Origin: Agrococcus sp. SGAir0287
GTDB taxonomy: Bacteria; Actinomycetota; Actinomycetes; Actinomycetales; Microbacteriaceae
Length of the DNA stretch: 64,000 nucleotides
Direction of reading: 5' to 3'
Assembly: GCF_005484985.1 (NCBI RefSeq)
Contig: NZ_CP027942.1
Coordinates: forward strand, 248,001-312,000
The position numbers and the translations under genes are program-made. A model generated the notes under the pieces. That model saw only the letters and a program-made list of their open reading frames with translations, did not search any database and had not been told where the DNA came from. How positions within the stretch are numbered: position 1 is the first letter of the stretch; every line of letters begins with the position of its first letter. Positions 1 through 64,000 of this stretch are shown here, piece by piece.

Positions 1-291
1 CGATCGATCCTGTACGCCGGCCAGGCGGTGACGTCGTCGGACCGCGTCGCGATCGAGCTGCTCGCCTATGCGAAGTCGCTCGCGACGCACGGCACCGTCG
101 ACGTCGTGTCGATCCCGATCGTGTCCGGCGGCGGCGCGGAGTCCTGCGACCTGCTCGTCGGCTCGGGCATCGCGCTCGCGGTCGGGCCTGCGGACGACCC
201 GTTCACCGACGTCGTCGGGGCGGATCTCGCGATCGACGACCTCCGTGAGCGCCAGCAGCGCCTCACGGGGCCGGAGCTCGGCCTGTCCTGA
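1..291 (+). CDS. C-terminal part of an unrecognised protein (cut by window edge)
   Basis: The frame is open from the first base and stops at 289-291, so the gene begins outside the window. The 96 residues seen are a compact alpha/beta-like sequence with a Gly-rich turn (VSGGGAESCD) followed by an acidic end. Codon use (G or C at third positions) matches the neighbours, so it is coding. A GTG at 28 could serve as a start, but the coding-like sequence before it argues against that. I do not recognise the family. It converges on the fructosamine-kinase-like gene with 36 bp between them. Confidence 0.6.
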   Translation, partial: RSILYAGQAVTSSDRVAIELLAYAKSLATHGTVDVVSIPIVSGGGAESCDLLVGSGIALAVGPADDPFTDVVGADLAIDDLRERQQRLTGPELGLS

Positions 292-327
292 GCGGGGTGG
301 TCGGTGCCGCGTCGAGCCGCGCGGTCG

Positions 328-1086
328 TCAGACGTAGCGGCGGGCGACCGCGACGAGCTCGGCGCCGTACGACGGGCCGTGGCTGACGGCGTGCACGGCG
401 AGCGGATGCAGCTGGTGCAGCCCGAGGAGGTCGCGCCACTCGCCCTCGAGCTCCGCCGCCTCCGCGTGGGCGTCGAGCACGACGTCGAGATGCGGCAGCC
501 CGAAGAGCGCGAGCATCGCCAGGTCGGTGAGCGGATGCCCGCCCTGAGCGGCCGGGTCGATGAGGACGGCGCCGTCCGCCGTCCAGAGCACGTTGCCGCT
601 CCACAGGTCGCCGTGGATGCGCGCGGGGGAGCGGTCGTCGTCGAAGGCGCCGTCGACGAGCCGGCCGCACACGCGCTCCACGACCGCGGCGCCATCGGGA
701 TCGAGGTGGCCGGCGTCGACCGCGGCGCGCACGAACGGCAGGATGCGCTGGTGCGCGAACGAGTCGGCCCACGACGCCGCAGGCGTCATGGGCTGGCGCT
801 GACGACCGATCCATCCCTCGCCCTCGCAGCCGGGCGGCGGCGCGCACCATGCCGGGGCACCTGCCGCGTGCGTGGCGGCGAGCGCCTGCCCGAACGCCTC
901 GGCGTGCGCGCGAGTGGGAGCGGCGGGCTCGAGGCGCTCGAGCGCGATCGTCGCGCCGTCGTGGGCGAGCACGCGCGCGACGCGTGCACCGCCGTGCTGC
1001 TCGGCGTCGACGAGCCAGCGCAGGCTCGCGACCTCCCACGCGGCGGCGTCGGCGCCCCAGCGGACGTGCTTCGTGAACGAGGCCAT
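328..1086 (-). CDS. Fructosamine kinase family protein (aminoglycoside-phosphotransferase fold)
   Basis: The product is 252 residues, normal for the short bacterial members. It carries the family's kinase motifs: HGDLWSGN at 158-165, holding the catalytic Asp, and IDPAAQGGHPLTDLAM at about 176-191, holding the metal-binding Asp. Family members phosphorylate protein-bound fructosamines or ribulosamines so that they break down (deglycation); the substrate here is unknown. The ATG at 1086 is chosen because GGGAGG lies 7 bases upstream. A longer frame exists, but its extra residues are Arg-rich and non-coding in character. It lies 116 bp downstream of the winged-helix gene on the same strand. Confidence 0.85.
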   Translation of the reverse strand: MASFTKHVRWGADAAAWEVASLRWLVDAEQHGGARVARVLAHDGATIALERLEPAAPTRAHAEAFGQALAATHAAGAPAWCAPPPGCEGEGWIGRQRQPMTPAASWADSFAHQRILPFVRAAVDAGHLDPDGAAVVERVCGRLVDGAFDDDRSPARIHGDLWSGNVLWTADGAVLIDPAAQGGHPLTDLAMLALFGLPHLDVVLDAHAEAAELEGEWRDLLGLHQLHPLAVHAVSHGPSYGAELVAVARRYV

Positions 1087-1202
1087 GCCCCATCCTCCCG
1101 TGCCGGCGCGGGCACGACCGGTCGCGACCGGGCCGACGGCCGATGCCGCTCGCCTCGAGCGCGACGCCGGCGACCGCGATCGATCGCCGCGGCCAGGGCG
1201 CC

Positions 1203-2270
1203 TCAGTCGAGCGCTGCGGGCATCCCGTTGGCCGTGCCGTAGGCGCGCACCGCGCGTCGCAGCGCGGGGCCCTGACGCGCGGGCACGGGCGTCCACGGCT
1301 CCACCGCGACGCGGATGCTCGAGGCCGTCGTCGTGCGGCGCCAGGTGCCGACGACGGCGCCGTCGACCACGACGGCCGGCAGGAACATGCCGTTGGCGCC
1401 GGGCACGATGCGCTCGAGCGGCTCACCGCGCAGCGTGATCGACCGATCGGCGTAGCCGAGCACGAGCTCGTCGAAGGGCGCGACGAGCAGCACGCCGGCC
1501 GCAGGCTCGAGCCCGGGCGCGTGCAGGTAGGTCGTGCCCGCGACCTCCCACGCGTCGAGCTCGTCGCGCACCGCGTCGACGCCGCGTCGCGCATCCGCCA
1601 CCGTGAGCCCCGCCCACCAGGCCAGGTCGTGCACCGTGGCGGGTCCGTGGCTCAGGAGGTAGCGCCGCGCGAGCTCCTCGAGCGCCTCGTCGCCGTCGAG
1701 CGCACGCGGGGTCGCGACCCATGCGTCGTGCAGGGCGTAGTCGGTGCGGCTCGTCATGACGACGTGACCGTGACGGGCGAGCCAGCCGAGGATGTGCGGC
1801 CCGCGCTGCGCGTCGACCGGCTGACCTGCCGCGACGAGCGCGTCGAGCAGCGCCTGCCGTGACGCGGGCCCATCGGCGAGCGCGCGCTCGACCACGGCTC
1901 GGGATCGCACGAGGGCCTCCTCGTCGAGTCCGAGCGAGCGCATGCGCGTCGCGTCGCGTCGGTCCACGCGATCGGCGGTGAGGGTCGCGAGCCAGCGGAT
2001 GTCCTCGGCACGCGTCCAGTGCAGCGTGCCGCGCATCGGCCACGAGCGCACGATCGCGCCGCCCGCCTGCGCCGCCTCGACGTCGGCCGTCGTCGTGCCG
2101 GGAGCGCTGCGCTGCGCGACCGCCCACAGCGCGCCGAACCAGTCCTGCGCCTGCATCGCGAGCATCCACCCGACGGCGTCGGCGGGGGAGGGTGCCGGCT
2201 CGTCGAGCAGCTGCGCGCGCACGCGCATGCCGAGCAGCCGCCGCTCGTCGCCCGTGAGCCTCCGCACCAT
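1203..2270 (-). CDS. Winged-helix DNA-binding protein, AlkZ/YcaQ superfamily (HTH_42)
   Basis: The product is 355 residues and resembles the HTH_42 winged-helix family, which contains the DNA glycosylases AlkZ and YcaQ. Near residue 40 it has MLAMQAQDW, that is a Gln-x-Gln, the position and form of the catalytic motif of AlkZ. Three winged-helix-like segments follow and the protein ends in a beta-rich domain. A role in removing alkylated or crosslinked bases is therefore possible, but it is inferred from one motif. The ATG at 2270 has a CATGCT box 6 bases upstream and no Shine-Dalgarno, as in many leaderless genes here. It is divergent from hemB. Confidence 0.75.
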   Translation of the reverse strand: MVRRLTGDERRLLGMRVRAQLLDEPAPSPADAVGWMLAMQAQDWFGALWAVAQRSAPGTTTADVEAAQAGGAIVRSWPMRGTLHWTRAEDIRWLATLTADRVDRRDATRMRSLGLDEEALVRSRAVVERALADGPASRQALLDALVAAGQPVDAQRGPHILGWLARHGHVVMTSRTDYALHDAWVATPRALDGDEALEELARRYLLSHGPATVHDLAWWAGLTVADARRGVDAVRDELDAWEVAGTTYLHAPGLEPAAGVLLVAPFDELVLGYADRSITLRGEPLERIVPGANGMFLPAVVVDGAVVGTWRRTTTASSIRVAVEPWTPVPARQGPALRRAVRAYGTANGMPAALD

Positions 2271-2318
2271 GCGCCCAGCATGCCGTGCGCCGCCGACGCC
2301 CGCCCGTCGGCATCCGCC

Positions 2319-2414
2319 CGACTGGCCACAAAGGGTCGACGACTGGCCGCGAAGGGTCGACGACTGGCCGCGAAGGGTCGGCATCGGCCACGAAGGGCGA
2401 CCCTTCGTGGCCAC
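2319..2414. repeat. Three 21 bp direct repeats plus a perfect hairpin
   Basis: Three near-identical 21 bp units begin at 2319, 2340 and 2361, each containing CGACTGGCCGCGAAGGGTCG or a one- or two-base variant. A perfect inverted repeat follows: GGCCACGAAGGG at 2386-2397 and CCCTTCGTGGCC at 2401-2412 with a 3-base loop. A degenerate extra arm lies near 2425. The block sits between the divergent winged-helix gene and hemB, upstream of the hemB -10 box, so it could be regulatory. It could equally be a dispersed intergenic repeat. Confidence 0.85.
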
Positions 2415-2540
2415 CGTCCTGCCGTTCGTGGCCACCGCCACCGTGCGTCGCCGATGCCGCGGCTCGGGAGGAGCGCTCGTGGCGCTCGCGCCGAGCGCGA
2501 ACACCGCCGCAGCCGTCGCTGACCGCCGTACCCTGGATGG

Positions 2541-3518
2541 GTGAGTCCCACGATCCGTCCGCGCAGGCTCCGACGCACCCCCGCCCTGCGAAGGCTGGTG
2601 GCCGAGACCCGCATCCACCCGAGCCAGCTCATCCTGCCGATGTTCGTGGCCGACGGCATCGACGAGCCGCGCCCCATCGGCAGCATGCCGGGCGTCGTGC
2701 AGCACACGATCGACTCCGCGAGCCGCGCCGTCGAGGAGGCGATCCAGGCGGGCGTCGGCGGCGTCATGCTCTTCGGCGTGCCGAAGGAGGAGGACAAGGA
2801 TGCGACGGGCTCGGCGGGCATCGACCCGGACGGCATCCTCAACCGGGCGACCGCGGCGCTCGACGAGCGCTTCGGCGACGACACGGTCATCCAGACCGAC
2901 CTGTGCCTCGACGAGTTCACCGACCACGGCCACTGCGGCGTGCTCGACGAGTGGGGCGGCATCGACAACGACGCGACGCTCGAGCGCTACGCCGAGATGG
3001 CGATCGCGCAGGTCGACGCGGGCTCGGAGATGGTCGGCCTCAGCGGCATGATGGACGGCCAGGTCGCGTTCGTGCGCGACGCGCTCGACGACGCAGGCTA
3101 CGAGGACGCAGCGATCCTCGCCTACGCGGCGAAGTACGCATCCGCCCTGTACGGTCCCTTCCGCGAGGCCGTCGGCTCGAGCCTGCAGGGCGACCGGCGC
3201 ACCTACCAGCAGGATCCGGCCAACGCGCGCGAGGGACTGCGCGAGGCGACCCTCGACGAGGCCGAGGGCGCCGACGTGCTCATGGTGAAGCCCGCGTCCT
3301 TCTACCTCGACGTGCTGCGCGACGTCGCCGACGAGGCGCAGGTGCCCGTGTGGGCGTACCAGGTCTCCGGCGAGTACGCGATGGTCGAGGCGGCGGCCGC
3401 GAACGGCTGGATCGACCGCGACCGGGCCATCGCGGAGTCGGTCACGTCGATCGTGCGCGCGGGTGCGGATGCCGTGCTCACCTACTGGGCGGTCGAGCTG
3501 GCCGTGTCGCTGCGCTGA
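2541..3518 (+). CDS. hemB: Delta-aminolevulinic acid dehydratase (porphobilinogen synthase)
   Basis: This cytosolic enzyme condenses two 5-aminolevulinate molecules to porphobilinogen in heme synthesis. The 325 residues cover the whole family. Lys198 (in [13 protein letters not shown]) and Lys250 (in MVKPASFY) are the two Schiff-base lysines. The metal loop reads [14 protein letters not shown]: Cys122 and Cys132 are kept but the middle position is Asp124, a mix of the zinc (Cys-Cys-Cys) and magnesium (Asp) types. The GTG start at 2541 follows a TACCCT box by 6 bases, so the mRNA is probably leaderless. hemL, the enzyme of the preceding step, lies 133 bp downstream. Confidence 0.97.
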
Positions 3519-3544
3519 CCGCCCCCGCCGACCGCATCCTTCTC

Positions 3545-3614
3545 GCGTTTCGCAGGCGATCATGGGGGTTCGAGGGAAGATACCCCTCGAGAGGCCGAAT
3601 CGCCTGCGAAACGC
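3545..3614. repeat. Solo copy of the 70 bp hairpin repeat also arrayed at 5.5-6.0 kb
   Basis: The outer arms GCGTTTCGCAGGCGAT (3545-3560) and ATCGCCTGCGAAACGC (3599-3614) are perfect reverse complements. An inner stem TCGAGGG/CCCTCGA surrounds the conserved core GGGAAGATACCCC. It lies between hemB and hemL. Because hemL has a Shine-Dalgarno and no obvious promoter box, this hairpin would sit in a hemB-hemL transcript if one exists, and could act as a processing site or attenuator. Confidence 0.9.
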
Positions 3615-3651
3615 ACATCACGACGACGCAGCAGACGAGCAGGGACCGAGC

Positions 3652-4986
3652 ATGACCGACACGACCGCCACCGACACGACCGAGACCACCAACGACGCCC
3701 TCTTCGACCGCGCGAGGGCCGCGATCCCCGGCGGCGTGAACTCGCCGGTGCGCGCGTTCGGCTCCGTCGGCGGCACGCCGCGGTTCATCCGCAGCGCCCG
3801 GGGTGCGTACGTGACCGACGTCGAGGGCGTCGAGCGCGTCGACCTCGTCGCGTCGTGGGGTCCGGCGCTGCTCGGCCACGCGCATCCGGCGATCGTGGAT
3901 GCGGTGCAGCAGGCGGCGTCGCGCGGCCTGTCGTTCGGCGCGCCGACCGGCGCCGAGGTCGAGCTCGCCGAGGAGATCACGCGTCGCGTGCCCATCGCCG
4001 AGCGCGTGCGCCTCGTGTCCACGGGCACGGAGGCGACAATGACGGCCATCCGCCTCGCGCGCGGCGCGACGGGTCGCGACCTGCTCGTGAAGTTCGACGG
4101 GCACTACCACGGGCACTCGGATGCGCTGCTCGTCGCGGCGGGCTCGGGCCTTGCGACGCTCGCGATGCCCGGGTCGTCGGGCATCCCCGACGCCGTCGCG
4201 GCGACGACGATCGTGCTGCCGTACGACGACGAGGCGGCCGTCGAGGCCGCATTCGCCGAGCACGGCGACCGCATCGCGGCGATCATCGTCGAGGCGGCGC
4301 CCGCGAACATCGGCCTCATCGCGCCGCGTCCGGGCTTCCACGCCTTCCTCGCGCGCACGGCGCATGCGCATGGCGCGCTGCTCATCAGCGACGAGGTGCT
4401 CACGGGCTTCCGCGTGCACCCCTCGGGCATGTGGGGCATCGAGGGCACGGCGGGCGACGAGGCGCCCGACATCCTCACGTTCGGCAAGGTCGTCGGCGGC
4501 GGCATGCCGCTCGCGGCGCTCGGCGGACGCCGCGAGGTCATGGAGCTCCTCGCCCCGCTCGGCCCCGTCTACCAGGCGGGCACGCTGTCGGGGAACCCGC
4601 TCGCCGTCGCCGCGGGCCTCACGCAGCTGCGCCTGGCCGACGACGCCGTCTACGCGCGCCTCGACGCCGTGGCGGACGCGATCACGGCCGGGCTGTCGGA
4701 TGCGCTCGCCGCCGAGGGCGTCGAGCACGTGATCCCGCGGGTCGGCAGCCTGTTCTCGCTCGCGTTCGCCGCGTCCGCGCCGCGCACGTACGACGACGCG
4801 AAGGCGCAGGCCGTCTTCCGCCACGCGCCCTTCTTCCACGCGATGCTCGACGGCGGCGTCGCGCTGCCGCCGAGCCTGTTCGAGTCGTGGTTCGTCACGG
4901 CGTCGCACGACGACGCGGCGATCGAGCGCGTGCTCGCGGCGCTCCCCGCTGCGGCCCGCGCCGCCGCTGCAGCCCGGCCGGCCTGA
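3652..4986 (+). CDS. hemL: Glutamate-1-semialdehyde 2,1-aminomutase
   Basis: This is a PLP enzyme of the C5 pathway that moves the amino group of glutamate-1-semialdehyde to give 5-aminolevulinate, the substrate of HemB. The 444 residues are full length. Visible motifs are [11 protein letters not shown] at 26-36, the cofactor loop STGTEATM at 123-130, Asp247 in the SDEV motif, and the Schiff-base Lys279 in [11 protein letters not shown]. The ATG at 3652 is preceded by AGGGA. The first 14 residues are Thr-rich and probably disordered. The hemB-hemL pairing is typical of heme gene clusters. Confidence 0.96.
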
Positions 4987-5071
4987 GCGCGGCGGGGCCG
5001 AGCGCGGCCGGCGGATCGGTCGCGGTCGTCATCGCGGCGCGGACGCTCGGACCACGCTCACGGCCAGGCTC

Positions 5072-5146
5072 GGGGAGATGTGCGCGCCAGCGGATGACCA
5101 TCGCACACGTGCGCGTGCCGCCTCGCTTGCGTGCACATCTCACCCC
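5072..5146. repeat. Imperfect inverted repeat in the gap after hemL
   Basis: GGGGAGATGTGC at 5072-5083 pairs with GCACATCTCACCCCC at 5133-5147, with one extra base in the right arm. The left arm continues as ATGTGCGCGCCAGC, which recurs on the complementary strand inside the repeat at 63022-63092, so the two are probably one family. The rest of the roughly 300 bp gap between hemL and the small gene at 5286 shows no convincing coding sequence. Confidence 0.6.
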
Positions 5147-5285
5147 CGTGGGTCGTCGACCGGCGCGATCGGCGTCGCTCGACCGGCCGCGGTGCTCCGT
5201 GGCCGACGCCGCGTTCCGAGCCGCACCGGGCCGCGCCCGTCAACCCCCGGGGCGCTCGGCCGGCGGCGGGCGTAGCGTCGCGTCC

Positions 5286-5507
5286 ATGAGTGCCGACGAC
5301 GCCACGCAGACCCAGACCCAGACCCAGACCGAGCCCGCCTCCGCCGACGCGCGTCCTCCGTTCGAGGACCACGACTTCGGCGGCGGCGCCGCGCCCGATC
5401 CGACGCCCGACCACGTCGAGCCGTACTCGTCGCGCTCCGACGAGACGCCGCGCACGGGCCCGGTCGACATCCCGGACCACGTGCAGCCGTACTCGTCGCG
5501 CGACTGA
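5286..5507 (+). CDS. Small acidic hypothetical protein with a repeated PDHVxPYSSR motif
   Basis: The product is 73 residues with no recognised family. A (TQ)n run at 7-14 is followed by a Pro/Asp-rich, probably unstructured chain in which PDHVEPYSSR (41-50) recurs as PDHVQPYSSR (63-72). A TAGCGT box ends 7 bases before the ATG, the same leaderless arrangement as other genes here, which supports expression from this start. The protein lacks a signal peptide and membrane helix. It runs into the hairpin array 47 bp downstream. Confidence 0.6.
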   Translation: MSADDATQTQTQTQTEPASADARPPFEDHDFGGGAAPDPTPDHVEPYSSRSDETPRTGPVDIPDHVQPYSSRD

Positions 5508-5554
5508 CCCGCCGCGCCGACGGCCGCACCAGCGGCCGGTCTGCGAGCCGCTGT

Positions 5555-5991
5555 GCGTCTCGCAGGCGATGCCGGTGGGTAGGGGGAAGATACCCCTTCG
5601 CCACCCCTGATCGCCTGCGAAACGCAACCACCCCGTGCGGGCGCTGCGCGTTCTGCAGGCGATTCCGCGTCTGGAGGGAAGATCCCCCTCGAGGCCCGGG
5701 ATCACCTGCGAGACGCAACGACTTCGCGCGGGCGCTGCGCGTTCTGCAGGCGATGCCGGTGGGCAGGGGGAAGATACCCCTCCGCCACCCGGGATCGCCT
5801 GCGAAACGCAACCACCCCGCGCGGGCGCTGCGCGTTCTGCAGGCGATTCCGCGTCTGGAGGGAAGATCCCCCTCGAGGCCCGGGATCGCCTGCGAAACGC
5901 AACGACTCCGCGCGGGCGCTGCGCGTTCTGCAGGCGATTCCGCCTCCAAAGGGAAGATCCCCCTCGAGATCCGGGATCGCCTGCGAAACGC
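5555..5991. repeat. Tandem array of five hairpin repeats, about 92 bp period
   Basis: Units lie at 5555-5625, 5648-5716, 5739-5809, 5832-5900 and 5923-5991. Each starts with a form of GCGTTCTGCAGGCGAT and ends with a form of ATCGCCTGCGAAACGC, so each folds on itself. Two stem types alternate (A, B, A, B, B): type A has GGTGGG facing CCACCC, type B has CTGGAGGG facing CCCCTCGAG. All keep the core GGGAAGAT(A/C)CCCC with AAGAT in the apical loop. Four 22 bp spacers also alternate. The array fills the space between convergent genes, where REP/BIME-type elements are commonly found. Confidence 0.92.
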
Positions 5992-6014
5992 GAACGGCCC
6001 AGGGCCGAGGCGCG

Positions 6015-6710
6015 TCAGAAGAGCGTCGGCCGCTTGCTCTGGATGCCCTTCATCGCGTCGTAGTCGAGCACGACGCAGCGGATGCCGCGGTCCTCGGCGA
6101 GCGTGCGCGCCTGCGGCGCGATCTCCTGGGCCGCGAAGATCCCGGACACGGGTGCGATGCGCGGGTCGCGGTTCATGAGCTCGAGGTATCGGGTGAGCTG
6201 CTCGACGCCGTCGATGCCGCCGCGCCGCTTGATCTCGACCGCGATCGTCGCGCCCGCCTCGTTGCGCGCCAGGATGTCGACGGGTCCGATCGGCGTCATG
6301 TACTCGCGGCGCCAGAGCTCGTAGCCCTCGCCGAGCAGCTCGATCTGGTCGGCGAGCAGCGCCTGCAGGTGCGACTCGACGCCGTCCTTCGTGAGCCCCG
6401 GGTCGACGCCCAGCTCGTGCGAGGAGTCGCTGTGCACCTCGTGCAGCCGCACGACGAGCGCGTCGCCGGTCTTCTGGTGCGTGACGGTCCACAGCTCGGT
6501 GACGCCCGCCTCGGCCTGGTCCGGGCTCGGCGCCGACGTCTCGATCGTGCACGGCGGCGACATCCAGTTGAGCGGCTTGTACGAGCCGCCGTCGGAGTGC
6601 ACGAGCAGCGACCCGTCGGCCTTCAGCATCAGCACGCGCGTGGCGAGCGGCAGATGGGCGGTGAGCCGCCCCGTGTAGTCGACGGAGCAGGTCGCGACGA
6701 CGAGCCTCAT
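6015..6710 (-). CDS. nucS: Mismatch-specific endonuclease NucS (EndoMS)
   Basis: NucS makes double-strand cuts at mismatches and is the basis of non-canonical mismatch repair in actinobacteria, which usually lack MutS and MutL. The 231 residues show an N-terminal beta-rich domain (1-110) and a RecB-like nuclease domain with Asp145 (GPVDIL), Glu159 and Lys161 (VEIKRR). The protein ends in PTLF, resembling the C-terminal sliding-clamp-binding tail of the family. GGAGGT precedes the ATG, which overlaps the TGA of the upstream MFS gene by four bases (ATGA), so the two are translationally coupled. Confidence 0.95.
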
Positions 6711-7903
6711 GGGCGGACCTCCGCGGCGGGATCGGGTGCACCGGATGCGGTGCGCGGCTCGCGCGCGACGGCCGAGGTCGCGAGCGAGAGGAGGACGAAG
6801 GCGAGCACGACCCACATGGCGTCGCGCAGGCCCAGATGCTCGCCGAGGAAGCCCAGCATGGGCGGTCCGGCGAGGAAGGCGACGTAGCCGATCGTCGCGA
6901 CGGCGCCGACGCGGGCCGTCGCCATGCGGGCGTCGTCGGCGGCGGCGGACATGCCGATCGGGAAGCCGAGGGAGGCGCCGAGACCCCACAGCGCCGTGCC
7001 GACGAGGGCGACGACCTGGTCGTCGACGACGATGACGAGCACGAGGCCGACGGCGGCGAGCGCGCCGGTCGCGCGCAGCATCGCGACGCGGCCGAAGCGC
7101 TCGATGAGCGGCACGCCGGCGAGGCGGCCCGCCGTCATCGCGGTGAGGAAGAGCGCGAACGCGAGCGCGGCGCCGACGGGGTCGAAGTCGTGGCCGTCGA
7201 CCATCAGCAGCGCGAGCCAGTCGTTCGCCGAGCCCTCCGTGAGGGCCATGCCGAGCACGAGGCCGCCGATGAGCCACGTGCGCGCATCCGTCCACACCGA
7301 CAGGCGCTCGCGGAAGCCGACGTGATCCTCGGGCTGGATGGGCTGCTCCACGAGACGCGGTCGAACGACGACCGACAGCGCGCCGATCGCGACGAGCACG
7401 ATCGTCATCTGCGGCCCCATCCCGAGCCCGGTCGCCTCGCCGAGCGCGCCGAAGCCGGCGCCGGCGACGGTGCCGAACGAGAAGAAGGCGTGGAAGATCG
7501 GCATGATCGGCTTCGCGAGGGCGCGCTCGTTCGCGGCGCCCGAGAGGTTCATCGCGACGTCGGTGATGCCGTTCGCGAGTCCCGTGACGACGAGCCCGAC
7601 GACGAGCACCGCCATCGAGCGCGCCTCGACGCCCCAGCCAGCGATCGCGAGCCCGACGCCGACGACGACGACCCCGACCGACACGACGGCGCGCGTGCCG
7701 AGCCGCGCGACGACGTGGCTCGCGGTCGACAGCCCCGCGATCGACCCGATCGAGATGCCCAGCAGCGCGAGGCCGAGCTGGTCGACGGAGATGTCGAGCG
7801 CGTCGCGCGCGGTCGGGAACCGGGCTGCGAGCGACGCGAAGCCGAAGCCCATCGCGAAGAAGACGGCGAACACCGCGTTCCGCCACCGCACCGTCTCACG
7901 CAT
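6707..7903 (-). CDS. MFS transporter (YbjJ-like exporter)
   Basis: The product is 398 residues with about twelve hydrophobic helices and the MFS loop pattern; a long charged loop follows helix 6 (about residues 183-205). The sequence resembles the YbjJ group of MFS proteins, whose substrates are poorly known. GGGAGG lies 8 bases upstream of the ATG at 7903. The gene is first in a two-gene operon with nucS (4 bp overlap). That pairing does not by itself suggest a shared function. Divergent from it is the small L7/L12-like gene. Confidence 0.85.
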
Positions 7904-7942
7904 CCCACCATCCTCCCATCGAGCGGACGTAGCGTGGGCGGC

Positions 7943-8248
7943 ATGACGAGCGAGATGGATGCGGCGGTCGCCGCCGCGGTCGCGCCGCTGCAGCAGCGGA
8001 TCGCGACGCTCGAGCAGCAGCTCGACTGGCTGTTCGTGCAGCAGGGGTACCAGGCGCCCAACGGCACGATCGCCGCGCCGGCGACGCCGCCGTGGCCGTA
8101 TCCCGTCTCGCCCGCGGTCGTCGACCTCCTCCGCGAGGGTCGGCAGATCGAGGCGATCAAGCAGACGCGGGCCGAGACCGGAGCGGGGCTCGCGGAGGCG
8201 AAGGAGCTCTGCGACCGCACCCGCGCGATGCTCGACGCCGGCGTCTGA
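7943..8248 (+). CDS. Small protein with ribosomal L7/L12 C-terminal-like domain
   Basis: The product is 101 residues. Residues 10-30 form a short coiled coil (QQRIATLEQQLDWLF), then a Pro-rich linker, then about 35 residues matching the L7/L12 C-terminal fold (VVDLLREGRQIEAIKQTRAE, then GLAEAKELCD). It is not ribosomal L12 itself: the dimerising N-terminal domain is absent. Such stand-alone domains occur in actinobacteria and their function is unknown. A TAGCGT box ends 7 bases before the ATG (leaderless type). Confidence 0.8.
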   Translation: MTSEMDAAVAAAVAPLQQRIATLEQQLDWLFVQQGYQAPNGTIAAPATPPWPYPVSPAVVDLLREGRQIEAIKQTRAETGAGLAEAKELCDRTRAMLDAGV

Positions 8249-8382
8249 GGGGCGGATCCCGGGGTTCTCGGGACGCTCGCTCGCTCGCGCTTGCGCGCCC
8301 CTCGACCGGCTGCGGGGAGACCCTGCGGGAACCCATCGGATCGCCCCTTGCGCCGCGGCGTCGCAGGCGTAGCATCGCGCCC

Positions 8383-9411
8383 ATGAGCGTCATCGCGACG
8401 AGCGGCCTGCAGAAGCGCTTCGGCCGCACCACGGCGCTCGACGGGGTCGACCTGTCCGTCGAGCAGGGCGAGATCCACGGATTCCTCGGGCCGAACGGGG
8501 CGGGGAAGTCGACGACCATCCGCATCCTCCTCGGGCTCCTGCGCGCGTCCGGCGGCGAGGCGAGCGTGCTCGGGATGGACCCGTGGCGCGACGCCACGCG
8601 CATCCACGAGCGGCTCGCGTACGTGCCCGGCGACGTGACGCTGTGGCCGAGCCTCACGGGCGGCGAGGCGATCGACGTGCTCACCCGCATGCGCGGCCAG
8701 CGCCCACCCGCCCGCGATCGCGCGCGGCTGCTCGAGGCCTTCGACCTCGACCCGCGCAAGAAGGGCAAGGCGTACTCGAAGGGCAATCGGCAGAAGGTCG
8801 CGCTCGTCGCGGCGTTCGCGACGCCCGCCGACCTCTACGTGCTCGACGAGCCGACGAGCGGACTCGACCCGCTCATGGAGGAGGTCTTCCGCACCGAGGT
8901 GCGCCGCGTCGCCGACGCGGGGGCGACGGTGCTGCTGTCGAGCCACATCCTCTCCGAGGTCGAGCAGCTGTGCTCGCGCGTGTCGATCATCCGCGCCGGC
9001 CACATCGTCGAGGCGGGATCGCTCGCCGAACTGCGGCATCTCTCGCACAGCCAGGTCTCGTGGGAGGTCGGCGATGCGGATGCGGATGCGTCGCGCATCG
9101 AGGCGCCGGGCGTCGAGGACGTCGCGGTGCGCGGTGGGCGCGTGGTCGGATCGCTCTCACCCGAGGCCGCGCCGCGCTTCCTCGCCTGGGCGGCGCAGCG
9201 GAGCCTGCCGGGTCTCACGATGCAGCCGCCGAGCCTCGAGCAGCTGTTCCTGCGGCACTACGGCCCCGTCGACGACGCCTCCGCGTCGGGCGACGCGCCT
9301 GGCGACGCCGACGAGCCCTCCCGACCGCGCGATACGCGAGCGGAGCGAGCCTCGACGGGTGCGGCACGGGCAGATCACGACCACGGCCGCCACGCTCGCC
9401 CGGAGCGCTGA
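8383..9411 (+). CDS. ABC transporter ATP-binding protein
   Basis: The nucleotide-binding subunit has 342 residues: Walker A GPNGAGKS at 36-43, a degenerate signature YSKGNRQK at 131-138 in place of LSGGQ, Walker B LYVLDEP at 151-157 and the switch His in LLSSHILSEVEQ. A TAGCAT box ends 7 bases before the ATG. The permease starts 1 bp after the stop. The last 30 or so residues (Arg/Asp/His-rich) are encoded by a stretch containing GCGAGCGGAGCGAGCCTCGA, the core of the intergenic repeats at 12.5 and 44.4 kb. The C-terminus therefore seems to have been rewritten by a repeat. Confidence 0.93.
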   Translation: MSVIATSGLQKRFGRTTALDGVDLSVEQGEIHGFLGPNGAGKSTTIRILLGLLRASGGEASVLGMDPWRDATRIHERLAYVPGDVTLWPSLTGGEAIDVLTRMRGQRPPARDRARLLEAFDLDPRKKGKAYSKGNRQKVALVAAFATPADLYVLDEPTSGLDPLMEEVFRTEVRRVADAGATVLLSSHILSEVEQLCSRVSIIRAGHIVEAGSLAELRHLSHSQVSWEVGDADADASRIEAPGVEDVAVRGGRVVGSLSPEAAPRFLAWAAQRSLPGLTMQPPSLEQLFLRHYGPVDDASASGDAPGDADEPSRPRDTRAERASTGAARADHDHGRHARPER

Positions 9412-9412
9412 G

Positions 9413-11038
9413 ATGCTACGCGGCATCGGCTACCTCGTCGCGATCCGCCTGCGCCGCGACCGCCTCACGCTCGCGATCTGGGTCGTCGTCTTCGGCGGGC
9501 TGTGGGCCGCGGTCGGCGCGGGACTCGGTGCGTCGTTCGACGAGCGGGCGCGCACGAGCCTCGTCGGGCTCATCGCCTCCGACCCCAGCCTCCGGATGCT
9601 CCGCGGTGCTCCAGCCGGCACGAGCCTCGGCGCCGTCATGGTCGTCTCGACCCTCGCCTACCTCGGCATCGCCATCGCGCTCATGGCCACGTTCCTCGCC
9701 GTCCGGCACACGCGGGCGGACGAGGATGCGGGGCGCACCGAGCTCGTGCGCTCGACGCCGACGGGTCGCCTCGCGCCGCTGACCGCCACGATCGTCGCCG
9801 GGGCGATCGAGGTCGCGGTCGTGGCGGCGGCCCTCGCAGCCGGATCGCTCGCGATCGGGCTGCCGGTCGAGGGCTCGGCGCTGGTCGCGCTCGGCGTGCT
9901 GCTCACGGGGCTGACCTTCCTCCTCGTCGGCCTGCTCGCGGCGCAGACCATGCCGACGTCCCGCGGCGCCAACGGCCTCGCCGCCGCGATCGCCGGCGCC
10001 GCCTTCGTCGTGCGCGGCATCGGCGACGCGCTCGCCGACGTCGGCTCGGATCTGGCGCACGTCGCCTCCGCATGGCCAGCGTGGGCGTCGCCGATCGGCT
10101 GGATCACGCAGACGCATCCGTTCGCCGACTCCGGCGGCTGGGCGCCGTCGTGGATACCCCTCGCGCTCTTCGCCCCGCTGCTCGCGGTGCTCGTCGTAGT
10201 CGTCGTCGGGCTCGAGCTGCGGCGCGAGCTCGGCGCCTCGCTCGTGCGCGAGCGGGGTGGGCGACGCGCAGCGGGCGCCCTGCTCGGCACGCCGATCGGG
10301 CTCGCCGTGCGCCTGCATCGCGGCGCCGCCATCGGCTGGATCGTCGCCGCGCTCGTCGTCGGCCTCTTCATCGGTCGCATCGCGCCCGACGCGGCGGACG
10401 CCCTCGCGTCGAACCCCACGCTCGAGGCGTTCGTGCAGGCGCTGGGCGGATCGTCCGGCGACACGATCGACGCGTTCGTGCACGCGCTCGCCGGCATCGT
10501 CGCGCTCGTCGCGTGCGCGGCCGTGCTGCAGGGCGCGACGCGGATGCGCGTCGAGGAGCTCGCGCACGGCGAGCAGGTACTCGCCACGAGGACGTCGCGG
10601 CTCGGCTGGTTCGGCGCGACGCTCGGCGTCGCCCTCGTCGCTGGCGTGCTGGTCATGACGGCGTTCGCCGCCGCCGCGTCGGCGTCGCTCGCGTCGGCGG
10701 ATGCGGCGCGCACCGGCACCGTCGTCGCCATCGCGGCCTCGACGCTCCCGGTGCTCGGGGTCTACCTCGCGCTGGGCGCCGTGCTCGTCGCGCTGCTGCC
10801 CGGGGTCGGCGCATGGCTCGGCTGGCTGCTGCTCGTCGTGCCGATGCTGCTGGGCGAGCTCGCGCCGCTCTTCGGCGACGGCTGGGACTGGCTGCAGGAC
10901 GTCAGTCCCTTCTTCCACCTCCCGGATCCGCTTGCCGCGCATCCCGACTGGTCGGCGTCGTGGTGGATGCTCGCCGGCTCAGCCGTCGCCCTCGCGCTCG
11001 CGCTCGTCGTCTTCCGCCGCCGCGACGCGGCGGTGTGA
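9413..11038 (+). CDS. ABC exporter membrane subunit (two-lobed, TnrB3-like)
   Basis: The 541 residues contain about twelve hydrophobic segments in two halves (roughly 1-270 and 290-541) joined by a charged loop. Each half starts with an Arg-rich amphipathic helix and a helix of the type seen in ABC-2 permeases for antibiotics. It starts one base after the stop of the ATPase gene, so the two form one exporter. Family members expel hydrophobic or antibiotic-like compounds; the substrate here cannot be read from the sequence. It is convergent with the MATE gene, 27 bp away. Confidence 0.85.
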   Translation: MLRGIGYLVAIRLRRDRLTLAIWVVVFGGLWAAVGAGLGASFDERARTSLVGLIASDPSLRMLRGAPAGTSLGAVMVVSTLAYLGIAIALMATFLAVRHTRADEDAGRTELVRSTPTGRLAPLTATIVAGAIEVAVVAAALAAGSLAIGLPVEGSALVALGVLLTGLTFLLVGLLAAQTMPTSRGANGLAAAIAGAAFVVRGIGDALADVGSDLAHVASAWPAWASPIGWITQTHPFADSGGWAPSWIPLALFAPLLAVLVVVVVGLELRRELGASLVRERGGRRAAGALLGTPIGLAVRLHRGAAIGWIVAALVVGLFIGRIAPDAADALASNPTLEAFVQALGGSSGDTIDAFVHALAGIVALVACAAVLQGATRMRVEELAHGEQVLATRTSRLGWFGATLGVALVAGVLVMTAFAAAASASLASADAARTGTVVAIAASTLPVLGVYLALGAVLVALLPGVGAWLGWLLLVVPMLLGELAPLFGDGWDWLQDVSPFFHLPDPLAAHPDWSASWWMLAGSAVALALALVVFRRRDAAV

Positions 11039-11065
11039 CGCCGCGCGGCCCGCGGCGCCCGCGCG

Positions 11066-12418
11066 TCAGCGTCGGGCGCCGAGCACCATCCACGCATCCG
11101 TGCGAGCGCGGAGGCCGAGGGTGAGCGCACGCGCGCCGAGGTACCCGAACGAGAATGCGAGCCAGACCGCGGCGAGCGCCGGTGCGCCGCCCGGCACGGC
11201 GGGCAGGAGCGCGACGAGCAGCAGCGGGAGGCAGATGGCGAGGTTCGCGATGCCCGTCCACGCGAGGTAGCGCACGTCGCCGGCGCCGATGAGCACGCCG
11301 TCGAGCACGAAGACGAAGCCCGCGATCGGCTGCGCGAGGGCGAGCGGCACGAGCGCCCACGGCAGGAGGGCGATGACCGCCGGATCGGAGGTGAACGCGC
11401 CGCCGACGAGCCACGCGAACGCGAGCAGCAGACCGCCGAGCGCGGCGCCACCCACGACGCCCCAGCGCACGAGGCGGCCCGTGATGCGCCGCACGAGCGC
11501 GGCGTCGCCGGCCCCGAGCGCCTTGCCGACCATGGCTTGCCCGGCGATCGCGAGCGCGTCGAGCGCGAACGCGAGCGTCGAGAACAGCGCGAACGCCACC
11601 TGGGTCGCTGCGAGCACGTCGGTGCCGAGCCGCGTCGCCACCACCGTCGTCGCGATGAGGGCAACGCGCAGCGACACCGTGCGCAGCAGGAGCCAGACGC
11701 CGACGCTCGCGACGCGGCCGACCGCGGCGAGCGAGGGGCGCAGCGACACGCGTTCGCGCCGCGCCTCGCGCACCGCGAACGCCAGGAAGAACGCGGCCAT
11801 GCCCCACTGCGCGAGCACGGTGCCGATCGCCGAGCCTGCGACGCCGAGCCCGGCGCCGTAGATGAGGATGGCGTTGAGGATCGCGTTGGCGGTGAAGCCC
11901 GCGCCGGCGACGACGAGCGGCGTGCGGGTGTCCTGCAGCCCGCGAAGCAGGCCCGTCGCCGCGAGGACGACGAGCATGGCGGGCAGGCCGAGGATCGAGA
12001 TGCCCAGGTAGGTGGCCGCGTGGTCGGTCACGTCGCCGGCGGCGCCGAAGAGCGCGACGAGCGGATGCGCGAGCGGGACGGCGGCGACGAGCGCGAGCCC
12101 CACGAGGATCGCGAGCCAGATGCCGTCGATGCCGGCGCGGATGGCGCCGGGCCGGTCGCCGGCGCCGAGGAGGCGCGCGACGGCGGGCGTCGTGCCGTAG
12201 GCGAGGAAGATGAGGAGGCCGACGGCCGTCTGCAGCACCGCGCCGCCGACTCCGACCCCGGCGAGCTGCGCGGCACCGAGGTGCCCGACGAGCGCGGTGT
12301 CGACGAGGAGGAAGGCGGGCTCGGCGACGAGCGCGCCGAGCGCGGGCAGCGCGAGCGCGACGATGTCGCGATCGAGTCGCCGGCGCTCCGCACGGGTGGA
12401 TGCGGTCGCCTGGCTCAC
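11066..12418 (-). CDS. MATE family efflux transporter (DinF-like)
   Basis: The product is 450 residues with twelve predicted membrane helices in two homologous halves. The N-terminal half shows the DinF/NorM signature (PALGALVAEPAFLLVDTALV). MATE proteins export drugs or cationic metabolites using a proton or sodium gradient. The GTG start at 12418 has TAGCCT 6 bases upstream and no Shine-Dalgarno, so the mRNA is probably leaderless. Its upstream region runs directly into the 240 bp tandem repeats. Confidence 0.9.
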   Translation of the reverse strand: MSQATASTRAERRRLDRDIVALALPALGALVAEPAFLLVDTALVGHLGAAQLAGVGVGGAVLQTAVGLLIFLAYGTTPAVARLLGAGDRPGAIRAGIDGIWLAILVGLALVAAVPLAHPLVALFGAAGDVTDHAATYLGISILGLPAMLVVLAATGLLRGLQDTRTPLVVAGAGFTANAILNAILIYGAGLGVAGSAIGTVLAQWGMAAFFLAFAVREARRERVSLRPSLAAVGRVASVGVWLLLRTVSLRVALIATTVVATRLGTDVLAATQVAFALFSTLAFALDALAIAGQAMVGKALGAGDAALVRRITGRLVRWGVVGGAALGGLLLAFAWLVGGAFTSDPAVIALLPWALVPLALAQPIAGFVFVLDGVLIGAGDVRYLAWTGIANLAICLPLLLVALLPAVPGGAPALAAVWLAFSFGYLGARALTLGLRARTDAWMVLGARR

Positions 12419-12504
12419 GGATCGAGGCTATGCCCGACCTGCGACGGCAGCTGGACGCGGTGGTGGGGGAGTCCGGCTCCGATCTGACCGCGCCTCTCCA
12501 CGAG

Positions 12505-13446
12505 CCGGTCGAGGAGGCCGCAACCGCAGGCCGCAGCCGTCACGAGACCACGTGACTCGCCTGCTCGGCGCGACCACGCGCGTGGCCGGGCGGGTGCGGT
12601 GGTCGCGTGGTCTCGTGACGCGTGCTCGCCTGGCGGCTCGCGCGCTCCTCGACCGGCTGACAGGGCACGACTGCCGCACTGCCGGCCCTCGAGGTGCGAG
12701 CGGAGCGAGCCTCGAAAGGGTCCCGAGTATCGGCGTGCCTTCCACCAGCTGGTCGAGGAGGCCGCAGCCGAAGGCTGCAGCCGTCACGAGACCTCGTGAC
12801 TCGCCTGCTCGGCGCGACCGCGCGCGTGGCCGAGTGGGAGCGGCGGTCGCGTGGTCTCGTGACGCGTGCTCGCCTGGCGGCTCGCGCGCTCCTCGACCGG
12901 CTGACAGGGGCGACTGCCGCACTACCGGCCCTCGAGGTGCGAGCGAAGCGAGCCTCGAACGGGTCACCGCATCGACATGCCTCCCCCATCAGCTGGTCGA
13001 GGAGGCCGCAGCCGCAGGCTGCAGCCGTCACGAGACCACGTGACGTACCCGCTCGGCGCGACCACGCGCGTGGCCGGGCGGGAGCGGTGGTTGCGTGGTC
13101 TCGTGACGCGTGCTCGCCTGGTGGCTCGCGCGCTCCTCGACCAGCTGCGTGGGGCAGCCCGAGCCCCGGCCCCTGAGGTGCGAGCGAAGCGAGCCTCGAA
13201 GGGTCGACCGCATCGAGATGCGCCACCTCCAGCTGGTCGAGGAGGCCGCAGCCGCAGGCTGCAGCCGTCACGAGACCTCGTGACCCGCCTGCTCGGCGCG
13301 AACAGGCGCATGGCTGTGCGGGAGCGGCGGTCGCGTGGTCTCGTGACGCGTGCTCGCCTGGCGGCTCGCGCGCTCCTCGACCGGCTGCGTGGGACGGTCC
13401 CAGTACCGGCCCTTGAGGTGCGAGCGAAGCGAGCCTCGAAAGGGTC
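12505..13446. repeat. Four tandem copies of a 240 bp palindromic repeat
   Basis: Units begin at 12505, 12749, 12993 and 13233 (spacing 244, 244, 240). Each holds CTGGTCGAGGAGGCCGCAGC, then CGTCACGAGACC, a variable centre, then the reverse complements GGTCTCGTGACGCG and GCGCTCCTCGACCGGCTG. It closes with GCGAGCGAAGCGAGCCTCGA. One unit can thus form a hairpin of about 150 bases. No real gene was found in the roughly 1.1 kb between the MATE gene and the dehydrogenase; the long frames crossing it are Arg-rich artefacts of the repeat. The region could end transcription in both directions. Confidence 0.95.
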
Positions 13447-13519
13447 TCTCGCACCTCAGGGAGCGGTTGGGAGGGCCCGCTCGGTCGTGCGGTGGACCGT
13501 GACCCGCCGCCGGAGCGAC

Positions 13520-14740
13520 TCAGAACGGCGTCGGGCCCACGCGCTCGTATCGGTGCCACACGCCGAGCGGACCCGTGCCCGACACCTCCCACGCGCCGAT
13601 CGTGCGCGCCTTGAACACGGCGGGGTTGTGGGATGCGACGGTGCGCGCGTTGCGCCAGTGCCGGTCGAGCGCGCGCGTCCGCTCGGTCGCCGACGCGCCC
13701 CCGACCTCGAACAGCCGCGTCGCGGCGTCGGGCACGGCATCGGTGGCGAGCACCTGCGCCTGGTAGACGGCGATCTCGGCCTCCTCGAGCAGCCGCGCGT
13801 CGAGCGCCTCGCCCGCGGGCGCCGACGCGGCGGCGACGTCGAGCAGCCGCGCGGCCTCGAGCACGGCGGCGCGCACGGCGAACGCCGTCGACGACAGCCG
13901 CCCGACGACCTCGAGCACCTGCGGATCGTCGGCGGGCCGAGCGGCGTTCGCGTGGACGTACGAGCGGGTGCGAGGCCGGACGAAGTCGCCGGCGTCGCGC
14001 ACCACGGCCTCGGCGATGCCCGCGAGCACGGCCACGAGATGCAGCTGGTAGAACGCCTGGATGTGCGTGAGCGGGCCGACGCCGTACGTCGCGAACGACG
14101 CCGGGTCGACGGGCACGGCGTCGAACACCGTCGTGCCCGATGCAGTGGCGCGCTGGCCGAAGCCGTCCCAGTCGTCGCGGATCTCGACGCCCGGCGCGTC
14201 CGTCGGGATCGCGAACGTCACGCGCGCGTCGCCGTCGGCGGCCGCGAGGTAGACCCAGTCCGAGTAGAGCGTGCCGGTGGAGTAGAACTTGCGACCGTCG
14301 AGCCGCCACGAGCCGTCGTCCGTCCGTGTCACACGGGTCGAGATGTCCGCGAGCGTCGTGCCGGTGAGCTCGCTCGTCGCGTTGCCCACGAGCGCGCCGG
14401 ACGCGATGCGCGACACCCACGCATCGCGCTCGGGGCCGGGCGCGCGTCGCTGCACGAGCTCGACGAATCCCGCGTGCGAGCGCAGCAGATGCCCGAGGTT
14501 CGCGTCCGCGGCGGACACGGCGATCGTGAGCGTGACCGACTCGGCGATCGACGCGCCGAGGCCGCCGTCGGCGACGGGCAGCCGCACGCGTCCCACGCCC
14601 GCGTCGGCCAGCCGACGCACGAGGTCGACGGGCAGCTCGCGATCGAGCTCCCGCTTCACCGCGCCGGCACGGATCTCCTCGAGGAGATCGGCGAACCGGT
14701 CCGTGATCGAGTCGGCCACGAGGCCGCCGGCCACGCTCAC
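13520..14740 (-). CDS. Acyl-CoA dehydrogenase-type flavin monooxygenase (DszC/SfnB-like)
   Basis: The product is 406 residues with the three-part acyl-CoA dehydrogenase fold: helical N-terminal domain (about 10-110), beta domain with a WRLDGRKFYSTG motif near 145, and a C-terminal helical bundle of the type-2 kind. This subgroup, with DszC and SfnB, oxidises sulfur compounds or other non-CoA substrates with reduced flavin. The GTG start overlaps the TGA of the upstream monooxygenase by four bases, so the two are co-translated. A joint role in using organic sulfur or a xenobiotic is inferred from this pairing. It ends 74 bp from the repeat array. Confidence 0.85.
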   Translation of the reverse strand: MSVAGGLVADSITDRFADLLEEIRAGAVKRELDRELPVDLVRRLADAGVGRVRLPVADGGLGASIAESVTLTIAVSAADANLGHLLRSHAGFVELVQRRAPGPERDAWVSRIASGALVGNATSELTGTTLADISTRVTRTDDGSWRLDGRKFYSTGTLYSDWVYLAAADGDARVTFAIPTDAPGVEIRDDWDGFGQRATASGTTVFDAVPVDPASFATYGVGPLTHIQAFYQLHLVAVLAGIAEAVVRDAGDFVRPRTRSYVHANAARPADDPQVLEVVGRLSSTAFAVRAAVLEAARLLDVAAASAPAGEALDARLLEEAEIAVYQAQVLATDAVPDAATRLFEVGGASATERTRALDRHWRNARTVASHNPAVFKARTIGAWEVSGTGPLGVWHRYERVGPTPF

Positions 14741-16107
14741 GAGAACGCTCCACGCCACTGCCGCGCCGGGTGCGAGTCGGGCAGCTGGTCGTGCCCGAAG
14801 AGCCGGGAGCGCAGCGTGCCGGGCGTCTCGGGATGCGGCTCGGCGAGCCCGCGCTCGCGCAGCACGGGCATGACGTGGTCGGCGAGCTCCTCGAACGAGC
14901 CGGGGATCGTCCAGTTGATGACGTTGACGCCATCGACGCCCGCTTCCTGCCACGTATCCAGCTGGTCGGCGATCTGCTCGGGCGTGCCGACGACGCGCGA
15001 ACGGATGCGCGCGGACAGCGCCGCGAGGTCGCGGATCGTCGGCTCGCGGTCGCCTGCGGCCTCCTGCAGCCACTGCAGGTGCGACTGGTTCGTCTGCGTC
15101 CGCACCTGCGACAGCGGGGTGTCGGGGTCGAGCTGCTCCCCCGTGTCGGGATCGAAGCCGAGGTTCGAGTGCACGAGGAAGCCGTCGGGCGACAGCCATT
15201 CGTCGATCTCGGCGGACCTCCGCCGCGCCTCCTCCTCCGTCGAGCCGATCACGAACGCGAGGCCGAGGAAGAAGCGGATGTCGTCGCGCGCGCGACCGGC
15301 GGCCTCGACCTGATCGCGGGTCGACGCGATGAGCTCGGCGGTCCTCTCGGGCGTCGACGACAGGATGAACTGCGCCTCGGCGTTGCGCGCGGCGAAGGCG
15401 CGTCCGGCCGGCGACGAGCCCGCCTGGAAGAGCACGGGCGTGCGCTGCGGCGAGGGCCTCGACAGGTGCGGGCCGGCGACGGAGTACCGCTTCCCGACGT
15501 GGTCGATGCGGTGGATGCCCGCGGCGTCCGACACGACGCCCGCTGCCTTGTCGGCGCGCCAGGCGTCGTCGTCCCACGAGCCCTCCCACAGCTTCGTGAC
15601 GACGTCGACGTACTCCTGCGCCCACGCGTAGCGCTCGTCGTGCTCCTCGAGCCGGTCGCTGCCGAAGTTGCGGGCGGCGCCGTCGAGGGCGCTCGTCACG
15701 ACGTTCCAGCCGACGCGGCCCTTCGTGAGGTGGTCGAGCGTCGAGACGCGACGGGCGAACTCGAACGGGTGCGCCTGCAGCACCGACGACGTGAACGCGA
15801 AGCCGAGGTGCTCGGTCGCGGCGGCGAGCGCGGACACGAGCACCGACGGGTCGCCGTTGGGCACCTGCAGCCCCTCGCGTGCGTTGAGCGCGTAGTCGCC
15901 GCCCGCCGGACCGTACAGCCCGACGACGTCGGCGAAGAACATGGCGTCGAAGCCGCCGCGCTCGAGCGTCCTCGCCAGGTCGACCCACAGGTCGAGCTCG
16001 TCGAACCGGTGCTGCTGCGCGTCCGGATGCCGCCACAGCCCGTGCTGGATGTGCGAGACGGTGTCCATGACGAACGCTGCGTACCGCAGCGGCGGGCGAT
16101 CGGGCAC
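14737..16107 (-). CDS. FMN-dependent monooxygenase, NtaA/SnaA/DszA family (LLM class)
   Basis: The product is 456 residues. The opening PPLRYAAFVMDTVSHIQHGLW is typical of the family, followed by a TIM barrel with FADVVGLYGP, WNVVTSALD and FQAGSSPAGR. Family members use FMNH2 from a separate reductase to oxidise nitrilotriacetate, sulfones and similar compounds. The GTG at 16107 is preferred over a later ATG because GGAGGAGGAG lies just upstream and the residues between are conserved in the family. It overlaps the dehydrogenase-like gene by 4 bp and is divergent from the MHS symporter. No flavin reductase is present nearby. Confidence 0.9.
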   Translation of the reverse strand: MPDRPPLRYAAFVMDTVSHIQHGLWRHPDAQQHRFDELDLWVDLARTLERGGFDAMFFADVVGLYGPAGGDYALNAREGLQVPNGDPSVLVSALAAATEHLGFAFTSSVLQAHPFEFARRVSTLDHLTKGRVGWNVVTSALDGAARNFGSDRLEEHDERYAWAQEYVDVVTKLWEGSWDDDAWRADKAAGVVSDAAGIHRIDHVGKRYSVAGPHLSRPSPQRTPVLFQAGSSPAGRAFAARNAEAQFILSSTPERTAELIASTRDQVEAAGRARDDIRFFLGLAFVIGSTEEEARRRSAEIDEWLSPDGFLVHSNLGFDPDTGEQLDPDTPLSQVRTQTNQSHLQWLQEAAGDREPTIRDLAALSARIRSRVVGTPEQIADQLDTWQEAGVDGVNVINWTIPGSFEELADHVMPVLRERGLAEPHPETPGTLRSRLFGHDQLPDSHPARQWRGAFS

Positions 16108-16180
16108 GGCTCCTCCTCCTCGCGCCGCTCGCCGGCGCGACCCAGCCATGCTGCGCCGACGCGGCGCGGCGCGCACGACG

Positions 16181-16220
16181 CGTGACGGCGCGTGACGACG
16201 CGTGACGACGTGTGACGGCG
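16181..16220. promoter_or_regulatory. Four 10 bp direct repeats between divergent genes (possible operator)
   Basis: CGTGACGGCG, CGTGACGACG, CGTGACGACG and TGTGACGGCG follow one another exactly at 16181, 16191, 16201 and 16211. The 10 bp period places every copy on nearly the same face of the helix. The block lies in the 175 bp between the divergent monooxygenase and symporter genes, where a shared regulator would bind. No regulator gene is adjacent, so the binding protein is unknown. Confidence 0.55.
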
Positions 16221-16282
16221 GCGCGTTGCGCTTCGCGGCGCGAGCCGGTTCGGTGGCGTCCACCCGAGTCCCAGGAGCCCCC

Positions 16283-17662
16283 ATGTCCCAGACGACCAGC
16301 ACCGCGCCAGAGCGCACCGTCGAGCAGCGCCGCCGCCGCGTGCTCGCCGCATCCCTCGTCGGCACCACCATCGAGTGGTACGACTTCTACCTCTACGCGC
16401 AGGCGGCCGCGCTCGTGTTCGGCACGACCTTCTTCCCCGAGACCACGCCGGCCGTCGCCCTCATCGCGTCGTTCGCGACCTACGGCGTCGGCTTCCTCGC
16501 GCGTCCGCTCGGCGGCATCGTCGCCGGGCATCTCGGCGATCGCATCGGCCGGAAGCAGCTGCTCGTGGGCTCGCTGCTGCTCATGGGCGTCGCGACGCTG
16601 CTCATCGGCCTGCTGCCGACGTACGCGCAGATCGGCATCTGGGCCGTCGTCGCCCTCGTCGTGCTGCGGCTCGCGCAGGGCCTGTCGGCCGGCGCGGAGT
16701 GGGGCGGCTCGGCGCTGCTGTCGGTCGAGCATGCGCCGGCGGGCCGCCGCGGCTTCTTCGGCTCCTTCACGCAGATGGGCTCGGCGGGCGGTCTGCTGCT
16801 CGCGACGGCGTCGATCTGGGGCGTGCAGGGCATCCTCGGCACGCAGGCGTTCCAGGAGTGGGCGTGGCGCATCCCGTTCCTCGCCTCCGCCGTGCTCGTC
16901 GTCATCGGCCTCGTGATCCGCCTCGGCGTCGAGGACGCGCCGGAGTTCGCGAAGATCAAGGAGGCGGGCGCCGTGCGTCGCCTGCCCGTCGTCGAGGTGC
17001 TGCGGCGGCACCCGCGCGGCGTGCTCGTGACGATCGGCCTGCGCCTCGTGCAGCCGGCGTGGTTCTCGATCCTCACGGTCTACTCCCTCACCTACCTCAC
17101 GAACGCGCGCGGCGACTCGGCCGTCGGCATCCAGTCGCTGCTCGTCGTCGGCGCGATCAGCCTCGTCTCGACGCCGCTGTGGGGCTGGCTCTCGGACCGG
17201 TGGGGCCGCCGGCGGATCGCGATCGGCGCGGCGATCGGCATCGGCGTCGCCGTGTGGCCGTTCTTCGCCTTCCTCGACCACGGGCCGCTCGCGCTCGTCT
17301 GGCTCGTCTTCCTCGTCGGCATGAACGTGCTGCACGATGCGATCTACGGCCCGCAGGCCGCGTGGTTCGCCGAGCAGTTCCCGACGGATCTGCGGTACTC
17401 GGGCGTCTCGCTCGGCTACCAGGTGGGCTCGATCTTCTCGAACGGCCTCACGCCGCTGCTCGCGGTCGTCTTCGTCGAGCTCGGCGGCGGCAGCCCGTGG
17501 ATCCTCTGCGTCTTCATCGGCGCCTACGCGCTCCTGACGTCCGTCGCGGCGGTCTTCGCGAAGGACGGCGGCAGCGACGACGTCGCGCTCGCCGCGTCCG
17601 AGGACGTGGAGGCCGAGCTGGACGCGCTTGTCGAGGGGGAGAGCGCGGCGGCCCGCGCCTGA
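16283..17662 (+). CDS. MFS transporter, metabolite:H+ symporter (MHS) family
   Basis: The product is 459 residues with twelve helices. The N-terminal GTTIEWYDFYLYA is the MHS family hallmark, and DRIGRK after helix 2 and SDRWGRRR after helix 8 are the MFS loop motifs. MHS proteins import organic acids and zwitterions with protons. AGGAG lies 6 bases before the ATG at 16283. Divergent placement next to the flavin monooxygenase pair suggests that it imports their substrate or a related compound, which is inference. A strong terminator hairpin follows 17 bp after the stop. Confidence 0.92.
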   Translation: MSQTTSTAPERTVEQRRRRVLAASLVGTTIEWYDFYLYAQAAALVFGTTFFPETTPAVALIASFATYGVGFLARPLGGIVAGHLGDRIGRKQLLVGSLLLMGVATLLIGLLPTYAQIGIWAVVALVVLRLAQGLSAGAEWGGSALLSVEHAPAGRRGFFGSFTQMGSAGGLLLATASIWGVQGILGTQAFQEWAWRIPFLASAVLVVIGLVIRLGVEDAPEFAKIKEAGAVRRLPVVEVLRRHPRGVLVTIGLRLVQPAWFSILTVYSLTYLTNARGDSAVGIQSLLVVGAISLVSTPLWGWLSDRWGRRRIAIGAAIGIGVAVWPFFAFLDHGPLALVWLVFLVGMNVLHDAIYGPQAAWFAEQFPTDLRYSGVSLGYQVGSIFSNGLTPLLAVVFVELGGGSPWILCVFIGAYALLTSVAAVFAKDGGSDDVALAASEDVEAELDALVEGESAAARA

Positions 17663-17679
17663 CGCCCCCTCAGCACGAC

Positions 17680-17720
17680 GATGGCCGCCGCCCGACGCAT
17701 CGCGTCGGACGGCGGCCATC
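17680..17720. terminator. Bidirectional terminator hairpin
   Basis: The 19-base arms at 17680-17698 and 17702-17720 (left arm GATGGCCGCCGCCCGACGC) pair with one mismatch and a 3-base loop. It lies between the convergent MHS symporter and the small membrane-protein gene, ending both. There is no T tract, as is common in high-GC actinobacteria. Confidence 0.88.
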
Positions 17721-17730
17721 GGCTTGCCTG

Positions 17731-17979
17731 CTAGCGCTGCGCGCGCGCCACGAGCCCCGCGAGGACGATCGCCGAGACGGCGATGCCGGCGGCGAAGACG
17801 TACGGCTGCTCGCGGCGGAGCGTGCGGATGCGTCGGCCGATCGAGCGGACGGCGTCGTCGAACGACGACGAGCCGCGGACCTCGTCGATCGCGTCGCGGG
17901 CGTCGCGCGCCCCGCGCTCGACGGCATCGCGGCCGCGCTCGAGCATGTCCTCGGCGCTGCGTCGGGTGGAGTCGGTCAT
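17731..17979 (-). CDS. Small single-helix membrane protein
   Basis: The product is 82 residues: a charged amphipathic first half rich in Arg, Asp and Glu (1-56) with alternating DAVERGARDARDAIDE, then one membrane helix (about 59-77) and a short Arg tail. It resembles the DUF3618/YtxH-type small envelope proteins but I cannot place it firmly. The ATG at 17979 is preferred over an upstream ATG because the extra residues overlap the terminator region of the Asp23 gene, and AGGA lies 10 bases before it. It is near Asp23 and other envelope genes. Confidence 0.7.
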   Translation of the reverse strand: MTDSTRRSAEDMLERGRDAVERGARDARDAIDEVRGSSSFDDAVRSIGRRIRTLRREQPYVFAAGIAVSAIVLAGLVARAQR

Positions 17980-18092
17980 GGTGATGCGGTCCTCTCGGAT
18001 GGTCGTGTCGCTGCGGGGCTTGCAGCCGTGCTCGTGGGCGAGCCTGGCCGGATGCGAGGGCTGCGCGCCAGGGGCGACGTCGGGATCGACGC

Positions 18093-18131
18093 GAGCGGCG
18101 AGGCACGGCATGATGCCGTGCCTCGCCGCTC
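18093..18131 (-). terminator. Perfect 19 bp stem terminator after the Asp23 gene
   Basis: Arms at 18093-18111 and 18113-18131 are perfect complements (right arm ATGCCGTGCCTCGCCGCTC) around one unpaired base. The hairpin lies 25 bp past the stop of the Asp23/Gls24 gene and before the small membrane-protein gene on the same strand. The two are therefore probably separate transcripts. Confidence 0.85.
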
Positions 18132-18155
18132 ATCGCGCCGAGTGCGGCCGGGGCG

Positions 18156-18560
18156 TCACGCGACGCGCGGCTCCTCGTCCTCGTCGTCGTCGTCGCTCGG
18201 GATGTGCACGTCGGTCACGGTGACGTTGACCTCGGCGGCCTCCATGCCCACGAGCTCCGTGATCGCGCGGGCGACGGCGTGGCGCACGTCGCTCGCGACC
18301 GTCTGGATGTGGACCGGGTACTCGACGACGATGGTCACGTCGGCCGCGACCTGCTTCTCGCCGACCTCGACCTTGATGCCCTGGCCCTGGTCGCGCTGGC
18401 CGATGGCGTCGCGCACCGAGCCGACGAGGCGGGCGGCGCCGCCACCGAGGTCGTGGACGCCGGGGACCTCGCGCGCGGCGATGCCGGCGATCTTCGCGAC
18501 GACCGGGTCGACGACCGTGGTCGTGCCGGCGGTGGTGGTGGTCGTGGTGTCCTGGGCCAT
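18156..18560 (-). CDS. Asp23/Gls24 family envelope stress protein
   Basis: The product is 134 residues. The Asp23 domain covers about 15-118 (VVDPVVAKIAGIAAREVPGV, then VEVGEKQVAADVTIVVEYPV), followed by an acidic DDDDEDEEPR tail. Family members coat the inner face of the membrane or are induced by alkaline and envelope stress. AGAGGA lies about 9 bases before the ATG. It is divergent from the M13 peptidase across 142 bp. The genes at 20777-21689 encode comparable small envelope proteins, so this stretch looks like an envelope-maintenance neighbourhood. Confidence 0.93.
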   Translation of the reverse strand: MAQDTTTTTTAGTTTVVDPVVAKIAGIAAREVPGVHDLGGGAARLVGSVRDAIGQRDQGQGIKVEVGEKQVAADVTIVVEYPVHIQTVASDVRHAVARAITELVGMEAAEVNVTVTDVHIPSDDDDEDEEPRVA

Positions 18561-18670
18561 GGTCGGATTCCTCTCGTTCGGTGGGCCTTCACCATGGAGA
18601 CGTCACGAGTCGGCGATTCGTCACGCGTCGATGCGACGCATCCTCGAGAGCGACCTCGCGAGCGCCGCCT

Positions 18671-18685
18671 GGCTGCCAGGCAGCC
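18671..18685. promoter_or_regulatory. Palindrome beside the M13 peptidase -10 box
   Basis: GGCTGCCAGGCAGCC is a perfect 7+1+7 palindrome. It ends 5 bases before TAGACT (18691-18696), which sits 6 bases before the ATG at 18703. A protein bound here would cover the -35 region of the peptidase promoter. No other copy was noticed. Confidence 0.45.
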
Positions 18686-18702
18686 GCTCCTAGACTCGGG
18701 CC

Positions 18703-20643
18703 ATGACTGCTGCCCGATCCGGCATCGACATCGCCGAGCTCAGCCCGGAGATCCGTCCCCAGGACGACCTCTTCCAGCACGTGCACGCGAAGTGGCTCGC
18801 ACGCACCGAGATCCCGGCGGACAAGGCCCGCTGGGGGTCGTTCGCGGTGCTCGCCGAGGAGGCGGAGCAGGCGGTGCGGACGATCATCGAGGAGTCGATG
18901 GACGCGGAGCCCGGCACCGAGCAGCGCAAGGTCGGCGACCTCTTCGCCTCCTTCATGGACGAGGCGGCCATCGACGCGCGCGGCATCGATCCCATCCGTC
19001 CGCTGCTCGCGCAGGCGGACGGCATCGCCTCGACCGACGACCTGCTGCGCGTGCTGGCGGGCATGGAGCGCATCGGCGGCCCCGGCCTGTTCGGGCAGTA
19101 CGTCGACAACGACCCGGGCGACCCCGACCGATACGTGGTCAACGTCGTGCAGGGCGGGCTCGGCCTCCCCGACGAGTCGTACTACCGGGAGGAGTCGCAC
19201 GCGCAGACGCGCGAGGCGTACCTGCGGCACCTCGAGACGATGCTCGGGCACGCCGAGCGTCCGGATGCGGCGAGCGAGGCCGCCGCCGTGCTCGGGCTCG
19301 AGACGGCGATGGCGCGCCACCATTGGGACCGCGTCGCCTCGCGCGACAGCGTCCGCACCTACAACCTGCAGCCGTTCGCCGAGACGTACGGCTGGCTCGC
19401 GCCGTGGTTCGAGGCCGTCGAGGCGCCGGAGGGCATCTACGACGAGGTCGTCGTGCACCAGCCGTCGTACCTCGAGGGCGTCGCCGAGCTGCTCGTGCCC
19501 GAGCGGCTCGAGGCGTGGCGCTCGTGGCTGCGCGCCGGCATCGTCCGGGCGTGGGCGCCGTACCTGACGACGCGCATCTCGGCGGACGCCTTCGCGTTCT
19601 ACGGCACGACCCTCACGGGCGCGCCCGAGCAGCGCGCCCGCTGGAAGCGGGGCGTGGCGCTCGTCGAGGGCGCGCTCGGCGACGTCGTGGGCAAGGTCTA
19701 CGTCGAGCGGCACTTCCCGCCGCATGCGCGCGCCGCGATGGACGAGCTCGTCGAGAACCTGGTCGCCGCCTACCGCGGCTCGATCGAGACCCTCGAGTGG
19801 ATGGGGCCCGACACGAGGGCGGCGGCGCTCGAGAAGCTCGAGCGCTTCACGCCGAAGATCGGCTTCCCGGTGCGGTGGCGCTCGTACGACGCGCTCGAGG
19901 TGGGCGACGACCTCGTGGCGAACGTGCAGGCCGCGTCGGCGCACGAGCACGACCGCGAGCTCGGCAAGATCGGCAGGCCGATCGACCGCGACGAGTGGTT
20001 CATGGGCCCGCAGACCGTCAACGCGTACTACAACCCCGGCTTCAACGAGATCGTCTTCCCGGCCGCGATCCTGCAGCCGCCGTTCTTCGACCACGAGGCC
20101 GACCCCGCGGCGAACTACGGCGCCATCGGTGCCGTCATCGGCCACGAGATCGGTCACGGCTTCGACGACCAGGGGTCGCGCTACGACGGCGACGGGCGCC
20201 TGCGCGACTGGTGGACGGAGGCCGACAGGGCCCGGTTCGAGGAGCGCACGAGCGTGCTCATCGCCCAGTACGACGCCCTCGCGCCGTCGGCTGCGCCCGA
20301 CCATCACGTGAACGGCGCGCTCACGATCGGCGAGAACATCGGCGACCTCGGTGGGCTCGGGATCGCGTGGAAGGCGTACCAGCGGCACCTCGACGGCGCC
20401 GAGGCGCCCGTGCTCGACGGGCTGACGGGCGCGCAGCGCTTCTTCCTGTCGTGGGCGCAGGCGTGGCAGCTGAAGATCCGTCCGGAGGAGGCCATCCGCC
20501 TCGTGTCCATCGATCCGCATGCGCCCAACGAGCACCGCACGAACCAGATCGTGCGCAACATGGACGCGTTCTACGACGCGTTCGGGGTGCGCGAGGGGGA
20601 TGCGCTGTGGCTCTCGCCCGAGGCGCGCGTCATCATCTGGTGA
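18703..20643 (+). CDS. M13 family zinc metallopeptidase (PepO/neprilysin-like)
   Basis: The product is 646 residues, full length. The zinc site is HEIGH at 481-485 with the third ligand Glu544 in GENIGDLGG; the substrate-binding NAYYNPGFNEIVFPA precedes it. There is no signal peptide or membrane anchor, so it acts inside the cell, probably on oligopeptides. A TAGACT box lies 6 bases before the ATG and no Shine-Dalgarno is visible, so the mRNA is likely leaderless. A terminator hairpin follows directly after the stop codon. Confidence 0.95.
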   Translation: MTAARSGIDIAELSPEIRPQDDLFQHVHAKWLARTEIPADKARWGSFAVLAEEAEQAVRTIIEESMDAEPGTEQRKVGDLFASFMDEAAIDARGIDPIRPLLAQADGIASTDDLLRVLAGMERIGGPGLFGQYVDNDPGDPDRYVVNVVQGGLGLPDESYYREESHAQTREAYLRHLETMLGHAERPDAASEAAAVLGLETAMARHHWDRVASRDSVRTYNLQPFAETYGWLAPWFEAVEAPEGIYDEVVVHQPSYLEGVAELLVPERLEAWRSWLRAGIVRAWAPYLTTRISADAFAFYGTTLTGAPEQRARWKRGVALVEGALGDVVGKVYVERHFPPHARAAMDELVENLVAAYRGSIETLEWMGPDTRAAALEKLERFTPKIGFPVRWRSYDALEVGDDLVANVQAASAHEHDRELGKIGRPIDRDEWFMGPQTVNAYYNPGFNEIVFPAAILQPPFFDHEADPAANYGAIGAVIGHEIGHGFDDQGSRYDGDGRLRDWWTEADRARFEERTSVLIAQYDALAPSAAPDHHVNGALTIGENIGDLGGLGIAWKAYQRHLDGAEAPVLDGLTGAQRFFLSWAQAWQLKIRPEEAIRLVSIDPHAPNEHRTNQIVRNMDAFYDAFGVREGDALWLSPEARVIIW

Positions 20644-20650
20644 CGCGCGC

Positions 20651-20684
20651 GTGCCCCCTCGTCGGCGGGAGGTCAAGGGGGCAC
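20651..20684 (+). terminator. Terminator hairpin after the M13 peptidase
   Basis: GTGCCCCCT at 20651-20659 pairs perfectly with AGGGGGCAC at 20676-20684 across a 16-base loop. It starts 7 bp after the stop codon. A TAGGGT box at 20717-20722 downstream may be the promoter of the next operon. Confidence 0.75.
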
Positions 20685-20776
20685 GATCGCCCAGGCGAGG
20701 CGCAGCCGACGGTCGCTAGGGTTGGTCGCGTCGAGGAGCACCGCATGCTCTCGGCGCACGGACGACGGGAGACGTG

Positions 20777-21025
20777 ATGCGCGGCAAGATCATCTTCGTG
20801 GTGGGTATCGGCGTCGGCTACGTGCTCGGCGCGAAGGCCGGCAGGCAGCGGTACGAGCAGATCGCGTCCGCCGCCGACAAGCTCTGGAACTCGAGCGCCG
20901 TCGCGAAGCCGCGCGCCGAGGTCCAGCAGTTCGTCGAGACGCAGACGCCGAAGGTCGTCGACGCCGCCACCGACGCGGCCTCGAAGGCGATCCGCAAGGC
21001 CACGCGTCGCGCGAAGGACTCGTGA
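20777..21025 (+). CDS. YtxH domain-containing small membrane protein
   Basis: The product is 82 residues with one N-terminal membrane helix (IIFVVGIGVGYVLGAKAG) followed by a charged, helical cytoplasmic part (RQRYEQIASAADKLW), the usual YtxH layout. A GTG just upstream could add one residue; the ATG is preferred because GGGAGA precedes it at good spacing. It is the first of three tightly packed genes (overlaps of 1 and 4 bp) encoding small membrane proteins. Confidence 0.8.
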   Translation: MRGKIIFVVGIGVGYVLGAKAGRQRYEQIASAADKLWNSSAVAKPRAEVQQFVETQTPKVVDAATDAASKAIRKATRRAKDS

Positions 21026-21486
21026 TGTCGGAGCGCAAGTCGCTCCCCGAGCTCCTCGCCGAGGTGCCGACGCTCGTGGTCGGCCTCTTCCGCGCCGAGC
21101 TCGAGAACCTGCAGGCGGAGGTCAAGGGCAAGGTCGCGAAGCTCGGCGTCGGCGGCGCGCTCCTCGCCGTCGCGGGCGTCATGGCCGTCTTCATGCTCGC
21201 GTGGCTGCTCGCGGCCGTGAACGCGCTGTGGCAGCTGCTCGTGCCCGACTGGGCGTCGGCGCTGCTCACCGCGGCCTGCCTCCTCGTCGTCATCCTGATC
21301 CTCGTGCTCGTCGGGCTGCCGATGCTGAAGCGCGGCGCGGCCCTCACGGACCTCGACACCCTCGACTCGATCAAGGACGACGTCAACATGGTGCGCGGCC
21401 TCGGCCACGCAGGCGACGGCACGTCGCCGCTCGACGACCTGCCGACGCCCGGCAGCGCGCCCCGCACGGATGGAGCCCCGCGATGA
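21025..21486 (+). CDS. Phage-holin-like family membrane protein (actinobacterial type)
   Basis: The product is 153 residues: amphipathic start (SLPELLAEVPTLVVGLFRAEL), two membrane helices near 45-70 and 78-103, and an acidic C-terminus. This matches the holin-3-6-like family found in actinobacterial chromosomes outside prophages; its function is unknown and nothing here points to a phage. The ATG overlaps the previous TGA by one base (TGATG), showing coupling. Confidence 0.8.
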   Translation: MSERKSLPELLAEVPTLVVGLFRAELENLQAEVKGKVAKLGVGGALLAVAGVMAVFMLAWLLAAVNALWQLLVPDWASALLTAACLLVVILILVLVGLPMLKRGAALTDLDTLDSIKDDVNMVRGLGHAGDGTSPLDDLPTPGSAPRTDGAPR

Positions 21487-21689
21487 CCGATCAGCGCGAC
21501 GTCGAGCGCCAGCGCGAGGAGCTGCGGCGCCACCTCGAGGAGATCGAGGACCGCATGAACCCGGCGAAGGTCGTCGACCGCACGCGTCGGCGCTTCGACG
21601 AGGACCCCGCGCCCTTCCTCGCCGTCGCCGGAGGCGTCGTCGCCGCGATCGCGGGCGTCGTCGTCCTCGTGGTGCTGCGCCGCCGCTGA
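21483..21689 (+). CDS. DUF3618 family small membrane protein
   Basis: The product is 68 residues: an Arg/Glu-rich helix (VERQREELRRHLEEIEDRMNP) and one C-terminal membrane helix ending in RRR. The layout is that of DUF3618 proteins. It overlaps the holin-like gene by four bases (ATGA), so the three genes are one operon. The product probably works with its two neighbours at the membrane. Confidence 0.8.
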   Translation: MTDQRDVERQREELRRHLEEIEDRMNPAKVVDRTRRRFDEDPAPFLAVAGGVVAAIAGVVVLVVLRRR

Positions 21690-21717
21690 CGGCAGGCGCG
21701 TCGACCCGCCGAGCCGG

Positions 21718-22197
21718 TCAGGCGTCGTCGCGGCCGGGGAGGTGCACGGCGAGCGCGAAGTCGCCGCGACCGGCGTCGGCATCCTCCGCCTCGAGCCCGA
21801 GCGTGCGGTAGAACCCCACGGCCACGGTGCCCGCCTGCCACTGCAGCATGCCGATGCGCGCCTCGCGCTCGGCCCAGTCCCGCACGGTCTCGAAGAGCGC
21901 CGTGCCGGCGCCGCGGCCGCGTGCCGCGGGCGACACCCAGAGGTCGTGCATGCGCGCGATCGAGCGATCCTGGTGCAGGGCGGGGCCGTAGTCCTGGGCG
22001 GCGGCGTAGCCCGCGACCTCCCCGTCGACGAGCGCCACGACCACGTGGTGCGCCGGGTGCTCGACGTTCGACGCGAGCCGCTCGCGGTAGCGCACGACCT
22101 TCTCGTCCGGGTCGTCGTCGGCGCCCCAGCGCTGCAGCAGCGCGACGAGCGCCTCGACGTCGTCTCGCGTCGCCACCCGCACCTCGAGAGCACCCAT
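21718..22197 (-). CDS. GNAT family N-acetyltransferase
   Basis: The product is 159 residues with the acetyl-CoA-binding motif ARGRGAGTALFETV near 95-108 and the preceding strand MHDLWVSP. The substrate is unknown. TATCCT lies 6 bases before the ATG at 22197 with no Shine-Dalgarno (leaderless type). A longer frame upstream adds only Arg-rich residues and is rejected. It is convergent with the DUF3618 gene. Confidence 0.88.
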   Translation of the reverse strand: MGALEVRVATRDDVEALVALLQRWGADDDPDEKVVRYRERLASNVEHPAHHVVVALVDGEVAGYAAAQDYGPALHQDRSIARMHDLWVSPAARGRGAGTALFETVRDWAEREARIGMLQWQAGTVAVGFYRTLGLEAEDADAGRGDFALAVHLPGRDDA

Positions 22198-22315
22198 GCG
22201 CTCAGGATACGGGCGGCACCTGCGCGTGCCGCGGGAAGGAGCGCGGCGACCGGTGCGTTGGCGCAGGATGCGGGCGACGGACCCTCGGCGCTCGCGCACG
22301 AGCACAGGAGGTCAC

Positions 22316-22744
22316 GTGTCCGCACTCACCATGCCGCTCGCCGATCGCTGGCGGTTCCTGTCCGAGCAGACGGTCGCCGTCGTCTCGGCCTCGCACGACG
22401 GCGAGAGCGTGTCGGTGCCCATCTGGATCCGGGTGGAGGGCGAGAGCGTGCTCATGGTGACGCCGCGCGCGTCCGAGAAGGCGCGGATCATGCTGGGCGC
22501 GGGCCGTGCGTGGGTGACGGCGCTGACGACGGACGCGCCCTACCGGTTCGTCGCGGGCGAGGGGCGGGTCGAGCTCGACGAGACGGTCGACCTGCCGGCG
22601 CTCGTGCGCTCGATGTCGCATCGCAGCCTCGGCGCGGAGCGCGGCGCGGAGTTCGCCCGCTGGTGGCTCGAGAGCGATCCGAGCATCGTCGTGCTGCGCG
22701 TGACGCCCGACCGGTGGCGCTCGATGGACGAGACGCGCGGCTAG
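22316..22744 (+). CDS. PPOX-class flavin/F420-binding split-barrel protein
   Basis: The product is 142 residues with the split-barrel pattern of pyridoxamine-phosphate-oxidase-like proteins (LSEQTVAVVSASHDGESVSV, then VTPRASEKARIM). Family members bind FMN or F420; the reaction cannot be deduced. The GTG at 22316 is set by AGGAGG ending 4-5 bases upstream, the best Shine-Dalgarno in the area. An upstream in-frame ATG is rejected. Confidence 0.82.
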   Translation: MSALTMPLADRWRFLSEQTVAVVSASHDGESVSVPIWIRVEGESVLMVTPRASEKARIMLGAGRAWVTALTTDAPYRFVAGEGRVELDETVDLPALVRSMSHRSLGAERGAEFARWWLESDPSIVVLRVTPDRWRSMDETRG

Positions 22745-22826
22745 GAAGGGCTCGAGCACGCCCGCGAGGCGCTGCGCGCCAGCGCCGCTCGTCGCCGGCG
22801 CCTCGATCGCCCGCGAGGATGGATGC

Positions 22827-23381
22827 ATGCACATGCTCCTGCGCTTCCTGTACGCCATGCTCGTCCGCGGCAACCGTGCACCGCGGCTCGCGATCGACGA
22901 CGTCAGCCGCGTCGAGCATCGCGTGCAGCTCGTCGACATCGACCTGCTCGGCCACATGAACAACGGCCGCTACCTGTCGTTCATGGACCTCGGACGCATC
23001 GACCTCACGAAGCGCACGGGCATCGCCGCGCACCTGACGAAGGCCGGCATCCACGCCGTCGTCGGTCAGCAGTCGATCGCCTACCGCCGCTCCATCGGCT
23101 TCCTGCAGCGCTTCACGCTCGAGTCGAGGCTCGTGGGCGCCGACGAGCGCAGCTGCTTCATCGAGCAGCGCTTCGTGTCGGACGGGCAGGTCATGGCGCG
23201 CGCCATCGTCCGCGGCCGCTTCGTGCAGCGCGGCGTCGGCGCGGTGCGCATGAGCGTCGTGAGCGCGGCGTGCGGCTACGACTTCGAGGCGAACCACCCG
23301 GTGCCGGACGAGGTGCGCACGTGGGCCGACTGGTCGGCCCTCCCGGGTGCGAAGGCCGACCACCCGAGCGTCTGGGCCTGA
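22827..23381 (+). CDS. Hotdog-fold acyl-CoA thioesterase-like protein
   Basis: The product is 184 residues. VQLVDIDLLGHMNNGRYLSFMD at about 34-55 carries the 4-hydroxybenzoyl-CoA thioesterase signature with the catalytic Asp/Asn region, like the THEM6 group. The first 20 residues are hydrophobic and may tether it to the membrane. The likely reaction is acyl-CoA hydrolysis. It nearly touches the convergent FAD oxidoreductase gene (4 bp gap). Confidence 0.85.
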   Translation: MHMLLRFLYAMLVRGNRAPRLAIDDVSRVEHRVQLVDIDLLGHMNNGRYLSFMDLGRIDLTKRTGIAAHLTKAGIHAVVGQQSIAYRRSIGFLQRFTLESRLVGADERSCFIEQRFVSDGQVMARAIVRGRFVQRGVGAVRMSVVSAACGYDFEANHPVPDEVRTWADWSALPGAKADHPSVWA

Positions 23382-23385
23382 GCCC

Positions 23386-24957
23386 TCACACGCGCAGCAG
23401 CTCGAGCGCCGCGTGCGCCGCGTTGTGGCCGCCGATGCCGGACACCGCGCCGCCGCGCCGGGCGCCGGAGCCGGCCATGAGGATGCGCTCGTGCGCGGTC
23501 TCGACGCCCCACGCCTGAGCGATCGACCCGGGCGCCTCGTCGAGCCACGGCCACGACAGCTCGCCGTGGAAGATGCTCCCGCCCGGCATCGACAACGCCT
23601 CCTCGACGTCGCGCGTCGTGCGCGTCTCGATGCACGGGCGACCGTCGGCGTCGGGCAGCAGCAGCGGCGCGATCGGCTCGGCGAGCACGGCGTCGAGCGA
23701 GCGCAGCACCGCCTGCTCGAGACGGTCGCGCAGCGCGTCGTGCTCGGGCGTGCCCGGCCTCGCCTCGCCGAGCAGCCGATCCGGCGTCTGCAGGCCGAAG
23801 ACCGTGAGCGTGTGCGCGCCGGAGGCGGCGAGGTCCGCACCGAGGATGCTCGGATCCGAGAGCGTGTGGCAGTAGATCTCGCACGGCAGCGGCTCGGGCA
23901 CCTCGCCGCCGACCGCGACGCGATGGGCGGCCTCGAGCTGCGTCCACGACTCCTGCACGTGGAGGGTGCCGCCGAACGCCGCCTCGGGCGCGATGCCGCC
24001 CCGCAGCCGAGGCAGGCGGGAGAGCACCATGTTGACCTTCACCTGCGCGCCCTCGGGCCTGCGTCCCTCCTCGCCGAGGAGGCCGGCGAGCACCGCGGGC
24101 GCGACGCCCGAGAGCACGAGGTCGAAGCCGCTCGCGTGCTCCTCGTCGCCCTCGATCCACGTCACGTCGCCGTCGGGCGTCACGGCCGTGACCGTGGCCC
24201 CGGTGCGGATGCGCGCGCCGGCGGCGAGGGCGGCGGCGGCGAGCCCGCCCGAGACGCGGCCCATGCCCCCGATCGGCACGTCCCAGTCGCCCGTGCCGCC
24301 GCCGATGACGTGGTAGAGCATGCAGCGGTTCCCGGCGAGCCCCGAGCGCAGGTCGTCGAACGTGCCGATGAGGGCGTCGGTCGCGACGACGCCGCGCACG
24401 AGGTCGTGCGCCACGGCATCCTCGATCGCCTGCGCGATCGGCGCGTCGACGAGCTCCGCCCACGCTGATGCCGCGCCCGCTCGCGCCTGGACGTCGGTGC
24501 GCAGGGGGAGCCGTTCGGTCATCGTGGGGAACACCGCCTGCGCGACGAGCGCCGTGCGGCGGTAGAGCGCCGCGAACCGATCGGCATCGTCGGCGGCGCC
24601 GATCGCGGCGAACGACGCGCGGGTGGCCGCGGCATCCTGCTCGTCGACGAGCAGCCCGACGTCGGAGCCCGGGATGGGCGTGTACGACGAGTACCGTCGC
24701 CGAGCGAGCGGCACGCGCAGGCCGAGGTCGTCGAGGATGCGCCGCGGCAGCAGGCTCACGAGGTACGAGTAGCGCGAGAGGCGCGCGTCGACGCCCGCGA
24801 ACGCCTGCGCCGAGACCGCGGCGCCGCCCACGCGATCGAGCCGCTCGAGCACCGTGACGTCGACGCCCGCGCGCGCGAGGTACGCGGCGGCGGCGAGCGC
24901 GTTGTGGCCGCCGCCGACGACGGCGACGCGAGGGTTGCGGGAGGTGGCGCGGCTCAT
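23386..24957 (-). CDS. FAD-dependent oxidoreductase, phytoene-desaturase/PYROXD2-like
   Basis: The product is 523 residues. The FAD-binding Rossmann motif VAVVGGGHNALAAAAYLARA begins at residue 11, followed by VLERLDRVGGAA. A C-terminal GSGARRGGAVSGIGGHNAA closes the FAD site. This is the layout of the NAD(P)/FAD group related to phytoene desaturases. There are no carotenoid genes near it, so a carotenoid role is unsupported. TAGCGT lies 6 bases before the ATG (leaderless). It is divergent from putA. Confidence 0.85.
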   Translation of the reverse strand: MSRATSRNPRVAVVGGGHNALAAAAYLARAGVDVTVLERLDRVGGAAVSAQAFAGVDARLSRYSYLVSLLPRRILDDLGLRVPLARRRYSSYTPIPGSDVGLLVDEQDAAATRASFAAIGAADDADRFAALYRRTALVAQAVFPTMTERLPLRTDVQARAGAASAWAELVDAPIAQAIEDAVAHDLVRGVVATDALIGTFDDLRSGLAGNRCMLYHVIGGGTGDWDVPIGGMGRVSGGLAAAALAAGARIRTGATVTAVTPDGDVTWIEGDEEHASGFDLVLSGVAPAVLAGLLGEEGRRPEGAQVKVNMVLSRLPRLRGGIAPEAAFGGTLHVQESWTQLEAAHRVAVGGEVPEPLPCEIYCHTLSDPSILGADLAASGAHTLTVFGLQTPDRLLGEARPGTPEHDALRDRLEQAVLRSLDAVLAEPIAPLLLPDADGRPCIETRTTRDVEEALSMPGGSIFHGELSWPWLDEAPGSIAQAWGVETAHERILMAGSGARRGGAVSGIGGHNAAHAALELLRV

Positions 24958-25094
24958 GCGGCGACGCTAGCCGGTGCGACGCGCCGCCGTCCCCGAGGCG
25001 ATCGCGCGCGGCGGCTTCGCGGCCGGGGTCGGGGCCGGCGGCGCGCCGCCGCAAGGCATGGGAGCGGCCAAGGAGCGCTGCGTACGATGGGCGC

Positions 25095-28000
25095 ATGACG
25101 GATGCCCAGCGCGGCGACGCGCCCGACTTCGACGACATCCTCCGGGCGGGCGCGGCGGAGGCGGATGCCGAGGTCGACGAGGGCTCCGCGGCCCGGTCAG
25201 GGCCGGACGAGCACGGCGGCGAGCCGGTCGGCTCGGCCGACGAGCAGGGCATCGACGACCTCGACGCGCTCTTCGGCGACGACGTCGAGGTGCTCGACGA
25301 GCAGCACGCGCCGCGCACGGGCGAGACGGACGTCGTCGACGTCGACGCACCCGTGACGCCGTCGTCGGCGCCGACCGTCGTGACGCCCGCGACGAGCGTC
25401 GATGCCGAGCCGGCCGTCGAGACCTCCTCCGCGCCGCACGCGGCACCCGAGGAGCCCTTCTGGGTCGCGGAGCCCGAGCCGGTCGACCCGCCGACGCAGG
25501 TCCTGCCTGCGCAGCCGCAGCCCGCGCCGGACGCCGAGGCCGCCGATCCGTGGACGGCAGCGGGCGAGGCGGCGCGCGCCGCGTCCCCGGAGCCGGAGGC
25601 GGACGGCGCCGCATCCGCGCCCGCGCACGACTGGCAGGTCGTCGACGCACCCGCACAGGCGGCCGGGGCCGACGAGGCCGCCGCTGCGGTGGAGCCGGCC
25701 GACGACGGCGAGCGATCGGGCTGGATGCTGTCGCAGGACGAGGCGAGCCTGCCGCCCTTCGAGGTCGAGCTGCCCGCCGAGTCGCAGCCGCAGGACGAGC
25801 CCGACATGTCGTCCCAGTCGCAGCCGCACGCCGACCCGCTCGCCGAGGGCGCATCCGACGCCGGTGCGGACGAGGAGCCGCGCGGGTGGATGCTCTCGGC
25901 GTCGGACCACGCGCACGGCTCCGCACCGGGGTGGGAGGCCATCGCGCGCACGCAGCAGGTCGAGCCGCTCGAGGTCGACCCCATCCTCGAGGTCGAGCCC
26001 GGCAACCCGCGTCAGTCGGTCGCGCCGCCCGAGGGATGGGTCGCCGCCCAGCACGATGCCGAGCGCGCCGCGGCCGAGCCGCAGCCCACGGCCGCCGAGA
26101 TGGACGTCGACGAGCGCGACGCCGAGTGGTCGGTCGTCGAGGAGGCCGCGATCGCGCAGCCCGTCGCGGGCCATGCACCGGGCATCGTCCCGCCGCATGC
26201 GGGCACGGGAGGGCTGCCGCCGCTGCCGCCGGACGTCGCGTCCGCCGCGGCGACGCCCCACGGGACCATGCCCGCCGCACCGATCCCGACGGGCCCGGCA
26301 CCGTCCGTGCCGCCGCAGCAGCCGCCCGCCGCACCCCTCGACGCGAAGGCGGCCGCGCGCGCCGCGATCCTGCACCCCTCGGCGCCCGACACGGACGACG
26401 AGCTCGCGCAGGCGGCCATCCATCGCGTGCGCGGCTGGCTCGCGCGCGAGGGCGACCGCCCCCGCAGGCGCGACCGCTCCGCCGAGCGACTCGCGGGGCT
26501 GCTCGCCGACGAGCGCGGCCTCGACTTCGCCATCGGCTTCGTCGACCGCGTCGTACGCCCAGAGGATCCCGCGGTGAGCGCTCGCGCGTTCGATCGGCTC
26601 AGCCGCGAGCTGCCGGACTTCCTCGACTGGTACCTCAAGCTCGGCGTCACGATGGGCGGCGGCTTCGGCGTGCTCGCGCCCGGCGCCGTCATCCCCATCG
26701 CGAAGCGCGCCATGCGCTCGCTCGTGTCGCACCTCGTGCTCGACGCGACGCCCGAGCGCCTCACGAAGTCGTTCGCGCGGCTGCGGGCCGACGGCACGCG
26801 CCTCAACGTCAACCTGCTCGGCGAGGCGGTGCTCGGCGAGCAGGAGGCCGAGCAGCGGCTGCGCGGCACCATCGAGCTGCTGCAGCGCGACGACGTCGAC
26901 TACGTCTCGATCAAGGTCTCGAGCATGGCGCCCCAGCTGCAGCCGTGGGCGTTCGACGAGACCGTCGCCTCCGTCGTCGAGCGGCTGCTGCCGCTGTACC
27001 GCATGGCCGCGACGAAGCAGGGGCCGAACGGCCCGGCGCCCGCGTTCATCAACCTCGACATGGAGGAGTACCGCGACCTCGACCTCACGATCGCGGTCTT
27101 CCAGCGCATCCTCGAGCAGCCCGAGCTGCGCGGGCTCCACGCCGGCATCGTGCTGCAGGCGTACCTGCCCGACGCGCTCGGCGCCCTCGACCGGCTCACC
27201 GCGTGGGCGCAGCAGCGCGTCGACGCCGGCGGCGCGCCCATCAAGGTGCGCGTCGTGAAGGGCGCGAACCTCGCGATGGAGCGCGTGGACGCCGCCGTGC
27301 ACGGCTGGCCGCTCACGGTGCTGCCGTCCAAGGCCGCGACCGACGCCAACTACAAGCGCGTGCTGCTCGCCGCGCTGACGCCCGAGCGCACGCGCGCCGT
27401 GCGCATCGGCGTCGCTGGCCACAACCTCTTCGACCTCGCCTTCGCCGTCGAGGTCGCGCAGCGCACGGGCACCATCCGCGCGATCGACGTGGAGATGCTG
27501 CTCGGCATGGCCGCCGAGCACATCGACGCCATCCGCGGCGACGTGCCCGAGGTGCTGCTCTATACGCCCGTCGTCCGCCCGCGGGAGTTCGACGCCGCCG
27601 TCGCCTACCTCGTGCGTCGGCTCGAGGAGAACGGCTCGGGCGACAACTTCATGTCCGGCATGTTCGAGCTCGGCACCGACCTCGAGGTGTTCACGCGCGA
27701 GCGCGACCGCTTCCTCGCATCCGTCGCGATCCTCCACGACGAGGGCATGGATGCGCCGGCCCCGAACCGCAGGCAGGACCGCGGCGGCGACCTCGCCGTC
27801 GCCGTCGGCCCCGTGCCGGAGGACGGCTTCGACAACGAGCCCGACACGGATCCGTCGCTCGCGCCCAATCGCGCGTGGGCGAGGCAGGTGCTCGAGCGCG
27901 CGGCGTCGTCGACGCTCGGCGAGCGCACGCTCGAGCTGAACCGCATCGAGGACGTGCCGACGCTCGAGCGCCGCATCCAGAAGGCCGTCGAGGCTTCCGC

Positions 28001-29945
28001 CGCGTGGTCGGCGCAGGGCGCCGAGGCACGCGCGCGCATCCTGCGCGACGCCGCCGTGACGCTCGGCGCGTACCGCGGTCGGCTGCTCGAGGTCATGGCC
28101 TCCGAGACCGGCAAGACGATCGCCGAGGGCGACCCCGAGGTGTCCGAGGCGATCGACTTCGCCCGGTACTACGCCGACCAGGCGATCCGGCTCGAGCAGA
28201 CGGAGGACGCCAGGCCCGTGCCGGTCGCCCTCACGGTCGTCACCCCGCCGTGGAACTTCCCCGTCGCGATCCCGTGCGGCGGCATCACGGCGGCGCTCGC
28301 GACCGGCTCGTCGGTCATCGTGAAGCCCGCGCCGCAGGCGCGCCGCTCGGCGGCCGTGCTCCTCGAGGCCCTCTGGGAGGCGGGCGTGCCGCGCGACGTG
28401 CTCGTGCTGTGCGACATGGTCGAGGGCGAGGTCTCGAAGCACCTCGTCGCGCATCCGGCCGTCGGCAGGCTCATCCTCACCGGCTCGTCCGAGACCGCCG
28501 CGCTCTTCTCGTCGTGGCGCCCCGACCTGCCGCTGCTCGCCGAGACGAGCGGCAAGAACGGCATCGTCGTCACGCCGTCCGCCGACCTCGACCTCGCCGT
28601 CGGCGACCTCGTGCGCAGCGCGTTCGGCCACGCGGGGCAGAAGTGCTCGGCCGCGTCGCTCGGCATCCTCGTCGGGTCGGTGGCCACCTCCGAGCGGTTC
28701 CGCAGGCAGCTCGTCGACGCGGTGCAGACGCTGCGGGTCGGGTCGCCCATGGATCCGCGCACGCATGTCGGACCCGTCATCGAGCCCGCGCAGGGTCGCC
28801 TCCTCACGGCGCTGACGACGCTCGGCGAGGGGGAGTCGTGGCTCGTCGAGCCGCGGCAGCTCGACGCGGAGGGCCGGCTGTGGAGCCCCGGGGTGCGCGT
28901 CGGCGTGCAGCCCGGCTCCTTCACCCACAGGACCGAGCTCTTCGGCCCGCATCTGTCGCTCATCGGCGTTCGCACGCTCGACGAGGCGATCGAGGTGCAG
29001 AACGGCACCGACTTCGGCCTCACCGCCGGCATCCACTCGCTCGACGTCGACGAGGTGGACGAGTGGCTGCGGCGCGTGCAGGCGGGCAACCTGTACGTGA
29101 ACCGCGGCATCACGGGCGCCATCGTGCGCAGGCAGCCCTTCGGCGGCTGGCGCTTGTCGCAGGTCGGACCGGGAGCGAAGGCAGGCGGACCCTCCTACCT
29201 GTCGACGCTCGTCGACTGGGAGCCGGTGTTCCAGCCGCCGCGCGCCAACGTGAAGCTCGCAGGGCTGCACCCGCGGGTGTCGAACCTCATCGAGTCGGCG
29301 ACGCCGCAGCTCGACTTCCTCGAGTTCGATCGCATCCGCGCCGGCGCGAACAGCGACCAGCGCGCCTGGGAGGCCGAGCTCGGCCTGTCGCTCGACGTGT
29401 CGTCGCTCGGCGTCGAGCGCAACGTGCTGCGCCATCGACCGACGCAGACGCTCGTGCGCCTCGCCGACGACGGCACGATGGGGCAGCTCGTGCGCGTGCT
29501 CGCGGCCGCCGCTCGTGCACGCGCGACGGTGCGCATCTCCTCCTCGCAGCCGTTGCCGCCGGGCCTCGAGCGGCTCGTCACGGCACCCGCGCCGGCCCTG
29601 CGGGTCGAGGAGATCGTCGTCGAGCCCGACGCCGCCTTCCACGAGCGGCTGCGGTCGGGCGCCGCCGTCGCACCCGTCGCCCCGCCCGCGCTCGACGAGC
29701 GCGGCCGCGAGGTCGACGACGGCCTCGTGCGATCGGGCGAGCCGACGCGGCGCATCCGACTGTGCGGCACGGACGCGGGCCTGCGACCGCTGCTCGCCGG
29801 CAACCCGACGATCGCGGTCTACGACGCGCCGATCACGGTGGAGGGGCGGCTGGAGCTCATGCCCTTCCTGCGCGAGCAGGCCGTGTCGATCACGGCGCAC
29901 CGGTTCGGCAACCCCGACGAGGCGTTCGCCACGCTCGAGGTGTAG
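25095..29945 (+). CDS. putA: Bifunctional proline dehydrogenase / glutamate semialdehyde dehydrogenase with long N-terminal extension
   Basis: PutA oxidises proline to glutamate in two steps (FAD, then NAD). The proline dehydrogenase barrel spans about 434-870 (TRLNVNLLGEAVLGE, then DYVSIKVSS). The aldehyde dehydrogenase spans about 935-1375, with PWNFP at 1052-1056, Glu1150 and catalytic Cys1184 (GQKCSAAS). Total length is 1616, against roughly 1150-1200 for usual actinobacterial forms. Residues 1-430 are an acidic, Ala/Pro-rich, probably disordered chain holding GWMLS at 209-213 and 264-268. No DNA-binding domain is seen. TACGAT lies 6 bases before the ATG, supporting this start. Confidence 0.95.
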   Translation: MTDAQRGDAPDFDDILRAGAAEADAEVDEGSAARSGPDEHGGEPVGSADEQGIDDLDALFGDDVEVLDEQHAPRTGETDVVDVDAPVTPSSAPTVVTPATSVDAEPAVETSSAPHAAPEEPFWVAEPEPVDPPTQVLPAQPQPAPDAEAADPWTAAGEAARAASPEPEADGAASAPAHDWQVVDAPAQAAGADEAAAAVEPADDGERSGWMLSQDEASLPPFEVELPAESQPQDEPDMSSQSQPHADPLAEGASDAGADEEPRGWMLSASDHAHGSAPGWEAIARTQQVEPLEVDPILEVEPGNPRQSVAPPEGWVAAQHDAERAAAEPQPTAAEMDVDERDAEWSVVEEAAIAQPVAGHAPGIVPPHAGTGGLPPLPPDVASAAATPHGTMPAAPIPTGPAPSVPPQQPPAAPLDAKAAARAAILHPSAPDTDDELAQAAIHRVRGWLAREGDRPRRRDRSAERLAGLLADERGLDFAIGFVDRVVRPEDPAVSARAFDRLSRELPDFLDWYLKLGVTMGGGFGVLAPGAVIPIAKRAMRSLVSHLVLDATPERLTKSFARLRADGTRLNVNLLGEAVLGEQEAEQRLRGTIELLQRDDVDYVSIKVSSMAPQLQPWAFDETVASVVERLLPLYRMAATKQGPNGPAPAFINLDMEEYRDLDLTIAVFQRILEQPELRGLHAGIVLQAYLPDALGALDRLTAWAQQRVDAGGAPIKVRVVKGANLAMERVDAAVHGWPLTVLPSKAATDANYKRVLLAALTPERTRAVRIGVAGHNLFDLAFAVEVAQRTGTIRAIDVEMLLGMAAEHIDAIRGDVPEVLLYTPVVRPREFDAAVAYLVRRLEENGSGDNFMSGMFELGTDLEVFTRERDRFLASVAILHDEGMDAPAPNRRQDRGGDLAVAVGPVPEDGFDNEPDTDPSLAPNRAWARQVLERAASSTLGERTLELNRIEDVPTLERRIQKAVEASAAWSAQGAEARARILRDAAVTLGAYRGRLLEVMASETGKTIAEGDPEVSEAIDFARYYADQAIRLEQTEDARPVPVALTVVTPPWNFPVAIPCGGITAALATGSSVIVKPAPQARRSAAVLLEALWEAGVPRDVLVLCDMVEGEVSKHLVAHPAVGRLILTGSSETAALFSSWRPDLPLLAETSGKNGIVVTPSADLDLAVGDLVRSAFGHAGQKCSAASLGILVGSVATSERFRRQLVDAVQTLRVGSPMDPRTHVGPVIEPAQGRLLTALTTLGEGESWLVEPRQLDAEGRLWSPGVRVGVQPGSFTHRTELFGPHLSLIGVRTLDEAIEVQNGTDFGLTAGIHSLDVDEVDEWLRRVQAGNLYVNRGITGAIVRRQPFGGWRLSQVGPGAKAGGPSYLSTLVDWEPVFQPPRANVKLAGLHPRVSNLIESATPQLDFLEFDRIRAGANSDQRAWEAELGLSLDVSSLGVERNVLRHRPTQTLVRLADDGTMGQLVRVLAAAARARATVRISSSQPLPPGLERLVTAPAPALRVEEIVVEPDAAFHERLRSGAAVAPVAPPALDERGREVDDGLVRSGEPTRRIRLCGTDAGLRPLLAGNPTIAVYDAPITVEGRLELMPFLREQAVSITAHRFGNPDEAFATLEV

Positions 29946-30146
29946 CGGCAGGGTCGGCGTGCGGCGCGGAGGCGATCCCGTCTGCCGAGGGGCCATTCCC
30001 CGCACGTCCTCTCACGACGCGGCATCGGTCGGTGCACGACGCGACGGCCCGCGCGCGCGGCGACCGACCCAGGGCACGCGATGTCCGCCCGTCACCGACC
30101 CGTCGATCGAGCACGGCCAGGCCGCGCCGCCGCGCCGATGCGCGGC

Positions 30147-32681
30147 TCAGCGCGCGGCGCGTCGTCGCACGAGCCCACCTGCGGCGGCGAGAGCCACGCC
30201 CAGCATGACGAGCAGCGCGAGGGGCTCCGCGCCGGTCTGCGGCAGCGCGTCGTGCGCTGCGCCCGCGACCGCCGTGGGTGCGGGGGCGGTCGGGGCGGGC
30301 GCCTGCGCGGGCGGGGGAGCGGGGATGCTGGGCTCCTGCGGCTGCGGGGGCGCCGGCGCGGCCTCGACCGCGAACGGCGCGCTCGACACCGATGCGCGGA
30401 CGTCGCCGTCGCTCAGGTCGACGACGAGCACGTAGGAGCCCGGAGCGAGGTCGGACGGCAGGGCGCCGGCCAGCGAGAGCGTCCCGTCCGCGTCCACCTC
30501 GGCCCGACCGATCGACAGGCCACCGGCATCGATCGCCGCGGCACCGAGCGCGCTCGGCGACGCGACCGCAGCCATGAGCGATCCGTCCGTCTCCGACTCG
30601 GACGCCGGCTGGAGCAGCAGCTCGACGACCGCTCCCGCGGGCAGGCGCTCCGCGGTCACGGTGATCTCGTCGCCCATCCGCAGCGTCGTGCCACCGAGCG
30701 GGATGCCCGACGGGCCGACGATGCTGGGATCGAGCACGAACGGCGTCGCGACGATCGACGCCCATGCGCCGATGGCGCCGTTCGTCGCGGCGACGCGGAC
30801 CTCGACGGGGGTGCCGTTCGCCAGCCCGTCGATCGTCGCGCCGTCGGCGCCGACGAGCACGCCGTCGGTCGACCACGGCCCATCGCCGGCGCGATGCTCG
30901 ACGACGTACCCGGCGATCGCGGCTCCGCCGTCGTCCGCGGGCGCACGCCACGTCACGTCCACGCCGCCGTCGAAGGGCGTCGCCGTCATGTCCGTCGGGG
31001 CCGACGCGGGCGAGAACGGCGTGGCGATGGCCGTCGCGGGCGACCCGAGGCCGGCGGCGTTGATCGCGGCGACCTCGACCTCCACCGCCACGCCGTCGGG
31101 GAGGCCCGTGATGACCGCGCTCGTGCCGGAGACCGTGACGCCCATCCCGTCCTCGACCCACGTGCCGTCGACGCCGTAGCGCACGCGGTAGGCGGTGATC
31201 GGAGCGCCGCCGTCGGACGTCGGCGCCGACCACGACAACGCGATCGAGCCGGGCCCCGGCTGCGCGGCGAGCGCCGTCGGCGCGCCGGCCGTCGTGCGGG
31301 GCGCGATCGCGACGACCTCTGACCACGCTCCGGCTCCGACGGACGTCGTCAGCGACGCACGGAAGTCGTAGGAGACGCCGTTCTCGAGATCGGAGACGAC
31401 GACGTCGTCGCCGACGACGGCGAGCTCGGACGGGACGGACCACGTCTCGGACCCGGTCGCCCGGTGCTCGACGACGTAGCCGAGCGTGGTGCCGCCGCCC
31501 GTGACGGTGGGCGCATCGAGCGCGAGCGCCACGGCCCCGTCGAGCGCGGTCGCGCTCGCCCATGTCGGCGCGCCCGCCACCGTCTGCGGCACGACCGCTG
31601 CCTCCGCGCTCCATGCCCCCGCGCCGTGCTGGTTCACCGCGGCGACGCGCACCTCCTGCGGCACGAGCGGCTCGAGACCGGTCAGCGCGCCCGTCGTGCC
31701 GTCGACGTCCGTCAGCGGAGCGTCGACCCAGTCCTGGGTCCCGACCGCGCGGACCTGTGCGACGTACCCGGTGATGGCCGATGCCCCGTCCCACGGCGGT
31801 GCGGTCCAGACGAGCGCGACGCGACGGTCCCCTGCCGGCGACGCGGTGAGCCCGGATGGGGCGTCGGCCGACGTGCTCCAGATCGTCGACACCGTCGTCC
31901 ACGGACTCGTCTGGCCGAGCGCCGTCACGGCGCGCACGTCGACGGAGACCGTCTGACCCGCGACCATGCCGGGATGGTCGATCTGCGTCGAGCCGACGCC
32001 GGCGGGCACGGTCGTGAGCGAGCCGGTCTGCGTCGCACGCAGCTGGATGACGTCGCCGCGACCGATGCCGACCGGGTCGGACCACGTCACCTCCAGCACG
32101 CCGCCGTCCGTGCCATGGATGACGGATGCGTGCACGTCCGACGGGGCCGCCGGGGCGGACTCGACCAACGTCTCGAACAGGAGGTCCATCCAATCCGGCC
32201 AGTTCAGGGCGCCCGCCGCGTACCGATCGTTGAGCGGGAAGGATGTGAAGCCGGTCGACGCGATCTCCAGCCGGTAGGGGAGTCCTGCCTCCACGAGCGG
32301 GGCCTCGGGGAGTGGGATCTCGACCCAGGTGTCGACCCAGTCGTCCGCCAACGGCGGGACGGTGACGGGCTGCGCGAGCTGGCCGCCGGCGCCGTGGACG
32401 GAGACGGTCAGCGGAGCGGTCGCGCGCGTGACGAGGATGCGGACGCTCGTGAGCCGTCCGGTGCGTCCTGCCACGAACGACTGCTGCACGAGATGGCCGG
32501 GCACAGTGTTCAGCGCGGCCCCCGTCGTCTCGGTGTTGGACACGTCGACGGTGCCGACCGCCATCGCCGGCGTCGCAGGTGCCATGATCACGCCCGCCAG
32601 GGCGGCGATCGTCGCGAGGCTCAGCGCGATCGTCGCTCGCAGGGGAGGGAACGGGGTTCGAGCGCGGACTGCTGCGTCCAT
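30147..32681 (-). CDS. Secreted fibronectin type III protein with LPQTG cell-wall anchor
   Basis: The product is 844 residues. A signal peptide (1-42, cut after PAMA) leads into a jelly-roll-like domain (45-175). Five fibronectin III modules follow, each starting with an APxxLxA-type phrase, at about 177, 275, 370, 465 and 557. A further beta domain and a Pro-rich stalk come next. LPQTG at 813-817, a hydrophobic segment and RRRAAR form a complete sortase signal. The protein is therefore attached to peptidoglycan. Ligand unknown; fibronectin III repeats often act as spacers or bind carbohydrate or protein. No sortase gene is in the window. GAGG precedes the ATG. Confidence 0.9.
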   Translation of the reverse strand: MDAAVRARTPFPPLRATIALSLATIAALAGVIMAPATPAMAVGTVDVSNTETTGAALNTVPGHLVQQSFVAGRTGRLTSVRILVTRATAPLTVSVHGAGGQLAQPVTVPPLADDWVDTWVEIPLPEAPLVEAGLPYRLEIASTGFTSFPLNDRYAAGALNWPDWMDLLFETLVESAPAAPSDVHASVIHGTDGGVLEVTWSDPVGIGRGDVIQLRATQTGSLTTVPAGVGSTQIDHPGMVAGQTVSVDVRAVTALGQTSPWTTVSTIWSTSADAPSGLTASPAGDRRVALVWTAPPWDGASAITGYVAQVRAVGTQDWVDAPLTDVDGTTGALTGLEPLVPQEVRVAAVNQHGAGAWSAEAAVVPQTVAGAPTWASATALDGAVALALDAPTVTGGGTTLGYVVEHRATGSETWSVPSELAVVGDDVVVSDLENGVSYDFRASLTTSVGAGAWSEVVAIAPRTTAGAPTALAAQPGPGSIALSWSAPTSDGGAPITAYRVRYGVDGTWVEDGMGVTVSGTSAVITGLPDGVAVEVEVAAINAAGLGSPATAIATPFSPASAPTDMTATPFDGGVDVTWRAPADDGGAAIAGYVVEHRAGDGPWSTDGVLVGADGATIDGLANGTPVEVRVAATNGAIGAWASIVATPFVLDPSIVGPSGIPLGGTTLRMGDEITVTAERLPAGAVVELLLQPASESETDGSLMAAVASPSALGAAAIDAGGLSIGRAEVDADGTLSLAGALPSDLAPGSYVLVVDLSDGDVRASVSSAPFAVEAAPAPPQPQEPSIPAPPPAQAPAPTAPAPTAVAGAAHDALPQTGAEPLALLVMLGVALAAAGGLVRRRAAR

Positions 32682-32891
32682 CGGATGGCCTCACGTAGGG
32701 CGACGTGGCGTCGCGATGAACTGAGCAGACCTCACACTACGCCGGATGCGCGCCGCTGTCACCCGTGACGATCGCGGCGCGTGACCCTCGTCGTCATGGC
32801 GCCGGCGGAGAGGACCTCCCCGGGGCCGGGACGAGGCGGCCGTCGCCGACGTCGCCCTCCAGGTCGACGCGCTCGACGCCGCAGCCGGCGG

Positions 32892-33821
32892 CTAGGCGTC
32901 GGCCGGCCGCTCGGCGCCCGCGGCGGAGCGTCGTCGACGCACGACGGCGTGCTCGATCGCGAGCACGGCCCCGACGAGCACGAGGCCGACGACGAACCAG
33001 GCGACGACGATGGCGACGTCGCCCGACGGCGCGAGCAGGTCGCGATCGTCCGACTGCCACGGCCACAGCGCGCGCAGCGAACCGGCCATCAGGCCCGTCA
33101 TGACGGCGAGGGTCACACGCCGATGCGACGCGAGCAGCCACCGCAGGACGTGCACGAACACGGCGAGCCCGAGCACGCCGCCGGCCATGAACAGCGCGAT
33201 CGTCGGCACGTCGCCGCCGTTGAGGGCGGCGAGCGCCGGCTGGTACATGCCCGTCGACAGGAGGACGAACGAGCCGGAGACGCCGGGAAGCACGAGCGCG
33301 CAGACCGCGAGCGCAGCCGAGCCGAGGATCGCGAACGGCGAGGGATCTACGACGGTCGCCGGGGGCAGGCCGGTGAGGAGGAAGCCGCCGACGGCGGCCG
33401 CGACGGCCACGGCGACGTCGCGTGCTCGCCATCGCGCGCCCAGCATGCGCGCGGGCACGACGAGGGAGGCGACGATGAGGCCCGCGAAGAGCGCGCGCGA
33501 CGTCGTGGGGTGCTCGTCGAGCAGCGGCTCGACGACCCGCGCGGCGGTCACGAGCGCGAGCACCATCCCGAGCCCGACCGGCACCACGACGCGCCACGAC
33601 ACCTGCGCGAGGTGGCCGCGCGCCCGGGCGAGGCCGCGCCCGCGAACGGGGTCCACCACAGCGTGCACGACGCCGCGCACGAGCGACGACGCGGAGGCGA
33701 GCAGTCGCTCGTAGACGCCGATGAGCAGCGCCACCGTGCCGCCGCTCACCCCCGGGATGACCTCCACGACGCCGATCAGGGCGCCTCGCAGGAGGTCGAC
33801 GAGGGTGCGGATGGCAGGCAT
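32892..33821 (-). CDS. DUF368 family polyprenyl-phosphate transporter (PopT-like)
   Basis: The product is 309 residues with about eight membrane helices. It carries two inverted copies of the family motif, EVIPGVSGGT near 19-28 and LVLPGVSGS near 177-185. DUF368 proteins recycle undecaprenyl phosphate across the membrane for cell-wall synthesis. AGGAGG lies 6 bases before the ATG at 33821, which fixes the start. Next to it lies an LCP enzyme, which uses the same lipid carrier, so a wall-assembly grouping is plausible. Confidence 0.9.
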   Translation of the reverse strand: MPAIRTLVDLLRGALIGVVEVIPGVSGGTVALLIGVYERLLASASSLVRGVVHAVVDPVRGRGLARARGHLAQVSWRVVVPVGLGMVLALVTAARVVEPLLDEHPTTSRALFAGLIVASLVVPARMLGARWRARDVAVAVAAAVGGFLLTGLPPATVVDPSPFAILGSAALAVCALVLPGVSGSFVLLSTGMYQPALAALNGGDVPTIALFMAGGVLGLAVFVHVLRWLLASHRRVTLAVMTGLMAGSLRALWPWQSDDRDLLAPSGDVAIVVAWFVVGLVLVGAVLAIEHAVVRRRRSAAGAERPADA

Positions 33822-33852
33822 GAGAGCCCTCCTGGGGAGGTCGGCGGCGTCG

Positions 33853-33889
33853 GGTGGGCGTCGCGCGGATCGTGCCGCGACACCCCACC
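33853..33889 (-). terminator. Probable terminator after the LCP gene
   Basis: GGTGGGCGTCGCG at 33853-33865 pairs with CGCGACACCCCACC at 33876-33889 with one bulge and a 10-base loop. It lies between the LCP gene and the DUF368 gene on the same strand, so they may be separate transcripts. Confidence 0.6.
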
Positions 33890-33934
33890 ACCCTGCCAGG
33901 TCGTCCACGCCGACGGCGGCGCGGGCCGTGCGGC

Positions 33935-35272
33935 TCAGCCGGCGCAGTGGACGACGTCGGCGCTCTGCGCGACCGCGGTGTCGTCGAGCTCGAGCCCGGG
34001 TGCCTCGCTCGTGGCCGGCGCGCTCGTCTCGGGCTCCGGCGCCGTCGTCGACGTCGCCTCGTCGGCGGGCTCCTCGGGCGACTCGCTCGCGATCGTCACG
34101 GGTCGGTCGTCGCGCAGCGCCGCGAAGAGCGCGGCGCTCTCGTCGGCGAGCGGCGCGACGCGGTTCGGATCCGGCGCCCACGGCGCGACGGGCAGCTGCA
34201 CCATCACCAGGCGATCGAGGTCGATGTCGGCGAGAGTGCCTGCGAGCGCGATGAGGCTGCCGGGGTCGGCGATCGCCTGGTCGACCGTGACGGCCTGCGC
34301 CGCTGCGTCGGCGAGCGAGGAGAGCGCGACGGGGTTCGTCAGCGTGCCCGCGTCCTTGACCGATCGCGCGAGCGATCCGAGGAACGCCTGCTGCGCCTGG
34401 ATGCGGCCGAGGTCGCTGCCGTCGCCGAAGCCGTGGCGCGTGCGCAGGAAGGCGAGGGCGTCGTGGCCCTGCAGCCGGTGGGTCCCGGCGTCGAGGTACA
34501 GCCCCGAGTACGGGTCCGCGACGTCGTGCGACACGCAGACCTCGACGCCGCCCACCGCCTCGGTGATGCCGATCACGCCGTCGAAGCCGACGACGAGGAA
34601 GTGCTGCAGGTCGAGGCCCGTGAAGTCGCGGATGGCGTCGAGCGAGCAGTAGGGACCGTGCTCGAGCAGCCCGTTGACCTGCACCATCGACTGGGCAGGG
34701 ATCGTGCGGCCGTCCTCCGTCGTGCACTCCGGCGACGGCAGCATGGTGTCGCGGGGGATGCTCACGAGCGTCGCGCTCGAGCGGTCGGCGGCGACGTGCA
34801 GCAGCATCGTGACGTCGGAGCGGGCGCCAGCGGCCTCGCCGTAGTCGCCGGTCTCCTGCCCGTCGCGCGTGTCGGATCCCATGATGAGCAGGTCGACCGG
34901 CCCGTCCCATCGCGGCGCCTCGACCTCCTCGGGCTCGACGCCCGGGCGTGCGACGGCGTTGTCGCCGATGGTGTCGAGCACGCGCACCGAGGTCGTCGCG
35001 ACGAACGCGACGACGGCCACGAGCGCCACGGCCAGCGAGCCGCCGACGAGCGCGAGGATGCGGCGACGGCGGTACATCGCGCGACGGCGATGCCGCGCCG
35101 TCCGGCTCGCCCGCACGCGCGGGACGCCGTCGGCGACGGCCTCGGAGGCTGCGGCTTCGGGGTCGACGTACGTCGAGCGGTGGCGGATCTCGTAGGGCTG
35201 GGACGGCTTGCGGATGAGGCACTCCCGGGTCGGCGGCGAGCGGCGCACCGACCTCGACGCACCTGCCTCCAC
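33935..35272 (-). CDS. LytR-CpsA-Psr (LCP) family glycopolymer transferase
   Basis: LCP proteins attach glycopolymers from undecaprenyl carriers to peptidoglycan outside the membrane. One N-terminal helix (ILALVGGSLAVALVAVVAFV) is followed by the LCP domain with DLLIMGSDTRDG, TMLLHVAADR, the catalytic Arg in SIPRDTMLP, and ALAFLRTRHGFGDGSD. A Thr/Ser/Glu/Pro tail ends in a Cys. The start is uncertain: GTG at 35272 gives 445 residues and includes a coding-like Arg-rich cytoplasmic tail; GTG 35248 and ATG 35077 are alternatives without better ribosome sites. It is 44 bp downstream of the MFS gene. Confidence 0.88.
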   Translation of the reverse strand: MEAGASRSVRRSPPTRECLIRKPSQPYEIRHRSTYVDPEAAASEAVADGVPRVRASRTARHRRRAMYRRRRILALVGGSLAVALVAVVAFVATTSVRVLDTIGDNAVARPGVEPEEVEAPRWDGPVDLLIMGSDTRDGQETGDYGEAAGARSDVTMLLHVAADRSSATLVSIPRDTMLPSPECTTEDGRTIPAQSMVQVNGLLEHGPYCSLDAIRDFTGLDLQHFLVVGFDGVIGITEAVGGVEVCVSHDVADPYSGLYLDAGTHRLQGHDALAFLRTRHGFGDGSDLGRIQAQQAFLGSLARSVKDAGTLTNPVALSSLADAAAQAVTVDQAIADPGSLIALAGTLADIDLDRLVMVQLPVAPWAPDPNRVAPLADESAALFAALRDDRPVTIASESPEEPADEATSTTAPEPETSAPATSEAPGLELDDTAVAQSADVVHCAG

Positions 35273-35316
35273 CCTCTCGGGCGAGGACGGTCCATGCAAG
35301 CCGAGCCGAGCGAGCG

Positions 35317-36795
35317 TCAGTCGCGCGGGCCCTCCTCGCCCCGCAGCGGCGGCGTGGGCAGCCCGTCCCCCGCCTCGGTGCTCGCTGCCGCATCCTCGTC
35401 CGCGTCGTCGATGAGCGCGGGGCGCGCCGACACCGGGATGAGCAGGCCGAGTCCGGCGAGCAGCACGATGACGATGCCCACGATGCCGAAGCGCGTGTCG
35501 CCCGCGATCGTGACGAAGAGGCCGAAGAGCGTCGGCGCGAGGAACGACACCGCACGGCCCGTCGTCGCGTAGAGACCGAACATCTCGCCCTCGCGGCCGT
35601 CGGGCGTGATGCGAGCCATGAACGAGCGCGCCGATGCCTGCACCGGGCCGACGAAGATGGTGAGCACGAGGCCGACGACCCAGAACGCCGCCTTGCCCTC
35701 GATGAAGATCGCGGCGGTGCCGGCGACGGACAGCACGACGAGCGACGTCATGATCACGGCCTTCGGACCGAAGCGGTCGTCGGCCCAGCCGCCGACGAAC
35801 GTGCCGAGGCCCGCCGTGACGTTCGCGGCGACGGCGAAGATGAGCACCTCCGTCGCCGAGAACCCGAAGACCGTGGAGGCGATGATCGCGCCGAACGTGA
35901 AGATCGCCGACAGCCCGTCGCGGAAGATCGCGCTCGACACGAGGAAGAGCAGCGTCTTGGGGCTGCGGCGGCCGATGCGCGCGATGGTGCGGAACAGCCG
36001 GCGGTACGACTCGGGCAGGCTCACGGCGTTCGCGCGCTCGGTGCGCGGCAGCTCGGGCACGGCGACGAGCACGGGGATCGCGAAGATCGCGAACCATGCG
36101 GCGGACACGACGATCGCGACGCGCACGTCGAGGCCCTGGCCCTCGAGACCGGTGGGCAGGCCGAGGATGCCGTTCGTGCCGTCGCCCCGCACCGGGAACA
36201 GGAAGAGCACGAGCAGCAGCGCGAGCAGCACGATGCCGCCGACGTAGCCCATCCCCCAGCCGAAGCCGGAGACGCGGCCCATGGTCTGCTTCGTCGAGAC
36301 CTGATGCAGCATCGCGTTGTAGTTGACGCTCGCGAACTCGAAGAAGAGGTTGCCGACCGCGAGGAGGGCGGCGCCCACCCAGATGTACTCGGGCACGGGC
36401 ACGACGAAGAACATCCCGAGCATCGCGACGATCGTGATGCCGGTGTTCACGCCGAGCCACAGCCGCCTGCGGCCCGTGCCGTCGGATCGCTGGCCGAGCA
36501 CGGGGGCGAGCAGGGCCACGAGCACGCCGGCGATCGCGACGGCCCAGGCGACGACGGCGGCGTTGTCGGCGAGTGCCTCGGTGAGCGCACGCGCCCCCTC
36601 GGCGGTCGGCGTGACGTCCTCGGTCTCGGTGCCCGCCTGGACGATCGCGGGGTCGACGAAGAGGTCGGAGGCGATGTAGCGGCTGAAGACGAAGGTCGTG
36701 ACGACCGCGTTGAAGGAGGCGGAGCCCCAGTCCCACAGCGCCCAGGCGCGTGCCCTCCTGCGCAGGGTGCGGTCGTCGACGGCGGCGGTGCTCAC
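35317..36795 (-). CDS. MFS transporter, UMF1 (Atg22-like) family
   Basis: The product is 492 residues with twelve helices. The N-terminal RARAWALWDWGSASFNAVVTTFVF is characteristic of the UMF1 branch. Substrates of bacterial members are unknown. The GTG at 36795 is chosen over an ATG 21 bases upstream because TATGCT ends 7 bases before it, the standard leaderless spacing here. The C-terminal tail is acidic. The gene is followed closely by the LCP gene on the same strand. Confidence 0.87.
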   Translation of the reverse strand: MSTAAVDDRTLRRRARAWALWDWGSASFNAVVTTFVFSRYIASDLFVDPAIVQAGTETEDVTPTAEGARALTEALADNAAVVAWAVAIAGVLVALLAPVLGQRSDGTGRRRLWLGVNTGITIVAMLGMFFVVPVPEYIWVGAALLAVGNLFFEFASVNYNAMLHQVSTKQTMGRVSGFGWGMGYVGGIVLLALLLVLFLFPVRGDGTNGILGLPTGLEGQGLDVRVAIVVSAAWFAIFAIPVLVAVPELPRTERANAVSLPESYRRLFRTIARIGRRSPKTLLFLVSSAIFRDGLSAIFTFGAIIASTVFGFSATEVLIFAVAANVTAGLGTFVGGWADDRFGPKAVIMTSLVVLSVAGTAAIFIEGKAAFWVVGLVLTIFVGPVQASARSFMARITPDGREGEMFGLYATTGRAVSFLAPTLFGLFVTIAGDTRFGIVGIVIVLLAGLGLLIPVSARPALIDDADEDAAASTEAGDGLPTPPLRGEEGPRD

Positions 36796-36971
36796 GAAGC
36801 CGAGCATAGGTCGCACGCGTGCGGGCGTCCCGTGCCGACGCGGCCCCGTTCATCCGACGTTCGCCGATCCCCATCGGCTGGTGGAGGAGCGGGCGACCCG
36901 CAGGCGAGCCCGCGTCCCGGGACCCGTCGTCCGCGGGGGCGTCTGACCGATGAGCGTGCTGGCGGTGACGC

Positions 36972-37088
36972 GGGTCTCGTGACGGCTGCAGCCTGCGGCT
37001 GCGGCCTCCTCGACCAGCTGGGAGGGGCGGCTCCCCTCCAGCTGGTCGAGGAGCGCGCGAGCGAGAGCGAGCACGCGTCACGAGACCC
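36972..37088. repeat. Solo 117 bp palindrome of the 240 bp repeat family
   Basis: GGGTCTCGTGACG at 36972-36984 is complementary to CGTCACGAGACCC at 37076-37088. Inside them CCTCCTCGACCAGCTGG faces CCAGCTGGTCGAGGAG around GGAGGGGCGGCTCCCCTCC. Both arms match half-units of the 12.5-13.4 kb array. Another half-arm (CCTCCTCGACCGGCTGG) lies near 37136. The 470 bp between the UMF1 gene and the antiporter regulator otherwise holds only the promoters. Confidence 0.9.
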
Positions 37089-37266
37089 GAGTCATCGAAG
37101 GCCGTCGGGGATGACGCGTCGCAAGCCGGCTACGGCCTCCTCGACCGGCTGGATGGCCGTGCCGCGAGCGCGCCTCACGAGACCGACGGATCGGTCCGGA
37201 CGCCCGTGCCGCGGCGACGCAGCGCGCACGACACGCCGCGGCGCCCGATGGTGGCATGATCCTCGC

Positions 37267-37746
37267 GTGGACATCACGCAGACGCTCCTCCCCGGCGTGG
37301 GAGTGCGGTACGACATGACGACGCGCACCGGCGTGCCGGTCAGCGTCGTCGTGCATCGCGAGGGCCCCGCCGACCTGTGCGTGTCGAGCAAGCACGACCC
37401 CGACGACGTGCGCCTCGCGCTGCACCTCGACGAGGAGGAGATCGACGCGCTCACCGACGTGCTCGGCGCGCATCGCATCACCCAGTCGATGGCCGACGTG
37501 ACCCGGCCGATCCCCGGGCTCGAGACGGCGAGGCTGCTCGTCGACGTCGGCTCGCCCTTCGCGGGCCGCACGCTCGGGGACACGAAGGCGCGCACCCTCA
37601 CCGGCTGCTCGATCGTCGCCATCGTGCGCGACGACGACGTCATCGCCGCCCCGACGCCCGCCGAGCCGCTGCTCGCGGGCGACGCCCTCGTCGCGATCGG
37701 TTCCAAGGAAGGGCTCGACCAGCTGCGCACCCGTCTGAGCGGGTAG
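37267..37746 (+). CDS. Antiporter regulatory subunit with TrkA-C domain (KhtT-like)
   Basis: The product is 159 residues. An N-terminal domain of about 70 residues is followed by a TrkA-C (RCK-C) domain at about 80-157 (GSPFAGRTLGDTKARTLTGC, then AGDALVAIGSKEGLDQL). In Bacillus, KhtT gates the KhtU antiporter in response to pH and nucleotides. The GTG start has CATGAT 6 bases upstream (leaderless type). The antiporter gene begins 3 bp after its stop, confirming a two-subunit system. Confidence 0.88.
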   Translation: MDITQTLLPGVGVRYDMTTRTGVPVSVVVHREGPADLCVSSKHDPDDVRLALHLDEEEIDALTDVLGAHRITQSMADVTRPIPGLETARLLVDVGSPFAGRTLGDTKARTLTGCSIVAIVRDDDVIAAPTPAEPLLAGDALVAIGSKEGLDQLRTRLSG

Positions 37747-37749
37747 CCC

Positions 37750-38907
37750 GTGCACGACATCTCCGCGCTGCTTCTCGAGCTCGGGGCTGTCGTCCTCGGC
37801 GTGTCCGTCCTGGGCCTCATCGCCCACCGCGTCGGCATCTCGCCGATCCCGCTCATGCTGCTCGCCGGGCTCGTGCTCGGCTCCGGGTCGGTCATCGACC
37901 TCGAGGCGGCCGAGCCGTTCATCGAGCCCGCGGCCGAGATCGGCGTGCTGCTGCTGCTGCTCATGCTGGGCCTCGAGTTCACGGCGGGCGAGCTCGGGCA
38001 GTCGCTCAAGCGCCACTCGACCTCGGGCGCCATCGACTTCGCCCTCAACGCGTCGGCGGGCTTCGGCATCGGCCTGCTGCTCGGGATGCCGTGGCAGGCG
38101 GCGCTCGCGCTCGCGGGCATCGCGTGGGTGTCGTCGTCGGGCATCGTCGCGCGGCTGCTCGACGACCTCGGCCGCATCGCGAACCGCGAGACGCCGGCGG
38201 TGCTGTCGATCCTCGTGATCGAGGACATCGCGATGGCGATCTTCCTGCCGATCCTCATCGCCGTGCTCACGGGTGCCGCGTGGTGGCAGGCGCTCGGTGC
38301 CGTCGCGCTCGCGGTCGCCGCCGTCACGATCATCCTCGTCGCCTCGCAGCGCGCCTCCGGCGGCATCCGCTGGCTGCTGAGCCACCCGAGCGACGAGCAG
38401 GTGCTGCTGCGACTGTTCGGCGTCACGCTGCTCGTGGCCGGCCTCACGCAGCTGCTCGGCGCGTCGGCCGCCGTCGGCGCGTTCCTCGTCGGCATCGCGG
38501 TGCCGCCGTCGATCGCCGAGCGCGCGCGGGCGATCCTCGGACCGCTGCGCGACCTCTTCGCGGCGATCTTCTTCCTCTCCTTCGGGCTGCCGATCGTGCC
38601 CGCCGACCTGCTGCCGGTGCTGCCGGCGGCGCTGCTGCTCGCCGTCGTCACGGCCGGCACGAAGATGGCGACGGGCTGGATGGCGGCGAGGCGCGACGGG
38701 GTGCAGCGCAAGGGCCGACTGCGCGCCGGGGCGACGCTCATCGCGCGCGGCGAGTTCTCGATCATCATCGCCGCGCTCGCCGTGGGGGCCGGCTACCCCG
38801 AGCTCGGTCCGCTCGCCGCCTGCTACGTGCTCATCCTCGCCATCGCAGGTCCGCTCGCCGCGCGCTTCATCGTGCGCGCCCCGCGCGCCGCCGCTGCCGT
38901 CGCGTGA
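37750..38907 (+). CDS. Cation:proton antiporter, CPA2 family (KhtU/KefB-like)
   Basis: The product is 385 residues with about twelve hydrophobic segments and CPA2 features: MLGLEFTAGEL near 75-85, VIEDIAMAIFLPI in the unwound core helix, and LIARGEFSIIIA late in the protein. With the KhtT-like partner it probably exports K+ (or NH4+) in exchange for protons. It lacks the soluble TrkA-N domain of Kef proteins, consistent with regulation by the separate subunit. The GTG start is 3 bp after the partner's stop. Confidence 0.9.
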   Translation: MHDISALLLELGAVVLGVSVLGLIAHRVGISPIPLMLLAGLVLGSGSVIDLEAAEPFIEPAAEIGVLLLLLMLGLEFTAGELGQSLKRHSTSGAIDFALNASAGFGIGLLLGMPWQAALALAGIAWVSSSGIVARLLDDLGRIANRETPAVLSILVIEDIAMAIFLPILIAVLTGAAWWQALGAVALAVAAVTIILVASQRASGGIRWLLSHPSDEQVLLRLFGVTLLVAGLTQLLGASAAVGAFLVGIAVPPSIAERARAILGPLRDLFAAIFFLSFGLPIVPADLLPVLPAALLLAVVTAGTKMATGWMAARRDGVQRKGRLRAGATLIARGEFSIIIAALAVGAGYPELGPLAACYVLILAIAGPLAARFIVRAPRAAAAVA

Positions 38908-38920
38908 GCGCCCCGCGTCC

Positions 38921-39000
38921 CGATTGGTCACTCCTGTCGCTCGATCGGGCAGCAGTGGTTCGCGACACGCCGCCGAGTTCGCCACTGCTGCCCAATCGAT
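38921..39000 (+). repeat. 80 bp repeat, left copy of an inverted pair
   Basis: The repeat contains GGTCACTCCTGTCGCTCGAT, then CGGGCAGCAGTGGTTCGCGA, and closes with CCACTGCTGCCC, making an internal inverted repeat. Its reverse complement recurs at 39232-39310 with about 85% identity by eye. The two copies enclose the cupin remnant. Confidence 0.85.
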
Positions 39001-39229
39001 GGTTGCGCGGGCCACGGAGGTGCGGATGGTCCGGCCGGGCACGCTCGTGATCCAGCTGCGCGACGGCGACGTGACGCTGGGCCCGGGCGACGTCTACGTC
39101 ATCCCGGCTGGCGTCGAGCACTGCCCGCTCGCGCACGAGGAGGTCGAGGCGATCCTCATCGAGCGCGTCGGCACGGTGAACACCGGCGACGCGGGCGGCG
39201 ACCGCACGTTCGAGGCGCGTGAGCTCTGA
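38999..39229 (+). pseudogene. Cupin-domain remnant, 5' half missing
   Basis: The 76 codons match the second half of a small cupin protein: TLVIQLRDGDVTLGPGDVYV, PAGVEHCP and the end VGTVNTGDAGGDRTFEAREL. Cupin motif 2 is intact. Of motif 1 only E(x6)G is left, at the second codon group after the repeat; the metal-binding HxH lies in the missing part. The break coincides with the end of the 80 bp repeat. An ATG formed at the junction (38999) could in theory give a short product, but it would lack the metal site. Likely a broken gene. Confidence 0.75.
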
Positions 39230-39231
39230 CG

Positions 39232-39310
39232 CCGATCGGGCAGTCGTGGTTCGCTCTGCGGCGTGTCGCGAGCCACTGCTGCCCGATCGAGCGACAGCAG
39301 TGACCGATCA
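39232..39310 (-). repeat. 80 bp repeat, right copy in inverted orientation
   Basis: Read on the minus strand it matches the copy at 38921-39000 over its whole length (GGTCACTGCTGTCGCTCGAT, then CGGGCAGCAGTGGCTCGCGA). It begins 2 bp after the stop of the cupin remnant. The remnant is thus bounded exactly by inverted repeats. Confidence 0.85.
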
Positions 39311-39367
39311 GCGACCGGGCTGGCAGTGCCGCGCGGGATGCGTGCGCGGCGCAGGCCGCGCGATCCT

Positions 39368-40171
39368 TCACTGCGCCGACGAGATGAGCAGCGAGGCGAA
39401 GACCGCGACGATGACGGTGGAGTAGGCGAAGGCGACGATCGAGTGGACGGTCGCGAGCCGCCGGGCGGACGTGGCGACGAGGTTCACGTCGGAGGCCGAG
39501 AACGTCGTCGACAGCTGCACGGAGACGTAGACGAAGTCGGCGAGCCGGAGGTCGTCGCCGCCCGGGAACTGCAGCGAGTCGTCGTTCGCCCATGCGCGCA
39601 TGTACTCGGCGGCGAAGACGCCGACGAGCAGCACCCACGTGCCGATGACGCACGCGACGCACGCGGCGACGAGCCAGAGGCTGTCGCGCGCGCCGCCGGT
39701 CGCGAGCAGCAGCACGGCCGACAGGCCGATGGTCACGATGAGCCCGGCCCACGATTTGGGGCCGCCGAGGAACAGCAGGCGCACGAGCCGACGGCGCTCC
39801 GTCGAGCGGCGGAGGTGCTCGCGCAGTCGCGAGCCGTGCAGATGCCCGAAGGCGAGGTGCGTCAGCAGCAGGAAGAGCGGCCCGTAGACGGCGAACACGA
39901 GCGTCATGCTGACGAGCAGCGTGTCGGCGTACTCGATGCGACCGCCGACGGCGATCGCCACGACGGCGACGAGCAGGGCGATGAGGATGCCCGAGACGCT
40001 GATCGAGAGCGTGTGCCGCAGCGCCTCGTCGTGCAGGCGGTGCCGGATCCGGCGGGAGCGCTCCGACGGGTGCGAGGGCCGCGTCGACGGACGATCGAGC
40101 CCGGTCGTCGGTCGCGAGTCGCCCGGGCGACGCGCGCCCGCGGGGCCGCGGGGACGTCGGTTCGTGGCCAT
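39368..40171 (-). CDS. DUF1345 family membrane protein
   Basis: The product is 267 residues: an Arg/Pro-rich cytoplasmic start (1-48), then five or six membrane helices. The end ([20 protein letters not shown], then [17 protein letters not shown]) is typical of DUF1345. Its function is unknown; the C-terminal pattern resembles the pore region of small potassium channels but lacks a clear selectivity filter. TACCGT lies 6 bases before the ATG. It is divergent from the dnaK operon. Confidence 0.85.
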
Positions 40172-40248
40172 GCGCTCACGGTAGCCGCTGGACGCGAGCG
40201 ACGACCGCAGGGGCGGGCGCGATGCACAGGAGATGCATGGCCCGCGAA

Positions 40249-40269
40249 CTTGACTGCCCTCGACTCAAG
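40249..40269. promoter_or_regulatory. HAIR element 1 (HspR operator) upstream of dnaK
   Basis: CTTGACT-N7-ACTCAAG differs from the HAIR consensus CTTGAGT-N7-ACTCAAG by one base. TTGACT (40250-40255) could also be the -35 of a promoter whose -10 would be CAATCT (40273-40278), 17 bases on. HspR bound here would block that promoter. Confidence 0.92.
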
Positions 40270-40276
40270 TGCCAAT

Positions 40277-40297
40277 CTTGAGTCTGCACGGCTCAAG
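40277..40297. promoter_or_regulatory. HAIR element 2 (HspR operator) upstream of dnaK
   Basis: CTTGAGT-N7-GCTCAAG differs from the HAIR consensus by one base. It starts 28 bases after the first element, about 2.7 helical turns, and overlaps the end of the proposed -10. The dnaK start codon is about 150 bases downstream, giving the mRNA a leader. Confidence 0.92.
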
Positions 40298-40443
40298 TCG
40301 GGGTCGACGCCCTGCGATGGTTCCGGAGGACGAGCCTGCCGTCAGTCATGGGGGGTTGCCGGCAGGCTCCTCCACCGGAATCAGCTGCAGACCCCGAGCG
40401 CGTGAGCGCAGACATCCAGACCACGAACCAAGGAGCAGCCACC

Positions 40444-42312
<1,869 letters not shown>

Positions 42313-42316
42313 GACG

Positions 42317-43012
42317 ATGACCGACGACACGCAGGACGAGGGCCCCGTCTTCCGCGACAAGCGGCGGATCGACCCCGAGACCGGCGAGGCGCGCCAGAGC
42401 CCCGCGGACGCCCAGGCGGCTGCGGAGCGCGCGGCGGCCGGCGAGCCCCAGGGCGCGTCGGAGCAGGGAGCCTCGGATGCGGGTGCCCAGGCGCCCGCAT
42501 CCGCCCCCGGTCCCGACGACCTGAGCGCCGAGGACCGCGCGCTGCTCGACGGCGAGGCCAAGCGCCTCGCCGAGGAGGCTGCGAGCGTCGAGGCGCGGAT
42601 CGCGGCGGCCGAGGACGAGGTGCGCAGGCTGCAGGCCGAGTACGTCAACTACCGCAACCGTGTCGAGCGCGAGCGGGCGGCGGACAAGGTCTCGACGACG
42701 GCATCCGTGCTGTCGGCGCTGCTGCCCGCGCTCGACGACCTCGACCGCGCCGAGCAGCACGGCGACCTCGAGGGCTCGCCGCTCGCGATCGTCGCGCAGA
42801 AGCTGCGCGGCGCGATCGACGGGCTCGGGCTCGAGCCCGTCGGTGCGGTGGGCGAGCCCTTCGACACGGCCGTGCACGAGGCGATCGCGCAGCTGCCGAA
42901 CCCCGAGGTGACCGAGATGGTGGTCGCCGACGTCGTGCAGCGCGGCTATCGCATGGGGGAGCGCCTCGTGCGCGCCGCCAAGGTCGCCGTGTTCGTGCCC
43001 GCGAGCGAGTAG
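42317..43012 (+). CDS. grpE: Nucleotide exchange factor GrpE
   Basis: The product is 231 residues. Residues 1-75 are a disordered Ala/Gln/Asp-rich extension, followed by a long coiled coil (AEEAASVEARIAAAEDEVRR), the YVNYRNRVERER segment and the beta domain ending in ERLVRAAKVAVF. GrpE drives ADP release from DnaK. It starts 4 bp after dnaK stops. Confidence 0.97.
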   Translation: MTDDTQDEGPVFRDKRRIDPETGEARQSPADAQAAAERAAAGEPQGASEQGASDAGAQAPASAPGPDDLSAEDRALLDGEAKRLAEEAASVEARIAAAEDEVRRLQAEYVNYRNRVERERAADKVSTTASVLSALLPALDDLDRAEQHGDLEGSPLAIVAQKLRGAIDGLGLEPVGAVGEPFDTAVHEAIAQLPNPEVTEMVVADVVQRGYRMGERLVRAAKVAVFVPASE

Positions 43013-43019
43013 GGGTCGC

Positions 43020-43964
43020 ATGGCGAGCAATGACTGGTTCGACAAGGACTTCTACGCGGTCCTGGGCGTCGCGAAGGACGTCTCGGCGGCCGACCTGAAG
43101 AAGCAGTACCGCAAGCTCGCGCGGCAGTTCCACCCCGACTCGAACCCGGGCGACGCGAAGGCGGAGGCGCGCTTCAAGGAGATCTCCGAGGCGTTCTCGG
43201 TGCTCTCCGACCCGAAGCAGCGCGAGGAGTACGACGCCGTGCGCGCCATGGCGGGCGGGCGTCCGCGCTTCGCGCCCGGCGCGCAGGGCGGCTTCGAGGA
43301 CGTCTTCGGCGGCATGTTCGGCCAGGGCGGCGGCCCGCGCGTGCAGTACCAGCAGAGCGACTTCGAGGACATCCTCGGCGGCATGTTCGGCGGCGGCGGC
43401 TTCGGCCAGCGCGCCCCGCAGCGCGGCCGCGACGTCACCGCGAACGCGCAGCTCGACTTCCTCTCGGCCGTGCAGGGCGACACGCTCAAGCTCACGGTCG
43501 GCGGCAGGTCGATGACGGTGAAGATCCCCGCCGGCGTGCACGACGGCCAGAAGATCCGCCTCGCCGGCAAGGGTCAGCCGTCGATGACGAACGGGCAGCC
43601 GGGCGACCTCATCGTCACGGTGCAGGTGCGACCCCATCCCGTCTTCCGCATGGATGGGCGCGACATCCGCGTCGACGTGCCGGTGACGTTCGGCGAGGCT
43701 GCGCTCGGCGCGACGATCGAGGTGCCGACGCTCGGCGGCGGCACCGTGCGCCTCAAGGTGGCGCCCGGCACGCCGTCGGGTCGCGTGCTGCGGGTCAAGG
43801 GCAAGGGCGTGCCGTCGAAGCAGGGCCCCGGCGACCTGCTCGCGACCGTGCAGGTCGCGGTGCCCTCGCACCTGAGCGCGAAGCAGCGCGAGGCCCTCGA
43901 GGCGTTCGTGGCGGCGTCCGGCGACGAGTCGCCGCGCGACGACCTGCTGGCGAAGGCGAGGTGA
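43020..43964 (+). CDS. dnaJ: J-domain co-chaperone DnaJ (no zinc finger, CbpA-like layout)
   Basis: The product is 314 residues: J-domain 9-73 with His38-Pro39-Asp40, a Gly/Phe-rich region with FEDVFGGMFG and FEDILGGMFG (about 90-135), then the two C-terminal beta domains. The four CxxCxGxG zinc repeats of classical DnaJ are absent, so it is a class B J-protein. It stimulates DnaK ATPase and hands over substrates. The ATG is 7 bp after grpE; the stop overlaps the hspR start. Confidence 0.95.
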   Translation: MASNDWFDKDFYAVLGVAKDVSAADLKKQYRKLARQFHPDSNPGDAKAEARFKEISEAFSVLSDPKQREEYDAVRAMAGGRPRFAPGAQGGFEDVFGGMFGQGGGPRVQYQQSDFEDILGGMFGGGGFGQRAPQRGRDVTANAQLDFLSAVQGDTLKLTVGGRSMTVKIPAGVHDGQKIRLAGKGQPSMTNGQPGDLIVTVQVRPHPVFRMDGRDIRVDVPVTFGEAALGATIEVPTLGGGTVRLKVAPGTPSGRVLRVKGKGVPSKQGPGDLLATVQVAVPSHLSAKQREALEAFVAASGDESPRDDLLAKAR

Positions 43965-44398
43965 CGGTGGGACGCATCCCGGAGGACCTCGACGAGTCGA
44001 GCCCGATCTTCTCGATCGCGGCCGCGGCGGAGCTCGCCGGGATGCATCCGCAGACCCTCCGCCAGTACGACCGCATCGGTCTCGTGCAGCCGCAGCGCAC
44101 CGCCGGCAACACCCGGCGCTACTCGATGCGCGACGTCGGCCAGCTGCGGCAGGTGCAGCTGCTGTCGCAGGAGGGCGTCTCGCTCGAGGGCATCCGCCGC
44201 ATCCTCGAGCTCTCGAACGAGGTGCGCGGGCTGCGCGCGCGCGTGCGCGAGCTCGAGGCGACGCTCGCCGACCAGGTCATGGATCGGCGTGGGCGCGTCT
44301 TCGCCGCCGGGGCGGAGGGCGTCACGACGCTGCGCTCGGGCGCCCGCCCCGCGAAGCGAAACCAGGTCGTCGTCTGGCGGCCCATGCATCGCGGCTGA
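43961..44398 (+). CDS. hspR: Heat-shock repressor HspR (MerR family)
   Basis: The product is 145 residues with a MerR-type helix-turn-helix at about 17-58 (GMHPQTLRQYDRIGLVQPQR) and a short coiled coil (RGLRARVRELEATLADQVM). HspR binds HAIR elements with DnaK as co-repressor. Three such sites are in the window: two before dnaK and one before clpB. The GTG start overlaps the dnaJ stop (GTGA). The C-terminal 40 residues are basic and end in a conserved-looking VVVWRPMHRG. Confidence 0.96.
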   Translation: MTVGRIPEDLDESSPIFSIAAAAELAGMHPQTLRQYDRIGLVQPQRTAGNTRRYSMRDVGQLRQVQLLSQEGVSLEGIRRILELSNEVRGLRARVRELEATLADQVMDRRGRVFAAGAEGVTTLRSGARPAKRNQVVVWRPMHRG

Positions 44399-44410
44399 GC
44401 CCTGGCTGGG

Positions 44411-44800
44411 GGTCGCTCCCCGGGACCGCTCGGTGAGGTGCGAGCAGAGCGAGCCTCGAGGCGAGCCGCGCTGGTGCGCTCTGCAGCCCCGGTCGCTGCC
44501 CGGGACCGCTCGGTGAGGTGCGCGCGGAGCGAGCCTCGAGGCGAGTCGCGCTGGTGCGCTCTGCAGCCTCGGTCGCTCCGGGGGACCGCTCGGTGAGGTG
44601 CGAGCGGAGCGAGCCTCGAGGCGAGCCGCGCAGGTGCGCATCTGCAGCCCCGGTCGCTCCGGGGGACCGCTCGGTGAGGTGCGAGCGCAGCGAGCCTCGA
44701 AGCGAGCCCGCGCAGGTGCGCTCTGCAGCCCGGTCGCTCCGGGGGACCGCTCGGTGAGGTGCGAGCGCAGCGAGCCTCGAAGCGAGCCGCGCAGGTGCGC
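44411..44800. repeat. Five tandem 80 bp repeats after hspR
   Basis: Units start at 44411, 44491, 44571, 44652 and 44732 (period 80-81). Each runs GGTCGCTCC, GGGACCGCTCGGTGAGGTGC, GCGAGCGGAGCGAGCCTCGA, then CGAGCCGCGC, GGTGCGC and CTGCAGCC. The middle part equals the closing element of the 240 bp repeats at 12.5-13.4 kb and a piece of the ABC gene near 9340. Inside a unit GAGGTGCGAGC can pair with part of the GAGCCTCGA side. The array fills the space between hspR and the next promoter and may act as terminator of the dnaK operon. Confidence 0.95.
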
Positions 44801-44834
44801 ATCCGGACCGGCTCCGTCGGTGCATGATGGGGCC

Positions 44835-45560
44835 GTGAGCGACACCACCGCGACCTCGCCGAGCGAGCCGACCCGCCCGACCACGCCGGCGCTGGACGCC
44901 CCGGCCGCCGCGGTGCCGGCCCGGCCCGCGTCGCCCGCGGCGAAGGCCGTGCGGACGCCCACCGAGGCGGCGACGCCGGCCGCGCCGCTCACGCCGGAGC
45001 GTCGCGCCCAACGCGGCGCGATCGTCGCCGGCGCCATCGCGCTGCCGCTCGTCACGGCAGGCCTCGCGCTGCTCGCGGTGCCGCTCGCGATCTGGCAGCT
45101 CGCGACGATCGTGAAGACGATCGTCGTCGTCATCGCCAACGCCGTCGCGGGCACGAGCGCCGCCTCCGACGCCAACGCGACCCTCGCATCCATCGATCCG
45201 GACGCCATGTCGGGCCTCACGATCGCGCTCGCGATCGTCGGTGCCGTGCTCGTCGTGGCCGGAGCGCTCGTGAGCGTGCTCGTGCTGCGAGCGCACGGCG
45301 TCCATCGACCCGCGATGGCGACGACGATCGCGATGCCGATGGGCGTCGTCGTCGCGTCGATCGTCGCCGCCACGATCGGCGCGGTCGGCGGCCTGCTGTT
45401 CGGCACGAGCGACAGCCTGAGCCAGGTGCTCGGCAACGCCGCCATCGCCATCGCGCTCACGGCGATCGGCTCCGGCGCCGCGACGGTCGCGACCGGCGCC
45501 CTCGTGTGGCTGTGGATGGTGCGCATCGTGCGCGAGCGCACCGAGCCCGCCGCGGACTGA
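44835..45560 (+). CDS. Four-helix membrane protein, unknown function (cluster member 1)
   Basis: The product is 241 residues. A Pro/Ala/Thr-rich cytoplasmic start (1-55) precedes four membrane helices near 60-95, 125-150, 165-190 and 200-230. After the second helix comes VLRAHGVHRPAMATT, which corresponds in place and pattern to loops in the next two genes. No family was recognised. CATGAT lies 6 bases before the GTG start (leaderless type). Confidence 0.72.
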   Translation: MSDTTATSPSEPTRPTTPALDAPAAAVPARPASPAAKAVRTPTEAATPAAPLTPERRAQRGAIVAGAIALPLVTAGLALLAVPLAIWQLATIVKTIVVVIANAVAGTSAASDANATLASIDPDAMSGLTIALAIVGAVLVVAGALVSVLVLRAHGVHRPAMATTIAMPMGVVVASIVAATIGAVGGLLFGTSDSLSQVLGNAAIAIALTAIGSGAATVATGALVWLWMVRIVRERTEPAAD

Positions 45561-45661
45561 CCCTCCGCCGATCGCGGCTCGCAACGAGCCGGGCCGCGCA
45601 TCCACGGGCCGTCGAGCGACGGTCCACGATCGTCCCAGCGAGGCCGAGTAGCGTCGCCGAC

Positions 45662-46957
45662 GTGTCATCGCTCGAGGCCCCGCCGCCGCCAGGCAGCGAC
45701 ACCCCCGTGCCCGCGGACGTCGCCGCGACGCCGCGCCGACGTCGCGCCAAGGCCTCGGCGCCCGACGGGCTCGTGCCGAAGACGGCGCTCGAGCAGCGCG
45801 CCGAGCGCCGGGCGCGCGAGCGCGCGGCGCGGACGCTGCCGCCACCGCTCGCGAACCCCATGGCGAACGCGGTGCCGCCCGCGGTCGCCGCGCAGCTCGC
45901 CTGGCAGGCGCAGCAGGCGTCCCTCGTCGGCGGAGCGGGTGCGTACGCGCCGCAGGCGGCGCCCGCGACGCACGGGCAGGCGGCGATCCCCGGACCGGTC
46001 GCTGCCCTCGCCCAGCCGACGCCGTACGGCGTGGCCGGCCCGAACGGGCCGCGGGCGTCCGCCATGCCGGGCCCGTACGCCATGCCGACGCCCTACGCCA
46101 TGCCGGGCCTCTCCCCCCAGCCGACGCCCTACGGCATGCCTGGCCCGTACGCCCAACCGACGCCGTACGGCATGCCTGGCCCGTACGCCCAACCGCCGAC
46201 GCCGTACGGCATGCCCGGCTCCTCCGGGCAGCAGCAGCCGTACGGCCCGCCCTTCGCGCCCCCGCCCATGCCGATGCCGCCGGTGCTGCTCGCCCCGCCG
46301 AAGCGCCGGTTCACGCGCCGGCAGACGCGCGCGGCGCTGCTCGGCTCGCTCGTGGGCCAGCTGCTCCTCGCGGCAGCGACGCACCTCCTCGTCACCGCCG
46401 CCTTCGTGCTGTTCCTGTGGGGCACGCTGTCGGAGGGCGGCACCGACGGGATGGATGCGCTCGAGGCCGACAGCCTCACCGACGTCGTGGCGTTCTGGGC
46501 GGATCCTGCGCGCATCCCGATCACGATCGTCATCCTCCTGCTCATCGCCGGCGTCGTCGGCGGGATCGGCTGCGTCGTCACGGTGCTCTGGCAACGCGCC
46601 GCCGGGATCGTCGGCATCAAGCGGTCCATCGCGCTCGCCTACGTCACGACGACCGCGATCGGCGGCTTCGTGGGCATGGCCGTCTGGCCGATCCTGCTCG
46701 TCGGCGGGCTGTTCTTCGCGGCCGCCGGCTACGGCACCTTCTCGCTCGGCGCGGCATGGGGCTACCTCTTCACGTGCCTCGCGACGTCCATCGCGCTCAC
46801 GGGCTCCCTCGGGATGCTGTTCGGCTGGGTGTACCTGCTCGCGTTCCGGCCCAGACCGACGTGGGAGCAGCTCGACGCCGAGCGACGTCAGGCCGAGCTC
46901 GACGCCGAGCGGCGCGCCGCCGAGGCGGATGCCGCCGAGCTCTCCCGGGTCGACTGA
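45662..46957 (+). CDS. Proline-rich four-helix membrane protein (cluster member 2)
   Basis: The product is 431 residues. The first half is disordered, with a basic start (RRRRAKA, RAERRARERAA) and a tandem PTPYGMPGPYAQ-type repeat at about 120-185, whose DNA includes two 36 bp copies at 46121 and 46157. Four membrane helices follow (about 220-405) with VLWQRAAGIVGIKRSIAL after the second, matching the neighbours. A charged C-terminal helix (DAERRQAELDAERRAAEAD) closes it. TAGCGT ends 7 bases before the GTG at 45662, fixing the start. Function unknown; the tail suggests partner binding at the membrane. Confidence 0.75.
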   Translation: MSSLEAPPPPGSDTPVPADVAATPRRRRAKASAPDGLVPKTALEQRAERRARERAARTLPPPLANPMANAVPPAVAAQLAWQAQQASLVGGAGAYAPQAAPATHGQAAIPGPVAALAQPTPYGVAGPNGPRASAMPGPYAMPTPYAMPGLSPQPTPYGMPGPYAQPTPYGMPGPYAQPPTPYGMPGSSGQQQPYGPPFAPPPMPMPPVLLAPPKRRFTRRQTRAALLGSLVGQLLLAAATHLLVTAAFVLFLWGTLSEGGTDGMDALEADSLTDVVAFWADPARIPITIVILLLIAGVVGGIGCVVTVLWQRAAGIVGIKRSIALAYVTTTAIGGFVGMAVWPILLVGGLFFAAAGYGTFSLGAAWGYLFTCLATSIALTGSLGMLFGWVYLLAFRPRPTWEQLDAERRQAELDAERRAAEADAAELSRVD

Positions 46958-46958
46958 C

Positions 46959-47561
46959 GTGGCCGCACGCGTGCCGCGCTCGGCGCGCGTCCGCCCCGCA
47001 CCCATGCCGCCGCACGTGCGGCGTGCGGCGCGCGATGCCGGCGGCTGGGGGCTCACGCTCGCCTCGATGGGCGCGACGATCGTCGTCGCGCTCTCGGCGG
47101 TCGCGACGCTGGTCGCGATCGCGAGGTGGCTGCTCGTCGAGCTCGTCGCGGGCTCGGAGGGGGTCGAGGATGCCGTCGACGCGTGGCTGCAGCGCATCGA
47201 TCCGACCCCGTGGATCATCATGGTCGTCGTCGCGCTACTCGTCGCGGCGGGGCTCGTCGCGCTCGGCGCGACGGCGAGCATCCGCATCCTGCGCCGCGCG
47301 GGGGTGCCGCGTGCGCGCGAGATCACCTGGTGGTGCTGCGGCGTCGGCACCCTCGTGCAGGGTGCGCTCACGATCGCATCGAGCGGCGTGACCGCGCTCC
47401 TCGGTCTCGTGACGGGCGGCCTCGGCGTCCCGATCGTCGTCGGCGCCTGGCTCGCGACGTCGCTCGCGCTGTCGGCGCTGATCGGCTACCTCGCGGGCCC
47501 GCGCCTCTGGGTCGCGCGCGTGCGGCACGAGGCGGAGCGCGCCGCGGCCGGGCGCGGCTGA
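46959..47561 (+). CDS. Four-helix membrane protein (cluster member 3)
   Basis: The product is 200 residues: a short basic start (RSARVRPAPMPPHVRRAAR), then four membrane helices with IRILRRAGVPRAREITW after the second, as in the two genes before it. It starts 1 bp after the stop of the previous gene, so the two are co-translated. No family was recognised. It is convergent with the kinase-like gene, 4 bp away. Confidence 0.72.
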   Translation: MAARVPRSARVRPAPMPPHVRRAARDAGGWGLTLASMGATIVVALSAVATLVAIARWLLVELVAGSEGVEDAVDAWLQRIDPTPWIIMVVVALLVAAGLVALGATASIRILRRAGVPRAREITWWCCGVGTLVQGALTIASSGVTALLGLVTGGLGVPIVVGAWLATSLALSALIGYLAGPRLWVARVRHEAERAAAGRG

Positions 47562-47565
47562 CCAC

Positions 47566-48195
47566 TCAGCGCGCGTGCCGCTCGAGGGCGCGCCGGATCG
47601 CGCGCGGCCGCATGGGGCGGCATCCCGCATCCGTCAGGGCGCGGAGGATCGCCGGCTCGCGGCGCGCGAGCAGCAGCCCGCGGCGCACGAGGAAGCCCGG
47701 GCTCTTGCGCCGCTCGCGCAGGTCGCGCAGGAGGCGGAACGCCATGGTCGCGCCGCGCGATCGACGCACGGCGATCGCGTCGAGCAGCAGCCCGCGCTCG
47801 CGCGCGGGCGTCACGACCTCGCTGGCGAAGATGCCCTCGGCGACGAACGTGCGCGCCGGTCCGAGCTCGAGCGTGCGCCACCCGACGCGGTCGCTCAGCG
47901 CGATGTCGTAGTCGGGCACCTTCGTGACGCCGGTGGTGGCGAGCTCCTCGATCGCGGCGAGCGCATCGGGCAGATGCCACGAGCCCGGGTGGTCCCAGTC
48001 GACCTCGCCCGAGGCGAGCCGCGGCAGCTCGGGATCACCCGCGACGCGGTAGAAGTCGTCGAGCCGCAGCACCGGCAGACCCGACGCCTCCGCGAGGCGG
48101 GACTTGCCGGAGCCCGAGGCGCCGCCCACGAGCAGCATGCGCGCGCGGATGCGGTCGCCGGCGGCCGAGACGGGCTCGGTCGTCGGCTCGGGCAT
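47566..48195 (-). CDS. P-loop kinase, uridine-kinase-like
   Basis: The product is 209 residues. Walker A GGASGSGKSR is near 24-33, followed by LPVLRLDDFYR, the strand and Asp-Asp typical of nucleoside kinases, and DWDHPGSW. Uridine kinase activity is plausible but the substrate is not proven. The ATG at 48195 has GGAG about 6 bases upstream; an ATG nine bases earlier is an alternative. The C-terminal part is strongly basic. Confidence 0.83.
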   Translation of the reverse strand: MPEPTTEPVSAAGDRIRARMLLVGGASGSGKSRLAEASGLPVLRLDDFYRVAGDPELPRLASGEVDWDHPGSWHLPDALAAIEELATTGVTKVPDYDIALSDRVGWRTLELGPARTFVAEGIFASEVVTPARERGLLLDAIAVRRSRGATMAFRLLRDLRERRKSPGFLVRRGLLLARREPAILRALTDAGCRPMRPRAIRRALERHAR

Positions 48196-48278
48196 GGGCT
48201 CCATGCTCCCACGCGCGGGCTCAGGCCGGCGCCCGTCGGATCGACGCTGCGCGAACGCGCGCTGCTCGCGCCGGGCGC

Positions 48279-49220
48279 CTAGGGCACGTCGAAGCGACCG
48301 ACGACGAACCCGGCGTCCTCGGCGCCGCCGACGCCCGGCGCCTCGAGCACGCCCTCCCATCGATACGTGCGGCCGACGGCCTGCACCGTGACGACCCATC
48401 CCGTCTGGTCGATGCCGCAGTCGGCGAAGAGGTTGAGGCGCACCTCGTAGGTGCCGGACGGCGCCTCGCCCGTGGGCCACGTGACGTTCTCGTTGCGAAT
48501 GCCGTCGATGGCGCACGAGGGGTTCGAGTCGAGGTCGAGCTCGCCGCCGGACGACGAGGTCGTCGAGCCGTAGTAGATGGTCTCGCCGTTCGGATCGACG
48601 ACGTAGAGGTCGACGTCCATCTCCTCGTTCCACGACACGCTCACCTGCACGTCGCCCGTGCCGACCTCGACGATCGTCACGTTCGTCGCGTCCGTGCCGC
48701 TCGCGGTGCCATCCGCCGAGGCCGTGGCGACGACGACCGAGAAGTCGGTCGACGGCGGCGCCTGGGAGACCGTGACGACGATCGAGGTCGACGTCGTCGG
48801 CGCGCCGAGCGCGATCTCGTACGAGCCCGGCCACGCGGTCGGCACCGTCGAGCCGACCCCCATCGGGCCGACGCCGACGAGGATCGTGTCGAAGGGCTCG
48901 TCGGCCTGGACCTCGATCTCGACCGAGCCGCCGTTCACGGCGATCGCCGAGTCGGTCGTCTGCACCGCGCCGCCGCTGCCGCCCCGCACCGCGTCGCCCG
49001 ACGCGGCCCCGACGGCTGCGCCGCCCTCGGCGGTCGCGGCGGTGAGGTAGTCGTCGAGGGCCGCGTCGGCGGGCGGCTGCGTCGACGGACCCGTCGGCGT
49101 CGCACCCGTCGGGGTCGGGCTCGGCGGCTGAGGCGCCGACGGGATGCAGCCGGTCAGGGCGACCGCGGCCGCGGCGAGGGCGGCTGCTGCCGCGAGCGCG
49201 CGACGACGGGTGGAGGGCAT
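48279..49220 (-). CDS. Lipoprotein with YfaP-like (DUF2135) beta domain
   Basis: The product is 313 residues. A signal peptide ends in the lipobox LTGC (Cys25), so it is lipid-anchored outside the cell. A Pro/Thr stalk follows (26-50), then a Gly/Thr-rich region and a C-terminal domain of the YfaP type: VSVSWNEEMDVDLYVVDPNG, then EAPSGTYEVRLNLFADCG. In that fold Asp residues in DVDLYVxDPNG often bind calcium; this is inference. TAGCCT lies 6 bases before the ATG (leaderless type). Confidence 0.85.
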   Translation of the reverse strand: MPSTRRRALAAAAALAAAAVALTGCIPSAPQPPSPTPTGATPTGPSTQPPADAALDDYLTAATAEGGAAVGAASGDAVRGGSGGAVQTTDSAIAVNGGSVEIEVQADEPFDTILVGVGPMGVGSTVPTAWPGSYEIALGAPTTSTSIVVTVSQAPPSTDFSVVVATASADGTASGTDATNVTIVEVGTGDVQVSVSWNEEMDVDLYVVDPNGETIYYGSTTSSSGGELDLDSNPSCAIDGIRNENVTWPTGEAPSGTYEVRLNLFADCGIDQTGWVVTVQAVGRTYRWEGVLEAPGVGGAEDAGFVVGRFDVP

Positions 49221-49279
49221 GCTGCGAGGCTAAGACCCGTCGCTGGACGTGCGCCGCTGCCGCCGCTCGCGCCGACGCG

Positions 49280-49747
49280 TCAGCGCGCCGTCGCGGGCGC
49301 GCCGACGCGCGAGGCGCGTCGCGGCAGGCGCGCAGCGAGGACGGCGTCGAGGCCGAGGCGACCGCTGCCCGCCACGGCGACGGCGGCCGATGCGACGGCG
49401 AGCACCGCGGGGTGCTCGAAGCCGCCGTCCTGCGCGAAGAAGCCCGCCGGGCCGTGCACGAGCACCGCGGCCACGCCCAGCACGCCCACGAAGGCGATGC
49501 CGACGAGCGGCACGAGGAGTCCGGCGATCATCGCGGCGCCGCCGAGCACCCCGACCGCGATGACCGCGGGCGCCGCGAGCTCTGCGAACGGAACGCCCAT
49601 GTCGCGGAAGCCCGCGGCCGTGCCGACGATGCCGCCGCCGAGGAGCTTCTGGAGGCCGTGCGCGAGCATGACGCCGCCGAGCACGATGCGGAGCATGGCG
49701 AGGGCCGCGTCGGTGGCGAGCGGGGTGCGGTGTGCGGTGGACGACAT
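49280..49747 (-). CDS. DoxX family membrane protein
   Basis: The product is 155 residues with four membrane helices. LRIVLGGVMLAHGLQKLLGG near 16-35 is the DoxX signature. Family members associate with quinone-linked oxidoreductases or redox stress defence; the role here is unknown. The ATG at 49747 has AAGGAG ending 5 bases upstream. A longer frame exists, but its His-rich extension lacks coding character. Confidence 0.88.
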   Translation of the reverse strand: MSSTAHRTPLATDAALAMLRIVLGGVMLAHGLQKLLGGGIVGTAAGFRDMGVPFAELAAPAVIAVGVLGGAAMIAGLLVPLVGIAFVGVLGVAAVLVHGPAGFFAQDGGFEHPAVLAVASAAVAVAGSGRLGLDAVLAARLPRRASRVGAPATAR

Positions 49748-49882
49748 GACGGCTCCTTCCATCGGGACGACCAGGTCGCCATGCACCCCGGCGGCATGCA
49801 TCACGCGCCCGTGCACGTGCGGGGCCGCGTCGCATGACGAGCGCGTGTCGGGCCGCGACACGCCGCATCCGCAGCCCGACGC

Positions 49883-49936
49883 TTGACGTCGCTCGCACCC
49901 CGCTCCTACGCTGCACCCAGATTGACAACGATGTCA
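49883..49936 (+). promoter_or_regulatory. Promoter and LacI-type operator of the GH92 gene
   Basis: TTGACG (49883-49888) and TACGCT (49907-49912) are spaced by 18 bases, the best sigma-70-like promoter in the window. Transcription would begin near 49919. TGACA-ACGA-TGTCA at 49923-49936 is a perfect palindrome of the kind bound by actinobacterial LacI sugar regulators, placed just after the start point where binding blocks elongation. A LacI gene follows the mannosidase gene. Confidence 0.75.
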
Positions 49937-49956
49937 GTCCCGCACCAGGAGTTCGC

Positions 49957-52900
49957 ATGCTGCACCGTCGCACGCCGTCGTCGCCTCGATCCCGTCGGAT
50001 CCTCGCACCCGTGGCGGCAGCGCTCGCGGCCCTGCTCGCCGTGCCGATCGTGGGACTCGACGCCGCACCTGCGGAGGCGGCGGACCCGCCCTTCACGACG
50101 TCGTTCGAGACCGCCGACGTCGCCGCGCACCCGGTGCCGCCGTCGCTGGCGTACGAGCCGCCGGTCAACGTGCAGGGCGGCACCCTGCCCGCGTCGAGCC
50201 TCACCTCGCAGCTCTCGAGCGTCACCGCCTCGGGCGAGAACGCGCCGAACGAGACGGCGGCGCGCCTCTTCGACGGCGACGCGGGCACGAAGTGGCTCGT
50301 CTTCACGCCGACCGCATGGGTGCGCATGGACTTCGCGGCGCCCGTGACCGTCGCGACGTACGCGCTTACGACGGCCAACGACGCACCCACGCGCAACCCG
50401 CGGGACTGGACGCTGCAGGGCTCGGTCGACGGCTCCACGTGGGTCGACGTCGACCAGCAGGTCGGTCAGCTCGTCGGCGCCGCGCCGTTCACGCAGGTCG
50501 TCTTCACGCTCGCCGCACCGGCCACCTACCAGCACTTCCGCCTGCAGATCGCCGCGAACGGCGGCGCCTCGATCGTGCAGCTCGCCGACCTCGACCTGCG
50601 TGGCGAGGACACCGGTGCCGTCGCCTCGCCGATGCGCACCACCGTGGGCAGCGGCCCCACGACGGGCTACAACATCGCGTCGGGCCGCGGCTTCGACGGC
50701 CGCGCCGCGGTGCAGTACGGCGGGCAGCACCTCGCCGACGGGCCCGCGTCGTCGACGAACGTGCTCGTCGACGACCTTGACGTCGCGCTCGCCGCCGACT
50801 CCGAGCTCGCCTACGCCGTCCTCCCCACGCTCTACCCGCAGGACCTGCAGTACCCCTCGACCTACGTGGCGATCGACCTCGTGATCGAGACCGCCGACGG
50901 CGAGACGGTGCTGCTGTCGGACGCGCAGCCGCGCGACCAGTACGGATTCCTCGCGACGGCGGCGGGGCAGGGCGAGGCGCGCTCGCTCTACGCCGACCAG
51001 TGGAACCGCATCCGCGTCGACCTCGGCGCCTTCGCCGGCGGCACCGTCACGCAGGTGCTGCTCGCCTACGACAACCCCGGCGGCAGCGCGTCGACGCGAT
51101 TCTCGGGCTGGGTCGACGACCTGTCGATCGCGGCGGCGACGCCGCTCGAGGCGGAGACGGTGCTCGACCACGTCGACACTCGCCGCGGCACGAACTCCTC
51201 CGGCGGCTTCTCGCGCGGCAACAACATCCCCGCGACGGCCGTGCCCAACGGGTTCAACTTCCTCGTGCCGATGACGAACGCGACCTCGCAGACGTGGCTG
51301 TACGACTGGCAGTCGCGCAACACCGCGAACAACCTCCCTGCGCTCGAGGCGCTCGGCATCAGCCACGAGCCGAGCCCGTGGATGGGCGACCGCGCGCAGC
51401 TCGCGATCATGCCGAGCCTCGACGCCGGGCAGCCCTCGGGCACGCCCGCGTCGCGCAGGCTCGAGTTCAGCCACGACGACGAGGTCGCGACGCCGCAGGA
51501 GTACGCCGTCGACTTCGTGAACGGGCTCTCCGCGTCGATGACGCCCTCCGACCACGGCGGCGTCATGCGCTTCGAGTTCCCCGAGGGTGCGAGCGTCGGC
51601 ACCGTCATGGTCGACCGCGTGCAGGGCCAGTCCGGCCTGCAGATCTCCTCGAGCGGCGTCGTGACCGGCTGGGTCGAGGGCGGCAGCGGCCTCTCCGTCG
51701 GCGCCTCGCGCATGTTCGTCTACGGCGTCTTCGACGCGGCACCGGTCGCGACCGGCACCGCGTCGCAGCGCACGAGCGCCGCGTGGGCGCGCTTCGCCAC
51801 CGGAGACGAGCCGCTCGAGCTGCGCTTCGCGACGTCGTTCATCTCGCTCGACCAGGCGCAGCGCAACCTCGACCTCGAGGTGGCAGGCGTCTCGTACGAA
51901 GACGTGCGCGCCGCCGCCGAGGCGCTGTGGCTCGAGCGCCTCGAGGTCGTCGACCTCTCGGCCTCGGACGCGACGCCCACCGAGCTCGTCTCGTTCTACT
52001 CGGGTCTCTACCGCCTGAACCTCTACCCGAACTCGCAGTCGGAGAACACCGGCACCGCCGAGTCGCCGGTGTGGCAGTACGCGTCGCCGGTGCGCGCCCG
52101 CGAGGGATCGGCGACCGCGACGCAGACGAACGCGCAGATCATGGACGGGCAGATCTACGTCAACAACGGCTTCTGGGACACGTACCGCACCGTGTGGCCC
52201 CTGTACTCGATGCTGTACCCGGACGTGACGGAGCGGCTCGTCGACGGCTTCGTGCAGCAGTACCGCGACGGCGGCTGGATCGCGCGCTGGTCGTCGCCCG
52301 GCTACGCCGACCTCATGACGGGGACGTCCTCCGACGCCTCGTTCGCGGAGGCATACACGTCGGGCGCGATCTCGACCGCGCTCGCCGAGGAGGCGTTCGC
52401 CGCCGCGCTGCGCAACGCGACCGTCTCGTCCGGCAGCGACACGACGCTCGAGAACCCGAACGCCGTCGGACGAAAGGGCATCACGACGTCGCAGTTCCTC
52501 GGCTACACGGCCTCGACGACGGGGCAGAGCGTGTCCTGGGGGCTCGAGGGGAACATCAACGACGCGGCGCTGGCGGACATGGCGGCGCTGCTCGCCGTCG
52601 ACCCCGAGGTCGACCCCGAGCGGCAGGCGGCCTACGCCGAGCACGCCGCGTACTTCGAGGCGCGCGCGAGCGACTTCGTGAACATGTTCGACCCGAACGT
52701 GGGCTTCTTCCAGGCGCGCGAGCCCGACGGCAGCTGGGAGCTGTCGCCCGAGGAGTACGACCCGACGGACTGGCAGAACCACGCCTACACCGAGGCGCCG
52801 GGATGGACGTTCGCCTTCCACGCGCCGTTCGACGTGCCGGCCCTCGCCGCGCTCTACGGCGGCAGCGACGGCCTCGACGCGAAGCTCGACGAGTTCTACG

Positions 52901-55900
52901 CGACGCCCGAGACGGCGACGTCGAGCGCGATCCACGAGGCCTTCGAGGCGCGCGACGTGCGGATGGGGCAGTTCGGGTTCTCGAACCAGGTCTCGCACCA
53001 CACCCCGTACATCTCGTCGGCGAACGGCGACCCGACGACGACGCAGGAGGTCGTGCGCGAGGTGCTGTCGCGCCTCTACGTCGGCAGCGAGATCGGCCAG
53101 GGCTACGCCGGCGACGAGGACAACGGCGAGACGTCGTCCTGGTACGTCTTCTCGGCGCTCGGCTTCTACCCGCTCGCGCTCGGCTCCGGCGAGTACGTCA
53201 TCGGCTCGCCGCTGTTCGACCACGCCGTCGTGCACCGCGACGCCGACCGCGGGGGCGACCTCACGATCACGGCGCCCGGCAACGACGACGCCACGATCTA
53301 CGTCGGCGGCGTGAGCCTCGACGGCCAGGCGCTCGACTCGCCGATGCTCTCGCAGGCAGCGCTCGCCGAGGCGAGCGAGCTGTCGTTCACGATGCAGGCC
53401 GAGCCGTCGACGTGGGGCTCGTCGAGCACGTCCGAGCCCGTGCACCAGCCGCTCGTCGACGCGACGAGCCGCTTCGTGAGCACGATCGGCGCCGGCCTCG
53501 AGGGTCCGTCCGTCGCATCCCTCGTCGACGACAACTCGACGACCGAGGTGACGTTCCCGACCGAGACCCCGACGCTGCAGGTGCAGCTGCGCGGCGGCTC
53601 GGCGACGACGACCATCTACACGATCACGAACGGCGCGACCGGGTCGTCGCCGACGGCGTGGACGCTGTCGGGCTCGAACGACGGCACATCGTGGGAGGTC
53701 GTCGACGAGCGCGCGGGCGAGTCGTTCGCCTGGGCGACGCAGACGCGTCCGTTCGTCGTCGACTCGCCCGGCGCGTATGCGCAGTACCGGCTCGAGGTGC
53801 AGTCGTCGAGCGACGGTGCGCCGACGCTCTCGGAGCTCGAGCTGCTCGGCGAGGTCGACCCCGGCCCGTTCTCCGTGGCACCCGCAGAGGGCGTGACGGC
53901 GTGGGTCGGCGTCGAGGTCGACGCTCCGGTCGCGACCGTGCTCGGCACGCCGGAGGGCGCCGAGCCGACCGCGAGCGTCGACTACCTCGACGGCGCGGGC
54001 CCCGTGGAGGCCGAGCTGCGGGCGCTGCCCGTCGGCGGCGGCTACGAGGTGATCGCTCCGCACGCGTTCGACGCGGCCGGCGTGTTCACCGCCTACGTCT
54101 CGGTGACGGCCGGCGACCTCGTGGCGACCACTCGCACGCAGGTGACGGTCGCGCGTCCGTCGACGACCGCGGAGGCCATCGCCGCGCTCGCGAACGTCGA
54201 CTGCTTCGCCGACGCATCCGTCGGCGGCGACTGCGACGGCCAGGGCGCCGCGCTCGACCTCGCCCAGCTGCAGGCCGCGGGCATCGCGTTCGGCTCCCAG
54301 CAGTCCGTGCAGCTGCCCGTGGGCGGCACCCCCCGCGCGTTCACGTTCTCGCTCCCGGCCCTGCCGGGCGGCGCGGACGACACGATCGTGCCCGAGGGCC
54401 AGGTGCTGCCGGTGCGCGTCGGCGCGGACGCGACCCACGTGTCCATCATCGGCACCGCGAACGAGGGGCAGCAGTCGACGACCCTGACGCTGACCTACGC
54501 CGACGGCACGACGCAGCAGCTGCCGGTGACGTTCGGCGACTGGGTGGGCGGCACGACGTCGCCCGTGGCCGGCAACGTGCCGGTCGCCACGGTGCCCGGC
54601 CGCCTCGTGGGCCCGGGCTCGAACGACGGCAAGCCGTCGTCGCTGTTCGCCACCGTGCCCGTCGCGCTCGCGACCGGTGCCGACGGCGCACCGCTGCAGC
54701 TCGTCTCGATCGGGTTCCCCGACGCCTCGGGCACGCTGCGGGGAGGGCAGGTGCACGTCGCGGCCGTGGCCTTCGACGGCACGATCCCCGAGCCGTCGCT
54801 GCAGGTGGCGCCCGTCGCACCCGCGCTCGAGGCGTCGGTCGACGCCGAGCTCGACGTCGACCTCGCGACCTTCGCGGGCGTCGACCCGAGCGCCGACCAG
54901 GTCACGGCGGTCGTGAGCTGGGGAGACGGCTCGCCGTCCGACATCGCACGCATCGACCTGTCGGGCGTGGAGCTGGACGCGCCGAGCGAGGTCGCCGCGA
55001 GCCTGCAGGCCGAGATCGTCGAGCAGGTCGTGCGCGGCCAGCACGTCTACCTCACCGAGGGCTCGTACACGATCACGGTCACGGTCGACGACGGCACGGC
55101 GAGCACGGCGACGACCATCCCGGTCGCCGTCGGCCCCGCCGAGCAGCCGGCGCCGACGATCTCGGTGCCGGCAGGCACGGTCGCACCCGGCGCGATCGTG
55201 CCCGTGAGCGGCTCCGGCTTCGTGCCGGGCGAGTCCGTCGAGATCGTCTTCTCCGGCGGCGGCGACGCGATCGTCGTCACGGCGACCGACGGCACCTTCC
55301 AGGCCGAGCTCCCCGTGGGCGACGTCGCGGACGGCGCCTACGTCGTCACGGCGACCGGCGCGCAGTCCGGCACGCCCGCGACCGCATCCATCACGGTCGC
55401 GACCCCCGCGGTGGCGTCCACGACCACGCTGCAGGCGGCGTCGTCGAGCGTGGAGATCGGCGACCCGATCGAGCTCACGGCCTCGGTGTCGGTCGGCGGG
55501 GTCGCCGCGACCTCCGGGTCGGTGACGTTCTCGGAGGGCGGCGTCGCGGTCGGCACCGCGCCCGTCGAGGCGGGCACGGCGTCGCTGAGCCTGCCGACGC
55601 CCGCGCTCGGCGATCGAGCGTTCGTCGCGACCTTCTCGGGCGGCGACGGCGTCGACGGCAGCGTCTCGGCATCCGTCACGGTGTCGGTCGTGCCGGAGGC
55701 GGGCGCCGAGGTCATCACCTACGCCGGAGCGTCGCGGTACGAGACGAGCGTGCTCGCCTCGCGCGACCTCTTCGAGCCCGGCTCGCCGGCGTACCTCACG
55801 GCCGGCGGCACCTTCCCGGATGCGCTGGCGGCCGGTCCCGCGGCGGCGCACGACGGCGCGAGCCTCCTGCTCACGCCCGGCGACGCCATCCTCGACGTCA

Positions 55901-56607
55901 CGCTCGTCGAGCTCGACCGGCTCCAGCCGCCGAGCATCACGATCGTCGGCGGCACGGCGACGATCACGGCGCAGGTCGAGCGGCAGCTCGAGCAGCGCTA
56001 CCCGGACGCCGACGTGCGGCGCATCTCGGGCAGCGATCGCTACGAGACCGCGGCGCGCATCGCGACCGAGGTGTTCGGCTCGGCCGAGACGGCGTTCATC
56101 GCGAGCGGCGAGGTCTTCCCCGACGCGCTCTCGGCCAGCGGCGTCGCCGCGGCGATCGGCGACGCGCCGGTGCTGCTGTCGGGCCGAGAGGCGCTGCCGG
56201 ATGCGTCGGCGGAGGCGCTGCACGACCTGGGGGTCGAGCAGGCGTGGGTCATCGGTGGTCGCGCGAGCCTCGCGTACGCCGTCGTCGTCGACGCGCGCAT
56301 GGAGACGGGAGGCGCCGAGCGCATCGGCGGCGCCGACCGCTACGAGACGAACGCGCTGCTCGTCGAGCGCTTCGTCGAGCTCGAGCAGCCGCAGGGGCTC
56401 GTCATCGCGACGGGCGCCGGCTTCCCCGACGCGCTGTCCGCGAGCGCGGTCGTGGGCGCGACGGGAGATCCGCTGCTGCTGGCGGTCGGCTCCTGCACGA
56501 CGGCACCCGTCGCCGCGCTCGTCACCGCTGCCGCGCCGGACGTCGTGCGCAACCTGGGCGGGTCGGCCGTGCTGTCGCCCACCGCGTGGAGCACCACCTG
56601 CGGGTAG
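49957..56607 (+). CDS. Secreted multidomain GH92 alpha-mannosidase with cell-wall-binding repeats
   Basis: The product is 2216 residues: signal peptide 1-41 (PAEAAD), F5/8 type C-like domain about 80-217, GH92 catalytic region about 398-1150 and a second F5/8 C-like domain about 1170-1300. Several beta modules follow: PKD-like near 1640-1725 and Ig-like near 1730-1910. Three cell-wall-binding repeats (CWB2) at about 1918-2216 each carry a RYET motif. The GH92 signature reads GDEDNGETSSWYVFSALGFY. GH92 enzymes are calcium-dependent exo-alpha-mannosidases. The CWB2 end should keep it on the wall. AGGAG precedes the ATG; control is probably by the LacI protein downstream. Confidence 0.93.
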   Translation: MLHRRTPSSPRSRRILAPVAAALAALLAVPIVGLDAAPAEAADPPFTTSFETADVAAHPVPPSLAYEPPVNVQGGTLPASSLTSQLSSVTASGENAPNETAARLFDGDAGTKWLVFTPTAWVRMDFAAPVTVATYALTTANDAPTRNPRDWTLQGSVDGSTWVDVDQQVGQLVGAAPFTQVVFTLAAPATYQHFRLQIAANGGASIVQLADLDLRGEDTGAVASPMRTTVGSGPTTGYNIASGRGFDGRAAVQYGGQHLADGPASSTNVLVDDLDVALAADSELAYAVLPTLYPQDLQYPSTYVAIDLVIETADGETVLLSDAQPRDQYGFLATAAGQGEARSLYADQWNRIRVDLGAFAGGTVTQVLLAYDNPGGSASTRFSGWVDDLSIAAATPLEAETVLDHVDTRRGTNSSGGFSRGNNIPATAVPNGFNFLVPMTNATSQTWLYDWQSRNTANNLPALEALGISHEPSPWMGDRAQLAIMPSLDAGQPSGTPASRRLEFSHDDEVATPQEYAVDFVNGLSASMTPSDHGGVMRFEFPEGASVGTVMVDRVQGQSGLQISSSGVVTGWVEGGSGLSVGASRMFVYGVFDAAPVATGTASQRTSAAWARFATGDEPLELRFATSFISLDQAQRNLDLEVAGVSYEDVRAAAEALWLERLEVVDLSASDATPTELVSFYSGLYRLNLYPNSQSENTGTAESPVWQYASPVRAREGSATATQTNAQIMDGQIYVNNGFWDTYRTVWPLYSMLYPDVTERLVDGFVQQYRDGGWIARWSSPGYADLMTGTSSDASFAEAYTSGAISTALAEEAFAAALRNATVSSGSDTTLENPNAVGRKGITTSQFLGYTASTTGQSVSWGLEGNINDAALADMAALLAVDPEVDPERQAAYAEHAAYFEARASDFVNMFDPNVGFFQAREPDGSWELSPEEYDPTDWQNHAYTEAPGWTFAFHAPFDVPALAALYGGSDGLDAKLDEFYATPETATSSAIHEAFEARDVRMGQFGFSNQVSHHTPYISSANGDPTTTQEVVREVLSRLYVGSEIGQGYAGDEDNGETSSWYVFSALGFYPLALGSGEYVIGSPLFDHAVVHRDADRGGDLTITAPGNDDATIYVGGVSLDGQALDSPMLSQAALAEASELSFTMQAEPSTWGSSSTSEPVHQPLVDATSRFVSTIGAGLEGPSVASLVDDNSTTEVTFPTETPTLQVQLRGGSATTTIYTITNGATGSSPTAWTLSGSNDGTSWEVVDERAGESFAWATQTRPFVVDSPGAYAQYRLEVQSSSDGAPTLSELELLGEVDPGPFSVAPAEGVTAWVGVEVDAPVATVLGTPEGAEPTASVDYLDGAGPVEAELRALPVGGGYEVIAPHAFDAAGVFTAYVSVTAGDLVATTRTQVTVARPSTTAEAIAALANVDCFADASVGGDCDGQGAALDLAQLQAAGIAFGSQQSVQLPVGGTPRAFTFSLPALPGGADDTIVPEGQVLPVRVGADATHVSIIGTANEGQQSTTLTLTYADGTTQQLPVTFGDWVGGTTSPVAGNVPVATVPGRLVGPGSNDGKPSSLFATVPVALATGADGAPLQLVSIGFPDASGTLRGGQVHVAAVAFDGTIPEPSLQVAPVAPALEASVDAELDVDLATFAGVDPSADQVTAVVSWGDGSPSDIARIDLSGVELDAPSEVAASLQAEIVEQVVRGQHVYLTEGSYTITVTVDDGTASTATTIPVAVGPAEQPAPTISVPAGTVAPGAIVPVSGSGFVPGESVEIVFSGGGDAIVVTATDGTFQAELPVGDVADGAYVVTATGAQSGTPATASITVATPAVASTTTLQAASSSVEIGDPIELTASVSVGGVAATSGSVTFSEGGVAVGTAPVEAGTASLSLPTPALGDRAFVATFSGGDGVDGSVSASVTVSVVPEAGAEVITYAGASRYETSVLASRDLFEPGSPAYLTAGGTFPDALAAGPAAAHDGASLLLTPGDAILDVTLVELDRLQPPSITIVGGTATITAQVERQLEQRYPDADVRRISGSDRYETAARIATEVFGSAETAFIASGEVFPDALSASGVAAAIGDAPVLLSGREALPDASAEALHDLGVEQAWVIGGRASLAYAVVVDARMETGGAERIGGADRYETNALLVERFVELEQPQGLVIATGAGFPDALSASAVVGATGDPLLLAVGSCTTAPVAALVTAAAPDVVRNLGGSAVLSPTAWSTTCG

Positions 56608-56615
56608 CGGTCGCC

Positions 56616-56652
56616 GGATCGGCTCGGGCGCACGACGCGTCCGAGCCGATCC
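56616..56652 (+). terminator. Terminator hairpin after the GH92 gene
   Basis: GGATCGGCTCGG at 56616-56627 pairs perfectly with CCGAGCCGATCC at 56641-56652 across a 13-base loop. It starts 8 bp after the stop codon and separates the mannosidase from the LacI gene. Confidence 0.88.
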
Positions 56653-56743
56653 GTGCGAGCGCGCCGCGCGCCGTGCGACCCTAGGGCGACGAGGGATGCG
56701 ACGCGGCGACCCGGGGGAGCGCACGATCCGAGGAGGTGCCGCG

Positions 56744-57787
56744 ATGACGACCGACGACGCGGGCGAGCGCACCGACGTGCGCGCCTGGGGCGACGGTCGA
56801 CGGCTGACCCTCGCGGACGTCGCGGCCGCGGCGGGCGTCAGCATCAAGACGGCGTCGCGAGCCCTCGGCGGCGAGCCGAACGTCGCCGACGCGACGCGCG
56901 GCCGCGTGCGGGCGGCCGCGGCGACGCTCGGCTTCACGATGAACTCGGCCGCGAGCCAGCTGCGCCGCGGCACGGCGGTGCGGACCGTGGGCCTCGTGGT
57001 CGGCGACCTCGCGAACCCCTTCTACATGGGGCTCGCGACGGGCGTCGAGCACGCGCTGCGCGAGCACGGCCTGCAGCTGACGATGGCGTCGTCCGACGAG
57101 GATGCCGCTGCCGAGCGTGCGATCGTCGAGGACCTCGTGCATCGCCGCGCCGACGGCATCCTCCTCGTGTCCACGCTCGACGACCACGCGGAGCTGCGCT
57201 CCGTCGGCGACCGCGGCGTGCCGCTCGTGCTCGTCGATCGCGCCCCGTCCGGCCTCGACGCCGACGCCGTCGTCATCGACAACGTCGCGGGCACGACCGC
57301 CGCGATCGCCGGGTTCGTCGCGCGCGGCCATCGGCGCATCGCCTTCGTGGGGGATCTCGAGCGCCTGCCGCCGCAGCGCGAGCGCCACGCCGCCTACGCC
57401 GCCGCGCTCGCGGCATCCGGGCTGCCGATCGACGCGGCGCTCGTCGTGCGCGGCGCCCACTCGGCGGCGACGGCCGAGGCGGCCGTGCGCGACCTGCTCG
57501 CGCTCGACGAGCCGCCCACGGCGGTGTTCACGGCCAACAACCGCGTCACGATCGGGGCGATCGCCGCCTTCCGCGACGTCGCGCATCCGCCCGCGCTCGT
57601 CGGATTCGACCACTTCGAGCTCGCGGACGCCCTCGGCATCTCGACGGTCGGCGCCGACACGGCCGACCTCGGTCGCGAGGCGGTCGACGCCCTGCTCCGC
57701 CGTCGCGAGGGCGAGCACGCGCCCGCGACGCGCGCGGTGCCCGCGACCCTCGTGCCGCGCGGCTCCGGCGAGCGCCCGCCGCGCTGA
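56744..57787 (+). CDS. LacI family transcriptional regulator
   Basis: The product is 347 residues. The helix-turn-helix and hinge lie at about 21-75 (LTLADVAAAAGVSIKTASRA), followed by the periplasmic-binding-like sensor domain (VGLVVGDLANPFYMGLATGV, then VLVDRAPSGLDADAV). The recognition helix has KTASRAL instead of the usual KTVSRVL. AGGAGG lies 7 bases before the ATG. The likely target is the TGACA-ACGA-TGTCA palindrome before the mannosidase gene, with a sugar derived from mannoside breakdown as inducer; this is inference from position. Confidence 0.93.
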   Translation: MTTDDAGERTDVRAWGDGRRLTLADVAAAAGVSIKTASRALGGEPNVADATRGRVRAAAATLGFTMNSAASQLRRGTAVRTVGLVVGDLANPFYMGLATGVEHALREHGLQLTMASSDEDAAAERAIVEDLVHRRADGILLVSTLDDHAELRSVGDRGVPLVLVDRAPSGLDADAVVIDNVAGTTAAIAGFVARGHRRIAFVGDLERLPPQRERHAAYAAALAASGLPIDAALVVRGAHSAATAEAAVRDLLALDEPPTAVFTANNRVTIGAIAAFRDVAHPPALVGFDHFELADALGISTVGADTADLGREAVDALLRRREGEHAPATRAVPATLVPRGSGERPPR

Positions 57788-57790
57788 CGC

Positions 57791-58438
57791 TCAGCCCGCC
57801 GAACTGCCGAGCGCGCCGGGCGGACGGGGCAGGGATCCCGAGGGGAGTCCGAGGGACCATTCGGCGACGTCGGCGACGAACGCGCGATGCGTCGCGGGGG
57901 AGGGGAGCTCGGTGACGTTGACGTAGGAGCCCGAGCCGTCGACCGCGATCCAGATGCGTGCGGCCGCGACCTCGGGATCGGACTCCGGGATGTCGCCGGC
58001 TGCCATGCCCTCGGCGAGCAGGCCGAGCAGGCGATCGCGATCGAGCGCGTCCTGCTCGCGCAGCGCGGCCTCGAGCGCCGGCGTGAACCGCGACAGGTGG
58101 CGGGCGTTGAGCCAGAGGCGCGCGAGCGGCTCGGATGCGCCGCTCTCGACATGCGCGACGAAGTGGCGCAGGCCGTCGATGCCGTGCAGCTCGCGCGGGA
58201 AGAAGCGTTCGCGCTCCATGACCGCCGCGCGCTCGAATCCCTGCACGACGACGTCCTCGACGGCGGGGAAGTAGTGGGTGATGAGCCCCGGCCGCACGCC
58301 GAGGCGCTCGGCGAGGGCGCGCAGCGTGATGCGCTCGAGACCGCGCTCGAGCGCGATGGCGGCGGCGGTCTCGAGGATCTCGGCGCGCCGCTCGTCGGGC
58401 TGCTTGCGGATCCGTCGCGGGGTCGTGCTTGACGCCAT
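57791..58438 (-). CDS. TetR family transcriptional regulator
   Basis: The product is 215 residues. The N-terminal helix-turn-helix spans about 15-60 ([20 protein letters not shown]), followed by a helical ligand-binding domain. TAGCAT ends 7 bases before the ATG at 58438, which decides this start over an ATG nine bases upstream. It is divergent from the cytosine-permease gene; the palindrome between them is the probable operator. The ligand may be the compound transported. Confidence 0.92.
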
Positions 58439-58460
58439 GACATCCATGCTATTGACTCTG

Positions 58461-58480
58461 TGGCCAACAGCCATTGGCCA
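58461..58480. promoter_or_regulatory. Palindromic operator between tetR-type gene and permease
   Basis: TGGCCAA-N6-TTGGCCA is a perfect inverted repeat. It starts 10 bases upstream of the TAGCAT box of the TetR gene and 38 bases before the permease ATG, so one bound dimer could repress both. A second weaker arm pair (TTGG-N8-CCAA) overlaps it at 58474-58489. Confidence 0.7.
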
Positions 58481-58517
58481 GGTGACCAACAACGGCGTCG
58501 GTCTCGGAGGAGCACGC

Positions 58518-59960
58518 ATGACGACCCAGCTCGAATCGTCGGGAGCGCAGCACGACGCTCGTGTGGACGACGGCACCCACCCCGAGACGCGCGGCATCGA
58601 CCTCGTGTCCGACGCCGAGCGCCACGGCCGCGCCCGCGACCTCGTGCTCGTGTGGGCCGCGCCCGGCGTCAGCATCCTGAACCTCACGATCGGCGTCACG
58701 CTCGTGCTGCTCGGCCTGGAGCCGTGGCAGGCCGTCGGGCTGGTGCTGCTCGCCTCGCTGCTGTGGATCCTGCCGGGCATCGTCGCCGCGAGCGGTCCCG
58801 CCGCAGGCACGTCCGGCTCCGTCATCACGCGAGCGATGTACGGCATCGCGGGCAACCGGTTGTTCGTGACGGTCGTGGGATGGCTCATCGGCGCCGTGTT
58901 CCTCTCGCTCAGCTGGCTGGCGTCGTCGTTCATGGGCGCCGACGTGCTGCGCCGCGTCGGCCTCGACGACCCCGTGTGGACGCCGATCGGCGTCACCCTC
59001 GTCGTCTCCGCCGTCACGGTCGTGGTCGCGATCTTCGGCCACGGCCTCATCCTGCGGATCTACCCCGTGCTCGCCGCCGTGCTGCTCGCGATCTTCCTCG
59101 CCGTCGGCGTCAGCATCATGCCCGCCGTCGACTGGGCCTACGCCAACCCAGAGCCGCTCGAGGGCGTCGCCCTGCTGTCCGCGGCGTCGATCGGCTTCAC
59201 GATCCTCGCCTCGACGCCGCTGTCGTTCATCAACAGCCCCGACATCGCCCGCTACCTGCCACGCTCGACGAGCCCCGTGCGCATCGCCCTCGCCACGGCC
59301 GTCGGCGGGGCGGCGCCGACCGTCGTCTTCACGGTCGTCGGCGTGCTGCTCGGCACCGCGCTCACGCCCGACGCGCTCGCAGGCGGCATCGACGCCGCCA
59401 TCTTCGACCTGCTGCCCTCGTGGCTCGCGCCCGTGCTCGTGCTCGGCGTCGTCGTGAACACGATCGCCCTCAACGCCATGACCACCTACACGTCGAGCAT
59501 GGCGCTGCAGGCGATCGGGCTGCGGCTGCAGCGCATCCCCGCGGCCATCATCGTCGGCGTCGTCGGCACGGCGCTGACCATCGCCCTGGTCCTCACCTCG
59601 AACCTGCTCGCCGCCGTGAACCTCATGCTGCAGTTCCTCGTCGTCGTGTCGGCGCCCGCCATGGCGATCTTCGCCGCCGACGTCCTGCTGCGTCGCGCGC
59701 GCTACGACGGGGCCCAGCTGTTCGACGACCGCCCGGGCGGACGCTTCTGGTACCACCGCGGCTGGAGCGTGCCCGGCATGACGGCGCTCGGCGTCGGCGG
59801 GATCGCGTCGGCCGTGTGCCTCGCCACCGACGTCTGGGTCGGCCCCGTCGCGCTCGCCCTCGGAGTCGTCGACCTCTCGGTGCCCGTCGGCATGCTCGTC
59901 GCCGGCGCGCTCTACGCCCTGCTGCTGCGCAGCCCGATCGCGAAGGACGGTCGCCCGTGA
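58518..59960 (+). CDS. Cytosine/purine permease (NCS1 family)
   Basis: The product is 480 residues with about twelve helices and NCS1 features ([20 protein letters not shown], then [18 protein letters not shown]). Family members import cytosine, purines or related rings with protons or sodium. GGAGGA lies about 8 bases before the ATG. The amidohydrolase gene overlaps its stop by 4 bp, so imported substrate is probably hydrolysed by that enzyme. Confidence 0.93.
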
Positions 59961-61567
59961 CCACGCTCTACCGCAACGCCCGCATCCTCACCGCCGCGCC
60001 CGATCCCGACGAGGCGTGGGCCCATGCCCTCGTCGTCGATGGCGAGACGCTCGCCTTCGTCGGTGCGGAGGCGGATGCGCCCGCCGCCGACGAGACGGTC
60101 GACCTCGGCGGCCGCCTCGTGCTGCCCGGCTTCACGGATGCGCACGTGCACCTGCTCATGACGGGGGAGGCGCTCGGCCAGGTCGGCCTCACGGACGCCC
60201 GGAGCCTCGAGGAGATCCAGGCGCGGCTGCGCGCCGCTCGCGAGGCGGCACCGGACGCGCCCCGCATCTGGGGCCGCGGGTGGCTGTTCGACGCCGTGCC
60301 GGGCGGGCGGCCGACGGCGGCGATGCTCGACGCCGCCGTCGCGGACGTGCCCGTGTACCTCGACGCCAACGACTACCACTCGACGTGGGTGAACGGCGCC
60401 GCGCTGCGCGAGCTCGGCATCGACGCGGGCACGCCCGACCCGATCGGCGGCGAGATCGTGCGCGACGCCGACGGTGCGGAGACAGGCCTCCTGCTCGAGA
60501 CCGCCGCCATCGTGCACGTGCGTGCGCTGCGCGACCGCGTCGTCGACGACGCGGAGCGCGACGCGGCGATCGAGCGCGTGCTCGAGGCGTTCGCCGCCGC
60601 CGGCATCACGGGGGCCGTCGACATGGGGCTCGACGAGCTCGCGCTCGCGGCGCTGCAGCGCGCGATGGATCGGCGCGGCGGCACGCTGCCGCTGCGCGTC
60701 GCCGCGCACTGGCTCGTCGCCTGCACCGGCGACGCCGACGAGCACCTCGCGCAGGTGCGACGTGCGGCCGAGCTCGCCGCCACGATCGACTCGCCGTGGC
60801 TGCGCGTCGTCGGCATCAAGCTCATCCTCGACGGCGTCATCGACGCGTGCACGGCCGCGCTGCACCTGCCCTACGCGGATGGGACGGTCGGCGAGCTCAT
60901 CTGGCCGGTCGACCATCTGCAGCCGGTCGTGGCCGCGGCGGATGCCGCCAGCCTGCAGATCGCCATGCACGCGATCGGCGACCGCGCGAGCGACGTTGCC
61001 CTCGATGCGATCGAGGCCGCGATCGCCGCGAACGGCCAGCGCCCGCGCCGCCACCGCATCGAGCACCTCGAGTACGCCGCACCTGGCACGGCCGAGCGCA
61101 TGGCGCGGCTCGGGGTCACGGCATCCATGCAGCCCGTGCACGCCGATCCGGCGATCTTCGACAACTGGGCGGCGATGCTCGGCGACGCGCGCGTCGACCG
61201 CGGCTTCGCGTGGGCGGAGTACGAGGACGCCGGCGCGCTGCTCGCATTCTCGACCGACACCCCCACGGCGCCGCACGAGGCGCTCGCCAGCATGTACGTC
61301 GCGTCGACGCGCGCCTCGGCGCTCGACCCGTCGGTCGACGCGAAGCAGCCGGCGCTCGCGATCCCGCTCGCCCACGCGATCGGGCATGCCACGCGCGACG
61401 CCGCCGCGTCGGTCGGCGACGGCGCATGGCGCGGCCGCCTCGCGGCAGGGTTCGCCGCCGACCTCGTGATCGTCGACCGCGACCCGTTCGTCGACGGCGA
61501 GCGCGCGCTGCTCGACGCGCGGATCGAGCGGACGATCGTGGCCGGGCGCACCGTGTTCGCGCGCTGA
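59957..61567 (+). CDS. Amidohydrolase (YtcJ-like)
   Basis: The product is 536 residues. The metal-binding DAHVH lies at 61-65 with His63 and His65, and further motifs are [29 protein letters not shown] and FSTDTPTAP. This is the layout of YtcJ-like amidohydrolases, which cleave C-N bonds; the substrate is unknown. The GTG start overlaps the permease stop (GTGA), and both are probably under the TetR regulator. A role in breakdown of a cyclic amide or N-heterocycle is inferred. Confidence 0.9.
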
Positions 61568-61580
61568 GCCGAGCGCTCGC

Positions 61581-62342
61581 TCAGTCGGCGAGGAAGCGCG
61601 TCAGCAGCTCGGTGACGATCGCAGGCTCCTGCGAGTGCACCCAGTGGCCGGCGCCCTTGACCGTCGCGCGACGCACGCGCGGGAACAGCGCCTCCATGGC
61701 GGCGCGGTGCTCGTCGCGCACGTAGCGCGAGTCGCCGCCGGCGATCCACAGCACGGGGCCGTCGAAGGAGCCCTCGGTCGCCGGCCAGTCGCGGATGACG
61801 CCGAGGTCGCGGCGCAGCACCTCGAGGTTCGACATCCATGCCCAGCCAGCGTCGTCGCGCCGCAGGCTCTGCAGCAGGAAGGCGCGCACGCCGGGATCGG
61901 GCACGGCGTCGGCGAGCGCCGCGTCGGCATCCGCCCGCGACGTCAGCGAGGCGAGGTCGATGGCGAGCATGGCGTCGATGAAGCCCGCGAACTCGTCGGA
62001 GGCGCGGTACGCGACGGGCGCGACGTCGACGACGCAGAGCCGCGAGACGAGCCCCGGATGGCGCAGCGCGACGAGCATCGCGACCTTCCCGCCCATCGAG
62101 TGCCCGACGAGGGCGGTCGGCTCCTCGAGCAGCCCGGCGATGGCGTCGGCCATCTCGGCATAGTCGATCCGCTCGGTCCACCCCGAGCGCCCGTGGTTCG
62201 GCATGTCGACGAGCGTCACGCGGTGGTCGTGGCCGAGCGCCTTGCCGATCTGCGTCCAGTTGCGCCCCTGCCCGAACAGCCCGTGGCAGAGGACGACGGG
62301 CGAGCCGTGGTCGCCGAGCCGGGTCACGTGCAGGTCGCTCAC
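61581..62342 (-). CDS. Alpha/beta hydrolase (YbfF-like esterase)
   Basis: The product is 253 residues with the oxyanion region LCHGLFGQGRNW, nucleophile Ser82 in GHSMGGK, and catalytic His233 in GAGHWVHS; DMPNHGRS matches the YbfF esterase group. It probably hydrolyses short acyl esters. The GTG at 62342 has CAGGAT 6 bases upstream. It is divergent from the acetyltransferase at 62382 across 39 bp and convergent with the amidohydrolase. Confidence 0.9.
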   Translation of the reverse strand: MSDLHVTRLGDHGSPVVLCHGLFGQGRNWTQIGKALGHDHRVTLVDMPNHGRSGWTERIDYAEMADAIAGLLEEPTALVGHSMGGKVAMLVALRHPGLVSRLCVVDVAPVAYRASDEFAGFIDAMLAIDLASLTSRADADAALADAVPDPGVRAFLLQSLRRDDAGWAWMSNLEVLRRDLGVIRDWPATEGSFDGPVLWIAGGDSRYVRDEHRAAMEALFPRVRRATVKGAGHWVHSQEPAIVTELLTRFLAD

Positions 62343-62381
62343 GCATCCATCCTGCCGGTCGCGAACCCGTAGCGTGGCGGC

Positions 62382-62891
62382 ATGACGACGCCCGCGTTCG
62401 AGGCGGAGCCCATCCGCACGGCACGCCTGCTGCTCGAGCCGTTGCGCGTCGCGCACGCGGACGAGGCTGCGGTCGCCTTCGACGACGTCGCGCTGCACGC
62501 GTTCACCGGGGGTGCGCCGGCGACCGCCGACGAGCTGCGCTCGCGGTACGCGCGACAGGTCGCGGGCCGCTCGCCCGACGGCTCGCAGCTCTGGTGCAGC
62601 TGGATGGTGCGCGACGCGAGCCGCGTGCTCGTCGGCACGGTGCAGGCGACCGTCGCAGGCGACGGCTCGACGGCAGAGGTCGCGTGGGTCGTCGCCACAG
62701 ACCATCAGGGGCGCGGGATCGCGACGGAGGCGGCGGTCGCGCTCGCCGCGTGGCTGCGCGCCCGCGGGGTGCACGAGCTCGTCGCGCATGTGCATCCCGA
62801 GCACGCCGCCTCCGTCGCGGTCGCTCGTGCGATCGGGCTCGCGCCCACGACGACGATCGTCGACGGCGAGGTGCGCTGGGTCGGGCGCTGA
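62382..62891 (+). CDS. GNAT family N-acetyltransferase (RimJ-like)
   Basis: The product is 169 residues opening with IRTARLLLEPLRVAHADEAA, typical of the RimJ/RimL-like group, and with the acetyl-CoA site DHQGRGIATEAAVALAAW. The acceptor is unknown. TAGCGT lies 6 bases before the ATG (leaderless type). Confidence 0.9.
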   Translation: MTTPAFEAEPIRTARLLLEPLRVAHADEAAVAFDDVALHAFTGGAPATADELRSRYARQVAGRSPDGSQLWCSWMVRDASRVLVGTVQATVAGDGSTAEVAWVVATDHQGRGIATEAAVALAAWLRARGVHELVAHVHPEHAASVAVARAIGLAPTTTIVDGEVRWVGR

Positions 62892-63021
62892 GCGGGCGGG
62901 CTTGCCGCAGCGTCGCTCACGCATCCATGCTGCGGATCGCGAGACGTGCACGTCAGCGGAGCGACGGGCCCGCATGCGGGATGCCGTGCCGCTCCCCAGC
63001 GGGTTGCGCTCGTCGCGAGCC

Positions 63022-63092
63022 GTGGAATGCGCGCGTGAGCGGGCACTCGTGACGCTGAGCGTCGCCGGTGCCTGCTGGCGCGCACATTCCAC
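63022..63092. repeat. 71 bp hairpin repeat upstream of clpB
   Basis: GTGGAATGCGCGC at 63022-63034 pairs with GCGCACATTCCAC at 63080-63092 with one mismatch; inside lie GGCAC/GGTGCC arms and a perfect GACGCT-G-AGCGTC. Its minus strand contains ATGTGCGCGCCAGC, shared with the inverted repeat at 5072-5146. Apart from this and the HAIR element, the 357 bp gap before clpB holds nothing recognised. Confidence 0.75.
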
Positions 63093-63174
63093 CGCGTGCG
63101 GCAGTGGGGCACGCCGTGGCGCACTCGGACCGGGCGCACGCATCCCCTGGCGCACGGATGCGCCCGGGAGTAGA

Positions 63175-63195
63175 CTTGAGCGCAGCACACTCAAG
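63175..63195. promoter_or_regulatory. HAIR element 3 (HspR operator) upstream of clpB
   Basis: CTTGAGC-N7-ACTCAAG differs from the HAIR consensus by one base. TAGACT (63171-63176), a good -10, overlaps its first bases, so HspR would cover the start of transcription. The clpB ATG is 53 bases downstream of the element. Confidence 0.93.
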
Positions 63196-63248
63196 TTTCG
63201 ATCCGGGCGCCGACGGGCGCCGCGGATGCATGATCTGAAGGAGACCGC

Positions 63249-64000
<752 letters not shown>

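Follow-up and report, generated by a model that had tools for sequence, protein, structure and literature searches.

The hairpins described in this work, first noticed in a 64,000-nucleotide stretch (the window) of the genome of the soil-type bacterium Agrococcus sp. SGAir0287 (G000; 3.08 Mb, of which the window covers 248001-312000), probably belong, as non-autonomous elements, to a REP-like family of dispersed repeats. Jointly with this, we favor a system of the REP/RAYT kind in which the dedicated partner of the hairpins is an unrelated DUF559 nuclease of about 290 amino acids that would spread or overwrite them. Both the nuclease activity of this protein and the mobility of the system are predictions from sequence comparison.

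A previous sequence-only reading of the window had described a hairpin array of five units at 5555..5991 with a solo copy at 3545-3614. The array is real, the unit order A-B-A-B-B with 22-nt linkers is as claimed (Table 1), and the proposed duplication of an A+B dimer agrees with a 184-bp A+B stretch that is present twice with 93% identity. The two stem versions also exist and differ in length too (71 nt in type A, 69 nt in type B). The loop, in turn, is less constant than had been claimed, as genome-wide it reads GGGA(A/G/C)(G/C)AT plus variants. The solo unit can be read as a hybrid with an A-like left half and a B-like right half. Among the neighboring genes, two are named hemB-like and nucS-like on the basis of their sequences; the small gene upstream of the array has a similar coding sequence at the same place in two related genomes (G007 and G008) and a longer one in other relatives, as judged by eye. 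No curated Rfam family matched the window above its gathering score.

Table 1. Hairpin units, linkers and adjoining genes in the window (positions in the window).
Feature	Position	Strand
Single hairpin unit (70 nt, hybrid of A and B) in the gap from the hemB-like to the hemL-like gene	3545..3614	+
Small gene (predicted) preceding the array and convergent with the gene that follows	5287..5507	+
Unit 1, type A, 71 nt	5555..5625	+
Linker, 22 nt	5626..5647	
Unit 2, type B, 69 nt	5648..5716	+
Linker, 22 nt	5717..5738	
Unit 3, type A, 71 nt	5739..5809	+
Linker, 22 nt	5810..5831	
Unit 4, type B, 69 nt	5832..5900	+
Linker, 22 nt	5901..5922	
Unit 5, type B, 69 nt	5923..5991	+
nucS-like gene, convergent, ends 23 nt from the last unit	6015..6710	-

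Other palindromes were noted in the window. Directly upstream of the small gene, at 5075-5141, lies an unrelated hairpin (GAGATGTGCGCG...CACATCTC), at whose place G007 and G008 carry other palindromes (by eye); another DUF559 gene of G008 (L336) has arms beginning in much the same way (AGATGTGC) on its flanks. The region 12538-13353 holds a ~244-bp tandem array of four palindromes, each about 93 bp long, whose arms read GTCACGAGACC and which are nested in larger CTGGTCGAGGAG/CTCCTCGACC arms, and further copies of the arm lie at 36973, 37077, 37174 and 47403; the arm search gave 12 matches with at most one mismatch, a number reached by 0 of 100 shuffles. Another palindrome (CGATCGGGCAG...CTGCCCGATCG) is present in two copies about 290 bp apart (38941-38999 and 39233-39289), and a 77-bp palindrome with GGAATGCGCGC-like arms at 63019-63095 possibly represents a further hairpin family.

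All six hairpin units of the window fold far better than their shuffled versions (z from -6.5 to -8.5; for each unit, 0 of 200 shuffles reached its value). Among 40 aligned units the arms, approximately GCGTTTCGCAGGCGAT, are near-invariant; the outer arms read approximately GCGTTTCGCAGGCGATC and its complement, and the center GAGGG-N7-CCCTC. Exactly 69 or 71 nt were found in 134 of the 138 units detected in G000, G007 and G008 within a range of 67-73 nt, and in 134 of 143 when 53-103 nt were allowed; the covariance model, in which insertions are allowed, also yields matches of 70-74 nt, one flanking base on each side being counted in. Neighboring units are separated by 20-23 nt in 35 of 45 pairs, 29 of these 35 being A+B, and by eye no conservation of the linker between loci was seen. 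The compensatory stem changes had been taken to indicate that a folded RNA or single-stranded DNA form is under selection, an argument that is supported only in part because type B alone exceeds the shuffles: its 65 cells with changes on both sides compare with a shuffle maximum of 40, whereas the 3 such cells of type A were reached by 92 of 500 shuffles. The covariation term of RNAalifold on the 40 units was 0.07. Template-switch correction of quasi-palindromes could also produce such compensatory stem changes. The near-constant unit length is a stronger sign of constraint than the covariation.

The sequence-only reading had asked for the repeat elsewhere in the genome and in relatives, and it is indeed not limited to one locus. 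A covariance model built from the 40 units located it at 47 places of G000 (94 matches on both strands), which form 25 clusters. Genes were predicted with a simple finder based on codon usage, and by its calls every one of the 25 clusters is intergenic, with 14 between convergent genes, 8 between tandem and 3 between divergent genes; among the 51 gaps between genes of the window, 11 are convergent, 29 tandem and 11 divergent, so that convergent sites are enriched (14/25 against 11/51; binomial p 0.0002). In the 8 tandem clusters, the orientation of the units agrees with that of the genes in 4 cases and is opposite to it in the other 4. At an E value of 0.01 the model matched 11 of the 24 genomes of the genus, although the matches in three of these (G001, G019 and G020) are weak or belong to another family. 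The eight genomes with the family are G000, G003, G007, G008, G009, G010, G015 and G023; matches on both strands are most numerous in G007 (129) and fewest in G015 and G023 (2); G003 has 9 places, G009 has 3, G015 and G023 have 1 each, and a palindrome pattern search found 7 units in G010. An exact pattern, searched across the genome collection, occurred in 24 stretches, all from Agrococcus (A. jejuensis and A. lahaulensis).

Strong, near-symmetric hairpins at the 3' ends of genes and between convergent gene pairs could be bidirectional terminators or 3' mRNA-stabilizing hairpins only, unconnected with any nuclease. We consider this very unlikely: no T-run follows the units (the two terminator-like sites in 3400-6100 sit on linker stems and not on units), conserved arms and a constant length are not needed for such a role, and the bracketing of one particular gene family by arms specific to each gene, described below, would not be expected.

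REP/BIME elements mobilized by RAYT proteins had been named as the nearest analogue of the hairpins, and the analogy holds as regards the dispersed intergenic palindromes, often in dimers, the presence of a gene between two copies and a repeat that is specific to an enzyme. It fails as regards a RAYT or other HUH partner. The profile PF01797 gave no match in G000 nor in any of the 24 genomes of the genus, some of which are incomplete, and matched 5 of 14 known genomes, E. coli included, when used as a control; a RAYT partner is thus rejected for the genus, barring a RAYT too diverged for PF01797 or placed in a missing genome part. REP palindromes carry a GTAG/GTGG head at their foot (PMC2817692), which is lacking in the 40 aligned units, and the units have 69-71 nt, not the 20-40 bp of REP units (PMC3733652). 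That our hairpins are REP/BIME elements moved by a RAYT is therefore extremely improbable, even though dispersed palindromes, dimers and a bracketed gene are all found in REP/RAYT systems (PMC2817692). As in REPINs, the family seems to be built on a dimer, here A-22-B, from which single units would be left over; the two subtypes that alternate here, with no RAYT found, set the hairpins apart from REPINs. CGTC-tagged REPs are also REP-like repeats without a RAYT, no dedicated transposase being known for them (PMC3733652), yet they differ in sequence, size and phyla.

A gene flanked by the same repeat does exist, and it is a DUF559/AbiEi-like gene instead of a RAYT gene. Comparing flanks between species, we found one gene bracketed by hairpin clusters in G000, G003, G007, G008 and G009; in G000 it encodes a protein of about 290 amino acids (G000:C1:766716-767588) and lies outside the window. 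In G003 the gene is frameshifted (L106), and this genome still carries at least 7 units. On checking, it proved not to be the sole gene between units: within the window, hemL and the small gene are likewise enclosed by neighboring clusters, and the same holds for further stretches. The DUF559 gene is distinguished by being bracketed in every one of the five species, including G009 and G003, which have few units. One of the other enclosed genes, of about 110 amino acids and presumably TfoX-like (by eye), has a single unit on either side, the two some 400 bp apart, in both G000 (L247, about 2197-2606) and G007 (L253).

Within the genus, a close copy of the gene (E value below 1e-80, a line drawn after seeing the results) is present in 6 genomes, 5 of which have units of the model family, against 3 of the 18 genomes without such a copy (Fisher p 0.007). 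In the sixth genome with a close copy, G019, hairpins with other arms lie beside the gene. The three exceptions, G010, G015 and G023, have units and no close copy; their repeats are orphans. Seven palindromes are likewise found in G080, which has no DUF559 match at an E value of 1e-12.

In the G000 protein, Pfam recognized DUF559 in the C-terminal part (E 7.7e-9; 35.8 bits against a cut-off of 20.6), whereas AbiEi_4 (14.9 bits, cut-off 25) and MTES_1575 remained below their cut-offs. A profile of six relatives matched PDB entries 3r3p ('mobile intron protein', E 7e-8), which we take to be I-Bth0305I of the EDxHD family, and 3hrl (4e-7). DUF559 proteins have been grouped among the EDxHD homing endonucleases (PMC9403480) and placed among Vsr-like nucleases (PMC12907096). 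The similarity to such proteins lies in the C-terminal domain; the known ones are either borne by introns or inteins or similar to enzymes of repair, whereas the gene described here is free-standing between hairpins and encodes an AbiEi-like N-terminus. An AlphaFold2 model of the protein obtained without an alignment had a mean pLDDT of 45 and was discarded.

AbiEi proteins bind inverted repeats. As the N-terminus is weakly AbiEi-like in both Pfam and PADLOC, the protein could be a winged-helix regulator or architectural factor of this type, the hairpins being its selected binding sites and the nuclease domain having no part in their spread. Near-invariant arms and a nearly fixed length would suit a binding site. 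We regard this explanation as unlikely since the sites lie mostly at 3' ends, over half of the clusters being convergent, where operators are not expected, since dispersed 70-bp copies in arrays require a copying step, and since the catalytic-looking residues E189, D216, E226, D228, H233 and D242 are invariant in the six aligned proteins.

We extended the analysis to the family Microbacteriaceae, where the profile matched 44 of 45 chosen genomes, namely all 24 of the genus and 21 others of the family, all 21 picked for an earlier palindrome match. Fifty genes from 34 genomes were taken, the best match in each of 30 genomes plus 20 further places, the latter chosen mostly down the match list before their flanks were inspected and with many more matches in existence. 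Shared-arm hairpins on both sides (at least 13 shared of 17 arm letters, 400-bp flanks, unit length 40-110) were found for 31 of the 50 genes against 3 of 125 control genes, all of these from Agrococcus stretches; with at least 12 shared letters, the figures are 31/50 and 7/125. Mismatched flanks taken from different genes with protein identity below 40% shared arms in 17 of 400 pairs, and mismatched flanks of paralogues in the same genome did so in 2 of 34. The genus alone, which was taken whole and not picked for palindromes, accounts for 15 paired genes of 28, and the family for 16 of 22. The 19 DUF559 genes without paired hairpins include the frameshifted gene of G003, scored as a miss because its flank was misplaced. 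A palindrome on a single flank is less telling, being present in 66 of 100 DUF559 flanks, which were slightly longer, and in 73 of 250 control flanks. We judge the association between gene and hairpins very likely to be real.

The units found beside these genes measure 47-109 nt (search range 40-110) and are palindromic along their whole length; left and right unit are equal in length in 24 of the 31 pairs, at median positions of 102 nt before the start of the match and 38 nt after its end. The arms differ by gene, reading for instance CCGGTTCTGTGGTCGGC in G017, TCTCAACGTGTGAGGTG in G003 and G014, CAGAAATGCAGGAGAT in genus g58 and GCGTTTCTCCGGAGG in G211, and paralogues within one genome mostly bear different arms, so that arms follow the gene and not the genome. 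Protein identity and arm similarity are correlated (Spearman 0.44, n = 31; not reached in any of 2000 permutations), a correlation to which shared descent contributes. Quite different arms (CAACGGAGCGGCTGGC) with a similar center, GAGGG-N7-CCCTC, were also observed at three loci (L096 and L102 in G019, L319 in G009), and the hairpins of L102 and L319 adjoin DUF559 genes.

Inverted arms and a compact unit of hairpin, gene and hairpin resemble a transposon with terminal repeats, and the hairpins together with the DUF559 gene could be ordinary MITEs and passengers of another transposase that recognizes the arms. This is, in our opinion, quite improbable. An arm search of G000 allowing 3 mismatches gave 150 places; the first 100 of these comprise, besides the arms of units, a single stray arm (2415406) and chance-like matches, and no insertion sequence with the same ends was among these 100; no transposase gene with such ends was seen in the stretches inspected either. 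Moreover, across the genomes, members of a single gene family are flanked by unrelated arms. ERIC, NEMIS and other palindromic MITEs are likewise intergenic palindromes of about this size; our hairpins differ from them in that a candidate partner gene exists, which carries the hairpins at either end.

Dispersed copies were also found in other genomes. The pattern GCAGGNGAT-N26..54-ATCNCCTGC occurs in 75 of 398 genomes of the family, against 3 for the reversed control. Twelve copies from eleven genomes were scored against the hairpins that adjoin the DUF559 genes of their own genome, with omission of the copy of G351, which flanks a gene. Nine of 11 dispersed copies score 17-22 of 24, and those of G039 and G211 score 15/24, the usual value for unrelated genes. 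Among these nine, the two copies of G192 and the one of G071 are alone in scoring higher with their own gene than with any gene from other genomes; for the remaining six, a gene of a relative that shares the arms scores equally or better. The hairpins of G039 (L133) are nested, an inner TGCAGG arm lying within an outer GCAGGGGATCC one; they have 67 nt, occur in five copies and do not match the DUF559 gene examined in that genome.

In the plasmid collection, relatives of the DUF559 gene are present in three records of Tsukamurella tyrosinosolvens, which belongs to another order, and in one of Actinomyces oris. The hairpin upstream of one of the Tsukamurella genes matched six further Tsukamurella records, one of them partially, and in part also one Streptomyces plasmid (E values from 6e-7 to 0.6). 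Five Tsukamurella copies were inspected, all from strain NCTC13231; each has 74 nt and retains the arms in slightly altered form. The neighboring genes are convergent at four of them and tandem at the fifth. The L339 gene of Tsukamurella has a clear hairpin on one side only, and no further copy was found of the hairpin beside a second gene (L341). Two of the Tsukamurella relatives are annotated by name as AbiEi antitoxins, which are part of type IV toxin-antitoxin systems. The likeness is a weak N-terminal one; here, this part is fused to a nuclease domain, and no AbiEii toxin is annotated beside the three Tsukamurella genes.

The comparison of orthologous sites gives some insight into the history of the hairpins. 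The stretch from the hemB-like to the nucS-like gene carries units in G000, G007 and G008 and none in 18 other genomes, two of which are without the nucS end, three further genomes of the genus being outside this comparison. At the site of the array, G007 and G008 have a single A+B dimer; therefore, the dimer came first and was expanded in G000. Reciprocal single-unit sites have well-conserved flanks and keep the position of the unit, the type having often changed: it is the same at 5 and different at 7 of the 12 sites shared by G007 and G008, the same at 2 and different at 4 between G000 and G007, and the same at 0 and different at 3 between G000 and G008, the hybrid unit being counted as different. 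Such type swaps reflect either in-place overwriting of hairpins or lineage-specific loss of one half of an ancestral dimer. Two candidate places for an empty site or a target duplication were seen among the compared sites, neither of them clean. The two units flanking the DUF559 gene are close to each other in G007 (2 differences of 71, a closeness reached by 2 of 435 other pairs); homogenization of such a pair is clear only there, not in G000 or G008, and we do not claim it. As an observation apart, G000 has an unrelated palindrome (window 37005-37054) where G007 (L249:6518) carries a type A unit.

Returning to the nuclease partner that we favor, the AbiEi-like N-terminal part would read the arm and the nuclease would cut or nick the hairpin, as a cruciform or in single-stranded DNA. 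Host repair would then copy or overwrite hairpins at 3' intergenic sites, probably as A+B dimers, of which single units would be remnants; at these sites, the hairpins may also serve as two-way transcript ends. That the predicted nuclease drives the spread or conversion of the hairpins seems to us slightly more probable than the contrary. This reading is weakest in that no insertion event was observed, that all control genes came from Agrococcus, and that some repeats are orphans. We give even chances to a broader proposal, namely that of a second, independently evolved REP-type system, widespread in Actinomycetota, made up of free-standing DUF559 nucleases with an AbiEi-like reader. Each of these would own a fixed-length hairpin family, be bracketed by its own hairpins and disperse or overwrite copies at convergent gene ends by cut-and-repair and not by HUH transposition, with nuclease and arm changing together and several pairs possible per genome.

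As far as we know, the RAYTs are the only enzyme family to partner REP-type repeats, where a partner is known at all. Some REP families are without a known partner (PMC3733652). No link between DUF559 and palindromic repeats was found in the titles, abstract openings and passages covered by our literature search, mainly of open-access papers. The partner proposed here has a DUF559 domain, of the PD-(D/E)XK kind, instead of the HUH tyrosine of RAYTs. The proposed system would count as a new kind because the enzyme class usually defines a mobile system and DUF559 is unrelated to the known REP partner. Should mobility fail, the paired architecture of gene and hairpins would still need explaining. 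If the proposal is true, a second and unrelated enzyme class would be involved and intragenomic hairpin families would have arisen more than once, a common domain of unknown function would gain a role, and each gene would offer a testable enzyme-substrate pair, whose candidate substrate can be read from the DNA beside it. Altogether, the hairpins that bracket a predicted nuclease gene suggest a second, unrelated route to hairpin-filled bacterial genomes.
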